Shown here piece by piece: positions 1-64,000 of a stretch of 64,000 nucleotides of DNA; the first letter of the stretch is position 1, and the number at the start of each line of letters is the position of its first letter. Under the pieces are notes generated by a model. The model worked only from the letters and a program-made list of their open reading frames with translations, ran no database searches and was not told where the DNA came from. Source of the DNA: Tetrapyrgos nigripes (taxonomy: Eukaryota > Basidiomycota > Agaricomycetes > Agaricales > Campanellaceae). The position numbers and the translations under genes are program-made. The stretch spans positions 62,001-126,000 of the forward strand of contig JAACJM010000123.1 in NCBI GenBank assembly GCA_013368315.1, in the 5' to 3' direction.

Positions 1-82
1 GAGTTACTTATTGAGTGCTCCCCAGTAAGGCTTCAGTAATGCTTCTGGATATCCAAGGAATTACAAGTATTTGCACCCAGTG
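1..82. repeat. Right arm of a CACTG-ended MITE, cut by the window edge
   Basis: Bases 47-82 match the outer right arm of the complete MITE at 63132-63410: TATCCAAGGAATTACAAG, then TTTGCAC and a terminal CAGTG. Only this arm lies in the window, so the left arm and the target duplication cannot be checked. Confidence 0.65.
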
Positions 83-260
83 TGTGTGAAACATGTATCA
101 GTGATGTGCTCATAGAGGCGTAGCATCCTGGACGCTGTGTGAGTGCTTGGTGTACCATGCGAAACATGTATCCTGGACGCTACTTGAGGGCTTGGTGTAC
201 CATATATTCTAGGTATTGTGCGTAGCGTCCTGGATGCTATGTGAACACTAATATGGAAGC
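83..260. repeat. Degenerate short direct repeats
   Basis: The words AACATGTATC, CCTGGACGCT and GCTTGGTGTACCAT recur two or three times with spacings of about 50-80 bp. No coding potential is seen. These look like an eroded tandem repeat next to the MITE end. Confidence 0.5.
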
Positions 261-1027
261 CTAGGCTGTATGGGGGATACAGCCCATGTCATATAGATAG
301 CTGTCACTATTCATTGACAGGAAGTCAATTTTCTGATCACGAACTTGTATGGTGTAATCCTCCCATATGATGTGAGCCTGTATGTGATATACCTTATTCT
401 CGTTCTGACTACTTGGACGACTGACCGTTACTACAAAATCATTACTAGATCTAACCATCAACGTGCTGGCATATTATCAGACGTGAAATCACCAATAGTA
501 ACAGTGCGTATTCACGATCTCCCCAAATGTACGACGAAGTCTCCATCATCTCTCGGTCAATCGAACCCAACGAGTCCACCAGCAAAATGTCCTCAGAATT
601 GCTACCCAGATACGACCCAGATGTTTCTGAGATATAGCGCATCAGGCTAAAATTTATTTCCCATCGCGCCGTCCGAGGCATTACATCTTTCTTATAATAC
701 ATCTTTTGCAAGCAAGGGTATCTTTACGCCAACATAATTCCTATATTTCGTCAGAATTCCTCCAAATGCATGCCATATGTTCGCATTCAGCTCCCATTGC
801 ATTTTGCGAGATATGATTGGGATACAACATTGATATAATTCCCCTATTGCATGATATCACCGAGGTAAAATCCAAGACGCGATATATTTCCCCTAGATGC
901 GTTATATTTCTGCGTACGCAATATGGAGCGATATATTTTCCACATGAACAACGGTGATATATTCTTGCCATTCAATAAGTTTGCCCTCATGCATCATATT
1001 TTACACTATTGAATCACATTCCTTGTC
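261..1027. other. Non-coding AT-rich stretch with a recurring GATATATT motif
   Basis: No gene is recognised. Between about 830 and 970 a short motif close to GCGATATATTTCCCC recurs at least four times with substitutions. This suggests a decayed low-copy tandem repeat. Confidence 0.35.
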
Positions 1028-1570
1028 TTGCAGTGCAAGCAAGATTTGGGTTATACATTGGCCACCTTGCACTATATCCCTGATATGATGGACTGGACGG
1101 CGCGATGGGGGTTATCAAAGCAGTACAGAATATTATATACAGGAGTCTATTCTGGGGAAATTTTACTGGTGTCAGTCATCTACGTGTCGATGAACTACCG
1201 TGTCACTGCCTTTGGGTTCTTAGCTTCTCAGAAAGTTAAGGACGCGGATGTCGGTAATCTTGGTCTTTAGGATCAGCGTGAGGCTCTTGAGTGGATTCAG
1301 AAGTATATTGGTGCGTTTGCAGGGGATCCGGAGAAGGTCACGATGTGAGTATACTCGCTTCGCTAGTCACTTTCCCCCATTCCCCCCTTTTTCCGTAGTA
1401 TCTCACTCTGATGCGTATACGTAACGTTCAACCATAGCTGGGGAGAATCTGCCGGGGCCATTTCCGTTGCTCTGCATATGGTCAACAACGATGGCGACCC
1501 TGAGGGATATTTCCGAGCTGGATTTATGCAATCTGGTTCTCCAATTCCAGTGATATCATCAAGTTACTAA
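1028..1570 (+). pseudogene. Type B carboxylesterase/lipase, broken
   Basis: Translation gives the family core around YVSMNYR, then GNLGL, a TAG at 1267-1269 where the family has Gln, then DQREALEWIQKYIGAF. A clean intron (GT at 1345, AG at 1436-1437) joins VTI to WGESAGA, the nucleophile-elbow motif with the catalytic Ser. The frame continues through FMQSGSPIPV and ends early at a TAA near 1568. Full-length members of this alpha/beta-hydrolase family have roughly 500-560 residues; here only the middle survives, without the signal peptide or the catalytic Glu/Asp and His regions. Downstream to about 1940 only scattered similarity may remain. It is a dead fragment. Confidence 0.8.
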
Positions 1571-2310
1571 CGGACAGAAGTGCATGTATTCTCATTTTTA
1601 CCTTCTTTCATGCTGATACTGATAGTCATCCATTGATGCACTAGGTACGACTACTAAATGTCCACTTTCCTCTGTACTAGCGACTGACATTGAGTAGCGA
1701 GGGTCCCTAGCTTCCTTCGCCGTGCAGATTCGGTCAAGTCCTTCGAGTCTGGCTTGTTTTACCATCGGTGGCTCGGCAGAATGAGTATGAGCATACTAGC
1801 TAGAAGCCTCTTTATTGTTCAAAAGTCTTCTTAATGTCATGCCGTGCTCTACAGGCGTAATTGAAAAGCGATTTAGAATGGAAAGCATCCGTGGATCAAC
1901 TCTTTCCGAGTGGAACTACACAGTGGTACGCGTTTGTTGCAAGATGACGCCCCGGCGCCTGGGCGCTGTATAAAGCTTCGGATTTCGAAGAATCGATGAT
2001 CTTTCCCATTTGTATCATCGTCATTTGTTTCTCGTCAATTCCTAATTTTGGTGTTCTTTAATAATGCATGCTATCTTGTCGTGCGTATATCAGGAGTTCC
2101 ATCAGGGGTAGCGTTAGTAGGTCTTGTTCTTTGCTGTCTGCAGCTGAACTGAGTGTAAGGTATACAAGCCGGATACGAGTTCCTGTGGGAACAATGGATA
2201 TTCAATGGAGATACAAATTCTGCGAGGAAGTTAGTAAGACACTGAAAGTAAGTACGGCTGCACAACCACACAACAAATGAGATTCTGCAATAATATGTAC
2301 ACGTTACATC
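1571..2310. other. No gene recognised
   Basis: The first 350 bp may be decayed carboxylesterase 3' sequence. The rest has no convincing exon and no clear repeat. Confidence 0.3.
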
Positions 2311-3020
2311 CTACTGGTTCCCATTCGAATCAATAACAATTGGCTGCCCACAGTCAAATTCCTTGCTATCATAAACAGGTGGATCATCAGTTGGTTGAGT
2401 AGAAACGATCCCATTCTGGAAATAAATAAAGTGAAAATCGTTGGACCCAGGCTCCCCAGACGGATCCCCATAGTTAATCCGAATCCTTCCCTGTGTCTGT
2501 TGATGGTTGACGCCAACCACTGCAACTTTCTGCTTTCCAGCAGGGACTGTAATTTCCAGACTCTGAGATTCCCTTTTCTCGGTAGATTCCTCCCAGCCCC
2601 CTTCTCCACCGATTTTAGCTCCAAAAAAGTCAAATTCGACACCATCGGAATGTTCCCAAGTTTCGGTTGTGGTGTGCGTGGAGGTAACTTTGGTCGTGAT
2701 ATCAGGAGCATCAGGGCCACTGTCGCAATTCGTGACAGCGTCACCGAATTGGAACCAGACTACGCGGTCTGGAAGTTGACTCTGCATCAAGTAATATATT
2801 CGTCAAAGGCACTCTCTGACGGTAATACTTGTCTACATACCTGCTGTTCAAAAGTACAGCGATCAGCGTCGCCGATGCTACGTCCAGGACAGTGATCCAA
2901 ACCAGCAACGTCTGGGCGTTCGACGTTTTTGCGTTTTGGATAGTTATGAGAGGCGGGAAATGCATTGGCTGAAGCAATCATTATGGCTACCGCCACGAAT
3001 TTGAGGGAAATGTAGGGCAT
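2311..3020 (-). CDS. Small secreted protein, possible aerolysin-like (ETX/MTX2) fold, copy A
   Basis: Two exons, 3020-2841 and 2781-2311, are joined at a 59-bp intron (GTATGT..GCAG) in phase 0 and give 216 residues. The N-terminus (about residues 1-20) is a hydrophobic signal peptide ending SANA. A conserved block follows with KRKNVERP, HCPG and GDADRCT, giving two cysteines, then a Thr/Ser-rich alternating region and a segment of the form ITVPAGKQKVAVV. The end is rich in GSNDFHFIYF-type beta strands. The alternating T/S pattern followed by a V-P-x-G-K turn is typical of beta-pore-forming ETX/MTX2 proteins, but this is inference from pattern only. A TATAAAA lies about 170 bp upstream of the ATG. 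It lies head to head with its paralogue at 4404-5125, whose intron is at a different place. Confidence 0.8.
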
Positions 3021-4403
3021 AATGTTAAAGCTTTTATGATGTAACGAGGAGTGTTGGGACTATGCTGACGATAGCTCGAGAGGAAGAAAAATACAAGGCA
3101 AAGAATGAAATGATGGTAAGTAGAGAAGAACAGACCTGAGCTCAACTCGAGGTGGTACAATGGGATGCTTTGTCCATTGCGTGTTTGAGGTTTTATAGTA
3201 TCATGACCATCTGAAAGTGGCCCTTTTTCTCTCTTCCACATTGAACAAAGATGGCTTGAGCGTCACCTGCAGCCGTCTGTGTGCTGTGAAACTATAGTAT
3301 CAATCATGATCATGATAGATTCAGCGAACCGAGAGATGATCATGCCAAAAGCTGTAGATTACCCTGGACTTAATACACTTGAACGCAAAGCTTAGAATGA
3401 CTTGGCACTGGCGATGATTTAGGAGAATTCTCATACCAGTCTGTGCTATTTGAATATCACTCACGATTATGATTTTGTTCTGCGATGCGGAAGAAACTGT
3501 GAAGTGCCAAGTCGATGATCATCTCAGAAGCGGCAGATTGCCCTTAAACACATCAGCGTCACAAGCATTGACGCTCTTTGAAGGTTCAGTTGAACATCAT
3601 GGGTGTCGATCACCGTCTTCTAGGTTCCTATCTGCGGGATCCTTTGGCCTTAAGATGCAAGTCGAAGTGATGTAACATAAAATCAAAGATGAGCATAGAC
3701 TCCTGAACAGAAAGAAACGCAAGCGACTTGCATGATCCGATAAGTTGTACACGCTGCGCAGCTTCATTTTCCTCGGGTCATAGATCCCAAGTAGTACTCA
3801 GTAATTTTGATGAAGATAGATGCCTGTTAACCTGAGTGAATCATTGAGCATCCTTCAGAGGGTACTTATGCTGGACCTTGACCCATGCGCGGTTGCCTGA
3901 AGTAACTCTCCAAGGTCATCAGTTTACCGGGAGAATCAAGAACAGATTAAAGAGAATCCAGGGCAGCACAGGCTTCAGTGCTAAGGCATCTTTTTGTGTA
4001 GAAGGATAGGAGTTCGAAGCGGCACCCTTGTAGAAGTTGGTTTGCCCTTGGCATCAGACTCGGTAGATTCTATCTGCTACAATGCCACATCGTAAACAGT
4101 AATGATTGATTTGGTCAAGCTGACTTCGGACGCGGAAGCACTGTTCACTCTGGAATGATGATCATATCAGTATCAAGCAGTGCCGGAAACCTTTGATTAC
4201 AAACGCTTCCCAGTGAGAAACGCAAAGAAAGGTCTTTAAACCTAGCTTGCACAAGTGTTGCTTCAAAACTATAAAGGTAAGCTGGAGGATTGCGGACATA
4301 GTCAGAACACATTCCCTCCTCAGATTAGTTGAGCCGCGCTCACTTACCCAATACGATTACATTCCTTTGATTTTCCCCTTCCTGATTCATCCCAGTATAC
4401 ATC
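3021..4403. other. Shared upstream region of the divergent secreted-protein pair
   Basis: No exon is recognised. GATCAT-rich words recur near 3310, 3340, 3515 and 4160 and may be copies of an upstream element kept after gene duplication. A TATAAA at 4270-4275 lies 134 bp before the ATG of copy B. Confidence 0.35.
3191..3197 (-). promoter_or_regulatory. Candidate TATA box for the secreted protein gene A
   Basis: TATAAAA reads on the minus strand 171 bp upstream of the ATG at 3020. The distance implies a 5' UTR of about 140 bp. Weak evidence on its own. Confidence 0.35.
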
Positions 4404-5125
4404 ATGCAACTCTGTTCACTCACCATTCTCCTTACACTCTCTACTCTCTTCGCCACATCTATGGCTGCGCCATACGGTGCTGCTCACAGCACGAAGACTC
4501 TCTTCCAAACTAAACGTAAAAATGTCGAACGCCCCAACCCTCCCGGAATCGAACACTGCCCAGGAAACTCAGCAGGAGACGCTGACCGCTGCACATACGA
4601 AGCCGAATCCCAAGGCCCCGACAGTCAAGTGCTCATGATGGTGGGCAATGCTGTCGAAAACTGTCTCGGGGACACGAATGCGACTACGACCACTGTCTCT
4701 GCCGGCTTCACAGTCTCACAGACGTTCAAATTTGGCATCAGCGAAGGGTTCGGAGTTGATGGCGGAGAGGAATTGCCTATTGGCGTTTCTTTCGAAAATT
4801 CGGATACCTGGAGTAACACAGACTCGAAGTCCTTTGATCAGGAAGTTTCGATTACTGTGGACCCTGGTAAAAAGGTGAGTTGGAAGATATTGCGTTCCTT
4901 GGGTAGGACTGACGGTATATGGATGCATAGGCTATGGTAGTTGCCAAAGTACCGGTCCACACCTTCGTTGGACGTGTCCGGGTCAACTATGCGGATCGGA
5001 CCGCAGAGCCTGGCACTAATGACTTTCACTTCATTTATTTCAACAACGGTGTTGGAAGCATACAACCTACTGGGGCGGAGCCAGTGTATGATCAGAAGAT
5101 TATTGGTTGTGACGAAAGCTTCTAG
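4404..5125 (+). CDS. Small secreted protein, possible aerolysin-like (ETX/MTX2) fold, copy B
   Basis: Exons 4404-4874 and 4931-5125 (56-bp intron, GTGAGT..ATAG, phase 0) give 221 residues. It has a signal peptide of about 21 residues ending SMAAP and a short pro-like stretch ending KR. The block KRKNVERP..HCPG..GDADRCT is shared with copy A. A Thr/Ser-rich alternating segment contains SAGFTVSQTFKFG, then comes a VSITVDPGKK turn where the intron falls, and a C-terminal beta-rich part with PGTNDFHFIYF. Family and fold are inferred from the strand pattern. Copy A lacks this intron and has one after the Cys block instead, so the duplication is old enough for intron gain or loss. Confidence 0.8.
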
Positions 5126-5159
5126 ATTTTGGATGCATAATTTGTACTGGTACAAGTAG

Positions 5160-5560
5160 TAGCAAGGGGGTCCAAAAAGAATTAAATTATACCGGGGGTC
5201 GGAAAAAAAATTTGCGCCCCCATCAAGGGAACCTACCTACCTTACCTTCCTTATATAGTAGGTTACCTGCTTAATATAGCAATAGCATGTGACTTATGAT
5301 TACATAAATTATTTGAACTGCTGTGCTAGTCAGAAGCTTTGCGGAACCTTCAACGAAAAATTGACTGCAACGTGGTCAAAGCAGTATTATCAGACCTTAG
5401 ATGCATTGTGAACAACATGTATTACTGCCAACAGTGAGCGAAAAATTGTTCTAAGGCGCATTTTCGGGGGGGTCAAAAAAAAATTTTTCGCCTCCTCCAG
5501 AGGAACCTACCTACCAACCCCCGGTACGGGATTTCCCGGTCCGGACCCCCTTGGAAGACT
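5160..5560. repeat. GGGGTC / AAAATTTT-rich repeat fragments
   Basis: Two related pieces (about 5165-5240 and 5465-5560) carry runs of G followed by a long A/T tract (GGGGGTCGGAAAAAAAATTT; GGGGGGGTCAAAAAAAAATT) and both continue into GAACCTACCTACC. They resemble the dispersed GGTCGGTCGG family at 17.85, 18.29, 37.38 and 39.24 kb. Confidence 0.45.
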
Positions 5561-5999
5561 GACACTGACTTATGGTCACCACCATATGCAATGGACATAG
5601 CACTTAAGGTGCATTCTGTTCTTGAAAAACATCTAGCTACTCAGATAGCTCAGCTGAATGCTTTTCGTTGCTCAAAATTACTCTATAACTACTTAACGGT
5701 GAGAGGACCCATCGAAGGGCATCAAACTGCCCGAAAATACGCTAAACGCCTTATGTGTAAGGCGCTTCGCGGGGCATCAACGCCTTATATAAGTCCGATC
5801 AATTGGTCATATTAGGTGGTCATCCTGTGGAGAGGAACAAGAGACAACCAAAAAAAGTTGGATCCGTGTCAGCAATAATTGAAAAGTGGTCAGATGGTGT
5901 TACCCCGTTCTTACGTAATGATCGGTACAGCTTATTCTTAGTTCAGTGGGACGATGTGCAAATCTTTCGTACTTTGACGTGAAAAGTTGTATCAAGGGA

Positions 6000-6200
6000 G
6001 GGGGGAAAGAGACCTGCTCTGAGGAAAGACGTGACGTTGCAAATCGTGGACGACAAGGAGAAGGGGCGGAGAGGCGGTAGCGTAACAACCGCCTACCGGT
6101 TAACGGCAACCGGCAAGTATGTCCGTCTACATCCGTGCCTCGCGTGGGCCCGCCACGCCACCCATCACACATCATGAATCATGATGCACTCGAAACACCA
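6000..6200. repeat. Degenerate dispersed repeat, copy 1
   Basis: Shares with 9600-9800 the ordered words GTGACxTTGCAA, GACGACxAGGAGAAGGGG/GACGACGGGAAGGGG, GGCAGTAGCGTA/GGCGGTAGCGTA, ACGCCACC and GATGCACTxGAAAC. A third weak copy lies near 6640-6760. Confidence 0.45.
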
Positions 6201-8762
6201 CTTTGGTTCAGGTCAAGGCCGACAAAAACGGTCTAGATCGACTGGACTGAAGGGAGGCATAAATACTTGAGAGAGTACTAAGTACTAAGTACTTTAATTT
6301 CACTTTTCTTTTCCATGATTACGGTGTACCTTGCGTCGTTTGCCCATATTGCAGCCACCAAGTACCCGCTGTTCCACAATGGAGCAGCAGAGAGTAAGTA
6401 CATACTGATCTCGCTTTCGGCTAGGATCTGCGAAAATCTGTGCAATTCCGATAGAATACATCATATTACTACTTAATGGTATCATAACTGTGCATTACTG
6501 AGTACAAAGTAGAAAGTACACCCAGTCCGAGGCGTCTAACACCACCTAAACATCCTTCTTGTAATGAAGTCGATAACAGAAGAGCTCGAAACAATGGAGG
6601 GAGTGATAGTACAAGGTAACTTGACGCGTGCAGGAAGGACGGTGCAGTGAATACGGGTACGTATGGCCAAAACACTACTAGGCATACGCCACGCCACATC
6701 ACACCAGAAGGACATCACAGGAGGCCTTTGTTTGATGACAATGCACAGGAAACGCAACTTTGCAATCATTCTTCCTTCTTTTTCCTACGAATCGTTGTGC
6801 TTCATCATATAGTATACTTAGATTCAGAATAACACAATACAACTACAACACTTAACGAGGACTAGGTAAAGGAAGAAACTGGAACTTTGGAGAGAGGCAA
6901 GTACACGTGTATGGATAAAAAGAATATATATAAAAACTGGAGAATTTATGTCCGTTGTTAGTGGCCTAGTCACTCATGACCTCAGTCTGTCTCTCAACCT
7001 GATTCTCTGTTTGAGATCCTGCCATCTGCACCGAGGCAAATCTGATGGACTGAGAAAGAGACATGTCATTTTGAGACCTTTCCACAGCTACAATGAGAAT
7101 GATGAGAATTGGATAAAGTGTCTTGAAATATTGTCAGTCAGGTATAGAGGCTTCAAGAAGTATGTAAATACACCTACAGCTAAAGCTGGCAGAGCAGAAG
7201 CAATAGTCTGAAATGCTACAGATGATCCCTCAGTTGAAAAGTTGATGATAATGTATGTGATCTATAATATTGACGGTTAACGTTCATTTTAGAATAAATG
7301 AAGCGGAGCTCTTGCTACTGACCCAAATTCCACAATAGATCATTCCAGATTCAACCAATAGCATCAGAATCTTTTGAGCTCTGGAAACCTGATTGCCACA
7401 GTCCTTCAAAGTTTTTTTCAGGAACCCAAGCAAGAGGTATTGTCTGTGACTCTGCACATACACTCTCATCAAATCCTCATGATTGCGCCTTTATCTAGGT
7501 CTAGGCCACTCTGACCAATCAACGGTGTCCCTAAGACATCTAGTACATGAGTAGTACTTTGGCACAAGATGTGATGCATATTGCTAAAAGGTGAGTCCTT
7601 GATCATTTATTGGGTTTCGTTCAGTGCCTTATGCTACTCTGCTTTAGAGGACTTCGTTACCAGCAAGAATGTGAGAAGCAGACGATCAACATAGGCTGCT
7701 TCTTCAAGTTCTCGGCCGATCTCGTGTACATATATGTCCGCGGATGAAAGGTGGTTGTCGTGAAGAATAGAGTGGTCGCATAAGAGCTGTTGAGAAACAA
7801 GGGATGAACTATACGGAGGGACCGCATTTTACTATGCTGGTTACCGTTGAGACGTGCGTCCACTTCATCTGATATGGTGAACAAGTGTTAATGCTCCTCG
7901 AAATTTATTGGACCGTTTAGGATGGGGTTCTCAGGAGCACAGACAAATACTGCAACAATCCTTTGCCCATGATACTCTCAAGAATTTTCAAATCTATCAA
8001 ATTGTGGAATCGAAGAACCTGATGCATACCACCTTTCCATGTTACTTTGTCACTGGCTGGGCTTTTGTGCCGCTGTTGCCATTCGCTGTTTAGTGCTTCT
8101 CAAGCGAGGACCAGTACTGGTGGTGTCCTCCACTTTTTCACTTCTTTGTCTTTCTTTCTTCTGCTATATGCTTCCATGTGGTCTGAGATTTAAACTGCAT
8201 CGCCAATGTTGACATCGTATCACGTCAGGGTATATTAGGTGTTTCTGGAGCCATCAGTGTAGAGACGCATTCCCTGGACAATGGATGTAGCTAATCTGAG
8301 TAGTGGCGGGCTAGCTTTTCTCTCTTTGTGTCAAAGTCATTCTGGTTTTGGCCTTCCTATTATCTGTTCTTTCTCTTTCTGTTGTTCTTTTACTGCTTTT
8401 TCTACAATTTCAATTATTTGGTATGTCCCGCAGGCGCTGTGTAATGTGTTGAGGGCGTCCATTGTGGTCTTCTGACAATGATCTCCCGCCTTCTCCCATC
8501 TCTTTTATTTTCTTCTCACTTTTTTCAAATCCCAACCTTGCTTGAGTCAAACTTTCGCTTATCTTTGCAAACATAACTTTTCTCTCCAGTGATCCGTATT
8601 CACAAGGAAGAGAATACTCACCTTCCTTGCCTTCTTTTGTTCCCTACTGCCATTCACTCTTTACTCTCGGAATGCGGTCACACTAAAGAGTATCTACATA
8701 TTTTTTACCTGTTTGCTATGAGCAATATATACTTTATGTGATTTTCCTGCAATAAATTCACG

Positions 8763-8825
8763 AGGCTCTAGTAATTCCTCTGGGCCTTGTAACTTGCCAT
8801 GTGGAGCAGTGGCCCCTTACCCCAG
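8763..8825 (+). repeat. 3' fragment of the SINE-like repeat
   Basis: GGGCCTTGTAACTTGCCATG, then GAGCAGTGGCCCCTTACCCCAGT, match the 3' ends of the two copies at 60066-60980. Only the last 60 bp or so are clear, as expected for a 5'-truncated copy. Confidence 0.6.
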
Positions 8826-9599
8826 TCTACTTATTGATGAAATAGAGAAGAACAGATATTTTTTGTAGCTTGACACTTGAATCATTTCTATGATTATCAT
8901 AAGCATTATCAATTGCGAGATCAAGAAAAACTCATTGACACATACTTATTCCAATCCTCCAATAGAGATGGTCCCATTATGCCTAGCTTTAAAGGAACAA
9001 TGTGAGTAATGAATAACCTCCTTGTCAGCTATCTACCTGCTGTGGACACATACCATGATGATCACTGCCAGGATGTAACCAGCTGTAGCAACAAAAAGAG
9101 AAGAACACTACTTCCAGCATGGAAGTAAAGATTTTGTTGTTTTCTTTTCAGAAGAATGTATAACCAGACACCAGAAAGCACACTGAAGGTGCCTTGCGAA
9201 TGAATATTTCAATAAGGCTCTTCCATTTCTGATAAGATCCCTTACTATAAAGTGTAGTTGTGACCTGGAAGATTCAATAACTCTAGTCAGGATTATGAAG
9301 GTTAAAAGGCTATCAATGTGCTCACAGTCAAGGGGATGATGATTCCATACTGCTCGTTGACAATTTCAGTGAGAGTAAGATGGGTATCAATCTGAGGCAT
9401 TCCAGACAGAAGATCCTCAAGGGTGTGAGTGAAGAGGTAAAAGATCAGCCATATTTATATACTCTCCATGTCGACTTATAATTAGGGTTTAGGTCTTTCA
9501 TCATTGATTTCAACTTTCAAGAGATCGTGATCGAGCATCACTTCTCCCGCCATCGCTCCAATTCCAAGACGAGTCTGGGACTCGTAGTCTAATGCTGAT

Positions 9600-9800
9600 C
9601 AAAGAGATTTTTTTGGAGTTTTTTTGTCGTGACATTGCAACTGGAGTAGACGACGGGAAGGGGAAGACGCAAGGCAGACAGGAAAGGCAGTAGCGTACCA
9701 ACCAGTCAATGTCGGAAAAATACCTCGACATCTCCGCCTAAATCACTCATACGCCACCAAAAAGCGCATCATATCGGGCTTTCGTTTGATCATGACGCAC
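9600..9800. repeat. Degenerate dispersed repeat, copy 2
   Basis: Partner of the copy at 6000-6200, same orientation, with many substitutions and small indels. Confidence 0.45.
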
Positions 9801-10359
9801 TAGATGAAACGCAACTAGTAGTAGTACTGCATTCACTCTTCCATCCGTTCCCTACAAATCATGAGGAAAATGTGGGCTACCGCTGCGCACGGCACGGGAG
9901 CTCGGCCCAAAGTTAGTGAGTGATGGCGGGAATCCCCAGCCAATCGTCCTAACAGTGCTTGAGGCATATGTACTAGGTTGCTGGAAGAGAATGGGACCTC
10001 GGGAGTGACACCCGAACGGGCTATACTTAAACAGGGGAACCGTGAACCAGAGGTACCGCCAGCTGTATACTATCCCACCAACGAATGATTGAATGGAATA
10101 TACAGTAGCACAATGACAACCCTGAAGACTCAGGTAGGAGTACAGACACCGACATAGACTATGGCAGGCCCGGGCATCGTTTCCCGGAACAACGAAGGTG
10201 GACTCGGAGGTATAGGGACAAAATACTGACATCACAGGATCGGGACAGTCATGGCTCTACATGGCATAGTATGGCCATCTGAGCTATCATGGCTTAACGA
10301 TGAACATCCACCAGCAGTATGTAGTTCTAGGTACATTTAATTCTATGATTTATCCCAGT

Positions 10360-10531
10360 GGCCAAGTGTCCCATGATAGAGAGAGTCTGCCATGCCATTC
10401 CATGGTGGAAATTTAAGTCCAACCAATTACAAGCTAGATAAGGCTGGCCAGGTGTCCCATGATAGAGTGAGTCTGCCATGCCATCCCATGGTGGAACATC
10501 AATTCCAACCAATTCCAAGCTAGATAAGGCT
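10360..10531. repeat. 86-bp tandem duplication
   Basis: Two units (10360-10445 and 10446-10531) run from GGCCAxGTGTCCCATGATAG to CTAGATAAGGCT with few differences. They sit in the 3' flank of the transposase gene, where transposons of this kind carry subterminal repeats. Confidence 0.8.
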
Positions 10532-10937
10532 GGCCACCATGCTCCATAATATATTTCTTTTGCTATCATGACCCACAATGTTGGAGGTATGCAATCATAG
10601 TCTATGATGTATCTTCTAGGCCATAGATATCCAACTGAGATATCTTTGGCCATAGTATTCCAGGTGTGATAATATGCAGGTAGACTCATTGTAGCTACAG
10701 GGGCATATTTCCACACTCCATCTCACCTTGTCGGATACTGCAATGCCCTTTCCCGTTGTATTCTACCTTATATTTACATTTTTCCAGGTACTTTGAGGTC
10801 TATTCTATCTAGAAAGATATGTCACTAGATAAATTGCTCATCGGTGCTGATTCAGGACTATGCATACTTGTTGTATACAATGTTCCCACGTACCCCTAAT
10901 GTGCCACTAGAGTGAAGTTCAGCTAATACTAGTATAT

Positions 10938-13900
10938 CTAATCATCATCATACACTGGACTACTATCTTCTGAATCCTCTGAGTCTGATTCAAACATCTC
11001 CTTGTCCAAATGGGCCTGAATGTGATAGTTGTCCTCTCCACTTTCATATAACTCCACCTCATCTTCAGTGTGTTGATCAAATGTGTCCACAAGAGCATCT
11101 AATGCTTCAGCTAGCTCATTTTCAGCAGCAATTGTGTTCTTCTCCAGGTCTCGAGTATACTTCCTTGTTGATTTATGGCCAACAGCACCACCTCGAAAGC
11201 GCATAAACAAGTCACGATCAGCGGCGCTGACAAGAAAAAAATAAGCAGTAGCATAAGAAGAGAGAAAAAAATAATTACTTACATTCCAATATAATATTCT
11301 CTCCAGTCCAGAGTCTCAATCTTTCCCTCGTCTCCAGATTCCATTTGCCTTGCTTTTGACGTTGGTGAAAGTAGGGAGTCAGTCTGACCGGAGGTGTAAA
11401 CTGGCATAATGTGAACACCACGTATGACACGTTCAGGATCCAGGAACCCAAATGCGTCTGGTGATCCACTATGTGGAAAATAAACTCATGGTAGGCCTTT
11501 AACTTTGAAACCCCAAGGGGTTTCTGAATCAAAGTCAAACCATCGAACAAAAAGAACGTAGAACTTGTGGATACGCAATGAATCAGATGATTTTGGTCCA
11601 CGATGGCAGGCATAGATGTGAAAAATGTGGATTACCCTGGCATAACAATAAGGGTGGCCACCTTCTCCTGAAAGCGCTAAGACATGGGGATGCGTGCGAG
11701 GGTTGACAGTATCAGAGCATTGGCGAACATCGTAGGAGGTGTAATTGAAACGCGCAGTTTGATGGTGAAAAATGGACTCATTCTCGATAAGGATGGTATG
11801 ATGCTCCTCATCAGAATATTCGACACAGTGTTCGGATGAGAATAATCGGCCTAGAAGATGGTCTTTGAGCTTCCTCATAAAACCCTACAACACCAAGTCA
11901 TCAATAAGTAGAAGACAGGCTTGATAAGCTAAATTTACTCACCTTGAATGCAGTATCTTGTCGCCGTTCAGAAAGAAAGGCATCCAAATCTATCCTCTCC
12001 TTTTCCGATATACCAATCCAGTATGGTGAGGTTGGATCGAACGCCTCTAAATCTGAATCTGTACTCGCAGATGCAATGGTAACAGGCATGAATTTTGACA
12101 GAGGAATCAACCCGTTCTGGTCAGCGATATCTCGGATTAACTGTTCTCGTCCAGTGAGGTTAGCAATCTGGCCTTCGAACTGTGATTTCGTAGTGCGCTG
12201 ATATAGGTCTTTGCTGTGGGTATGCTCGGCCTCTCCCTGCAATGATCATATAATCAAAAGAGGGAGAAAACAATGAAGAAAGAGAACTCACTATCATGGT
12301 CGTATGTGAATCAGTGGTTCCAAACTCGGGTATATCGGTGGCATAGTACCCCAATGCATGAAGCTTTGGTGTATTCAAATTATAGTGTCGTTTCAATGGT
12401 GATTTAGAGGTGAGGACTTTTGGCTTTTGCAGAGCTTCTGATGTGTCCAGCTTCTGCGCAGCTTTCTCAGCACGACGGATACGAGCAGCTGCCTCTTCTT
12501 TTAGCTCCTTGGTATCAAAAGCAGGACAGGTCACCTTTGCAAATTGGCGAAGACTATGTCCAAGGACCCGCGTTGAAATGGCTAAGGATGCAACAGTTGA
12601 GTCTGTATGCATCCGCAGCTTTGCATATGCATGAAAAGCAAGAAGGTCCCATAACAGGTCCTTCACGATTTCATCATGGGACAATGCTAAAAGTGAATCA
12701 AAGCATGGTATGGCGCACTAGACGCCATTGAGTGAATGCGAATGCAATTAAATATCAAATGCCTCACCTGCAGAAGATCCTCGTAATTCCATGCAGCAAG
12801 CTTTCTCATGGCTGTAGCCTCTTCTGGAAATTTTCGGATGGCACTGGTACCGAACGTTGGAATATCTCGGTATCTAAAATCTCACATCAAGAAATATTGA
12901 ATTTAATACGCTGAGAGTTACTTACCTTTGGTCTACAATGGACCACATATTATTCTTGGCAGCTTCTAAAATGCGGACAAGGTGTATGAAGACTCGGCGA
13001 AATTCACCAATATCAAACTCATGACACAAATCGTTGGGATCAATCTTGAAAAGCTGAAACCCCAAGTCATTGAATGCTTCTGTGAAGGTGTTCTAAATAA
13101 ACTGGCTGTCAGAAGGAGGAACAAATGTCCAATAGTCATAGTACTCACATGAGTGGGAACGAGTGATTCAGGATCCATCAATTTACGAACAGCCTGGCTG
13201 GTAATTGGCTTGCCATTCACAAAAAGCTCACGGTGTGCATCAGCAACTTTCTCCCACAGCTCCGTATTATCAACTCGCTTCTGCTTTCGTCGATCCATGT
13301 CTGCTGCTGTACCCATTTCATGAACTTCGAAATGCTTTATAAGAGATCGAACACAGAGACAAACTCCCTGGTTCTTGGTGCATAACATGAGACACCTAGG
13401 GAACAGCATAAGTAGTGTCAGGAATAGTTAGATGAGAACCATTTTGTTAAACAGTGTTGCTTACCTCTCTGGATAATCCTTTGAATAAGTAAACCAGCAA
13501 AGGAAGAAACGACGTGTCTGAGCATCTGAACATTTGACGATGACGCCTGACTTGTAAGCTTCCTTGACCTGCTTGGTAAAAAGTAATGGCCAAATGGCCT
13601 GAAACAGTTCTCGCTTGAAATGAGTCCACAACTCGGATGGAATGTCTCGTTTATAGATTTCTCGGTAGTGTTCCTTCAGCTTTTTGGGAACCTGAGGCAT
13701 CAAATCAGCCATAGGATCAAAAAACTGAAACAAGAACTCACTTCACGGATATAAGCCAAATGATGTACAGTATGATTTGAAGAAGAACCTCGGATATATT
13801 TCGAGATATTGCCAAAGAACAGATAGATTGGCCAAAGCGAAGCTGAGCCGAACTCAGCGAGATGTGTTGAGTCAGACCAGAGCATGATGTAAAGGGGAAC

Positions 13901-15526
13901 ATTTTCGATACTGGAATCTGATGGTGATGGAAGAGAGGAGAAAATTTCCTCTTCAATTTCTAGTGCGCGGTTGGATGTATATGCCTCCCCATACACCTGT
14001 TGCTCTGGATCTCCGTCACCTGGGTTCCACATCAGGGTGTGAGGACGTAGATGATGATCGCCAAAGGAAGAGCTCTGGAGTTCGGACATGATTACGTCGA
14101 TGATATCTCGATGCCAGATATTCTTCACTTTGAAAGTGGGTGCATCGTCCTCCGATGGGTATTTGAAATCTTTACAGGGCAGTGGAATTGACACGCTTGA
14201 GCATTTCCAGCCGTATTTCAGATAAGGTGGGCATTCAGGATCGGCTTCTGGACTCGTCAGTGATGGGAGAGGCTTCTTTCTAGCGCTGATATAGGCATCA
14301 AGACGCTTGTTGACTTGACCTGCATCAAAGTTGTCGGGAACCTTTGAAACATCAAAGTCGTCCTTGAGAACTTTGACTAGTGTGGTAAGGGTGGCGGCTG
14401 ATAAGGATTTTGATGTATAGTACCACTCCATCAAACGGAACTCCTCTTTGTTCAAGAATGGGAAAAAAGACGGTCTTTGCAAATTTCCGAGTCCGTGGTC
14501 AGGTTTGCGAGTTGGCCGCTTATCTGGATTACCAAGGACATTTGACTCGGCACGTAGAAAGACTTCAAGCGAATCCGGATCGTGTAATGGATATGCGTTG
14601 AAAATACGATAGAGTCCGAGCTTGTTTGGAGAGGTTTTGATTTTCCGAACGGTTAATGCAGGAGGAACAGGTCCTAGTACACTGTGTGAATTGTGAGGAG
14701 GGGTAGGAATTGGTGGGGTAGGAATTGGTGGTTCAGGAATGGGAATAGTGGTGAGGGAGGATTCATCATCAGGAACGACGTCATCTACGTGTTCAAAATT
14801 GTCAAGACGAGGAGGTAGCCTGCGAGTACGTTTGCCTTCAACAATATTCTTCATGTCTATCCCATCTCGCTGACGACGACGCCGTCTTGGCCTTGCAGTA
14901 AGACGTAGTTCACTGAGCTCATCCTGCAGCAACTGTTGTATGGCTCTCTCGGCTATAGCCTTGCACTCGACAATGCATTCCAGTGTCACACCGTCAGGAT
15001 ATGAGGGAGTAAGTGTAATATTGTCATATTCAGCAACTAAATCTGGTTCAACAATGTTAGGATAGGGTGCCGAAGAGTATAGAGAGGGTTCATCGAAATG
15101 GAACGTATTTTGGGAGTCGGAAATCGAAGGACTGGGTATGTTGTCGTCAACTGTGTCTGGAGGTAGTAAGTACTCGTCAGATAGAGTAGAGTACTCTTCA
15201 GGAATGGGATTTGAAGCAGTAATACGAGAGGAACTGGCTGATGCCTGTAAGAGAAAGTAACTCGATATTAAGCGCAAATAATAGGACGAGCGACGACTCA
15301 CATTTGCATCCTCTCTCTCAAACCATGGCCACTGGCTCCCGGCAGTCTTTTGGGACTCGGACTTGTGTTTTTGAGGCTTCCTTTGCTTCGCTTTTTTGGC
15401 CAGGCTTTCAGTGAGCTGTCCTCCCTGGCGCTTCTTGCACTTGGACTGGTGATTGACTAGCCGGATGTCTTCTTGAAATGCTTTGCCGCATACGCAACGA
15501 TACATCAGGGGGCTGGGTGTATGCAC
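10938..15526 (-). pseudogene. Plavaka-family transposase, one in-frame stop
   Basis: Ten exons join in frame: 15526-15302, 15244-13742, 13691-13465, 13395-13149, 13092-12926, 12873-12768, 12717-12292, 12236-11943, 11884-11283 and 11226-10938, about 1361 residues. The N-terminus has a C2H2 finger (CVCGKAF..HQSKC); the first exon also has an inner Met at 15505. Plavaka landmarks follow: LYIMLWSDSTHLAEFGSASL with the YLFFGNISKYIRG block, CLCVRSLIKH, the NDLCHEFDIGEFRRVF segment, YRDIPTFGTSAIRKF, and near the end DRDLFMRFRGGAVGH. A TGA at 11486-11488 interrupts the GLP..VYFP stretch where an Arg codon (CGA) is expected. All splice sites are intact, so a single C-to-T change would have silenced it. 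Confidence 0.85.
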
Positions 15527-15677
15527 TCAGTGTGCGGCGGCGTTGAAAATTTTCGATGATGATGTCATAGACAAACAAGCAAACAACGCGTCAAGTCCAT
15601 TTAACTCTGACCACCACCAAAACAACAGTCAAGTTCCCTTTCTTCCCTTCCCTTACCTCCCGTCCTTTTCGCTCATC
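15527..15677. promoter_or_regulatory. Bidirectional promoter region between transposase and RS gene
   Basis: Only 151 bp separate the two start codons, so both genes must use this stretch. CT-rich tracts precede the plus-strand ATG. No TATA box is evident. Confidence 0.45.
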
Positions 15678-16858
15678 ATGGCCTTGACATATGGCCGCTC
15701 CACACGTTCTTCTCGTTCTTGTTCTCGCCGTTCTCGTTCTCGCTCTCGTTCTTGCTCTCACTCTCGTTCCCACTCTCGTTCTCGTTCCGATCGTTCTCGC
15801 TCTCGCTCCCGTTCTCAATCTTCTCGAAAGCACCGTTACTCTGCATCAACGACTCGCTACCGTACTAGAAAGCATCGGTCAAGATCTCCAAGACGCTCAC
15901 CCCGCAATTCATCTCACCACTCTTCACGTTCCTCTCAAAGCATATCTCGTACATCTCGTGACTGCTCTGCTCCCTGTGACCGTCGTCGTCAATCCAAGGA
16001 AGAACGCGCAAAGCAAGTCGCTCATCAGATCCTTGTTAACCAGCTGATGGACCCAAGGAAAGCACCTGAGTATGTTGTTGCCCTTATCACTGTTTTGTAG
16101 CTAACCAATGTCTGTTGTCCAGATCCGACCTGTACTCTAAGTATAATACACAAGCTGGGTTTATTCTACGCGGACTACATCTTTTCATCAACATCAAGAA
16201 TCTTTTTGACCATGGTCTCCGTTCTGAGGGCTTTGATATGACTACTGCGGGCGTGGTTGTAGATGACGATGACTCTGAGTGAGTAAATGCGCTTTTCCTG
16301 TCATGCTCTTTTACTAACGCTATTCTTTCATCACTCTAGAGACGAAGAGGAGCCAAGAGCTAATAGTCCGGCACCTTCTGAGTACGTATATATACATTGT
16401 TTTAGCTTCCTATTACTGACACTCCACCCATAGCCATGGCTCTCAAGACACTCAAGACGACAGGTGTGCATATATAGACATTTTCTTGTTGCTTTTTTTA
16501 CTAATGTTATCATCTCCAGCTGCAATCCCGAGGTCGATGTTGATGGGACCGCTGAGCCAGATGACGCACCTGAGAATGATAGGTATGTATATAGTCGAGT
16601 CTATTCATCTTTAAATCAGCTAATTTATATTGTTTCAGTTTCGACGTCGACGCCATGTACGCTAACCTTTACAGGCGTCTCAAAGAGATGATTCCGGAGT
16701 TGGACGACACCATGGACCGTTTCAAACGAGATACAAGGGGCTTGCAGCTATTCATCAAGCAGACGGCGGCAGCAGGTGGTGAGGATGAGACTGGGAAGGA
16801 TGGGGATGGGGGTAGGGGTGAGGATGACCCTGCGCAATCCAACGATGAGTCATCCTAA
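15678..16858 (+). CDS. RS-domain protein encoded divergently from the transposase
   Basis: Six exons, 15678-16069, 16123-16278, 16340-16381, 16434-16463, 16520-16582 and 16639-16858, join in phase and give 300 residues. Residues about 5-100 are an arginine-serine domain with many SR/RS dipeptides. Then come a KEERAKQVAHQILVNQL helix, the block SDLYSKYNTQAGF, an acidic middle (DDDDSEDEEEP), and a C-terminal helical part (LKEMIPELDDTMDRF) ending in a Gly/Asp-rich tail. RS domains typically mediate splicing-factor and RNA interactions in the nucleus. No RNA-recognition motif is seen, so it is not a standard SR protein. Its place beside the transposase suggests it is an accessory gene of the element, perhaps helping its intron-rich transcript. 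The start was chosen because it is the first ATG followed by the RS domain. Confidence 0.75.
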
Positions 16859-17052
16859 CTATTCTTTTTCTCCTTCAAGTTTTGTTTCTCTGCTAGTTGT
16901 ATCTTTGTGCTTTGCTCTTATGCTTTTGTCGTGTTTTCCTGTTGTACTTCTCTATCATGTCCTGCATCGCGTACTGTTTTGCAATCATAATGTTATTTTG
17001 TACTGCAATTACTGTAGACTAGAATTATAAGAAGCTATATGGTGAACCCGCT

Positions 17053-17458
17053 TTGCAAAGCCTTGTGATGCTGTCCGTGTATGTCAAACAACTGCCGATG
17101 TGAAGGTGGTTGTGTATCTAGATCCTACTTGGGGAACAGTAGCAATAGTGTTCCACCCTGGGCACCGTTGACCACCACTTATAATTATGGACATTCATGG
17201 CAACATCGTTCAAACTTAGACGAAGATGGCCATGGAGATCAATGATGGAATAGTCTTGCAAAGCCTTGTGATGCTGTCAGTGTATGTCAAATAACTGCCG
17301 ATGTGAAGGTGGTTGTGTATCTAGATCCTACTTGGGGAACAGTAGCAATAGTGTTCCTCCCTGGGTACCGTTGACCACCAGTTATAATTATGGACATTCA
17401 TGGCAACGTCGTTCAAACCTAGACGAAGATGGCAATGGAAATCAGTGATGGAATAGTC
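17053..17458. repeat. 203-bp tandem duplication
   Basis: Units 17053-17255 and 17256-17458 both run from TTGCAAAGCCTTGTGATGCT to GATGGAATAGTCTT with about 5 percent differences. They lie 3' of the RS gene, mirroring the tandem repeat on the other flank of the element. Confidence 0.85.
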
Positions 17459-17809
17459 TTGGGATGTCCTACTGTCATGTAATACAATGGCGATCATAGT
17501 CTATAATACATCAAATTGCCAATGGTACTACACGGTATGCTATGATGTCCAACGCCTCCATCATGGTGAACTGGGCCATGTCATCCCGAAATGCCGATGT
17601 GTGTCAATGATTTACAGTCATTGACAAGGGACTCTATCTTGCATCTACCAGGGCATCTAGGGACTGGATGACCGGCGTTGGATTACGGTGGGCAACCTTT
17701 GGCCGATTCTGTGATGGAAGAGAGGAAGACGAAGATGAAGAGGAAACGAGAAAAGAAGAGGTATAGGAAAGAAATTTTAAAAAAGAAGAGGAAGAGGATA
17801 AATAAATAA

Positions 17810-18345
17810 AAGGCACGAGTTCAAGGGTGGTCAAAAATTTTAATTTATTACACAACGTCGAAAAATTTTTTAAGGACCTCTGAGGTCCGACCGACCGACC
17901 ACTCCTTCCAAATAAGGAAGGTAGCTACATGGCAAAGCATCCTAATGCGGTAATACCTTGCCACGCTGTGGCACAGGTCTTTCTCCTGCCTTCACATTAA
18001 TGGAATGTAGCCGCGCTAGCTCAAGTGAACCTGCCTCTGCAATGATGCCTATAAAAAGTTGACAATGCCAAGATGCCAAAGAACACCACGTAGACACTGG
18101 TATGATTGCTGCATATTCACATACTATGTAAATACTGTTGTTTATGTACTTGTAGTCTGTATCTAGCCTGTAATTACCTGCCAGCCACAAAAGCATCCAT
18201 ATATTGGCCATATTTTTACATCTCGACCTGAAGAACCAAAAAAATTTTGACCTATCAAAAATTTTTTAGTGGCCTCGACGGCTTGACCGACCGACCCTCG
18301 GAGTGTACCGGCCCGCAATCCTGGACCACCCTTGCACGAGTTACA
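17810..18345. repeat. Two copies of a GGTCGGTCGG / AAAAATTTTT repeat
   Basis: Around 17865-17905 and 18255-18300 the order is AAAAATTTTTT, then CCTC, then GACCGACCGACC, both in the same direction. The outer flanks GCACGAGTTCAAGGGTGGTC (17814) and GACCACCCTTGCACGAG (18325) are inverted with respect to each other. The stretch between has no gene. Confidence 0.6.
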
Positions 18346-19020
18346 AGAAAGTGGATGAACGCGACGGTATAATAATACAAGTGCTCGCCTCCGCCTCCGC
18401 CTCCATAACTACCTAGGGCAATCCACCCCCTCCAGCTTCTACACGTTCCGTTTCTCATCCCCACTCGCATTCGCATGACATTTGCATTCCCACTTTCATT
18501 CCCATTCCAAGCAAGAGGCCCACGTCAACGGCGGGAACCTTGGAAGACTCGGGTAGGGGTACAGACATCGAAATAAAGAAGTTGAACTTTGACAGAGACC
18601 TCGAGAGGCACCTTTTGGCTCCGTGAAGAACGAAGGATGAGGGGATGGGAGTCGAGAGAGAAAGGAGAGAGGAACGAGGAAAGGGAAGGAAAGGAACGAG
18701 GGAGAAGATGAATAAAGGAAAGAGTCGAGTCGAGTTGTAGAGACATAGAAGATAGGCGGACGCGAAGGTGGTAGATGTAGAAGCATAGAAAGCCGACCGC
18801 CTCTGCTACCACTAACTGGCAGGACGGTAACGACAACGCTTTGAGGCAGATATGGGTTCCATCGGTAGCACCCCCACCACCGCATCCACTTCCAACTTCC
18901 ATCTCCACGACTACTTAGTACTTCCAACTTCCAACTTCTATGCCAACGCCAACGTCAGTCCGCACCCGCACCTCTACCTTCCACTTCGAGTCCAAACTCC
19001 GATCCCATTTGACACCTATT
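18346..19020. other. No gene recognised
   Basis: Purine-rich on one strand (GAGGAA-rich on plus at 18640-18730), with open frames that look compositional. No domain or splice pattern was recognised. Confidence 0.3.
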
Positions 19021-19029
19021 CGCACCTAA

Positions 19030-20330
19030 ATCATCACAACCACTGCCAGAGATGGCAAAGCCCAAGTCAAAGCCAAAGAAGACTCGGAGGAGACAATACT
19101 AGACAAGCAGCATTCATCTAACAGACGCAAAACCGCGATCATCCAGACTTCCGGTGACGAAGGGGAGGTCTCTGCTGCCTCTACTCATATACGCCCTAGA
19201 TCGCCTTTGAAAGAACACGACCAACGGAGATGACGCCGAGGGTAGTCGGTCGTCAATGCAATCTCACCCCAAGCCCAGCCCCAGCGTATTCTCGACTCCA
19301 TCGAGAGGCGAAGACGCAGACGACTTTCATGCTCGCCTTGCTCGTCCATCAAAACAGCTTCACCCCTTCACGGAAACAAGGATAACAACGAAACCCCGCA
19401 TTGTGCATAGTCCAACCCAGCAAATGCGGTGCCAGACAAAACATCAAAAGAGAGCGTCCGCATAGGCTCAAACCCCCGCATTGACATCAGGTGTCTCAGC
19501 TCGTATCACGAAGATGAAGGAGACGTCGACCCCGGCACCGCCAAACAGACTGAATGAAACGGCTCTGGGAAAACAACGAAGAAGACAAGCTAGGATTCCA
19601 AGGGCTCCGCTGAGGAATGAGGGAGGCAGACACGGCGCCCAATGTTGAGACAGATGGACTCAGGCGAGAGGTATATGCGCTGAAATGATATAGAGAGGCT
19701 GAGGGATGACGCTGAGGAGTTGCCGGAGACGTTGAAGGAGCTAGGCAGGAGGTAAAAAGATCGGCGGGAGCGAGGGAGAATTGGGTATAATAATGTAAGA
19801 CCAGTCAAATCTTGGTCAAATCTAGCGGGGAAGACGCATACGGCGACGATAGGGAATGTCGATGCTCGTCAAGATCACGGACGCGTTGGAGAAGAGACGT
19901 CTAATAAGTACATGAAGCGATTGTGGAGCGTGAGGTGGGAGAGGAGAGGAGAGGAATGCGGAATGTAGCGGGTGTTGGAAGCGTTGACTGAAGTGTCCTT
20001 GACAGTGGAGGGAGTTTCCTCCGGGTGGGAAGGTGGGCGATGGAGGCTCGGGACACGCTAAGACGTCAAGAAAGCGTATTGAGGAACTGCAAGGAGCTGT
20101 AGCTCATGCAGAGGGGAAAGAAGGCGACCTCGTTTACATGAGTGCGTTGCAGAGATGTTGGCTAAGCAGAGGACAGAGGATAAGAAGGGGATAGAAGTGG
20201 AGGAGGGTCAGAAGCAATCGGGAAGAGTTGGTATGGCGACGTACGACGAAATCTGAGGCAAAGCAGAATGTCTTCCAAGAAAAACCAGCTAGATAGAGAG
20301 CATTAAAAATTGTAGCACTGAGCCGCGGAT
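19030..20330 (+). pseudogene. Decayed coding sequence, family not recognised
   Basis: Plus-strand frames read like an eroded nuclear protein: a basic start, then SVFSTPSRGEDADDFHARL, then TPAPPNRLNETALGKQRRR, then helical Glu/Arg-rich stretches to about 20270. Many stops and frame changes interrupt it. No domain is named because no motif is decisive. Confidence 0.4.
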
Positions 20331-21380
20331 AGCTGGTTGAAGTGTGAAAGTCCCGAGTTTTGGGCTGGAACACAGCTGAATGAGTCCAGGAATCATCAGT
20401 CCGTATCGACCTGTACAGGGCCCATTCTCCCGACTGTAGCAGTACCGTGCGGTTTTAGTTGTTCCTGTTTGGCTATGCCTTCTGAAAACGGTTTAGGTCA
20501 CGGAGAGCCGACCCTAAAGTTCGTTCCTAGGAAGTCAAAATTCACACTCCGCGTTTTCACCTGTACGGTTCCAATGGTTCTTGGCCATGACACCAAAACG
20601 CAAAGCTCTGGACCCGAATTCCGTTTCCGAGTCCATTCCGATCAACCGCGGTGATGGTATAGGATTTGTCCTGCAACAGCAAGATTATCACTCGCTCCTC
20701 CGTTCATTGTATATTTTCATGAGCGTATTATCAACTGTAGAAACCGGATACTATTATCTGTTCCCCTGTGGACGTCTTCGCAATGCTCTAGCATTTGCCT
20801 ACTATCCATCACCGTGGTCAAACAGTGGCTCCTTACATTACTATGTTCTTGTTCTTCGTTTCCTTGTACGTATATACTAGTCATAATAAATATGTACTTT
20901 TTACAAGTGGTAATTGGTACAGCTGGAGTATCGGAAGTGGTCGAATGTGTCGGGGAGACGTTTCGCGAGAGTGATGTAGTGACCAGCCTTTCGATCTTTT
21001 GAAGTCCACCTCCAAATTTACTTGGCTCAAACCTCGTTAGATCTTGACCTCTCGACCTCAGGTCTAAGCCTAGTTTTTAGAATTGTCCTGCTGCGATTAT
21101 GTACTGTACCAGGCACCTCTGGTTGCATGTGAAACTTGTCCCTTTACGTGTGGCGCTCAAGAAAATTCCCTAGCGCATACCGCCGAAAGCGGTTTCTGAT
21201 ATGCTCTAAACTCTATCGTTGAAGATGTCAAGATGAAATTCTTAGGGACGTCGGATTTGGACCTGTCCTCGGGCACTAAGCTAGCGAATAATGGCCGGGG
21301 TGTAGAAGAGAGACAACACATGGAGTTGCATGAAGATGTGAACTAGAAGGACATTTTAGACTCATCTAACCTTGCACGCA
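20331..21380. other. No gene recognised
   Basis: A 99-residue frame at 20581-20880 has no start context, homology or splice support. The rest is featureless. Confidence 0.3.
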
Positions 21381-21384
21381 TCCT

Positions 21385-22139
21385 CATCTGCTCTTGGAGC
21401 TCCCGCTATGACACTCCTTCCAATTAGTATTCAGGCAATTCTCCGAAGCTAAAGTACTTGAGTACAACTTAACCCTTTTCAGTCCCATCACCTTCAACCA
21501 AGCTTCAATGACTCTCGGATGTCAGTGTGATAGGGTGCATGATTCGATGGTGCGGGCGTTGTACATAGAGTGATTGAGGCACTACTTGTGACGCCTCATA
21601 CCAACACACAAATTGACGTCCCCCAAGAATGTAGCGAATAGTGACCTTGAAAACTGATATGCCCGCTACCACCTCGCCCGCCACCCCCTTGCTGTCCGAC
21701 ATATGCACAAGCCTTCAATTCTCCAATGATACTCTGTCACGCCAGTCATTGGCTGTTGAAACGTTGACTGCCCAAGAATCCTACTTTTCTTGTCGACAGG
21801 GTCTTCTACTCATCTGCTCTTGGAGCTCCCGCTGTGATACTCCTCTCAATTCGTATTCAGGCAATTTTCCGAAGCTAAAGTACTTGAGCACAACGCAATC
21901 CAGGCAGCCCTTTTCAGTCTCACCACCTTCAAGCTTCAATGACTCTTAGCATGCAGTGTGATAGGGTACATGATAATGTAGCGAATAGTGACCTTGAACT
22001 GGTATGCTCGCCACCCCCTTGCTGTCCGACATACGCATAACCCTTCAATTCTCCAACGGAACTCTGTCACCCCAGTCAATGGCTGTTGAAACGTTGCCCG
22101 CCCAAGAATCCCGCTTTTCTCGTGAGCAGGGTCTTCTAT
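21385..22139. repeat. Imperfect direct repeat upstream of hydrophobin
   Basis: Two units are seen. CATCTGCTCTTGGAGCTCCC recurs at about 21388 and 21814. GTAGCGAATAGTGACCTTGA recurs at about 21631 and 21977, with the stretch to AGGGTCTTCTA repeated. The second unit is shorter (about 325 against 425 bp). It ends 270 bp before the hydrophobin ATG, so it may lie in that promoter. Confidence 0.75.
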
Positions 22140-22314
22140 TATGGTTTAAGACGCCTTACGTTGATCTTACGCGGTTATGATTGACATCTGATGTCTGGGG
22201 CAGGTTTCGGCTCATACCAATCAAAACTTTTTTTGGCTTCGCAATTCCGTTCTAATGCAACTGCTCTCCGTGATTGAGGACCCGCCGCTAATCCAGCCGA
22301 CCAGTTCCGAAACG

Positions 22315-22320
22315 TATAAA
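22315..22320 (+). promoter_or_regulatory. TATA box of the hydrophobin gene
   Basis: TATAAA followed by TACCC lies 94 bp before the ATG, which predicts a transcript start near 22345 and a 5' UTR of about 60 bp. Strong TATA boxes are usual for highly expressed hydrophobins. Confidence 0.6.
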
Positions 22321-22408
22321 TACCCAGCGAGACCTCCACTTTCTTCACTCGAACAACTCACATTCGTTCAAGTTTACCGGTCCTTTCCAAACCAACAACT
22401 CTCTCATC

Positions 22409-22855
22409 ATGCAGTTCAAATTCCTCACCGTCGCTGCCCTTGCTACTCTTGCGGCTGCCACACCCCTTGAAGTTCGTCAAGGTCAATGCAACACTGGCTC
22501 ACTTCAGGTGAGCATTCGATATTGACTGATATCTGTTTGACCTCAATGTTGACGCCTTTTCCTCCGTAGTGCTGCAACAGCGTCCAATCTGCGAGCTCCA
22601 GCCCTGTTGCTAGCCTCTTGGGTTTGCTTGGCATTGTCGTTGGAGATATCACCGCTCTCGTGGGGCTCAACTGCTCACCCATCAGCGTCATTGGCGTCGC
22701 AGGAAACTCCTGCACTGCTCAACCCGTCTGCTGCCAGAACAACCAATTCAGTGAGTTCACTATTGCCCCTCAATTCACCGCAATTCCTGACGCTCTACTC
22801 TCTTCCAGACGGCCTCGTTGCCATTGGCTGCACTCCCATCAACATCAACCTCTAA
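22409..22855 (+). CDS. Class I hydrophobin
   Basis: Three exons (22409-22507, 22570-22750, 22809-22855) give 108 residues, with GT..AG introns of 62 and 58 bp. A signal peptide of about 18 residues ends AAATP. The eight cysteines follow the class I spacing: C-6-CC, 32 to the third group, 12 to the next Cys, C-5-CC and 12 to the last C. Between CC and the third group lies a hydrophobic stretch ([19 protein letters not shown]), as in basidiomycete members that self-assemble into rodlet layers on aerial hyphae, spores and fruiting bodies. Start codon, both splice junctions and stop are intact. No defect is seen, so it is probably functional. Confidence 0.96.
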
Positions 22856-23925
22856 GCGTTCCGCTCCCTCGCTATCCATTAATGATATCTACTTCTTAGT
22901 TGGACAATACTACTCAGTATCGACGTAGTCCGTTGGTTGGGTTAGGCAGTTTAGCCTATGGTTGATATCTTAATAATTCTACACATTCATTCTGCTCTGA
23001 ACATTTTCTGTGAGATAAGCGAGATGCCGGCAACGAAAAATGACCGTGTCGATATAAAAGGCCAAATCTGTTCGACATCGCCCTTCCCACATGCGTGGTA
23101 TATCATACAAAAAGTCGACCATGGACTCAGACTAGGCATATAGGGAATTATGTACATATCATACCAAGGATCATGCAAGGCCCGCCGACATCAAATAGGA
23201 AGAAGGTCGAGAGAACGCTGTTCCACGAAACCGGTAATAAACTCCTCCTCTGATGAGAGTGCTGGTTTACCAGACTCTTATTGCGGGTGATTGGCGTGCT
23301 CATCGGTCCGGAAGTCCGGATAGTCGGTTATGTCAATGACCAATACCTTTGAGTGATAGCCATGACACTGTAGCTCAATGGTTAGAGCACTACAGCGCAT
23401 ATGGAGAGGGCTTCCCTGTCCTCTCCATGTACTTCTACTGTATCCCAAAAGCCAGCCCTGTCTGGCACAGCCTCCTCCCCCTCACCCTCTCCAATCTGTA
23501 TGCCAAGCCCCTGTAGCTCTATCCATCCTCTGCCATTTCATCCTCTGTATCTTCATCTGTACCTCTCTGTACCAACACTGCTGCTGCCTCCCCGAATGAT
23601 CACTCCCCTTTTCAGTTAAATGTTCGAAGTTTCTTGGGGGACATATTGAGCCCTGTGGCACTGACTCTGACTCTACCCCATCATCTCCTGTTGTCTATTT
23701 CTGTCATTACCTGCACCGAGTCCAAAACCACTGACATTGTAAATCATTGACTTGCTTGATATGTGGCAATGTATCCCCTTGAGTGTTTTGATGTTCACCA
23801 GGGGGATCTCCTTGCAACAGTGATGATCCCTGCTCAATGCTCTGCTGCTTCTGCAATGCCTCCTACAAGATGCCAGAGCATGTTCTTGTGCAGTGTCACC
23901 ACCTGTAAAGGTGACTCCTGACACA
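22856..23925. other. Intergenic, with a tRNA-like A box near 23370
   Basis: No gene is recognised. The middle part (23400-23600) is pyrimidine-rich. The stretch 23640-23925 may be internal sequence of the retroelement beyond its putative LTR. Confidence 0.3.
23365..23400 (+). other. tRNA-like 5' half (A box, D arm)
   Basis: TAGCTCAATGGTTAGAGCAC fits a polymerase III A box and folds as a D arm (GCTC..GAGC). No B box, anticodon arm or closing acceptor strand follows in the next 100 bp, so this is not a complete tRNA. It may be the head of a SINE or a tRNA fragment. Confidence 0.4.
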
Positions 23926-23929
23926 TGAG

Positions 23930-24262
23930 GCACTCAACAACTGCAGAAGGAGATCCAAAGATATATAAATCAGAACTAGAAGATACAAGGCTGACATACT
24001 ACGCACCTGCAGGAGGAGATCCAAAGAGAAAAACTCAAGGATACTCACCTGCAGGGAAAGGGTATATATACTCGTATGAAGGCCTGGGAAAAGATCTACA
24101 AAACTGCACAGTTGAAATGAAGTAATAGAAAGGTGGAATGATGAGAGATCAAATGATGAACAATGAAACAATGAAACAGGAATAAACAAGTCGATGAAGT
24201 CCAGATAAAATGAGAACAAACAAGTCCTAAAGGAGAAGAGAAGGAAAAAGGAAACTGTCCCC
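23930..24262 (-). repeat. Putative 3' LTR of the gypsy element
   Basis: Just after the integrase stop the minus strand reads a purine run and TGATGTAAGGGGACAG, the usual layout of polypurine tract and LTR start. Inside, TTTGGATCTCCTxCTGCAG occurs twice. The far end and the partner LTR were not found. Confidence 0.4.
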
Positions 24263-24275
24263 TTACATCACCCTA

Positions 24276-26026
24276 CTAGATCTGTGGCAATCTTGATGCA
24301 GCACACCAGTTCCTCAAATGATCAGCTTGTGACACTTGCACCATTTTAACAGCATCAGGATGCCTTGCATAAAAGCCTGCCACTGCCTTTGGAGTATGTA
24401 CCAAGTCCTCTGCACGCTCTCATGACTCCTCTTGTGGTTCATAGCCTTTCCATCAGATGAGGTATTGCAACTTTTTCCAACGTCCATAATGACGACTATC
24501 CAAAATCTCTTCAACCTCAAACTCTTCTTCACCATCAATGATTTCAGGGTCAGGAGGTGGGTCACGTCTATGACCAGAGATAGGATCATCAGTGTAGTGG
24601 TCGAGTTTGATGACAGGGAAGACTGGATGGAGGCATTTCATGGATGGGGGAAGTTTCAGCTTGTAGGCACCCTTGCCGACTTCTTGAAGAATGGTGTAAG
24701 GCCCAAGCCAACAGTGACTGAGTTTCTTTGATGGATGGGTTGTGTTGATGTCAGAGCCATCTAACCAGACCTTGTCACCAGGATTAAAGATGGGGGCAGG
24801 GGTACGGTGACGGTTATAGTATTGGGCATACTCTGACTTGGCCTTTGTGAGTGCTGCCTGTGCCTCTGTCCACCCTGACTTGAGCCAATCAACAAAGTTG
24901 TTGACATTTTCCATTTCTGACCACTGTATGTGAGGCTCAAAACCCATACGAGGGTTTTGACCATTGTCAATCATGAAGGGAGTTTGCTGAGTCGACACAT
25001 GGACCTTATTGTTGTAGGAGAACTCAGCAGTGGGCAGTAGCTCATCCCAATCGTCCTGATGTTGACTCACCCACTGGTGTAGGTAACCTTCTAGCTCTTG
25101 ATTGACACGTTCAGTCTGCCTGTCTGTCTGTGGGTGGTAGGCTGTAGAAAGTTCCTGTTTGACACCAGCCATCCTACAGAGTTCCTTCATGAAGTCTGTG
25201 ACAAACTGTGGGCCATGGTCAGAGCATGCTGATCTGGGCACTCCCTGAAGTAGATACATGCAGCTCCTTCAGCAGTAACCATTGTATGAGTCTGAAGGAA
25301 GTGACCTCTCTTGCCCAACATGTCTATGACCACCATGACTGCATTGTACCCATGAGCTTCTGGTAGTTTGACAATGAAGTTGACTGACACTGACTGCCAT
25401 GGCTCAGTGGGAGTCTCAGAAGGGATGAGCTCTCCAATGGGGAGGTGACAATGAGTCTTGGTCCACATACACAGATCACAAGTCTTGGTATACAGCCCAA
25501 TGTACCAAGACATCTGGGGCCACCAGTAGTTTTGTGAGACAAGTTCAAGGGGTTTGGACTGTCCATGGTGACCAGCGACCTTGGTGTCATGGTGTTGGGA
25601 GACTATGTGATGGCAGAGGTCATGGGAAGGAGGAACATAGATCTTGCCCTGGAAATACAGCAGCCCTTCACATTCATCCCATTCTGCACTGTGAATAGAG
25701 CGAGTGTGGGACTTGTGCAAGGCTTGCACAGCACACATGACTTGTTCCTCTAGCTCGTTTTCACAAACAGCGAAGCAGACGTCTCTCATGATCTTGACTT
25801 CTTCACCAGTCAAATCAATTGCAGTAGTGACAGCAGCAATTGAGAACATCTCTGGCTTGAGTAGCATAATGTTTGAATTGTCATTGGCACCAGTACCATG
25901 ATCATGTCAGCAGGACAATGCATCAGGCTTGCCCATAGTGTGGCCAGGGCAATGGTGTAACTGGAAGTCAAAATGAGAGAGGTACAGGGACCAATGAGCT
26001 TGACGTCAATTGAGCTTTTTTGCAGT
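24276..26026 (-). pseudogene. Ty3/gypsy chromovirus pol remnant (RNase H tail, integrase, chromodomain)
   Basis: The minus strand begins in the RNase H tail (WSLYLSHFDFQLHHCPGHTM). It continues through the integrase HHCC zinc domain, the DDE core and a C-terminal chromodomain (FEVEEILDSR..WKGYEPQEES) ending at RNWCAASRLPQI. Defects: a frameshift and small deletion near 25240, the first catalytic Asp changed to Asn (SVNFIV, usually SVDFIV), TGA in the chromodomain before WKGY (Arg expected) and again in place of a Trp. Gag, protease and reverse transcriptase are missing: the element is cut at 26026 by the CACTG element. Dead copy. Confidence 0.88.
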
Positions 26027-27152
26027 CACTGGGTGCAAACACTTGTAAATCCTCTGCTTTACTGAGGTTTTACAAGAGTATTACACCAAGCCAATCAATA
26101 TGTAAGACTCCTTGTCATACATTAGTATTACAAGAGACAGAAAAAATTAGAACAACCTTGTATGACCATTGTAAGTCATAAAGAATACCATGGACTTTCA
26201 GTGTGACTTGCTGTCACTGTATACCCTTGGTGGATATACTGTGGAATTACACAGGAATTTCAGGGTGACTTTTTGTCACAATATGTCATGTAGTAAGACA
26301 CATAGGAAATACTGGAGTATTTCAGTGTGACAGATAATCACAGTATGACAAACAGTAAGGCAAGAGAGATTTACAAAGGACTTACAAGGAAGCAAAATCT
26401 GCAGGAAATTTACAAAGTGACAATCAAGTCACAGTAATACACTTGTAAGACTAGCTGTATTATGAAGGAATTACAAGAAAGATTTGCTACAAACACTGGT
26501 AAATCCTCAGCCTTACTGGAGTATTACAAGAGTATTATGGGGAACCAATCAATATGTAAGTTGGCTTGACTTACAAGTGTATTACAAAATAGACAAAAAA
26601 TGAGGACTATTCTGAAAGACCATTGTAAGCTGCAAGGACATACCATGGACTTTCAGTGTGAGGCTTTGTCACAGTATAGCATTGAAGAGCATACAGTGGA
26701 ATTACAAGGTGACTTTTTTGTCACAGTATGTCTTGTAAAACAGAACTGAAATAGCAGGGTATTTCAGTGTGAGATAATGTCACAGTAAGACAATTTGTAA
26801 ACCAAGTAAAATTTACAGAGGACTTACCAGAAGGTAGAACTTGAAAGTCTTGGGTAAGACTGCTCATATTTACACTGAATTTACGGAGGGACAGCTGTGT
26901 CACAGTAATACCCTAGAAAGACTTGTGACTTTACAAGGGAATTACAAGATGCAGGTTTTAAAAGTCTATCTCATAAGTCTCTGGAAAAAACCTGCATGCT
27001 AAATGGAGAATATACAGTGTGACAGACTGGTCACAGTAAGACACTTGTAAGTCACAAGACATTACAATGACTTTACTGAAAAGTGACTATTTTGTAAGTC
27101 ATCATGTATATCCAATGGACTTACAAGAGACTTGTTGGATGGATTTGCAGTG
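26027..27152. mobile_element. CACTG-ended non-autonomous element with internal tandem repeats
   Basis: It begins CACTGGGTGCAAACACTTGT, as in the 63-kb MITE. A second unit starts at about 26490 (CAAACACTGGTAAATCCTCA), a period near 453 bp, so two internal units are present. TTACAAG/CTTGTAA words are scattered throughout. The right end is less clear; TTTGCAGTG at 27144-27152 is the best candidate. It interrupts the retroelement pol gene. Confidence 0.6.
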
Positions 27153-27168
27153 CATGTCATACAATGAA

Positions 27169-28248
27169 TTCATTCAACCAGGTCAATTAAATGTTACTAA
27201 ATATAAATAGACAGCTCAGGCTGGACTGTGTCTGCCTTGTCTGCCTTGTCTGCCTTGTCTGCCCCGTCTGCCCCATCTGTCTCATCTGCCTCATTTGCTC
27301 CATCTGCCTCGTCTGCTCCATCTGCCTCGTCTGCCCTGTCTGCCTTGGGACTGTGTCTGCCTTGTCATCTTTGTCTGCTCAGTCTGTTAGGTCTGCTTTG
27401 TCTGCCTCGTCTGCCTCGTCTTCATTCAACCAGGTCAATTAAATGTTACTAAATATAAATAGACAGCTCAGGCTGGACTGTGTCTACCTTGTCATCTTCG
27501 TCTGCTCAGTCTGTTAGGTCTGCTTTGTCTGCCTTGTCTGCTCCGTCTGCCTTGTCTGCCTTGTCTGCTCCGTCTGCCTTGTCTGCTCTGTCTGCCCCGT
27601 CTGCCTGTCTGTCTCATCTGCCTCATTTGCTCCATCTGCCTTGTCTGCTCCGTCTGCTCCGTCTGCCTTGTCTGCTCTGTCTGCCCTGTCTGCCTCGTCT
27701 GCCCCGTCTGCCCCGTCTGCTCCATCTGCCTCGTCTGCTCTGTCTGCCCCGTCTGCCTCGTCTGCCTCGTCTGCCCCGTCTGCCCCGTCTGCCTCGTCAG
27801 CTCTGTCTGCCTCGTCTGCCTCGTTTGCTCTGTCTGCCTCGTCTGCCTCGTCTGCTCCGTCTGCCTCGTCTGCCTCGTCTGCTCCGTCTGCCTCGTCTGC
27901 TCCGTCTGCCTCGTCTGCCTCGTCTGCCTCGTCTGCTCCGTCTGCCTCGTTTGTCTGCCTCGTCTGCCCCGTCTGCCTCGTCCAGCTCTGTCTGCCTCGT
28001 CTGCCTCGTTTGCTCTGTCTGCCTCATCTGCCTCGTCTGCTCCGTCCGGAGCAGACGGAGCAGACCAGGCAGACCAGGCAGACAGTGCAGACCAGGCAGA
28101 CCAGGCAGACCAGGCAGACCAGGCAGACGAGGCAGACGATGCAGACGAGGCAGACGAGGCAGACGAGGCAGACGAGGCAGACGAGGCAGACGAGGCAGAT
28201 GGAGCAGACGGAGCAGACGGCGCAGACAGAGCAGACGAGGCAGACAGG
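27169..28248. repeat. Palindromic 9-bp minisatellite
   Basis: A roughly 250-bp unit (unique 60-bp leader TTCATTCAACCAGGTCAATT plus repeat block) occurs at 27169 and 27421. Long arrays of a 9-bp unit close to CTGCCTCGT follow, with CTGCTCCGT and CTGCCTTGT variants. At 28035-28056 the array turns round (GTCTGCTCCG, TC, CGGAGCAGAC) and continues as the reverse complement (GCAGACGAG) to 28248. Because 9 is divisible by 3 and the units lack stops, long Ser/Ala, Leu/Pro/Arg and Arg/Gln/Thr frames exist on both strands; these are not genes. Confidence 0.93.
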
Positions 28249-30455
28249 GCAGATTTCAATCCCGGGTCAAGGACGCTCCAACACATATATACACCAAAAA
28301 CCACCTCACCTGCAACGAATTCGTCTGAATTGGCGGATCCGAGTGCATGTGGTCCACCGAAACAGTAACTTGTAAATGCGAAGGCATATGTCATGTATCA
28401 GAAACCAATACGGATGAACTTGGGGCACTGGCATGCATCGTGTGAACAAGCATGTGTGTGAAGGACACATACCGACAGCACAATACTTCGCATCTGAACC
28501 TGTACATGATGATATGACATCTCAACACCATACTGCAGTTAAGCAGAACCATGCATGCGCACATACCATAAATCTCCTTCACAGCTTTAAACCAGTTCGG
28601 AACCCACTCCCCTGCTCTCTTCTTCGCATTTGCCATCCAAGCTGATCGATCAAAATCTGCTTTGGTGTGCTTATGGACGGGGTCTCCGTCAAAGTAGTCA
28701 ATACCCAGGACATGGAAACCTACAAGGTCAAGAGTGCCACATTAATTATATGTATCATAGAGCAAACAAGCTTAAGAACTTGAAAATGATAAATGTACAA
28801 TGGTCGTTCGGAAAGAAAGTCAGAACCAAAAGTGCTCAAATAAATACTCACCGCCCTCTGCAAAATAATCCTGAACCAACTAATTATTCAAATAAAACGG
28901 TCCATATATGTCTGCGAGGTATAGAATCACTTTCTTTCCCCCTCCTCCTTCACCAGCTCCACTTGAGGAAGGAGGTTCAGACACATATGTCGGAATCCGT
29001 CATCCCAGCAGGAGTTCCTGTATGCTGGACACCTCTGTTGAAACAGGCGTCGCCGGGTGGACCTGCGAGGACTCGGTTAGTTGGGGACATTGTTGTGGAT
29101 GTGATGGTGGTAGTGGTGAAAGCCTGAGATAAAGCGGAAGACTCAAGGGATAATTCTATTTGGCAACCCCAGAGATGCGCAGGTTGCCAGCCGTTCTTTA
29201 GTATTCTCATTTTGTTCTCATTCAACTTCAACACTTTGTTGACGGTCAACGACGATGAGTTGGCAACGAGTTGGTCAGTTTGGTACTGGTACTTTCTCTA
29301 ATCCCTGTCCCATTCTGACTCTAATTCCCGACACCATTGCCATAGCCATCATCTTCCCCAACCACAGTAAAAATCCTCTTTCCCCTCATCCACGCCGCAA
29401 CATTATTTTCCGACTTGATAGCGTCTAATACCCTGACAACAGCTACTATGGTCTCGTCGTACTTTCGAGAATCAAGAGATCCGTTTATTTTTATCCTTGC
29501 CCAGATTATCGTTTGCATTTGCACCCCCATTGACACCTCCATTGACAAAGCCGTAGCGTGAAGCGGTAGCAGTAATGGTGAAAATAACAAGTACAATAAC
29601 GGTGGAGGATGGAGGGGGAGGCGGCATCCCATTGTAAAGACCATGGCCGTCCATACTAATATCCATATCCATAGTCCTACCAACAGCCCCACCACCCACC
29701 GTCACCAACGATCTCAGTCACAATTGTCTTCTCAGACGCAGAGCATCTAGAATCTGCCAAAATCGACATATCCGATAATGAAGATTTGGTTATTTGGAGG
29801 ATGAGGCTACTGCCAGTGTCGGTGCCCAAGTTGATGTTTGAAGGCAAGACGGATTCCATTTCCCCCTTCCCCTTGACTAAAGAGGTAGGGATAGAGCTAG
29901 AGGTGGGGATAAAGGTGGAGACAGAGGCAGAAATATCCGCCGTAGACCCGGTATTTTTCAACGTTCTCTTCCGTTTTAGCTTCTTAGCAGCAGCACTGGC
30001 AGGGGAGTTGGGTACGGTTGGTGCAGTGGGGACGACGATAGAGTCGGTGGAGGTGTAGGTGGAGGTGTTTGCTACGTCTTCGGTTACTGCGTCGTCGGTG
30101 GGAATTTCGATTTTGGTAGGTCCATCCGTGGCTTGGATTCCTCTCCCTTCTTCTCGTTCTCTCTCCTGAGCCTGCTGCAGATTTGCTGCCCATGCCCATG
30201 CCCATAGCGGTACCTGGAATGGCGTCGGCGTCGACACTCCCCCACCAACACCAGCACCTTCGCCTTCACCATCACCTTTACCACTTTTATCCCTGTTAAC
30301 ACTGTTCCCCCCTTTACCCCCCTCAGCACCAGAAAGGACCCCCATAACCCAAACATCCCTCGAGTACTCTGGTATGCAAAAATGGTTATAGGGTTGTAAA
30401 TGTGCTTTGAGGGGGTAATCCTCTAGGAGGAGGGTTGTGAGGGGGGAGTGGGGGT
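28249..30455. repeat. Segmental duplication, copy 1
   Basis: Matches 43583-45105, 48825-48976 and 49577-50143 in order and orientation, with roughly 90 percent identity by eye. The left edge abuts the minisatellite. The right edge is where AGGAGGAGGGTTGTGAGGGG diverges. This copy lacks both insertions found in copy 2 and so gives their empty sites (29718-29724 and near 29886). Confidence 0.92.
28290..29090 (-). pseudogene. Dienelactone hydrolase family, truncated copy 1
   Basis: The ATG at 29090 opens SPTNRVLAGPPGDACF. Exons follow with VILYLADIYGPFYLN-type sequence, HVLGIDYFDGDPVHKHT (residues differ slightly), and the nucleophile motif, here YCFGG with the catalytic Cys kept. Defects: a 14-bp deletion relative to copy 2 after PAG shifts the frame; the splice acceptor before the nucleophile exon reads AA instead of AG; and the 3' third of the gene is missing where the minisatellite starts. 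DLH enzymes hydrolyse dienelactones and similar small esters in the cytosol. This copy cannot make a full protein. Confidence 0.8.
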
Positions 30456-30468
30456 ATGGGGTGGCCAA
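29320..30468 (-). pseudogene. Unrecognised host gene fragment, copy 1
   Basis: A 263-codon frame (30468-29677) reads EDYPLKAHLQPYNHFC, EYSRDVWVM, a Gly/Lys-rich linker, then Thr/Ser-rich sequence with KKLKRKRTLKN (a possible nuclear localisation signal). The last exon (about 29500-29323) ends SRKYDETIVAVVRVLDAI. Copy 2 continues upstream to 51389, so copy 1 lacks the 5' end. No domain is recognised. Confidence 0.5.
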
Positions 30469-31154
30469 AAACTTTCAGGGCAGATAATGTGACAACAGAA
30501 TAATACTTACTTGTAATCACTTATAAGGGAAGCAAATTTATATCCATTGCCTTATAACTCCTGATAAGCTGTGTAAAATTATTCTGTAGCTTAATTACTT
30601 CATGCAATTATTTTGAGTACATAACAAGACAGTATAATGGTCAGGAAATAATTTTCAAAACCTTGTAAGGCAAAATAAGAATCACAGAATAATCATGAAG
30701 TAATGTTAAGGGACCAATTAAAAATAAGGGCCTATAAGGTTGAGCTTACTCAAGACAAGTAGAATGAGTGCATAAAATTCCCTCATTGAAACTATTGAAT
30801 TTTATAGTGGGACTTGCCTGAGAGTATAATCTGGATGAAATAGTTTTGAGTCAGTTACAAGGCATTACAAGGCCTGCATTTACTATAGTGGCACAAAATG
30901 CCCAAAATAATCTTGATGCTAGCCCAGAATCAACTTGTATACAGCCCATGGCAGGACAAAAGATTATCTCAAGAATGAGGCTTTTCAATAATCATTTTGT
31001 TTCCTTTTGAACTCATATCAACCCAGAAAACAAAATGTCTAAGCTCAGTTGCAATCAAAAGATTTACTAGTACATTTATTTGCAAATGTAGATAAGCTTT
31101 AAGTGCCACTTGAGTACAGCCAGTGGGAGTCATATACTAGTTGAGAAGGTTAGA

Positions 31155-32772
31155 TTAACGTGTATGGCTGCATGTACTATTAGAGCGAGAACCACAGGCT
31201 GCCTGATGATGGAGGGTGATCATAACCTCACTGTTATTGCCTCTTCCATCATTTGGAGACTGAACTGATGACCAGGTATAGGAGTTATTAATCATAATCA
31301 CATTACCTTCCATGTCAAGCTCCATAGGCTCAATGTCCATACCATCCCTACCCATAGGACCTTTGACTTCAAGTCCACCTTCGATGCCTTGTAAGACCTG
31401 GTGACAAGGGCAGTGGATTCCTGTTTTTGTTGGGACACAGGGGTCAACATAGGCGTAGTCTCGAAACCACACTAGGTAGTATACTATCCATCCATCCTGC
31501 TTGTCAACGATGATGACGTGGCCAAAGGAAACATGCTCTCCCAGTCCCAAGAAAATGTGTACCCCTCTGATTGTTGAAAATCAGGGACTTCAGCGTAATT
31601 TCAGGATGCTCAACGATGCTGTAGGGTTTTTGAAAGTGCTCAATGTAGGGAATGGAGATGGGGGTGGGGTATTTGGCACAAGAGTCTGATGAGGAGAAGT
31701 TGAGAGTGAGGGGAACACTGGTGGAAGGGTCCATGGGTCCAGGTATAGAGTATTGATGAGGGTACTCGGAGTATTCAGAGAGGTGGCTGTGAGATTGGGA
31801 GTGGGGATGGGTGTGGTGAGCATACATTGCCATGTTGTGGTAGAGGTGCCCACTATGGCTGTTTGAGTGCATGTGAGGGTTATATTTGGGTTGGGAAAGG
31901 AAGTGTGAGAGATGACATTGGGAGATGGGAGAAGGGTTGTGGTATGGATATGGGGAGGAGCAATGATGGGTTGAGAGGTTGAGGTGGTGGATTGGACTGT
32001 AGTTGATGTGGGAGAGACCATGGTCTCTGTGGGCATCGTTGAAGACAAGGATGAGGGCTCTGGGTTGAACATGGAGCATGGAGCGAAGGTAGTCAGAGGA
32101 CTAAAAGAACACATTAGAGACAAAGACAACAAAGAAGACTGAAGAAGAGCTGCAACCCATCAAGCCCTTGCAAAATGCCAGCAGTATGAGGTGCTGAACT
32201 GACAACCAGGTATAGTGTGGGTCTTCTGTGATAAATCCCGATGGTGTCTGGGATGTGGAAAGGACGTGGAAATGTGGGAGACAGGTCTGGATAAAGAAGA
32301 ACTTGAAGAAGGCATAGATGATGATACAGCTTGAGTGGCAGTGGCATACATGTGGCCAAGAAAATGAGGTTGAAGATGAAGTGGGTGTGGGTATAGGTGA
32401 GGGTATGAGTATAGGTAGTGAGTGTGGCATAGTTGTTGCAAAACTATCAGCTGAAGTGGGTCTGGTAGAGGTAGAAGACGGCCCAAGATTTGCCTCAACT
32501 ATTGAAGCTAGCAGCGCTGATGATGAGGCATATAGTGCACAGTGTACACTAACGACAATGAGGAGAGGGAGAGTGGGGCATACAAGTGGTGAAAAGAAAA
32601 AGTGTAGCAGGTGGTGGTGAGGGTAAGGGTATGCATGACTTGAAAGACAAAAGTAGCAGAGAGAGATAAGGAAGGAATAACAGCAGAAGATTAGGTAGAA
32701 GTTGTATGTAGCAAAGGTGGAAGGAAATAGGAAATGAAAATCGTAAACCAGTAAAGGAATGGTGGTGTTCAT
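31155..32772 (-). pseudogene. Coding-like blocks, family not recognised
   Basis: Minus-strand frames around 32080-31504 are rich in Ser, His, Pro and Tyr (NDAHRDHGLSHINYSPIHH and onward) and lead into VDKQDGWIVYYLVWFRDYAY (31550-31155). Several frames overlap and stops intervene. It looks like a decayed multi-exon gene carried by the surrounding mobile DNA. No domain is named. Confidence 0.35.
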
Positions 32773-33264
32773 TGAACATCTTTGTGATCAGCCAACACTG
32801 AACTTCTACTGTGGCCCTGCTTAGCATCCCAGTCCCATCTTTCTCCCTGTCTAAACCAACCATAGTAATTACCCTGCAGAGACTGACTTCCACCATGAAC
32901 CACACCCAGATTCCCAGTTATTACACACAGACATCCCAACATGCAGCATTCAATAGAGAAAGAGAAAGGAATAGAGCAAAATAATACAGGATCTGAGAAC
33001 CTAAAGTGGGAGTAGAATATAAGGATAGAAGTGAGAGAATGAAGGGACAGGAGAAGGCAGTGACAGAAAGGAAGGGCAGGGAAGAACCCACGCTGATAGT
33101 GTCAACACCATAGCTTGATGTTGTATTGGCGTTTACCTGGACAAGGTCAGGACTCAGAAAATAAGGCTGTCAGGATACAAGAACTAGGGACTCACAATCG
33201 CATAGATCCTGTAACAAGGAAGACAAGAATTGATTGAGGTGGAAGAAGGGTAAGCCTGATTTGG

Positions 33265-33720
33265 TCACTGTTTGGAGTTGTCAATCCTGGTCAACCGTCT
33301 CTTGGAAAGGCTCAATGCAGAAGGCACAAGGCTGTTCCATAGCCTTAGCAGAGCAAACTCAGTCTTGCCGCTTCTAGTTAGTGCACTGATGAAGATGCTC
33401 TCGTCCAATGTATACAGAGCCTGGAAGGCTTGCGTTTGGATCTTGTTGAAGACATCGATAGCAGAAGAGTGTAGGGCTTTGAACTCCTTGTTATAAAGAG
33501 CTGATGGTGGGAGAAGTTGAAGGTCAACAAACAGAGTAGGAGGTGGGAATTTTTCGGAGAGAATGAGATGTTTAAAGGAGACAGGCAGACAAGGCTCAGC
33601 ATGCAGCCAACAGTTGAGGTAGCAGTGATATAGTAATTGGGATGAACAGGGTTCAGACAAGGGAGCTCTCACAGCCAACACCCTTCTCCTGCATCACTGC
33701 TTCCACATCGACTTGTGCTT
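33265..33720 (-). pseudogene. Fragment of the spliceosomal helicase BRR2
   Basis: The minus strand reads VSFKHLILSEKFPPPT, then LDLQ-like and SALYNKEFKAL, then FNKIQTQAFQALYTLDE, then SGKTEFALLRLW. This order matches the start of the second helicase cassette of BRR2/Ski2-like Sec63 helicases (SFKHLILPEKFPPPT, FNKIQTQVFQALY, GAPTGSGKT). The P-loop is damaged (SALTRSGKT), a frameshift lies before WLHAE, and only about 140 of roughly 2000 residues are present. It is a captured gene piece. Confidence 0.65.
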
Positions 33721-34720
33721 GGGTACACGAAATAAGGGCGATGCAATTTTTGAGAAATTTAATGACATTCTGGAAGCTCTGATGCTTCAGAAGGGTTCCA
33801 TGAGCTGGTTTTGTAGACTGGACTCAGAGACCAGGATAGTGAGGACAGAGGATGCCTTGGAGTAAGAACAAAAGTAGGATGAAATTTGTCCATCAGGGTT
33901 AAGTTGAGGAGCAACATTGTGGTCTTCTGGATGCTCGTGTATTCTTCTCCAGCCTGTAGAAAGTAATTAGAGGCAGAAAAACAGAGGAAAGAAATTACCA
34001 ATCAACTCACCAGTAACTTAAGCAGTCCATGTCTCATGTCCAGCCAACCTGCCAAAACACTCTGTTTCCCCGTCTCCCTGTCTTTACCTATGGCAAAGTT
34101 GCTCAAGATGTCTGGACCTGCCATTGATGGTAGTGGAGGAGGAAGTTGCGAACATGGAAGGTCATGATGGAAGTAAAAGGAAACTTGGCAATGATTCACA
34201 TGCAGCTCACTGCAGACATCTCGGCTTGGAGGTAGACCAAAAAGTATGTACAAGTGTTGTATTGTAATTATTGATAATACAAAGAGCACAGTGCGTAGTG
34301 CATAGCAAGACTTGGAGAAACACCGCTCAAGAGGCAATGAAGAGTATAGGATACAAATATACAACTTGTAAGCAACTGCTCACAAGCCTCGCTATTGTGT
34401 TTACTAGGCCAAACCAGGGACAACTGCCCCCATTGAAACATAGAGATTGTAAGTGAGCGAGAATACATACTACAAATGTTGGAACTTGATAGTAATGGTT
34501 TGCGTTATTAAAAGAGGGTGGGATGGATGGGCAGAAGAAAATTGTCTTTAGTAGGCAGTCAAGGTGAAAGTCAAACTGGAAAATAATGAATGAATCATGT
34601 TAGATATATATATGACAGATCATGCTGGTATATGATGGGCCTCCAGTGCAAACTGCAGCACCCACCACAATCGATCCTTGGAAAATGTTGAGGCCAATAA
34701 ATCAGAAACACAAAGGAGAA

Positions 34721-34803
34721 CAAATGAAATGATGAACAGATGTGTTAGAGAGGGGTATCAGATGAGGCTCCACTTGCTATTTGCGGAAGCCTCCGAAGGT
34801 CCC
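34721..34803. repeat. Direct repeat, left copy
   Basis: From AAATGAACAGATGTGTTAGA-type sequence through GGGGTATCAGATGAGGCT to GGCCTCCGAAGGT-type sequence; repeated at 35921-36001 with about five differences. The right copy continues into GTGCAAGCACCT, a small palindrome also present at 59936. Confidence 0.8.
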
Positions 34804-35284
34804 CAACTCTGACTGAAGGGAGGGGAGGGAGTGGGCAACTGAGTGACATCATGCCTCTGTGGTGGAGCGTGGTTTTAAAATTTCGAGGGGTGCCAAACGA
34901 TGCCGAGTGCTGTTGTAAATTCTTCATGGTCAGCTCTGAAATAGAATCTTCTTTTGCTTTCTATGACTCTATGCCAGCTGCAAGTGAATGTTCCCACAAT
35001 GAAGTTTTCATTGATGCTCACCAATACAATGAGTCATTCTGCAGTACCCTGTACTTGATTTTAATTGTGGACATGTTGCACATTATAGTAATCTGGATCA
35101 CCCTCATACATTTAAAGAAATTTGATCTCAACCCAAAAAGGGAGTTGCCCATGCAAGTCATGAATATTTGTTGACGAATTTTTAATTTGATGTGCTTCAT
35201 GCCATTTCCTCTGTCAATTTTTTGGATAAACACATCATATTGTCAGACGCCAGTGGCATTTTCTTGTGAGATGCCAGTGGCCCG

Positions 35285-35788
35285 ATGTCATTAAGTGTTT
35301 TTACAGGATGTAGTGCTGTGTCGGCATTAAGTCCATTAAGTCCATCTCTGTGGGTATTTGAAGTGACTCAAGATCGCCAAGCTGCCCACCGCATACTGTC
35401 AGTGGAGTTGGGGTCAGTGTGCACCGCACACTGCTTAAGGATGCAAAATGTGGCTGTGCATAAATCAGTGCCATTGATTTGTGCACAGCCACACTTCTTC
35501 TACTTAGTACCTATAGACTCTGTACCTTTTGTGGATAGCCCATGTGCAGCTGTGCATGAATCAGTGCCATTGATTCATGCACAGCCACACTTCTTCTACT
35601 TAGTACCTATGGACTCTGTACCTTTTATGGATAGCCCATGTGTGGCTGTGCATGAATCAGTGCCATTGATTTGTGCACAGCCACACTTCTTCTATTTAGT
35701 ACCTACAGACTCTGTACCTTTTGTGGATAGCCCATCTGTTCTTGATCCTCATCCATGGTCTGAGATAAATTTGGAAAGACAATTCTGA
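35285..35788 (+). repeat. 96-bp tandem repeat with internal palindromes, open frame kept
   Basis: Three full units start at about 35450, 35546 and 35642, and a fourth partial copy lies at 36026. Each unit carries the palindrome GCTGTGCATGAATCA, 7-nt loop, TGATTCATGCACAGC (variants in units 1 and 3). As 96 is a multiple of three, a 167-codon frame stays open and repeats AVHESVPLICAQPHFFYLVP. No homologue is recognised, and coding use is uncertain. Confidence 0.6.
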
Positions 35789-35920
35789 ATGAAATCTAGT
35801 AATGCCTCACAATCAGAGACATCTTCAGAAAGTAATTTCTGCAAGGGGGACGCAGACCGAGACAAGGGGGGAGGGGGCACAATTTTTCTCAAGAACATAG
35901 GGTCGATTTTTTTAAGACCT

Positions 35921-36001
35921 CAACCAATGAAATGAACAGATGTGTTAGAGAGGGGTATCAGATGAGGCTCTGCTTGCTATTTGTGGAGGCCTCCGAAGGT
36001 G
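35921..36001. repeat. Direct repeat, right copy
   Basis: Partner of 34721-34803, 1.2 kb away, same orientation. This could be a pair of short terminal repeats, or an insertion-linked duplication. Confidence 0.8.
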
Positions 36002-36289
36002 CAAGCACCTACATCAAGAGGCAATGTGGCTGTGCATGAATCAGTGCCATCGATCTGTGCACAGCCACACTTCTTCTACTTAGTACCTATCAGAGGAACA
36101 GTTCAGTTGAGATTCCCAAGGAGTGAGTCTTTCTTTTACTTTACTTTGTCTTTTACTTTTACTTTCTGCGCTTTGTGTCCTGGTAATAGTGCCTGACATC
36201 ACTTTTTCTTTTTTTTATCTTTGTGTCCTCACCCTGTTGTATAGAATTGTAGACTCAACAGTAGTACTACTGTAATAAATTATCTTTTT

Positions 36290-36535
36290 CTAACTCCACA
36301 TTGTTCACAGATTTCTACACTCATCCCAACCACCTCAAATCCCACCATTCCACCTCCACTTCTGAATAACCCCACTTTACCAAATGGAAATGGTCCTGTC
36401 CTCGTCACTCAAGCTAATTCTCCAGACCAGCTTGATAACAAATTGAACAGCGCAAGTATGCTTTTGCAACAAGAGAATCCACACTCAAGATTCAATTATA
36501 CGGTGGATATGAATACTGGGATAGTATTGGATTTG
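36290..36535 (+). other. Coding-like exon with a splice donor
   Basis: After an acceptor-like TTCACAG the frame reads PTTSNPTIPPPLLNN, NGNGPVLVTQANSPDQLDNK, SRFNYTVDMNTGIVLDL and meets GTAAGT. No following exon is clear. It may be part of a transposon gene. Confidence 0.3.
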
Positions 36536-37310
36536 GTAAGTATAAGCAAGCTCAGTACCATGGCAGTGACCACTAGCTAATCCATCAACACAGGATACAC
36601 CTAACACATCACTGGACATGGGGAACGCAGCTCATTAGCCACTGTGTATCGTCATCCAGCATTGAAAGCGCCGTAATCTTGGCTTTCATTCCCATTTTGT
36701 TACAATGCATCATAGCATCTGATTTCTTTCCCTTTCATGCCATCATGACTTTAAATTTATTATCAGATCCAGTGAAGAGGGGATGCAACTGATATAAGTA
36801 TGTGGCTTTCATATGAAGAAGTTAACGAAATAATATGTACTTGTAGTATTTATCGGGGGAGTTTTTAGTACAAAGAAGTCCAATAAAATAAATGTGTACA
36901 TTAAAAGCTTGGACTACGAAGGCCTTGTATTCGCCACGCTTCAGCCCTGGCCCATAATACATGAGATTCTTGCTACACCATTACTATGCTTGAAGTCTTG
37001 CTACAGCTTGACCAGGCTTTGACTATGAGGCTTTCACCTGCAATACAGCTACACCTACTATGTCTGGTGGAAACACCTGCCTGCATTGCAGCTGTGTTGG
37101 CCAGAAATGCAATGAGAGTTATCCCGAAGGCGTGAAAAAAGTATGGTGGTCACATTGTTGGTTGGTTTTCAAACGCGCGAAGCAGCATTGGATCTCTTTA
37201 ATAACCACCACCACCTCTCATCAGCGGGCACTCGAATTTGTTTCAGTGCCACATGGTTTGGGAACAAATTTGTTTTGTTCTCTAGTGCAGATAGAATTTG
37301 CTTCTATCTG
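36536..37310. other. No gene recognised
   Basis: Mixed-composition DNA. A short frame at 37060 reads CLHCSC..C with clustered cysteines, but without enough context to call a zinc finger. Confidence 0.3.
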
Positions 37311-37319
37311 CAAACCCAG

Positions 37320-37440
37320 AACCAAAACTCCAAGGGGGACCCGGGATTGCGGACCGGTACACTCCGGGGGTCGGTCGGTCGGGTCATTGAGGTCGTTAAA
37401 AATTTTTGGAAGTGTGAAATTTTTTATGGTTTACAGGCTT
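37320..37440. repeat. GGTCGGTCGG repeat, inverted copy
   Basis: GGGATTGCGGACCGGTACAC, then GGTCGGTCGGGTC, then GTTAAAAATTTTTG are the reverse complement of 18240-18335, with about 85 percent identity by eye. Confidence 0.75.
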
Positions 37441-38042
37441 GTATCAGTGTAATTATGGGTCCTTTTATAGTTCTTGACTTAGTTCTTGTCATCCAGAGCT
37501 GTCTTGGAAGGTGATTGAGCCATTTGGCGTACATCCAATGAGTTGGCCCTAGTGAACTGCAGGGATATCCCCAGGGTATTTTTGGACGTAATGGTACCCC
37601 TACCCACGAAAACCCTTACCCGTCAGAAGGGTACGGGTTTGTACCCCTGGCGGGTAACCCGTCAGTTCACAAGTATATATATATAATGTAACTATCTAAA
37701 TCCAACTACTCGCTATGGAATATTATTTTTTGAAGGTGGGATACATCAGTTTTGCTTTGTTCAAGCATTCAGCCACAGTGATCAAGGCTTTCCGGCGTGT
37801 GAACAGTGACGTGTCACTTACCCATATTTGGATGTCGTGGTGGCAATATACTGGTGTTGCCGGAAGCCAAGGTCAAGTTGACCTGAAGTTCCCGAACGGA
37901 CTGCGCTTGAGGTGCCTTGAGGCGGCTCTTCCTTAAGGCTTCTCAAGGTGCCAACCGGAAAAAGTAATAGGCTCTGTCACGCTATTAGACACAGGTAGCC
38001 AGGTAGATAGTGTACTCTTTTCTACATTACATTGAAACCTCC

Positions 38043-38451
38043 ATGGCTGACTCTGCGACCGAGATCGAGACCAGTCCCATTTGGCCAAGATGGTGCCGAA
38101 TATGTCGCACCACCGTTGACCGCTCTCATCGTACTCAGCACCCAGGTATCATTGATGCCCTCACCGATCCAAGCTCTGATTCGGAAGCTGATTATGGCAA
38201 TACTCCCACCAAAAAAAAGAACGGGCTCAAGCGCACAGCTAGTGATTCGGAGATGGATGATACATACAAGAAAACAAAAAGTAAGTCAACTTCTCCTAGC
38301 AACCTCGAACTCCTATTGAATACCATTGTATACAGCAGATATGTCGTCTGAATTTGAACAACTCTGCGCAACTGTTCAGGATCTTCAAAACAAGATCAGT
38401 GCACTTGAAAACAAAGTGAAAAGGCAGGACAGGCAGCTCGAGAAGTGGTGA
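38043..38451 (+). CDS. Small acidic protein with C-terminal coiled coil
   Basis: Exon 38043-38280 and exon 38336 (or 38339)-38451 give about 117 residues. The start ATGGCTG lies in a good context (CCATGG). Residues 10-30 hold a WCRICRTTVDRSHRTQHP segment with paired Cys and His that may bind zinc. An acidic Ser-rich stretch, a KKKNGLKR basic patch and, in exon 2, the heptad-like helix FEQLCATVQDLQNKISALE follow. A zinc-finger-like start with a coiled-coil end would fit a DNA-binding accessory protein of the surrounding element. The family is not recognised. Confidence 0.5.
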
Positions 38452-38642
38452 GTTGCATGGAAGAAAGTCTCACTTGCATTGGACTCTATTGTATAGAAGC
38501 GAAGTAGAATTATTCAGAGTCTACAGTAGTAGTACTATTAGTAGAGTAAGATCTCTCTATCATTTGTGTTAACTCCACAATCCGCGGGTTGAGCACAACG
38601 CTCACATTGTCGAGGACGACGTAGAGAGACGACACGCTGGCT

Positions 38643-38694
38643 GACAGTCACTCGTCACTGACATGGACAGGTGATGAAGTGACGAGTGACTGTC
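38643..38694. repeat. Perfect 17-bp hairpin
   Basis: GACAGTCACTCGTCACT (38643-38659) and its exact reverse complement (38678-38694) flank an 18-nt loop. It lies 190 bp after the stop codon of the small gene, so it could be a 3' end structure or a transposon terminal hairpin. Confidence 0.8.
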
Positions 38695-39194
38695 TGGAAT
38701 GGGAATCAGTCCCATCAAGGCCTTGGTTAGTGCCAATCGTCGGCATCCAAATTGGGACCTTAAGGCGCTCCAAGGTGCAAGCTACCTTGGCTTCTGGCAA
38801 CACTACACAATACTATTATTGAACTATGTACTAAAGAATTACACAGAACGTACTCAAAGTAGTGAATATATTGAGGTAAACTACGGGTACAAAATTTTGG
38901 ATGGCGGGTACGGCGGGTCTGCCTTACGGGTAAGGGTCAGCATGGGTTTTGAAATCCATACCCGTACCCTTGAGACCCCTACCCGCGACCCCCCACAACC
39001 CCCCAAACCCCTGCTTCTCACTAGTTGGCCCGACACCCGCCACCCGAGTACCAATGTCTAGATACCCGTGTGGCCACCCCAGCGTGTTAGGATTAGGGCT
39101 TCCCTGCGAGGCGCACAGCGCCGAGCCAAGGGTAAGCCAAAAATAGAAGGTCAGTATCACGTTGCACCTTCCATATATAGGCATACCTTCCCTA

Positions 39195-39285
39195 TTTAGT
39201 AGGTATCGGTCGGTCGGTTGGGTCCCAGAGGCCGTTAAAAAATTTTTCGACATAGTGTACGAAATCAAAATTTTCGGTCCCCATT
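39195..39285. repeat. GGTCGGTCGG repeat copy
   Basis: GGTATCGGTCGGTCGGTTGG, then GTTAAAAAATTTTTCGAC, in the same orientation as 37320-37440. Confidence 0.7.
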
Positions 39286-40740
39286 GCAAAACTCCAACAA
39301 TCCACCGACTCTCAAGTGCCCATCAATGTCAACCATCAAAACACACATCTGTTTGTGTTCTAAGTTCATCCCTTTCCACTGTCTGCAGTTCAAAACCAGG
39401 CTTGGAACCCTCCAGTAGTAAACAGGTTTGTCTCCCTCAGTGAGTCTTGACTTTTCTCCCTTTCTTTTTTTATTTTTCCCCAATGCGCAACTCCAGACCT
39501 TCACTCTTTGCCCTTGATGCTCTTGTCCCTGTATGTGTTCCATGTGCTAACACCACGTCTTCATTATTCTACAGACTTCCCTCAACCTGCCATCTATACA
39601 CGCCCTGGGTTCCCTGTCATATCTCTGAGCTGTGGCTGCAGCAACTGCAGATAGGCAAGGGATGTAGCAAGGTTGGAAGGTTGGGATGGACTGTAGACAA
39701 GGATTTGTAGATTCTACTATTCTGTGAGTTTCCGCAATCTGTTCTCCTTTTGTTTCTTTCATCTCTTCTTCTACTTCTCCCCATTCCTTATATGCCCTTA
39801 TACCTCTCAGCCATTCACTGAGTTGCTGCCTTTACTCTGAACACATGGTAGCTTATTATGTGGTGAGTTATGCACTTTCTCGACATGTCATCACTGCCGT
39901 CATCTTCAACAATGTATTCATGCTCATCTCCTCGCCCACCCAACAGCACTTTCTCAAGTCATGTCACCACCACCATGCTGTCGTCATCAACAACGCACGC
40001 ATGCTCATCTCCTCGCCCACCCAACAGCACTTTCTTGACACATTGTCACTGCCACGTCACCACTGCCACACCATCTCAACAATGCACGCATGCTTCTCCT
40101 CGCCCACCCAACAGAAAAACCCTCTGACCAAACACACTCTGCCAAGGGAAACATATTCAAAGTGGTGAGTTGCTGTCTTCATCTCGCTTTTCTTAAACTT
40201 GGCTCTAATCATTATCTCTCTCACTTATCTCGCTTACTGATGTCCTTAGTGGTTGCAAGGACTGCATGGTTGGTGCTATCACTAGAGCAGGCTTCCTTCC
40301 ACAACACCTGCATTGAGGAAGTCCTTTGTTACCATCCCATCTCTCCCTGGGTCACTCATGAGTCTGCTGCCAACAACATCATTCCCTTGTCTGAACTCCA
40401 TTATCTCCTCTTCCAGTGCCCCCATCACTCAGTTCAAGATCAGCAAGCATACACCGGTCCTTGACTTGACTTGTGCCTACAATTGGTAATTCTCTTCATG
40501 GTTTTCTATTTGTCCATTCCTTTGCTCACATTGTTTCGCAGTCATCCTTCCCATCCTTTTGTGTTGGATGCCAATGTTGATGTCTGGAACCCTCACTGCC
40601 ACCTTTCAATAGGGTATAGTGAGGACACCTTGCTTATTGTGGTAGGGTTGGTCTTGCTGTCATAGTAGCTAGTCTCTAGATACTGTATGTTACTGTAATA
40701 ATGTAGTGAATAAACATGATTAGTTCATTTAGCCTTTTTG
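39286..40740. other. Pyrimidine-rich non-coding DNA with an eroded tandem repeat
   Basis: Between 39903 and 40120, CTCGCCCACCCAACAG recurs three times at about 80-90 bp spacing (near 39930, 40010 and 40105), with CACTTTCT and CACGCATGCT also repeated. Frames are short, and no protein is recognised. Confidence 0.45.
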
Positions 40741-41245
40741 ATTGCAAGAATTTTCAATAGCATTGAAAAACTGCTATATTCTGATGTAGCTCAAGCAATG
40801 TCATGGCCCTTATCAGCTTCAAAATTTATTTTGGGCCTTTTATGGGTGAAAATTTCTTTGATCCCTTTTCTCCTTGATGTTGTCACAATGGCCATAGGGA
40901 ATATGATTATCTTCAATCTTAAAATGCTCAAAATAATTTTCTTGATTGTTGGAGCATATACAATTCTGAGCATCTTCTCAAACATTATTTCCTATTTTGA
41001 GTATTGTCCAAGCCATATTGTACTGTCAACCTTTTTTTCCTCAATATTCTACTGATAACTGTATTCCACAAAAGTAAACTCTTCTGTATAAGTAGAGACA
41101 TCATTCTCAATCTAAAATTATCTTATACTTTGTCTGACCTTGTACTAAACTGGGTAGCAATACACTGACCAAGATATTACCTGCACATTATTTTGAATTT
41201 TGCTCATTTTACAGGCCTTATAAGCCCTTATAAGAAACCTGCCTT
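40741..41245. other. AT-rich edge of the mobile block
   Basis: A 105-codon hydrophobic frame (40738-41055) is most likely a by-product of composition. TTATAAGCCCTTATAAG near 41220 resembles words at the other edge (30520). Confidence 0.3.
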
Positions 41246-41599
41246 TTTTCTGGCGTTCGGGATAAGAGGAATCCTAGGATAATGTTACACAGTACAGCAC
41301 GTTGTATGACTTCAACAAAAAGTGCGCAAAAAGTGCGAGTTGAAGACAAATGCTTCTGTTTACATTTGTTATATTCGGAATGGGATACTTCCAAGCACAG
41401 CCACACAGCCAAAGATCGGCGTGAGCAATGTCTGTGGACGACGGACAAAGAAAAGGCGAACGACTAGCGCGCAAGCAATATGGCATTTGGAAATCGTACA
41501 CGACGTATCATTATTGCATTCCAGAAAAGGAAAAAACATCAAACAGCAGGGAATGAGGATGCGGGATAATGGTGGTACAGTAGGGTAACGTGCAAAGGA

Positions 41600-42368
41600 T
41601 CATCGAAAGCGGAGTGACATGCAAGGTAGAGCAAGGGCACGGAGTAATGAGCCCCAGTGAATGTCCATTATGCACAACAACAGTACAGAGTAAGATATAA
41701 AACATTCAGGCAACTGGAAAAGAGACGAAATATCAGCTATATGTGCGGCGTCTTTCCACAGCACGGCCATCTGTGTATGGGAAAAAGTCAGTAAGTGAGG
41801 CGTTCGTGGTTTTCGGACGAGAGCCATGGCATGATGATAGATGGAAGCAGTCACAAAGATGAAGACGACTTACCTCTTTCATCATCTCAGATTGCTTCTT
41901 TCCCGGGTTTTCTTCCTTCCATTTCGCAGAATTGTTCTTGATGTAAAGATTGTACGCACTTGGAGGACGTTTTTCCTTCTTTTCGCCGGCTAGATGGTAG
42001 AAACGCGTTGTTAGTATGGTGTAGATGAATGATGATGCACATGGATAGATGAGAGAAGGAAGATGACGCGACGCGACGACGAACGTTGTACAAAGATGAT
42101 GAGTCATGGCATGCGGCAACGACGTCAGCGACCAAGTCGATGCGTCATCGAGTCCGAGGAGATGCGTCACGGCGGTTGAGGTAGAGATGGAGACGGATAC
42201 TCACCAGGCTTATCCTTAGTAGTCTTGCTAGAGGACTTGGAAGAGGTGGAAGCTAGATAAAGAGGACGCGTCAACAATGTCACAGAGGACGAGGAGAAGA
42301 AATAGACCGGCAGGAAGGAAGAGGAAGAGAGGAAGAGATGGTTGCTTACTAGAGGGAACTTTGGGCAT
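41600..42368 (-). CDS. Small HMG-box / YABBY-like protein
   Basis: Exons 42368-42350, 42252-42205, 41989-41874 and 41770-41600 join in frame and give 117 residues. A basic Ser/Lys linker is followed by KRPPSAYNLYIKNN, then EENPGKKQSEMMKEMAVLWKD, the first two helices of a small fungal HMG box. Such proteins usually continue with a PENPN-like segment; here the tail after WKDAAHIAD is unusual and hydrophobic, so the last exon may be misjudged or the gene altered. HMG-box proteins bend DNA non-specifically in the nucleus. CpG-rich upstream DNA (42370-42600) suggests a real promoter. Confidence 0.65.
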
Positions 42369-42544
42369 CGTGAGCTTGTGGAGGCTTGGGTCGGGTGGTA
42401 GGCGATGTACGCGTAGAAACGTTGTCGAGAGACGCGTCGCAGCGGTGGCCGAAAGGACAAGAGGACAAAGGCAAAAAACCCAGAAGGAAGGGTGACGATG
42501 GATGGTGGTGAAGAACGAAGAGGTCTTTCCAATTTCCCTCCATT

Positions 42545-43077
42545 TTATATCCCTTCGGACGTCGGGGTTTGGATTGGGTTTGGATGCGGCAACGGTTCTT
42601 CGATTTTTTTTAATTAATCAGGGTCGTGGGAATGACCCTATATGGCTTCGCTGGCCCTATTTCTCGATAGAGTGACTTTTCTCGGTGTACTTTGGGTGTT
42701 CTAGGTGTTCTCGGGGCAGGACTATAGCCTACATGAGTCTTACAGGATGAAGATACCGGAGGAAGTAGTTTTGTTGAGTTTCATGGTGATATAAGAATGG
42801 AACGCATATATGCGCTTATATGCTCTTAGTATCCTGGGTATAAGTATGCGTCTCTGAACGAGTCCTTAAAGTTGAAGCTACTCCGAAACTACTCATCACT
42901 GCATCTCGAGCACTACCAGTGCACGTATACACTTTACACAGAAGGATCATTTGCCCTTAAACTTCTTTACTTTACAGTGTACACAACTTTACAATCTACT
43001 CTTCGCCATTACCACTGAAACAGCGGTCCTAATATCGTACACGCAATTACTTCTTATATCCAGTCTCAACGAGATGC
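42545..43077. other. Intergenic between HMG-box gene and DLH copy 2
   Basis: Holds the likely HMG-gene promoter at its left. Nothing else is recognised. Confidence 0.3.
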
Positions 43078-44425
43078 TCACTTTGCCTTCGCCGCTTCCT
43101 CCGTAAACCGATTGAACCAAACAAGAATACCTCGTGCTGATTCTTCTTTCGCCCAACCTAGAAATGCGTATGATCAGAATAAGGAGCATGTCGTAGAGCA
43201 TACGCATGTTTAAACACTCACGTTCATCCCCCACCTCCGGGTCTCCTCTCACCGCAAACCCGTGCTTCACACCCGAAAACACCTAAATGTAATACTTTGC
43301 TTTGACTTCGACCAAGATGTCTTTGGCACGACGACGGGATTCAAGAGGGAATGTGTGGTCGGTTTCTAGCATAAAGGATTAAAAATGAACACTGGAATGT
43401 ACATGCATGTATACGATGTGTACCAGCGCAGGACAAGAAAAACGGCTCTGTTCAAAGAGATATTGAGCAAAATCACAAATTTGAACGAATGGCGTAGGGG
43501 ACATACTCTTTATAGTATGAAAATGATCCTCATTCAAAAACGCAGGGTGGGCGAAAGCAGCTAAAATCGACGATGCACAATGAATGAGAGATTTCGATCC
43601 CGAGTCAAATTTCCAACGCATGATATATACACCAAAAATCACCTCACTTGCAACGAATTCATCTGAATTGGCGAATCCGAGTGCATGTGGTCCACCGAAA
43701 CCGTACCCTGTAAATGCGAAGGCGTATGTGAAGTATCAGAAACACTGGCATGCATGCATCATGTGAACGAGCATGTGTGTGAAGGACACATACCGACAGC
43801 ACAATACTTCGCATCTGAACCTGTATACATGATGATATGTCAGAGGCTCAACACCATACTGCAGTGTAGCAGAACCATGCATGCGCACATACCATAAATC
43901 TCCTTCACAGCTTTAAACCACTTCGGAACCCACTTCCCTGCTCTCTTCGCATTTGCCATCCAAGCCGATCGATCAAAATCCGCTTCGGTGTGCTTATGGA
44001 CGGGGTCTCCGTCAAAGTAGTCAATTCCCAGGACGTGGAAACCTACGAGGTCAAATGTGCCGCGTTAAGTATATGTACCATAGAGCAAACAAGCTTAAGA
44101 ACTTGAAAATGACAAATATACAACGGCCGTTCAGAAAAAAAAGTCAGGACCAAAAGTGCTCAAATAAATACTCACCGCCCTCCGCAAAATAATCCTGAAC
44201 CAACTGATTATTCAAATAAAAGGGTCCATATATGTCTGCGAGGTATAGGATCACTTTCTTTCCCTCTCCTCCACCAGCTCCACTTGAGGAAGGAGACTAA
44301 GACACATACGTCGGAATCCCACCAATCTTCTCCGTCGTCCCAGCAGGAGTTCCAGTATGCTGGACACCTCTGTTGAAACAGGCGTCTCCGGGTGGACCTG
44401 CGAGGACTCGGTTAGTTGAGGACAT
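43078..44425 (-). pseudogene. Dienelactone hydrolase family, nearly full-length copy 2
   Basis: The ATG at 44425 opens SSTNRVLAGPPGDACF. Exons carry KVILYLADIYGPFYLNNQL, FHVLGIDYFDGDPVHKHTEA, AKYCAV joined to GYGFGGPHALG, AHPAFLNEDHFHTIKS, ETDHTFPLESRRRAKDIL, GVKHGFAVRGDPEVGDE (catalytic His region) and WAKEESARGILVWFNRF, ending at TGA 43078. This is the order of the DLH alpha/beta hydrolase fold. Three defects are seen: a TAG replaces the Glu codon after TYVS, a TAG replaces the Gln codon after KYYI (C to T), and the nucleophile Cys is Gly (GYGFGG). Splice sites look sound. It is not an active enzyme. Confidence 0.85.
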
Positions 44426-45098
44426 TGTCGTGGATGTGATGATGGTACTACGGTGAAAGCCTGAGATAAAGCGGAAGACTCAAGGGATAATTCTATTTGG
44501 CAACCCCAGAGATGCGCAGGTTGCCCTGATTCCTCCGGCCGTTCTTTAGTATTCTCATTTTGTTCTCATTCAACTTCAACGCTTGTTGACGGTCAACGAC
44601 GATGAGTTGGCAACGAGTTGGTCAGTTTGGTACCGGTACTTTCTCTAATCCCTGTCCTATTCTTACTCTAATTCCCGACACCTTTGCCATAGCCATCATC
44701 TTCCCCAACCACAGTAAAAATCCCCTTTCCCCTCATCCACGCCGCAACATTATTTTCCGACTTGATAGCGTCTAATACACCGACAACGGCTACTATGGTC
44801 TCGTCGTACTTTCGAGAATCGAGGGATCCTTTTATTTTTATCCCTGCCCGGATTATCGTTTGCGTTTGCACCCCCATTGACACCTCCATTGACAATGCTG
44901 TAGCATGAAGCGGTAGCAGTAACGGTGACAATCAAGTGACAATAACAAGTACAATAACGGTAGAGGATGGAGGGGGAGGCGGCATCCCGCCGTAAAGACC
45001 ATGGCCGTCCATACTAATATCCATATCCATAGTCCCACCAACAGCCCCACCACCCCAATTCGAATTCGTAAGCAGGTCACCGTCACCAACGATCTCAG

Positions 45099-45105
45099 TC
45101 GCAAT
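45099..45105. repeat. Target site duplication, left
   Basis: TCGCAAT directly before the element; identical to 48825-48831. The empty site in copy 1 reads TCACAAT once (29718-29724). Confidence 0.85.
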
Positions 45106-45323
45106 CTAGTCTCCCCTAGTCAGACTGTCGATATACCATACGGTATATGAAGTCTGCTAGTACGCGCGTCACTTTTGGCGGCGCGGGCGTTATTAGTCAT
45201 AAAACCCTAAAAAGGAAGCATCACGTGTAGTCGGCTCTGTACCTTTTTCCGCAACTTTCATCTTCTCGTTGCGTTCTTGCGTGTCGGTACGAAATAAACC
45301 GCGTCGTTTCCTAAAAATTCAGA

Positions 45324-46919
45324 ATGAAAGATGCCAATGACGATGAACTACTACTCCGTTTCTTCCCGAACCAGCAAACCACGCACCAAAGCCATGTTTT
45401 TCGTGTCAACGCTCTCAATGTTGACTCCAGCATCCCTCCTCCGAGACCTGTTCCTGCTGGTAACACTACCTCTACCCTTTCGTTCTGTATGGAGAGTGGA
45501 AATCCCCAGGTTAGCAGGCCAAGAGGGCGCCCTAGAGCTACTACAAATGTCTCCCTTCCTCTGCCTACACTCCCTTCCGTGCCTTCCAACGCTCAGGACT
45601 ACACCTTACTATCCCAAACTCAGCATTATCGACCTCTCCTACCCTCTTTCTCACTTCCGAGCCCCAATACACCTTTCCACCCAGCTCTAAATCTCCCTTT
45701 CCAACGCACAACACCTATTCCAGGGATATCTCAGGACGTCGAGACATTTCCCGCTGATCTCGTTGAAGAAGACCAACTAAATCTCGCCGTAGATATACCC
45801 GTCTACCCCCATATCATTCCTCCATCAATAGACGGACCTGTCGAGCACCCGCTGCCAACACCTCCAACTTCTGTGCCTGGTACTTCTCGCGCAGAGTTTG
45901 TTCATTCACTTCCGGCTCTCCGTAAACCTAAAATTTCGAACGACGCACGCTTCCAAGCTGCCATGGAATATCTTCTTGACGAATTGAAATATGAATCTGT
46001 CGTAGATTTTTTCTACGAATACTTGGAGCCACTTCCTCCCGGCTCTATTGATCCATTCATAGCTCGGCGCAAGCTCAAATTGCAAGCTTTTCTGGGAGGT
46101 AGAACTCGAGTCAAACCCATTGATTTGATTCAGCGTATGTATTATCATCAATACAGCTTTCCATCCCGACGATGCGTTGACAAGGAAAAAGAGAGGAAGG
46201 CGGCCTTTTCTCCTTCCGAGCCACCAGCCACGATCAAGTATGCACGTTGCTCAATTTCGGCTTGGGCAACGCAACTTGTCGGCGAGCATGTTCACCGAGA
46301 GATGGAAAAAGCTATCCACCCAGCGAAACCTTTGGATCCTGATCAGGACTCAGGCTCGGACTCGAATTCCAACATGGATAATCCTCCTTTCATTCCTCCT
46401 CGACTCGTCGCTTCTGCCAACGAACGCACAAAAGCCAAGGGTGTACAGCTAGTAACCAAGGAGCTTCTTATGTCCTTTCGCATCTCGGATCGCGTCAGAT
46501 TTTTTCAGAAGACATTACCTGTCGCATGGTATCTCACGGAATGCATGGCTGGACGCCGCGAGAACAATAAGGTGATGAAGGGTAAACGGAGACCTTTGAC
46601 TGTTGTAAGTATTTTTCTTTCTATTCAACGCATTGATACCTAATGAATTTGTATTTAGATTCAAGTCGCTAGCTTATCATCTTTCCTCATGTCCCGAAAC
46701 CAGTATGTTAATGGTTACTGGGCGATGCAGCATGGGATTTGGCACATCGCGTGTCAATCTCACATTGATATCCAACGTGGAGACTCCCTGCGAGGCATGA
46801 GTGTACACAAGACAACCGCCATTAAAGCCCTCCAAAAAATGGCTCAGCAGTCATTGGATGCACTTCGTAAAGACGTGAAGGACGCATGTAGTCATTCAGC
46901 AGTGAGCTATAAGAGGTGA
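45324..46919 (+). CDS. DUF6589-like protein of the RecQ element, 3'-truncated
   Basis: Exons 45324-46604 and 46659-46919 (54-bp intron, phase 0) give 513 residues. The N-terminus is Pro/Ser-rich with an RPRGRPR AT-hook-like motif. The middle is helical (RFQAAMEYLLDELKYESVVD, then a basic KLKLQAFLGGRTRVKP). The end reads SSFLMSRNQYVNGYWAMQHG, then MSVHKTTAIKALQKMAQQSL. That last pattern (LMSRNQxxN..G followed by a short helix and KAL..L) resembles the start of DUF6589 proteins common in agaricomycetes, which run much longer. The protein stops soon after, overlapping the helicase 3' end by 98 bp on the other strand. It may be the transposase-like component, but no catalytic triad is visible in what remains. 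Confidence 0.6.
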
Positions 46920-48732
46920 TCTTGAGTAAATCGGTGAGGAGAATGTCGATGATCTCGGAAGGGAAGTATAAAGAACGAGGGACATTTCGATGAGTAAGGC
47001 GAGTACGTTCCTCAAGCCAGACTTGTTTGTCAAAATCCATCAGCGCAGTCCGCACTAGCTGTATCTCCTTCTTCTTCAACTCATCTTGACGTTTTTTTGA
47101 TTTCTTGGCGTTGGTAACAGGTGGAGGAACGATGAAGGGTGGAAGGACATCTGTACTGGCTGATGGAGGAAAAGAAGGGAGTACAATAAGATCGTAGCGT
47201 GCACGGCATAAATCACAGGGTAGACGACGCTTTGCCTGAATGCAGTCAAGGTAACCGGTTTCAGGATCGGGATTTTGATAAATCCTGTTGAGACGAGCTG
47301 GACGACAGAAAGACTCGCCAAGGAATGATGCCTTGATAGGATCCATAGGTGCAGTTTTAGCATTCAAAGTTGAGGTATCAATACCGTCTATAGTACAGAT
47401 GAATACTCCTGAATATAGCCAATACATCGAGAAAATACTCACCTTTAACCATTTGCTTCGCTTTTTTCAACTGTGATGACGGCACTAAAATAATCCTACG
47501 TGCATTTCGAGACCTATTTCGTCCAACTCGTCCACCCAACTGATCTGTTTCGGGTTGAGTATCTGGATCTCCGACACATATGCTGTCTTCCAAAGGATCT
47601 GCGTGAATCCCCAGAGAGAAGGCCTTGGTAGCTATGGCAACTTGACAATGTTCGTCGTTCTTGAGAAGGTCGATAGTTCACTGATTGTAAGTGTCTGGGG
47701 CCAGAGCACTATACATGCGTATACGGCAGTGTCGGTTATACGTCTTGGGTGCATTCTTGAAGAGATAAAGGAAAACACGATAGCCGAGCTCAATAGTTTT
47801 GACATGAATGATGGTTTTTCGGCGTTGGTTGAGGTAGGGAAGGAGTTGGGGAAATTCTCGGCCACCGAGTGGAGTTGTGAGTTCTTCAATATCAATTTGA
47901 ACATTTGGACATTCATTGGAACAGCGTATGAGGTGAAAGTTGGGGCCATGGAAACCGAGTGATGAGCAGACGGAGTCATATGGTGCACCAGGAAGCATCG
48001 TCGCTGTCATAGCAAATCTAGAAATAGATGACGGTAGTCTACCACGAAAGAACGACCCAATGAGACGAAATAGTGGCCTAAAACCCAGGCCCCATTCCTC
48101 AACAACATGTGCTTCTTCAGTGCACCCAAAGATGACGTTGGAGCGAAAGGGTTCAGAGTCAGTGATGGTGGTCCATTCGGGCTTTCGCAAGTGTTCGGGA
48201 TCAACGCATACAATCTGGAATTTGCAGTCGATAATCTCCTTGACAATATTGCGGCCATTTCTTGAGGCGTCGGAAACGTTGTTCTGAGTGTAAGCAAATG
48301 CTGGAATTCTAAACTGATGCTGTAGTTCGTATACCTAGAATGTTACATATTGTTAGAGGCTCGGATCTAAGACTGTCTGAGACGTACAATATTGTTTGCT
48401 AGACCTTTTGTTGGTGTAATCACTATTCCAACTGGTTTCTTGCGCATAGTTACTGAGAAGGAGGGGTATAGAGTTGGATTGTTTGCGACTTCGGCATGTA
48501 CAAGGATGGGAATGGCGAAGAGGGCTGACTTTCCGTCACCAGTAGCAGTAATTGCAAATAGATCTTGATTGTCAAGGATATGAGAGATGGACTCGCTCTG
48601 AAACTCTCGTAATCCAGTGGGCCAATGAGGTATTAGCTTCATTACTATCGTTCTGAGGGCTTGCTGGCCTTCGCTTGAGCGAAACGAAAGGGCGGGAGGC
48701 ATAGGAGGTGGTGGTTTGGGCTCAAGACGCAT
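46822..48732 (-). pseudogene. RecQ-family DNA helicase of the element, one in-frame stop
   Basis: Exons 48732-48388, 48334-47443 and 47387-46822 give 600 codons. Visible helicase parts: LREFQSESISHIL, motif I ATGDGKS, motif Ia ITPTKGL, the DPEHL block, motif II as EEAH (RecQ has DEAH), motif III TATM, and in the second RecA domain IATKAFSLGIHADP with the GGRVGR motif VI. A Cys-rich RecQ zinc-like part (CDLCRARYD) follows. A TGA at 47678-47680 follows YNQ, where family members read on. The C-terminus beyond 46.9 kb appears replaced by antisense of the neighbouring gene. Start ATG lies 92 bp from the element end. 3'-5' DNA unwinding is the family role; here it would serve transposition or replication of the element. 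Confidence 0.85.
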
Positions 48733-48824
48733 TGACGCGACTGCGGCTGTGCATTTCCATTTTGGGGATTTATTACTAATAACCTGTCACGCCGCCAAAA
48801 GCGACGCGGCTACTACAGGACTAG

Positions 48825-48831
48825 TCGCAAT
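48825..48831. repeat. Target site duplication, right
   Basis: TCGCAAT directly after the element, identical to 45099-45105. Confidence 0.85.
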
Positions 48832-48976
48832 CGTCTTCACAGACGCAGAGGATCTAGGATCTGCCGGAATCGACATATCAGATAGAGAAGATTTGGTTTT
48901 TTGAAGAATGAGGCCAATGTTGGTGTTGGAGTCGACGTTTGAAGAAAATTCCCCTTGACTAAAGAGGTAGATCATG

Positions 48977-49576
48977 TAGGGCTCCTAACGGATCGGATTG
49001 GGTCGGATTCGGATGCCAATCCGTTCGGATGGGTCGTCCAAATGTCCCAATCCGCATCCGGCAGATGTCATCCGACGGATAGCCGATCATCCGACGGATA
49101 GTGTGCCGAAAGTGGCGGCACTTGCCTTAGAGTCCTTATCTTGCGTAGAAAAACTTTAAAATTCTTTTTTTCGTCGTTTTCTTTGAGTATACATGTGTTC
49201 TATGCCTGAGATAAATAAAAGGTTCAAGTACTGACCATTTCTGACTGTCTGAGGAAATGGCGGCATGTCAACGTGTCATTTCCCACGATGCCGTAGTATC
49301 TTTTCTTGGATTCTGTTGGCCATGTGGCTTGCATCTGGCCACTCGGAAAGGTCCGAGAACACTACCACACCTCCACCCAGCCTCCTCGTCACGTCGTTCT
49401 TGGTTTTCTCTGCTGTAGACCCACTTCCCACGCCCCTACCCAATCCGCGGATGATCCTCGGATTGTCGGATGGTAATCCGTTCGGATGGGATAGACTAAA
49501 AGTCCCAATCCGCATCCGAAATCCGACTGTCCATCGGCGGATGATCGCCGGATCATCCGATCCGTTAGGAGCCCTA
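48977..49576. mobile_element. 600-bp hAT-type MITE
   Basis: Perfect inverted ends TAGGGCTCCTAACGGATCGG (22 bp in all) fit the hAT terminal rule. GGTAGATG follows the right end and GGTAGATCATG precedes the left, an 8-bp target duplication with a 3-base change. Subterminal CGGAT/ATCCG words are dense at both ends. No coding capacity is seen. Copy 1 of the duplication lacks it. Confidence 0.9.
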
Positions 49577-51389
49577 GGTAGATGTAGAGGCGGTAGAGGC
49601 GGTAGTGAAGATATCCACCGTAGACCCCATATCGTTCAACGTTCTCTTGCGTTTCAGCTTCGTAACAATAACAGGGGAGTTGGGTACGGTGGGTACGGTT
49701 GGTGCAATGGGAACGACGATAGAGTCGGTGGAGGTGTAGGTGGAGGTGTTTGCTACGACGTCTTCGGTTACTGCGTCTTCGTCGGTGGGAATTTCGATTT
49801 CGGTAGGTCCATCCGTGGCTTGGATTCCTCTCTCCTCTTCTCGTTCTCTCTCCTGAGCCTGCTACAGATTTGGCACCCATGACCACAGCCATAGTGGTAC
49901 CTGGAACAGCGTCGGCGTCGACACGCCCCCCACCAACACCAGCACCTTCGCCTTCACCATCACCTTTATGACTTTTATCCCCGTTAACACCGTTCCCCCT
50001 TTACCCCCCTCAGCACCAGAAAGGACCCGCATAACCCAAACATCCCTCGAGTACTCTGGTATGCAAAAACGGGTATAGGGTTGTAAACGTGCTTTGAGGG
50101 GGTAATCGTCTAGGAGGAGGGTTGTGAGGGGGGAGTGGGTGTTGGCGTAGTATGTGGTGGGGTGGGCATTGGGTCCAGGAGGAGGGTTGTGAGGGGGGAG
50201 TGTGTGTATGTGTTGGGGGTGGGGGCGTTGGCATGGTATGTGGTGGGGTGGAGTCCTTTTCCTTCAGACGCAGATGCAGGGAAAAAGGAAGGAGCGGTGG
50301 TGGTGATAGTGAGAGTAAGAGCAAGACAGGGAGCAAGAGGGGGAGCAAGAGTGAGAGGGGGGCGTAGGTGTAGCGGGAGGAGCAGTGTCTTCGACTTCAG
50401 CAGGTGTTGAGGCCGTCGTTAACATCGGGTCAACAGGTAATGTCGTCGTCGTTGTATCTGCTGCTGCGTCTGCTGCTGCACCTCCTTCTGCGTCTCCGTC
50501 TCCGTCTGCTCCCGCTCCCGTCTTCGAGGAACTCATTTCCCGGTATCAAAGGCGTAAGCTTCTCCCAAGGTTTATCGAGGTCTTGTTGTTTGAGTTTTGG
50601 TGTCTGTAAATTTAATAATGAAAGACATTGTGGTCAGTGACATTTTTTTCATCAGACGAGACGAGACGAAAGATGAAACGAAACGGCAAAAAAGAAGAAA
50701 GAAAGACAAAACCAGAAACGAAAACGAAAACGAGAACGGAAAGAAAACCAAAAACCAAAACTGAACACGAAAGCGAAAAGCGACCCACCAAACCAAACCA
50801 AAAAAAAAAGAATGGGGCCTCAGAACGATCTCAGCAGGCAATAGAAATAAGCCAGAATGCATAAAATGCAAACGCAAAGAGTCGAGTTCTGAAACAGAAA
50901 CGACAACAAAACAAAACTCAAAACTCACCATATGCAGCTTGATCCAAATCGAGTGTATCCCGAGCCCATACGGCTATTAGACCTGATTTCTGTTCTCCTT
51001 CGTCTTCTCGTTCTCCTTCGCGTCAGCGTCAGCCCCTCCATCACCAGCTTCACCAGCGGGACGACTCTCCTCGTAATTCCCCCACCTCTTGCCCCACCCT
51101 TCGTCCCACCCCCACTTCTAGAACCAAACATCCAACCAACCATATCCCTCACGCTATGCGGTTGCGCTGAACTTGGGGCCATAGCGTCCAACCATTTACA
51201 CGTTTCTTCGTGGAATAGGTACGAGAAAAATGCGGGGATGTAAGGGCAGAGATGAGTATGACGAAGGGGACGTTGGGCGAGGTAGAGTGGGTCAGTGTAG
51301 GGGTCCCAGTTCCCGTCAGCTGGAGGTGCGGGTGCGGGTGAAGGTGCAGGTGAAGGTGCGGGGCAGGAAGACGTCTTTCTCGGGGGCAT
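49577..51389 (-). pseudogene. Unrecognised host gene, copy 2, interrupted by insertions
   Basis: A Met at 51389 opens PPRKTSS, Ala/Pro repeats, then NWDPYTDPLYLAQRPLRHTH, EETCKWLDAMAPSSAQPHSV. Downstream come a Thr/Ala-rich stretch (50536-50264), then EDYPLKARLQPYTRFC and EYSRDVWVM as in copy 1, and a KRKRTLNDM basic patch. The 3' exons now lie beyond the MITE and the RecQ element. Intron borders are uncertain. Low-complexity composition suggests a disordered nuclear protein. No domain is recognised. Confidence 0.45.
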
Positions 51390-51699
51390 TGCAGTGTCTC
51401 TATCCTCTCCCGCTCCTGCTCCTTCTCCTTCGCTTTACCCCTCTGCTTGGTTGGGAAGAGATGGCTTTGTACGAGGGCGAGAAGGATGCTGGGCGTGGGG
51501 GTGCAACATGTGGAGGTGGAGGTGGAGGTGGAGGTGGAGAGTGCGCATGGAAGTGGGGATCATAACGCGAAGAATAGGACGGACTAGATGCCGAACCGGA
51601 AGACTATACGAGAAGTGTAGACGACTGCACACCCAACGCGCTAGTGCGTGGGTTGTAGTTGTATTCCCCCAGAGTTAAACACAGAGACGAGAAAAACGC

Positions 51700-52376
51700 T
51701 GAAATCAAAAAGCTTCTGTGTTGGAAACCTTTCCCACACTTTCCCCTATCCCGTTGTCCACCATTGGTGTGCTACGCATATCCTTCGGCTTGGACATCAC
51801 ATCTTCATAAGTAGCTGGGATTTGAAGTTTCAATGGTCTAGGGCTCTCAACCGCCTCTGTATCTGACAGTTTACGGATAGTGTTAATATGGGTCCATGAC
51901 TGTACTGTCTCGAGGGCAACGCAGGTAAGATATGAGACGGCTTTTCCAAGGTCCCCGAACCTATGTTTTGGTCAAACTTTTCTGTACAAAAGCAACTAAG
52001 TAGATCTCATTTGCTGGCATCAGTCCGTTATAAAGCAAAATTGCGAGAAATCCTGGCATTTAAAAAAGTACTAGCTTCTGTTTACTGCGCATCAGGAAAT
52101 ACTAACCTACTACGAGGCTCAAATCAGGCCTTACCGTAGCCTCGAAAGGCCATGTAGATGATTGGAAACACGGTGAACTCATTTCACAACTCAAATACCC
52201 CTTTGGAAAAGACAGTTGTAGAAACTCTTTGCCGACAGTATAAGCTAAAAAAACTGCTTTTCGCTTGAGAATCTTGCATGCTATATCATGTAGACAGTAG
52301 CTGCGGGAATATATCATCATTGCAGTAACTGTTAGCCTAAGATAGGCCTAAATGCTAAAGTTGCCGTGCATATACA
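51700..52376. other. No gene recognised
   Basis: Mixed composition. No splice-supported exon or repeat seen. Confidence 0.3.
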
Positions 52377-52378
52377 TA

Positions 52379-54015
52379 CAGTGGCCAAAAAAATTGTCCA
52401 CATGTTTGGCACTTTTGGAAAGATTGCTGATTTAAAAGCTATTGAGCAGAAATCTCAAAACATGGCTGGTGGTAGCAAGAAAGCCTTTAATTAGAGCTAC
52501 AATAATCTGTCTGTTTTGTCTTATTTGGCCAAATATATGTGGAGTTATGATTGATTTAAAACTGTATGTCATTTGGACAATTTTTTGAGTTGCCACTTCA
52601 AAATCATTATTGCAATAACCTGATGTGTTATACATGATGTCATGGGTGGAGCTGTACAGTATTGTAATGTATACACTACAATAATGTCATAGCTGCCAGC
52701 TGGAGCATACATAGCAACATACAGATGCTCTACAGCCTCTATGAAAATCATGGGGTCCCTCATATCAGCCCAGAAAGACAATGTCTACTCTCTCCTCTTA
52801 ACTGCCTCTCCATCTGCAAAAATTGCAGCTCAGACTGGAGTATGGAAGCCAAGAGTTGCTTTTGTGGCTTAAAAGACAAATACAGACAATGAGAACAATA
52901 CAGCAGGGTGTCCTAGGAGGCTCTCTACTACTTGTGAAGAGGTTAGATTGGAAAAAAATCCATTCTGGTAAAGCCAGATTGCTACACAAGTGGCCTGAAA
53001 CATCAAGGCTCTTCTTGGACAACCTGTCCCAACCTATAACAGCCAAAACATTCCTGAAAACGTCTTGTGGCGATCTCCAAAACACAGAACAAGTGCAAAC
53101 TTACAGTGACTTGCAGCAAGGCTCACTTGAAGTTTGCACAGATGTAAAAAGACCGGGCTGTAGAAGGCTAGAAGTGGGTTATTTTCTCAGATAAGACCAA
53201 AACCAATTATTTTGGGGCAAATATGCCCCAGCATGTGTGAGAAAAGAGAGATAAATTCATGGTACAGCAAGATGTGACAGAAATGATGACATTTGAGAGA
53301 GAAAATGACATGATGGGGTAGGGTATGGGGCAACAGTAAGCAGTAAAAATGGTCCAGATGAAGGGGAAGATAGATTGCAAACACTATATGACCATCTTAA
53401 GTAACAAAATCCTGGAAAGCATTAATAATATGGGAGTTGATCCAGAGGTGGCCATTTTTCAGCTGGGTATTAACTTTCTAAAGTGCTATATCCAATGGTT
53501 TCCTTTATCAGAACATGTCTCTCTACCCATAAAAGCAACACTCTGCTTTCATACTTCAGTCTGAGCTGAAATTTTGATAGAGGGAGGGGCATTTTGGAGG
53601 AGAGAGTAGAGATTGTCTTTCTGGGCTGATATGAGGGACCCCATGATTTTCATAGAGGCTGTAGAGCATCTGTATGTTGCTATGTATGCTCCAGCTGGCA
53701 GCTATGACATCATTGTAGTGTATACATTACATTACTGTACAGCTCCACCCATGACATCATGTATAACACATCAGGTTATTGCAATAATGATTTTGAAGTG
53801 GCAACTCAAAAAATTGTCCAAATGACATACAATTTTAAATCAATCATAACTCCACAGATATGTGGCCAAATAAGACAAAACAGACAGATTATTGTAGCCC
53901 TAATCAAAGGCTTTCTTGCTACCACCAGCCATGTTTTGAGATTTCTGCTCAATAGCTCTTAAATCAGCAATCTTTCCAAAAGTGCCAAACATGTGGACAA
54001 TTTTTTTGGCCACTG
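52379..54015. mobile_element. Tc1-like transposon with 419-bp inverted repeats
   Basis: Ends CAGTGGCCAAAAAAATTG..CAATTTTTTTGGCCACTG, each flanked by TA (52377-52378; 54016-54017), the Tc1/mariner target duplication. Inverted repeats 52379-52797 and 53597-54015 are about 97 percent identical. The 800-bp interior carries a decayed transposase. Confidence 0.93.
52823..53520 (+). pseudogene. Tc1-like transposase, decayed
   Basis: Frames on the plus strand give SRLFLDNLSQPITAKT (helix-turn-helix end, compare Tc1 ISxxTVRR), RRLEVGYFLR with a stop then DQNQLFWGKYAP (the WxxVxFSDE region, catalytic DE lost), and KGKIDCKHYMTILSNKILES followed by GVDPEVAIFQ (the second catalytic Asp block, expected IFQQDNDPKH, but the Asp is gone). 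Several stops and missing residues. It cannot be active. Confidence 0.7.
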
Positions 54016-54278
54016 TACCTACACTATGGTATTGTCATTGTCCTGCTGCATTTTTTAAATAAATATTTTCAAATTTCGTCAATAGTCAAAACACAAGAAC
54101 ACAAGTTGGTAAATAGATTGCGTAGTTTTGAAAAAGTGAGTACTAAATCCTTGTGGTACTAGCAGATACCAGAAACAACTGGAGAACATAACCATTTCTT
54201 GTGAAAGTTTATATAGTTAACATTTCAGTCTGTACATTCATATTTCGAAATTTAGAGGTTATAGAAGCTAAATGCATT

Positions 54279-57200
54279 TCAATCTGATTCATACACATCA
54301 TCAACAGCTCCTGCCTCAAGAAGAGCTGCTATAACTTTGGAATGCCATCGATACCTAGCAGCATTCAGAGCACTTGAGTATTTTCGACCCTGTGCATTGA
54401 CATCAGCTCCTTTTTCAAGGAGTACTCTCACAACCTCTAGATCCCCATTATAGCTTGCAGCCTGTAGTGCATTTCCATATTCTCCACCCTGTGCATTGAG
54501 ATCAGCTCCTTTTTCAAGGAGTGCTCTCACAACCTCTAGATGCCCACTACAGCTTGCAGCCTGTAGTGCATTTCCATAACCTTCACCCTGTGCATTGACA
54601 TCAGCTCCTTTTTCAAGGAGTGCTCTCACAACCTCTAGATGCCCATTATAGCTTGCAGCCTGTAGTGCATTTCCATAATATCCACCCTGTGCATTGACAT
54701 CAGCTCCTTTTTCAAGGAGTGCTCTCACAACCACTAGATCCCCATTAAGGCTTGCAGCCTGTAGTGCATTTCCATAACCTTCACCCTGTGCATTGACATC
54801 AGCTCCTTTTCCAAGGAGTGCTCTCACAACCTCTAGATGCCCATTATAGCTTGCAGCCTGTAGTGCATTTCCATATTCTCCACCCTGTGCATTGACATCA
54901 GCTCCTTTTTCAAGGAGTGCTCTCACAACCTCTAGATGCCCATTATAGCTTGCAGCCTGTAGTGCATTTCCATAATATCCACCCTGTGCATTGACATCAG
55001 CTCCTTTTTCAAGGAGTGCTCTCACAACCTCTAGATCCCCATTGAAGCTTGCAGCCTGTAGTGCATCTGCATATTCTCCACCCTGTGCATTGACATCAGC
55101 TCCTTTTTCAAGGAGTGCTCTCACAACCTCTAGATGCCCATTATCGCTTGCAGCCTGTAGTGCATATCCATGATGTCCACCCTGTGCATTGACATCAGCT
55201 CCTTTTTCAAGGAGTGCTCTAACAACCTCTAGATGCCCATTTAAGCTTGCAGCCTGTAGTGCATTTCCATACCCTCCACCCTGTGCATTGACATCAGCTC
55301 CTTTTTCAAGGAGTGCTCTCACAACCTCTAGATCCCCATCATGGCTTGCAGCATAGAGTGCATATCCATAAAATCCACCCTGTGCATTGACATCAGCTCC
55401 TTTTTCAAGGAGTGCTCTCACAACCTCTAGATGCCCATAACAGCTTGCAGCCTGTAGTGCATTTCCATATTCTCCACCCTGTGCATTGACATCAGCTCCT
55501 TTTTCAAGGAGTGCTCTCACAACCTCTAGATGCCCATTTAAGCTTGCAGCCTGTAGTGCATTTCCATAAGGTCCACCCTGTGCATTGACATCAGCTCCTT
55601 TTCCAAGGAGTGCTCTCACAACCTCTAGATGCCCTTCATAGCTTGCAGCCTGTAGTGCATTTCCATAAAATCCACCCTGTGCATTGACATCAACTCCTTT
55701 TTCAAGGAGTGCTCTCACAACCTCTAGATGCCCATTTAAGCTTGCAGCCTGTAGTGCATTTCCATATTCTCCACCCTGTGCATTGACATCAGCTCCTTTT
55801 TCAAGTGTATACATAACAACACTTTTCAGTCCTGTATAACCCGCATAATAAAGAGGTTGTGCTATGTATATTGGTTTATTATTCCATGTATCAGGTGTAT
55901 ACACATTCAACCAGTTATAATATGCAGGCTGTGTAGTGCTTAAGAGCTTGCAACTGAGGTCCAATATGGCTGAACATTCTTCTTTGGTTTGATTAGAATG
56001 CAAGATCCAATACTTGGAAGCATAATGTGCTAAAGCACATTTTTCCACATTAATTGCTTCTTGTCCACAGCATAGAAGATAAACAATACACATCTGACAA
56101 ATAGCTTCATGGGCTAGAGCACTATTCATTTGAAAATATCCTGAAACACTTTGCATAGCTGCTTCTGATAGCAGATAATCTTTTACAGAAGGATGAGCTA
56201 GTTGAACTGTCAAAAAATTCTGCTTGTTCCATCTGTACCCTTCAGTACTAGCTTGAATAATGACTACCAAGCTAGAATTCACCACATTGTGTAGCTCTGT
56301 TTCAATATTTTCAAGTAGATCTTCAGGTCGGAATATTTCCTCTTCCACATCAATAGCCAATATATGTTGAACCTCCCCTATGGTCAATGGCCTATAAGCA
56401 AAAAGCAGCCACTGAAAAATTGTCTTTACATAATCTTTCTGTTCATCTTTCACCTGCTCCAAAATCTTGGCATATGTCTCTTGTAAAGTTTTTGGCAAGC
56501 TCTTTAAGGCTTTTCTGATCCCTCTTGGCATCTTGATCTCATTAAGTGCCGTCAACTGACAGTCTACCCATCTGATTCTGTTATAATCATTTAGCACATT
56601 GCTCTTGAGATTATAAAAATTAAAATGGATACTTACTGTCCATTAGCACTATTCACTAAAGTGTCCTTTACTTCAGCCTTCAGTTCAGGAGACCAAGCAT
56701 GTTGTTTTTGTAGTTTTGTATCCACATATTTTTCAATATCAGAGGTAATACCAACATCAGACATCTGTTTATCCAATGAGATAATCCCAACTTTGTTGTG
56801 AGTTGTATTAATATGTGGACGGCTTGATACAAACACAAAGCAGTTTTTGAGTTTGGTGAGTAATGTATCTACCAAGGCTAGTAGTTTGCCTTCCTCAGCA
56901 CATTCATCTAGGGCATCAATTATTATGTAGACAGCATCCATCATTGCGATCAAATCCAAAAGAGTGGACTCCATATCCTCTGGAATAAGAAATTTCCCTT
57001 CTTTGCTGTTGATATAGAGCTGATGAATCGCATTGTAAGCATTCTCGCTATTCTGTCTGATTGCCTCTGCTGCTACTTGATGCAACAAGGAAGAGACAAT
57101 TCCACTATAATCCACTTTGGCTTTATTGCGAGTATCAAAATAATAATAAAGGAACACAGAGTCCTTTCTCAAAGTCTTGATGACATTAGTGCTAAAGAGA

Positions 57201-57649
57201 ATATTTAAGGTTCCCTCAACCTCACATTCTGATAAGTTCACTTACCATAAAAAGGTTTTGCCAGAACCAGCTAAATCAAGAACATTTTAGGAACAAACAA
57301 ATCTCTAACAATACTTCTGAAAACTGACCTTTGCCTTGAAGCCACAAGAAAGGGCTCATGCCAGTCTTCCATTCTTGGAATAGCCTGTGCTCAAGCAACC
57401 AGGTGCCTGTGCCTTGCACTATCTTTTGTTCTGCACTGTAGAAATTCTCAAATGGATTTGGTGCATTAATCCACTTCAAATCTTTTGGACTGCCCACTAC
57501 ATTGCCTGTAATGTTTTATTGTTATTTTTGGATTGTGACTGGCAATATGAGACTGCAAGTTAGTATAACTCACCCTGATTTATTTGATTACCACCAATCA
57601 CAGTAATTGAGCTCTGAGTGATGGTAAATTGTGAGGCCTGATTAAACAT
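54279..57649 (-). CDS. NACHT protein with 15 ankyrin repeats (NLR-like)
   Basis: Exons 57649-57574, 57505-57329, 57270-57246, 57191-56637 and 56571-54279 (alternative acceptor at 56601, also in frame) give about 1041-1051 residues. Residues 1-85 are a short N-terminal part ending WLQGK. Walker A GKAGSGKT spans exons 2-3, Walker B is AVYIIIDALDEC, followed by the sensor VFVSSRP and a winged-helix-like region (FQWLLFAYRPLTIGEVQHIL). From about residue 545 fifteen 33-residue ankyrin units run to the end (GADVNAQGG..YGNALQAAS..GHLEVVRALLEK). Fungal NLRs of this build sense non-self partners or mediate incompatibility and cell death. No N-terminal effector domain is seen in this model. A decayed coding block lies just upstream (57799-58566) and might once have belonged. 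All motifs are intact and no stop occurs. Confidence 0.88.
54300..55796 (-). repeat. 99-bp tandem repeat encoding the ankyrin array
   Basis: Fourteen of the 15 units are nearly identical in DNA. Differences cluster in the codons for repeat positions 10-11, 20-21 and 23, with almost none elsewhere, even at silent sites. Confidence 0.9.
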
Positions 57650-57798
57650 CCTAAAAGTGTTTGGTCAGAAAGAAATGATTGCTCAAATAATAATAAAACC
57701 AGACCCAATCTCCATAGATGGTGGCTTGGAAAGACTTCATAGTGTAATTTTAGATGATAATGAGATTCAGTGAGGAGGCATCTTCACTCACTTATTTT

Positions 57799-58566
57799 CA
57801 GCAGAATTGTCTGTCATAGTTAGATGTACGCACGCACAAAGCGAGGAAAGTGTCCAAGTCATGTGCATGGATAATATGTGATTGCGCGAGACTGTATCTT
57901 TTGGATTGATGGCTTATGCCGAGCAATTGAGTTGAGCTATACTTAGCAAGATTGCTTCGAAGAAGTGTCCCGGACACGTGATCACTGACAGTTTCCACCA
58001 AGTTTCTACTTTGCGAGGTCCTGGTGGAATAGCAACTACAGCAACCATCTTGTCATTGATGTCTGACATTTGCAAACAGTATCTGCCCAAAGGTATATTC
58101 ATGTATTGTAATGCCATTGTAAAATCATAAAGCTGGATGGTCGTCAATGAGAGGGTAATCACCAGTGGCACAAGGCAGTCAACTCCTTCAAGTTTTAAGA
58201 CAAGTATCTTAGTGGCTAGCAAGATAATTGAGGATCCGCCATGGGAAGAACCACGCGATGCGATGAAGAAAGGGCGAAATCATCAGCACATCAGGACTGT
58301 CGTTGATAAAAAATCAAATAATGACTATCAACTCACCTCAAGGGTCTCCCTCCCCAAGGCTTTGATGAATATTGAATTGTCAGAATCCAAAAGATCACCA
58401 ATGATCAGAGAATTCAAGACGTGGCACGGACCACAGTCTCTGTTTTCACAATCCAGCAGTTCCATCTGTGTATTGACAGACTCCCGAGTTCTATTGGTGT
58501 CCTTATACCAGACATCCTCTTCTGTATCACCATGAATAAGCATGCGTAGGCAGCCGTAGTGCATGT
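57799..58566 (-). pseudogene. Coding-like block upstream of the NACHT gene, family not recognised
   Basis: An ATG at 58564 opens HYGCLRMLIHGDTEEDVWY and meets a GTGAGT donor after GRETLE (58336). A further stretch reads LVLKLEGVDCLVPLVITLSL and VAVVAIPPGPRKVETW (58190-58000). The hAT end at 58567 abuts the ATG, so the true 5' end is probably cut off. Confidence 0.4.
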
Positions 58567-58772
58567 TAGGGCTCGGTACCGTACCCGTATACGGGTAAAG
58601 CCGTACTTTTTACGGGTCGTATATTATACGGACATCCCATACCCGTACCGTATCACCCTCGGAAAAAGTCTTTGACTGTACGGGTACAGGCTGAATACGT
58701 ATGTATACGGGTTGTACGGTCAATGAAGACCAACGAAGTACTCAAAACGGACCATAATTAAGCTAATTATCA

Positions 58773-59780
58773 CTGAGAATCTCGATAATTGCAATCCAAG
58801 CCATACAAAATTGAGCTTTGACCACCATCAGAGCTGAAATAGTTTCTGCCTTAAGGCTAGCACGACGAAGAGAGATGATATCACGGCCGCCAGAGAAAAC
58901 ACGCTCTACAGCGACAGCCGAACCTGTAGAAGCAAGAAGAAAACATGAGATAGACCATCTTTAACAAAAAAAAAAGAAAGAAAGGAAAAACCAAGGGGTC
59001 TTCAGTTGGTCTACCTGAGACCAGACCTTGGGGGGAAGGGGGGGTCTGGAGAGACCTTATGACCAAAAGGTACACCATCACATGAAGGGTGTATAGACAT
59101 ACTTTATGAAGCCATTTGGATCTGAAAGTGCACAAAACATACTCAGGACCCATAAAAGCCATGTGTAATGAGCTTTCTGGCCCGTAACAATGAAATCTCA
59201 CCTTTAAATGCTATGTAATTCCCACGATCAGTGATGTCACCACTGGTGCCACATCACAAACATTGTCAGAAAATGATTTGCTACCTCAATATGATAGGTG
59301 TCACACAGAATATATCACTAATCCACAGCATCTGTAGGTTAGCAGAGGGCCTATGAGGTAGCCAGGAGGAAAAATTGATCTGATTTCATGATTTGTAAGC
59401 CATATTTATCTTATCACTTACCATTTTTGGGAAGGAGAGGGGGGGTCAAGCTGGACCTTATGACCAAAAAGGAACGTCCGGTCTGGTCATATCATTTTGG
59501 AGACCCCTTGGGAAAAACACAGCACCTGGGATACAAAGAATGTCACGAGCGAACCAATATAAGTTCTGGAATTGAGAGCATCGTGCATACCATCACTTAA
59601 GAGGATCTGTGGAGTCAAAATCAAGTGGAATTGCGGTCAGATGAAAGCACTCTTCGAGCTCATCAACTGGAGCAGCACAGCTGGATGAATGATAGCGCTT
59701 CAGAAAGTTGACTTTCTGAGGTAGTCCATCGGAAGAGGAATGCATTGGGAATGCATCATGATGGAGTGGCTTGTTGATCA
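58773..59780 (-). pseudogene. hAT transposase C-terminal (dimerisation) part
   Basis: The minus strand reads CAAPVDELEECFHL, a stop after DPLK, then WYARCSQFQNLYWFARDILC, IPG, an intron (59525-58924), and SAVAVERVFSGGRDIISLRR, ending EILSDN and TAG at 58773. This is the hATC dimerisation region. A Trp codon has become TGA. The intron is about 600 bp because a MITE sits in it. Confidence 0.8.
58991..59511. mobile_element. 521-bp MITE inside the hAT transposase intron
   Basis: Inverted ends CCAAGGGGTCT..AGACCCCTTGG, with possible flanking GAAAAA on both sides. Inner sequences GACCTTATGACCAAAA recur near both ends (about 59050 and 59455). It leaves the intron donor (59520-59525) and acceptor (58924-58926) intact. 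Confidence 0.65.
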
Positions 59781-59790
59781 TGCCTCGAGT

Positions 59791-60065
59791 ATGTTTTTTG
59801 ACAGTGTAGGATGTGAGGAGACTGGGCCATCTGAGATAGCCTGAGGAACGGCAGTGTCTACCATTGGGAAGAGAAGAGTAGTGAGACTCCCGTGCTCACT
59901 GTGCCGCTATTTAAGAAAAAATGTTGCTCTGAAGGTGCAAGCACCTACATCGAGGACCATGAGTTGCGACTCGCTCCATGTCTTGGCTTAGATTGTAAAG
60001 AGAGGATGTAACTGCGAATATACATGTCTTGATGTAATACCATTTTACGAGGCCTTTAGGCTGAG
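59791..60065. other. No gene recognised
   Basis: Contains AAGGTGCAAGCACCTACATC (about 59935), also found at 35997, and otherwise no clear feature. Confidence 0.35.
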
Positions 60066-60980
60066 TTAATTTATGTCGTAGCGACCTCCCAGATCTTTTC
60101 CACGGGTTCAAATTCCCACCCCTGTTCGTTGGCGCTCGTCAAGCGCTCATCTGGAATCGTCGAGACCCATGACGTCATTCACGGCATCCTCGGAGTAACG
60201 CGAGGCCCTTAGGGCCGGTATCCTTCCTGACAACCAAAATGTCTAGACTCGGTCTGGACTGGGTCCAAAGACCGTTTGACGTCGATACACCATCACTGTG
60301 TCAAGTACCTCTCTCGGTCTGCAACCGTCGCATCCATTCCTCAGACTCCTCCTGACTTATCATCAGTGCCCAGTAGAAGAGCCGGCGTACAGGTTTACTC
60401 AATACTATGTGTGTTCTCTTACCTAGGCTCTACATGGAAGATATAATGTATTATATGAAAGTGATTCTTGCTGCTGGGGCCTCATAACTTGCCATGCAAA
60501 GCAGTGGCCCCTTACCCCAGTTAATTTATGTCGTAGCGACCTCCCAGATCTTTTCCACGGGTTCAAATTCCCACCCCTGTTCGTTGGCGCTCGTCAAGCG
60601 CTCATCTGGAATTGTCGAGACCCATGACATCATTCATGGCATCCTCGGAGTAACGCGAGGCCCTTAGGGCCGGTCTCTATCCTTCCTGACAACCGAAATG
60701 TCTAGACTCGGTCTGGACTGGGTCCAAAGACCGTTTGACGTCAATACATCATCACTGCGTCAAGTACCTCTCTTGGTCTGCAACTGTCGCATCCGTTCCT
60801 CAGACTCCTCCTGACTTATCATCAGTGCCCAGTAGAAGAGCTGACGTACAGGTTTACTCAATACTATGTGTTTTCTCTTACATAGGCTCTACATGGAAGA
60901 TATAATGTATTATATGAAAGTGATTCTTGCTGCTGGGGCCTTGTAACTTGCCATGCGAAGCAGTGGCCCCTTACCCCAGT
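60066..60980 (+). repeat. Tandem dimer of a 455/460-bp SINE-like repeat
   Basis: Units 60066-60520 and 60521-60980 are about 97 percent identical and directly joined. Each starts TTAATTTATGTCGTAGCGAC and contains GGTTCAAATTCC (60105; 60560), a good polymerase III B box, with an A-box-like TAGCGACCTCCC upstream. Each ends in a GGGGCC..GGCCCC stem and CCTTACCCCAG. A truncated third copy lies at 8763-8825. No protein is encoded. Confidence 0.75.
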
Positions 60981-61800
60981 CTGGTATTGCAGGAAGATGC
61001 ATCAGATGCAGCTAGCCCCGAGACGCGCATGAAGCTTGCAAATCAAAGTCACGAGTACGCTTTAACCCCTATTTATTTTTCTCTTATTTCTTATCTTCTA
61101 CGTACCTTATACCATCTCAGCTCTTTTCTGTTTACTTCCTTCTTTCATTATCCCTTCTTCTCATTTATATTTCATTTATCCTATCCTCCATCAAACTCGT
61201 ACATGTATGACAGCTGGAACAAGTTTTATACCTATTTTCCGAGCACACCTTTTATACTTATCATCTCCTATGTGCCTGTCTCTTACACGTTTGAACCTCA
61301 ATATCTTTCGTTCACTTGCAATTTATCCACTCGGATCTCGAGCCTCATTTTGTATAAATACTAGTACTTACATTGAAAATACCAAGTTACCAAGTTCCTA
61401 AGTTGAATCCTACCCAAATCCCAACCTCCCAGCTCTTTCTCAGAAAGCCTCTACTTGCGATCGCCATCTCATCTCTTTCGTATCCGCTGTTTTGATTATC
61501 TTTGGTCTGTCTGCCCTAGAGTCGATAAATCAGCACCATTTTCAGCCACTAGATTCTTTTCTCAAACTTACTTCGGTTCAGGGAGTTTTCTTATTAGTTT
61601 ATTTCCTCTTGCAACACTTGAGGTGTACGGGATAAGATGTCAGTGAAGGAAAGACACATATAGCCAGTCAGCAATGCGTAAGTTAAGAGAACAGTACAGT
61701 TTCCCATCTGTGAAAAACTACTCAGAAACATCGTTAGCCGAGGCGAGCCTGGAAAGATAATGAAATGGGGTTAAAGAAAGAAAAGTCAGGAACAATGCGA
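60981..61800. other. Pyrimidine-rich, no gene recognised
   Basis: Open frames on plus (60927-61364) arise in a T/C-rich stretch and lack domain or splice support. Confidence 0.35.
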
Positions 61801-61805
61801 ATTTT

Positions 61806-62955
61806 CTAGATCATGCTACCATTACTCCTTGTTCCCCTCTTCATTGTTGTGCTCAGATTGGTGATCCTCCTACTCGTCTCCGCTTGGAGGCTTCCTACTC
61901 CAATTCCATCATGAGCCTCTTTGGCAGTTTTGTGTTTCTTCAATGTGGTGTGCTCTACCTTAATTGGTACCTGTGAATCGAATAAAGTAAAATGTACATG
62001 TGTCAGTAACAATACAGAATGAAAAAGGATACTCACATCCTCAAGCTTGACCTTAGCAGGGTCTGTTACTCCTGAATGCTCAACAGCAGCATGCTCATCC
62101 TTCATACTACCAAACTTAACCATGCTATCATCCTCATTATCAGTGTGAGAAGGTGTGGAAGCCATAGAAACATGACTAGAGACAGGAGATGTGCTACAGG
62201 AGTGAGTGAAGTTCTTGTTGAGACCAAAAGGGACAGCAGGTGCCTTAGAAGCATTAGCATTTTTCTTCTTCTTTTTGCCACCAGTCCTAGAAGGGTAAAC
62301 TGTGAGTATAGTTCATGTCTACAAAGAGGATGTACATTTGAGATGCTTCAGATGAGGCCTTTCACTTGTGCTTGCTTCCGGCAACAATGACATCCAGTGT
62401 TCCCACTGCAGCTTCAGTCACATGCCAAGTGTTGATGTTGTCTCTTGTCAACTTCGTTGTCATCTTCGTTGCCTGGCTGTCCTCAACCTCAAAGCCTACA
62501 TCAATATCCTGTGGAGGGGGAGCTTAGAAGTGGAAGACATTCATTTACATCAATCATACAAAGGACCAGGCTTTAGGGACTCACCATCAGGCATAGTAAC
62601 ATTGGACTTGCTACTGTCCGAGTCATATTCATAGATATCGTTGTCTTTCTTCTTCTGTTCTGTACTGGTAAGAAAGTTTTCTGCTGGTAATATGTGACAT
62701 GCTCACCTGAGACTTGGTTTTCACAATACTTTTGCTGCCAATAGACTCGTTATCAGAATTGTTACCCTTCACTGCCTGGCCAGCTGGCTTAGGCTTTTCA
62801 GCTTTGATTTGTTGTTTGCATTCCATGTCCTCTCACCACTGGGTATCCTCAACAGCTGCAGCCTTCTTCAAAGCTTCCTCCTTTGTACTCTTCACCTTTT
62901 CCTTTGCTGCTGCCTTTGCTGCATTGTTAGTGTCATGACGTCTATATTTGGTACT
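61806..62955 (-). pseudogene. Lys/Glu-rich multi-exon gene, family not recognised
   Basis: Recognisable minus-strand exons: AKAAAKEKVKSTKEEALKKA, a stop, then KQQIKAEKPKPAGQAVKGNN (62955-62705); DIYEYDSDSSKSNVTMPD (62645-62588, donor GTGAGT); DSQATKMTTKLTRDNINTWH, then VTEAAVGTLDVIVAGSKHK (62510-62370); KKKKNANASKAPAVPFGLNK leading through MASTPSHTDNEDD to a donor at 62036 and a last exon 61970-61806. It reads as a charged, probably nuclear protein. One in-frame stop and unclear joins suggest decay. Confidence 0.45.
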
Positions 62956-63044
62956 ATTTATTTCTTCTTATCTCCATATCCTCAGATCTTTACACCATAT
63001 GACTCTTGTTCCACATGCTACACACCGGACTTTTCATTTCTCTG

Positions 63045-63122
63045 ATACAGCTTTGATACAGCTTCTTGACAGCTTCCTTTACAGCTTTCTTGACAGCTTT
63101 CCTTACAGCCTCCTCTACAGCT
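63045..63122 (-). repeat. Short ACAGCTTxxTT repeat encoding K-A-V heptads
   Basis: ACAGCTT recurs at 12-15 bp spacing. The minus frame gives KAVEEAVRKAVKKAVKEAVK, an amphipathic helix-like pattern. It sits directly next to the MITE and upstream of the Lys-rich gene, so it may be its 5' exon. Confidence 0.45.
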
Positions 63123-63131
63123 TTACTCTTA

Positions 63132-63410
63132 CACTGGGTGCAGAGACTTGTAATTCCTTGGAAATACAGAGGAATTACATAAGACTTACACTGGTACACT
63201 CAATATGTAAGTCCACTTGACTTACTGAAGTATTACCAGAGACCAAGAAAAATAGAACAATTATATATGAATATTGTAAGGCATGAAGTCTCACAGTGGT
63301 CCTTGGTAATACTTCAGTAAGTCAAGTGGACTTACATATTGAGTGTACTAGTGTAAGTCTTGTGTAATTCCTCTGTATATCCAAGGAATTACAAGTGTTT
63401 GCACACAGTG
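63132..63410. mobile_element. 279-bp CACTG MITE with about 110-bp arms
   Basis: Starts CACTGGGTGCAG and ends GCACACAGTG, flanked on both sides by TTA (63129-63131; 63411-63413). The arms (63132-63243 and 63299-63410) are inverted copies with about 93 percent identity around a 55-bp loop. CACTG ends and a 3-bp duplication point to the CACTA superfamily. Confidence 0.9.
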
Positions 63411-64000
63411 TTACATATATAAACCCTGTCCTGACACCTGGTTCCCCATCTAGACCTCTTCGTCGTTGGGACCAGGTGTATATTCCCCTTTCATTACTTC
63501 TTTCACTGTTACTGATGGACACTGCTGTCTGTTAGGTATTTCATACATTCTTCATTGTTGGGACCAGTTCCAGTACTTACTGCTGTCTGTTAGTCGAGTC
63601 AAGCCCATAGCTCCTTGTTACCGCTATCTAAGCGCTCACCTCTTTGTGACATTAGGTCGAGATCCCTTACTGCACTGGCAGCCTCCATATAGGTCGTCGT
63701 TGCAGGTGCTACTGTAACCACATCTAGACGATACACTGCACCATCCTCAATCTCTGATTCATCTGTCTCTGCATCTCCTCCGCCATCTCTGACACCACTG
63801 CTCTGGGTAGATTGGCTACATGGTCTTGACTTATCAGATCAGAAGCACATCAGCTTTGATATCGACAGCTACCTTGAAGACAGAGAAGAACTCTACAACA
63901 ACTGCCAGCAACAACCTTGTCCCCATGTTCCAGAAGTGCCTTCATAAAGACCTATTGTTACCATTAGCAAATGTGGAGCTAGGACAGAAGGAGGCCCCTA
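63411..64000 (+). other. Possible retroelement 5' region (LTR tail and gag start)
   Basis: TATATAAACCC near 63415 is followed by pyrimidine-rich sequence in which CTTCxTxGTTGGGACCAG occurs twice (63460; 63550). From about 63760 a frame reads TPLLWVDWLHGLDLSDQKHI, then SFDIDSYLEDREELYNN, before a stop at 63935. The layout hints at an LTR followed by gag but is not proven; the window ends here. Confidence 0.3.

Follow-up and report, generated by a model that had tools for sequence, protein, structure and literature searches.

A deleted copy of a helicase-bearing DNA transposon in Tetrapyrgos nigripes and the putative one-sided hairpin scars of its family

What kind of DNA transposon carries two convergent genes, one of them for a RecQ-family helicase, between short inverted ends, and why would a transposon carry a helicase? 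These questions were raised by an insertion in a 64,000-nucleotide stretch of the Tetrapyrgos nigripes genome (hereafter the window; contig JAACJM010000123.1, positions 62,001 to 126,000), which the original prediction, made from the letters of the DNA, described as an element with CTAGTC/GACTAG ends and a 7-bp target duplication. The prediction knew of no named class with such a gene pair and proposed an autonomous class of agaricomycetes, provided that other copies share both genes and ends.

Boundaries and genes of the window copy

The insertion is real and has inverted ends and a duplicated target (Table 1). Its limits, which follow from the ends common to other copies and from the target duplication, give an element of 3717 bp that begins with TAGTC and ends with GACTA. 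The 7-bp repeat is only the core of the duplication, as one further base repeats on each side, and because of the other copies in the genome the length could be settled at 9 bp. Of the proposed ends, TAGTC/GACTA are indeed inverted, but the outer C and G belong to the target duplication. The perfect terminal repeat of the window copy measures 5 bp, one less than the 6 bp (TAGTCT/AGACTA) of its full-length relatives; the longer inverted repeats that had been predicted are present at about 61 bp and 80% identity in a subterminal position.

Table 1. Features of the insertion and of its empty counterpart (window coordinates)
Feature	Position	Strand	Evidence
Left target duplication GTCGCAATC, 9 bp	45098..45106	+	Exact match to 48824-48832
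Right target duplication GTCGCAATC, 9 bp	48824..48832	+	Exact match to 45098-45106
Whole element, truncated non-autonomous copy	45107..48823	+	Shared ends, 9-bp target duplication
Empty site GTCACAATT in sister segment	29717..29725	+	Segment comparison
Terminal hairpin CAGAC...GTCTG	45121..45156	+	Folding, comparison across copies
Left subterminal repeat, inverted partner of right end, ~80%	45158..45217	+	Self-match, query positions 53-112 vs 3650-3710
Right subterminal repeat	48755..48815	-	Self-match with left end
Transposase gene, first exon, N-terminal part	45324..46604	+	ORF; similar to N-terminal parts of full-length copies
Transposase gene, intron	46605..46658	+	By eye from sequence
Transposase gene, second exon, cut off by internal deletion	46659..46919	+	Homology to about 46904
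RecQ-like helicase gene, intron-split	46822..48732	-	ORFs; four pieces match helicase P0111 and relatives

The predicted empty homologous site in the sister duplicated segment was also found and could be extended to 9 bp. This single target differs from the duplicated one at two positions, as expected for sister segments that are 79-89% alike; the blocks around it are 28251-29697/43589-45055 (89.3%) and 29716-29843/48823-48944 (78.9%). A further insertion of about 600 bp between the right sister blocks (48977-49576), which the sister segment lacks, has perfect 22-bp inverted ends (TAGGGCTCCTAACGGATCGGAT) and is possibly a TA-target MITE.

The open reading frames show two genes in convergent orientation, as predicted, with overlapping 3' ends. 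The plus-strand gene, which had been called a long DUF6589-like ORF, encodes the N-terminal part of a DUF6589 protein, but the DUF6589 portion itself is missing and is present in a full-length copy. Its second exon matches alignment columns 608-680, corresponding to residues 162-234 of the DUF6589 relative P0002 (Dendrothele bispora), and D248 of this protein falls beyond. The gene is thus deleted before the first catalytic Asp, and all three catalytic residues are missing. The plus-strand ORF had zero Pfam matches, and no sequence library searched gave a transposase name for this gene. The minus-strand gene is RecQ-like by family comparison, in agreement with the prediction, and PF00270 was detected in its first piece (8.7e-11, Pfam), but it is broken by an in-frame TGA at 47678-47680. 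Because the catalytic residues are missing and the helicase contains a stop, the window copy, which is about 2.5 kb shorter than its full-length relatives, is non-autonomous, contrary to the prediction, and probably immobile on its own.

Full-length relatives and class assignment

Other loci with the same ends and both genes, which the original prediction called for, were found in the same genome. In full-length relatives (6.2-6.4 kb), the genes for a DUF6589 protein and a RecQ-like helicase converge; the elements on C88 (6353 bp), C80 (6171 bp), and C300 (6205 bp) start with TAGTCT, end with AGACTA, and are flanked by exact 9-bp duplications. A T. nigripes protein is identical to the C80 helicase model over its whole length. 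Derivatives of about 1.46 kb on C164 and C215 are 97-99% identical to the window element and have no helicase. As the internal deletions of these two are identical while their target sites differ, a deleted form appears to have moved recently. An exact 9-bp duplication was present in at least one copy at 14 of 15 two-ended sites, with C225/C3 as the exception; nine of these 14 had been detected by a rule that included the duplication, which leaves an independent count of 5/6. Joined flanks of 11 sites, used as a query, matched at 41 places, among them the insertion sites themselves, and all 12 loci read, covering five insertions (C88, C300, C58, C111, and C164), had a single 9-bp target and no scar, with one mismatch in two of them. 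The C300 element lies in repeated sequence with more than 10 further matches genome-wide (its insertion-site matches are on C25, C3, C121, C317, C248, C133, C18, and C300 itself); the five that were read are all empty sites. L025 and L026 represent one target site by flank, occupied by copies of 530 bp (C79) and 1303 bp (C24), which suggests allelic or duplicated contigs in the assembly.

According to a hand count, a helicase lies convergent within 6 kb at 12 of the 25 transposase-type loci of this genome. Both proteins also occur together on 28 contigs with 18 species labels from other genomes (hit lists of 108 and 99 contigs), a pairing that was obtained indirectly, by matching the contigs of the protein hits by length, and that is known at the level of the proteins. 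Several of these pairs have neighbouring locus tags, such as K435DRAFT_860767/860768 and PQX77_001394/001395. The distance matrices of transposase and helicase correlate at 0.93 (0/2000 permutations), and the nearest neighbour is the same in 17 of 28 cases. Of the element class predicted for agaricomycetes, the repeated ends with both genes were thus recovered in the same genome and the gene pair in other Agaricomycetes.

The helicase of the C80 element (P0111) has both PF00270 (1.9e-16) and PF00271 (1.7e-06) in Pfam. Searches of PDB sequences and of NCBIfam both mark it as RecQ-like, the NCBIfam scores lying under the thresholds set for those models. Four helicases searched with Pfam at E 5 showed no RecQ zinc domain. 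Motif II among 100 helicase relatives (P0111-P0210) reads DEAH in 47, DEVH in 12, EEAH in eight, EEVH in four, and otherwise in two, 27 not being parsed. The window helicase (47678-48334) has EEAH and thereby shares the EEAH/EEVH form of 12 of these relatives; in related helicases, the Asp of motif II is a magnesium ligand.

The transposase model of C300 comprises four exons and 1129 residues. In C80, three ORFs jointly span the DUF6589 profile, and only DUF6589 passed its Pfam cut-off, with the models that we take to mark the Plavaka and KDZ families also considered. The predicted structure of P0002 (pLDDT 90) aligned best with Hermes and then with other RNase H-type recombinases, with weak Foldseek E-values; the sole non-transposase, non-RAG entry among the top 26 structure rows was an Argonaute. 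The presumed catalytic residues of P0002 are D248, D411, and E704, and this D/D/E is almost invariant among DUF6589 relatives. From the predicted fold and these residues, we infer that the DUF6589 protein is probably a DDE transposase, as is described for AcademH. No paper in the literature collection searched names DUF6589. The domain would gain a functional reading as the catalytic part of a helicase-bearing transposon.

The view that no named class has a RecQ helicase was wrong, as KolobokH and AcademH are described helicase-bearing DDE classes. AcademH, reportedly a part of the Academ superfamily, goes back to work by Kojima in 2020. The window element is very probably an internally deleted copy of an AcademH-type cut-and-paste DNA transposon, an assignment that rests on the helicase, the 9-bp duplication, and the occurrence in Basidiomycota and that compares the family with AcademH at the level of published descriptions. 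According to these, AcademH encodes a helicase and makes target duplications of 9-10 bp (PMC10045372), and it occurs in Basidiomycota, where DEAD and Helicase_C domains are attributed jointly to AcademH, KolobokH, or Helitron (PMC10799480). Our family resembles AcademH in these respects: P0111 combines DEAD and Helicase_C, and the duplication has the described length save at the one two-ended site C225/C3. The hairpin end and the scars presented below are features of our family that the AcademH descriptions consulted do not mention; they may nevertheless already have been described for AcademH.

That the family forms a separate helicase-bearing DDE superfamily outside Academ, and reached the 9-bp duplication by convergence, appears rather unlikely in view of the match of helicase, 9-10 bp duplication, and Basidiomycota with the AcademH reports. 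Such a superfamily would agree with the Pfam entry of DUF6589 as a family of unknown function and with a protein search with 13 distant DUF6589 sequences, which was aimed at animal Academ, returned DUF6589 proteins, fungal where named, and made no transposase-level link to Academ.

Helitrons encode a helicase and have a hairpin at one end, but they are not TIR elements, use a Rep/Pif1-type protein, and make no target duplication, in contrast to the 9-bp duplications of this family. KolobokH, which is described as found only in fungi and as combining a RecQ helicase with a DDD/E transposase (PMC9587614), shares the RecQ-like helicase with C80 but is hardly credible as the identity of our family, because Kolobok elements have 4-bp TTAA duplications and RR/YY termini according to the same paper, whereas the duplications here are 9 bp long and varied in sequence, which is consistent with AcademH, and the element starts with TA. 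The telomere-linked RecQ helicases of fungi (PMC10817607) are likewise RecQ proteins, but their genes lie near telomeres and not in TIR elements.

The putative DUF6589 transposase would work in trans, with TAGTCT/AGACTA as the short ends it acts on, and the helicase may help to separate the DNA strands in excision or repair. The window copy, like the 1.46-kb derivatives, would be mobile only with proteins from full-length copies. Marasmius oreades is another marasmioid fungus. Widespread putative non-autonomous Academ elements have been noted in it (PMC8290104).

A covarying hairpin at one end and solo scars

Intact left ends of the family carry CAGAC...GTCTG around an inner stem, the sequence of which varies while pairing is kept. 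The arms pair at 5.52 of 7 positions, versus 4.25 +/- 0.19 for swapped arms (maximum 4.91 in 5000), in a test of 23 distinct arm pairs from one subgroup, a few of which are mis-parsed and pair poorly. Among 23 left ends, 15 had fold z-scores of -2 or lower, compared with 4 among 16 right ends (first 75 nt, 60 letter shuffles each). The hairpin covaries and sits at the transposase-side end. A hairpin common to the right ends was dropped as a candidate, as the folds there share, by eye, neither place nor form.

Searches of 98 Mb with left-end patterns gave three overlapping sets, of 375 matches with at most two mismatches (6 in the reversed control), 146 matches (0 in the control), and 121 matches (11 in the control). 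The window-type right-end pattern had 17 matches against the 375, but the stringency differed, and this is no evidence of one-sidedness. Short stretches were read for 120 left-end matches, 60 of which were chosen for diversity (20 per pattern list); the second 60 were taken in listing order with already-read matches skipped, 40 from the 146-match list and 20 from the 121-match list. According to a simple text rule, GTCTG followed downstream in 23 of the second 60 and was absent in 37. The rule can fail in either direction: L133 and L152 seem to be intact ends in which an arm has mutated, L120 and L136 scars in which GTCTG occurs by chance. A duplication at the break was detected in 17 of the 37 ends lacking GTCTG, 13 of them exact at a length of at least 9, compared to a mean of 0.2 and a maximum of 2 in 200 swap shuffles; three of the 23 ends with GTCTG also scored, each at one mismatch.

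In all 120, 44 scars were scored, with lengths of 28-79 and mostly 41-62 bp, and 24 of them end exactly in GTA, at the edge before GTCTG, which is the inner edge of the hairpin and corresponds to the window position before GTCTG (45152). A slightly different rule classed 44 of the 120 as intact-like ends and 43 as scars with a duplication, which left 33 in neither class. Seven of these 33 keep a duplication suffix of at least 5 bp (null mean 1.5, maximum 6 of 1000) and five a prefix remnant of at least 5 bp (null mean 1.2, maximum 6); a mean-length test for nibbled duplications across the 33 ends was not significant (0.068 of the shuffles reach the value). For the unpaired right ends L009, L012, and L019, no duplication partners were found in the stretches examined. 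A literature search for hairpin-associated excision footprints of fungal DNA transposons listed no paper on this kind by title.

A possible asymmetric excision and competing explanations

The scars are best fitted if a full element inserted and was later excised in such a way that the left 40-60 bp stayed behind and the rest was lost up to the right duplication. As a tentative mechanism, which we regard as possible but less likely than not, excision in this family would be asymmetric. At the transposase-side end, the non-transferred strand would be cut 40-60 nt inside the element, at the base of the structurally conserved, covarying hairpin, and the other end would be cut at or near its boundary. 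The encoded RecQ-like helicase would open the stretch that separates the two nicks, and every excision would leave a hairpin scar of one end between the copies of the 9-bp duplication. P elements of Drosophila make 8-bp target duplications and encode no helicase. They offer a parallel, as their RNase H-type transposase cuts with an exceptionally long stagger of 17 nt and the Bloom (RecQ) helicase homologue of the fly takes part in donor repair of the breaks (PMC7776569). The P element stagger is, however, present at each end. If the stagger at one end were longer than this and set by the hairpin, the strands would have to be separated, for which the element may bring its own RecQ-like helicase. 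The scars thereby suggest a testable reason for a transposon to carry a helicase, and if they are excision footprints, the genome has kept a record of many jumps by a single family and the excision mechanism is directly testable.

In many copies, the scar edge lies at TA/GTCTG and thus resembles the real end TAGTCTC, so that excision might have occurred at a mis-recognised internal TAGTCTG and not by a staggered cut at one end. This explanation, which we consider unlikely, predicts copies that start at the internal edge. None were found in the one subfamily tested, where 13 exact hits had the native preceding G and 0 had A, C, or T, a result that weakens the idea, and some scars stop at CA or GA before GTCTG, without TAGTCT.

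It is still less probable that the solo hairpins are tiny mobile elements inserted as units of about 40-60 bp. Identical 41-bp forms do occur at several loci with different duplications (L058, L126, L128, and L142), but the same hairpin is also joined to GTCTG at three loci with 0-1 mismatch and so exists in both intact and scar form, scars occur in several subfamilies, and 20 of the 37 ends lacking GTCTG have no recognised duplication. The suffix remnants in 7 of 33 ends are, moreover, what end joining predicts, although the mean-length version of this test was not significant.

Equally improbable are aborted gap-repair products, which the role of the Bloom homologue in P element break repair (PMC7776569) would favour but which should vary in length and occur at either end, whereas 24 of the 44 scars scored among the left-end matches stop in GTA at the hairpin edge.
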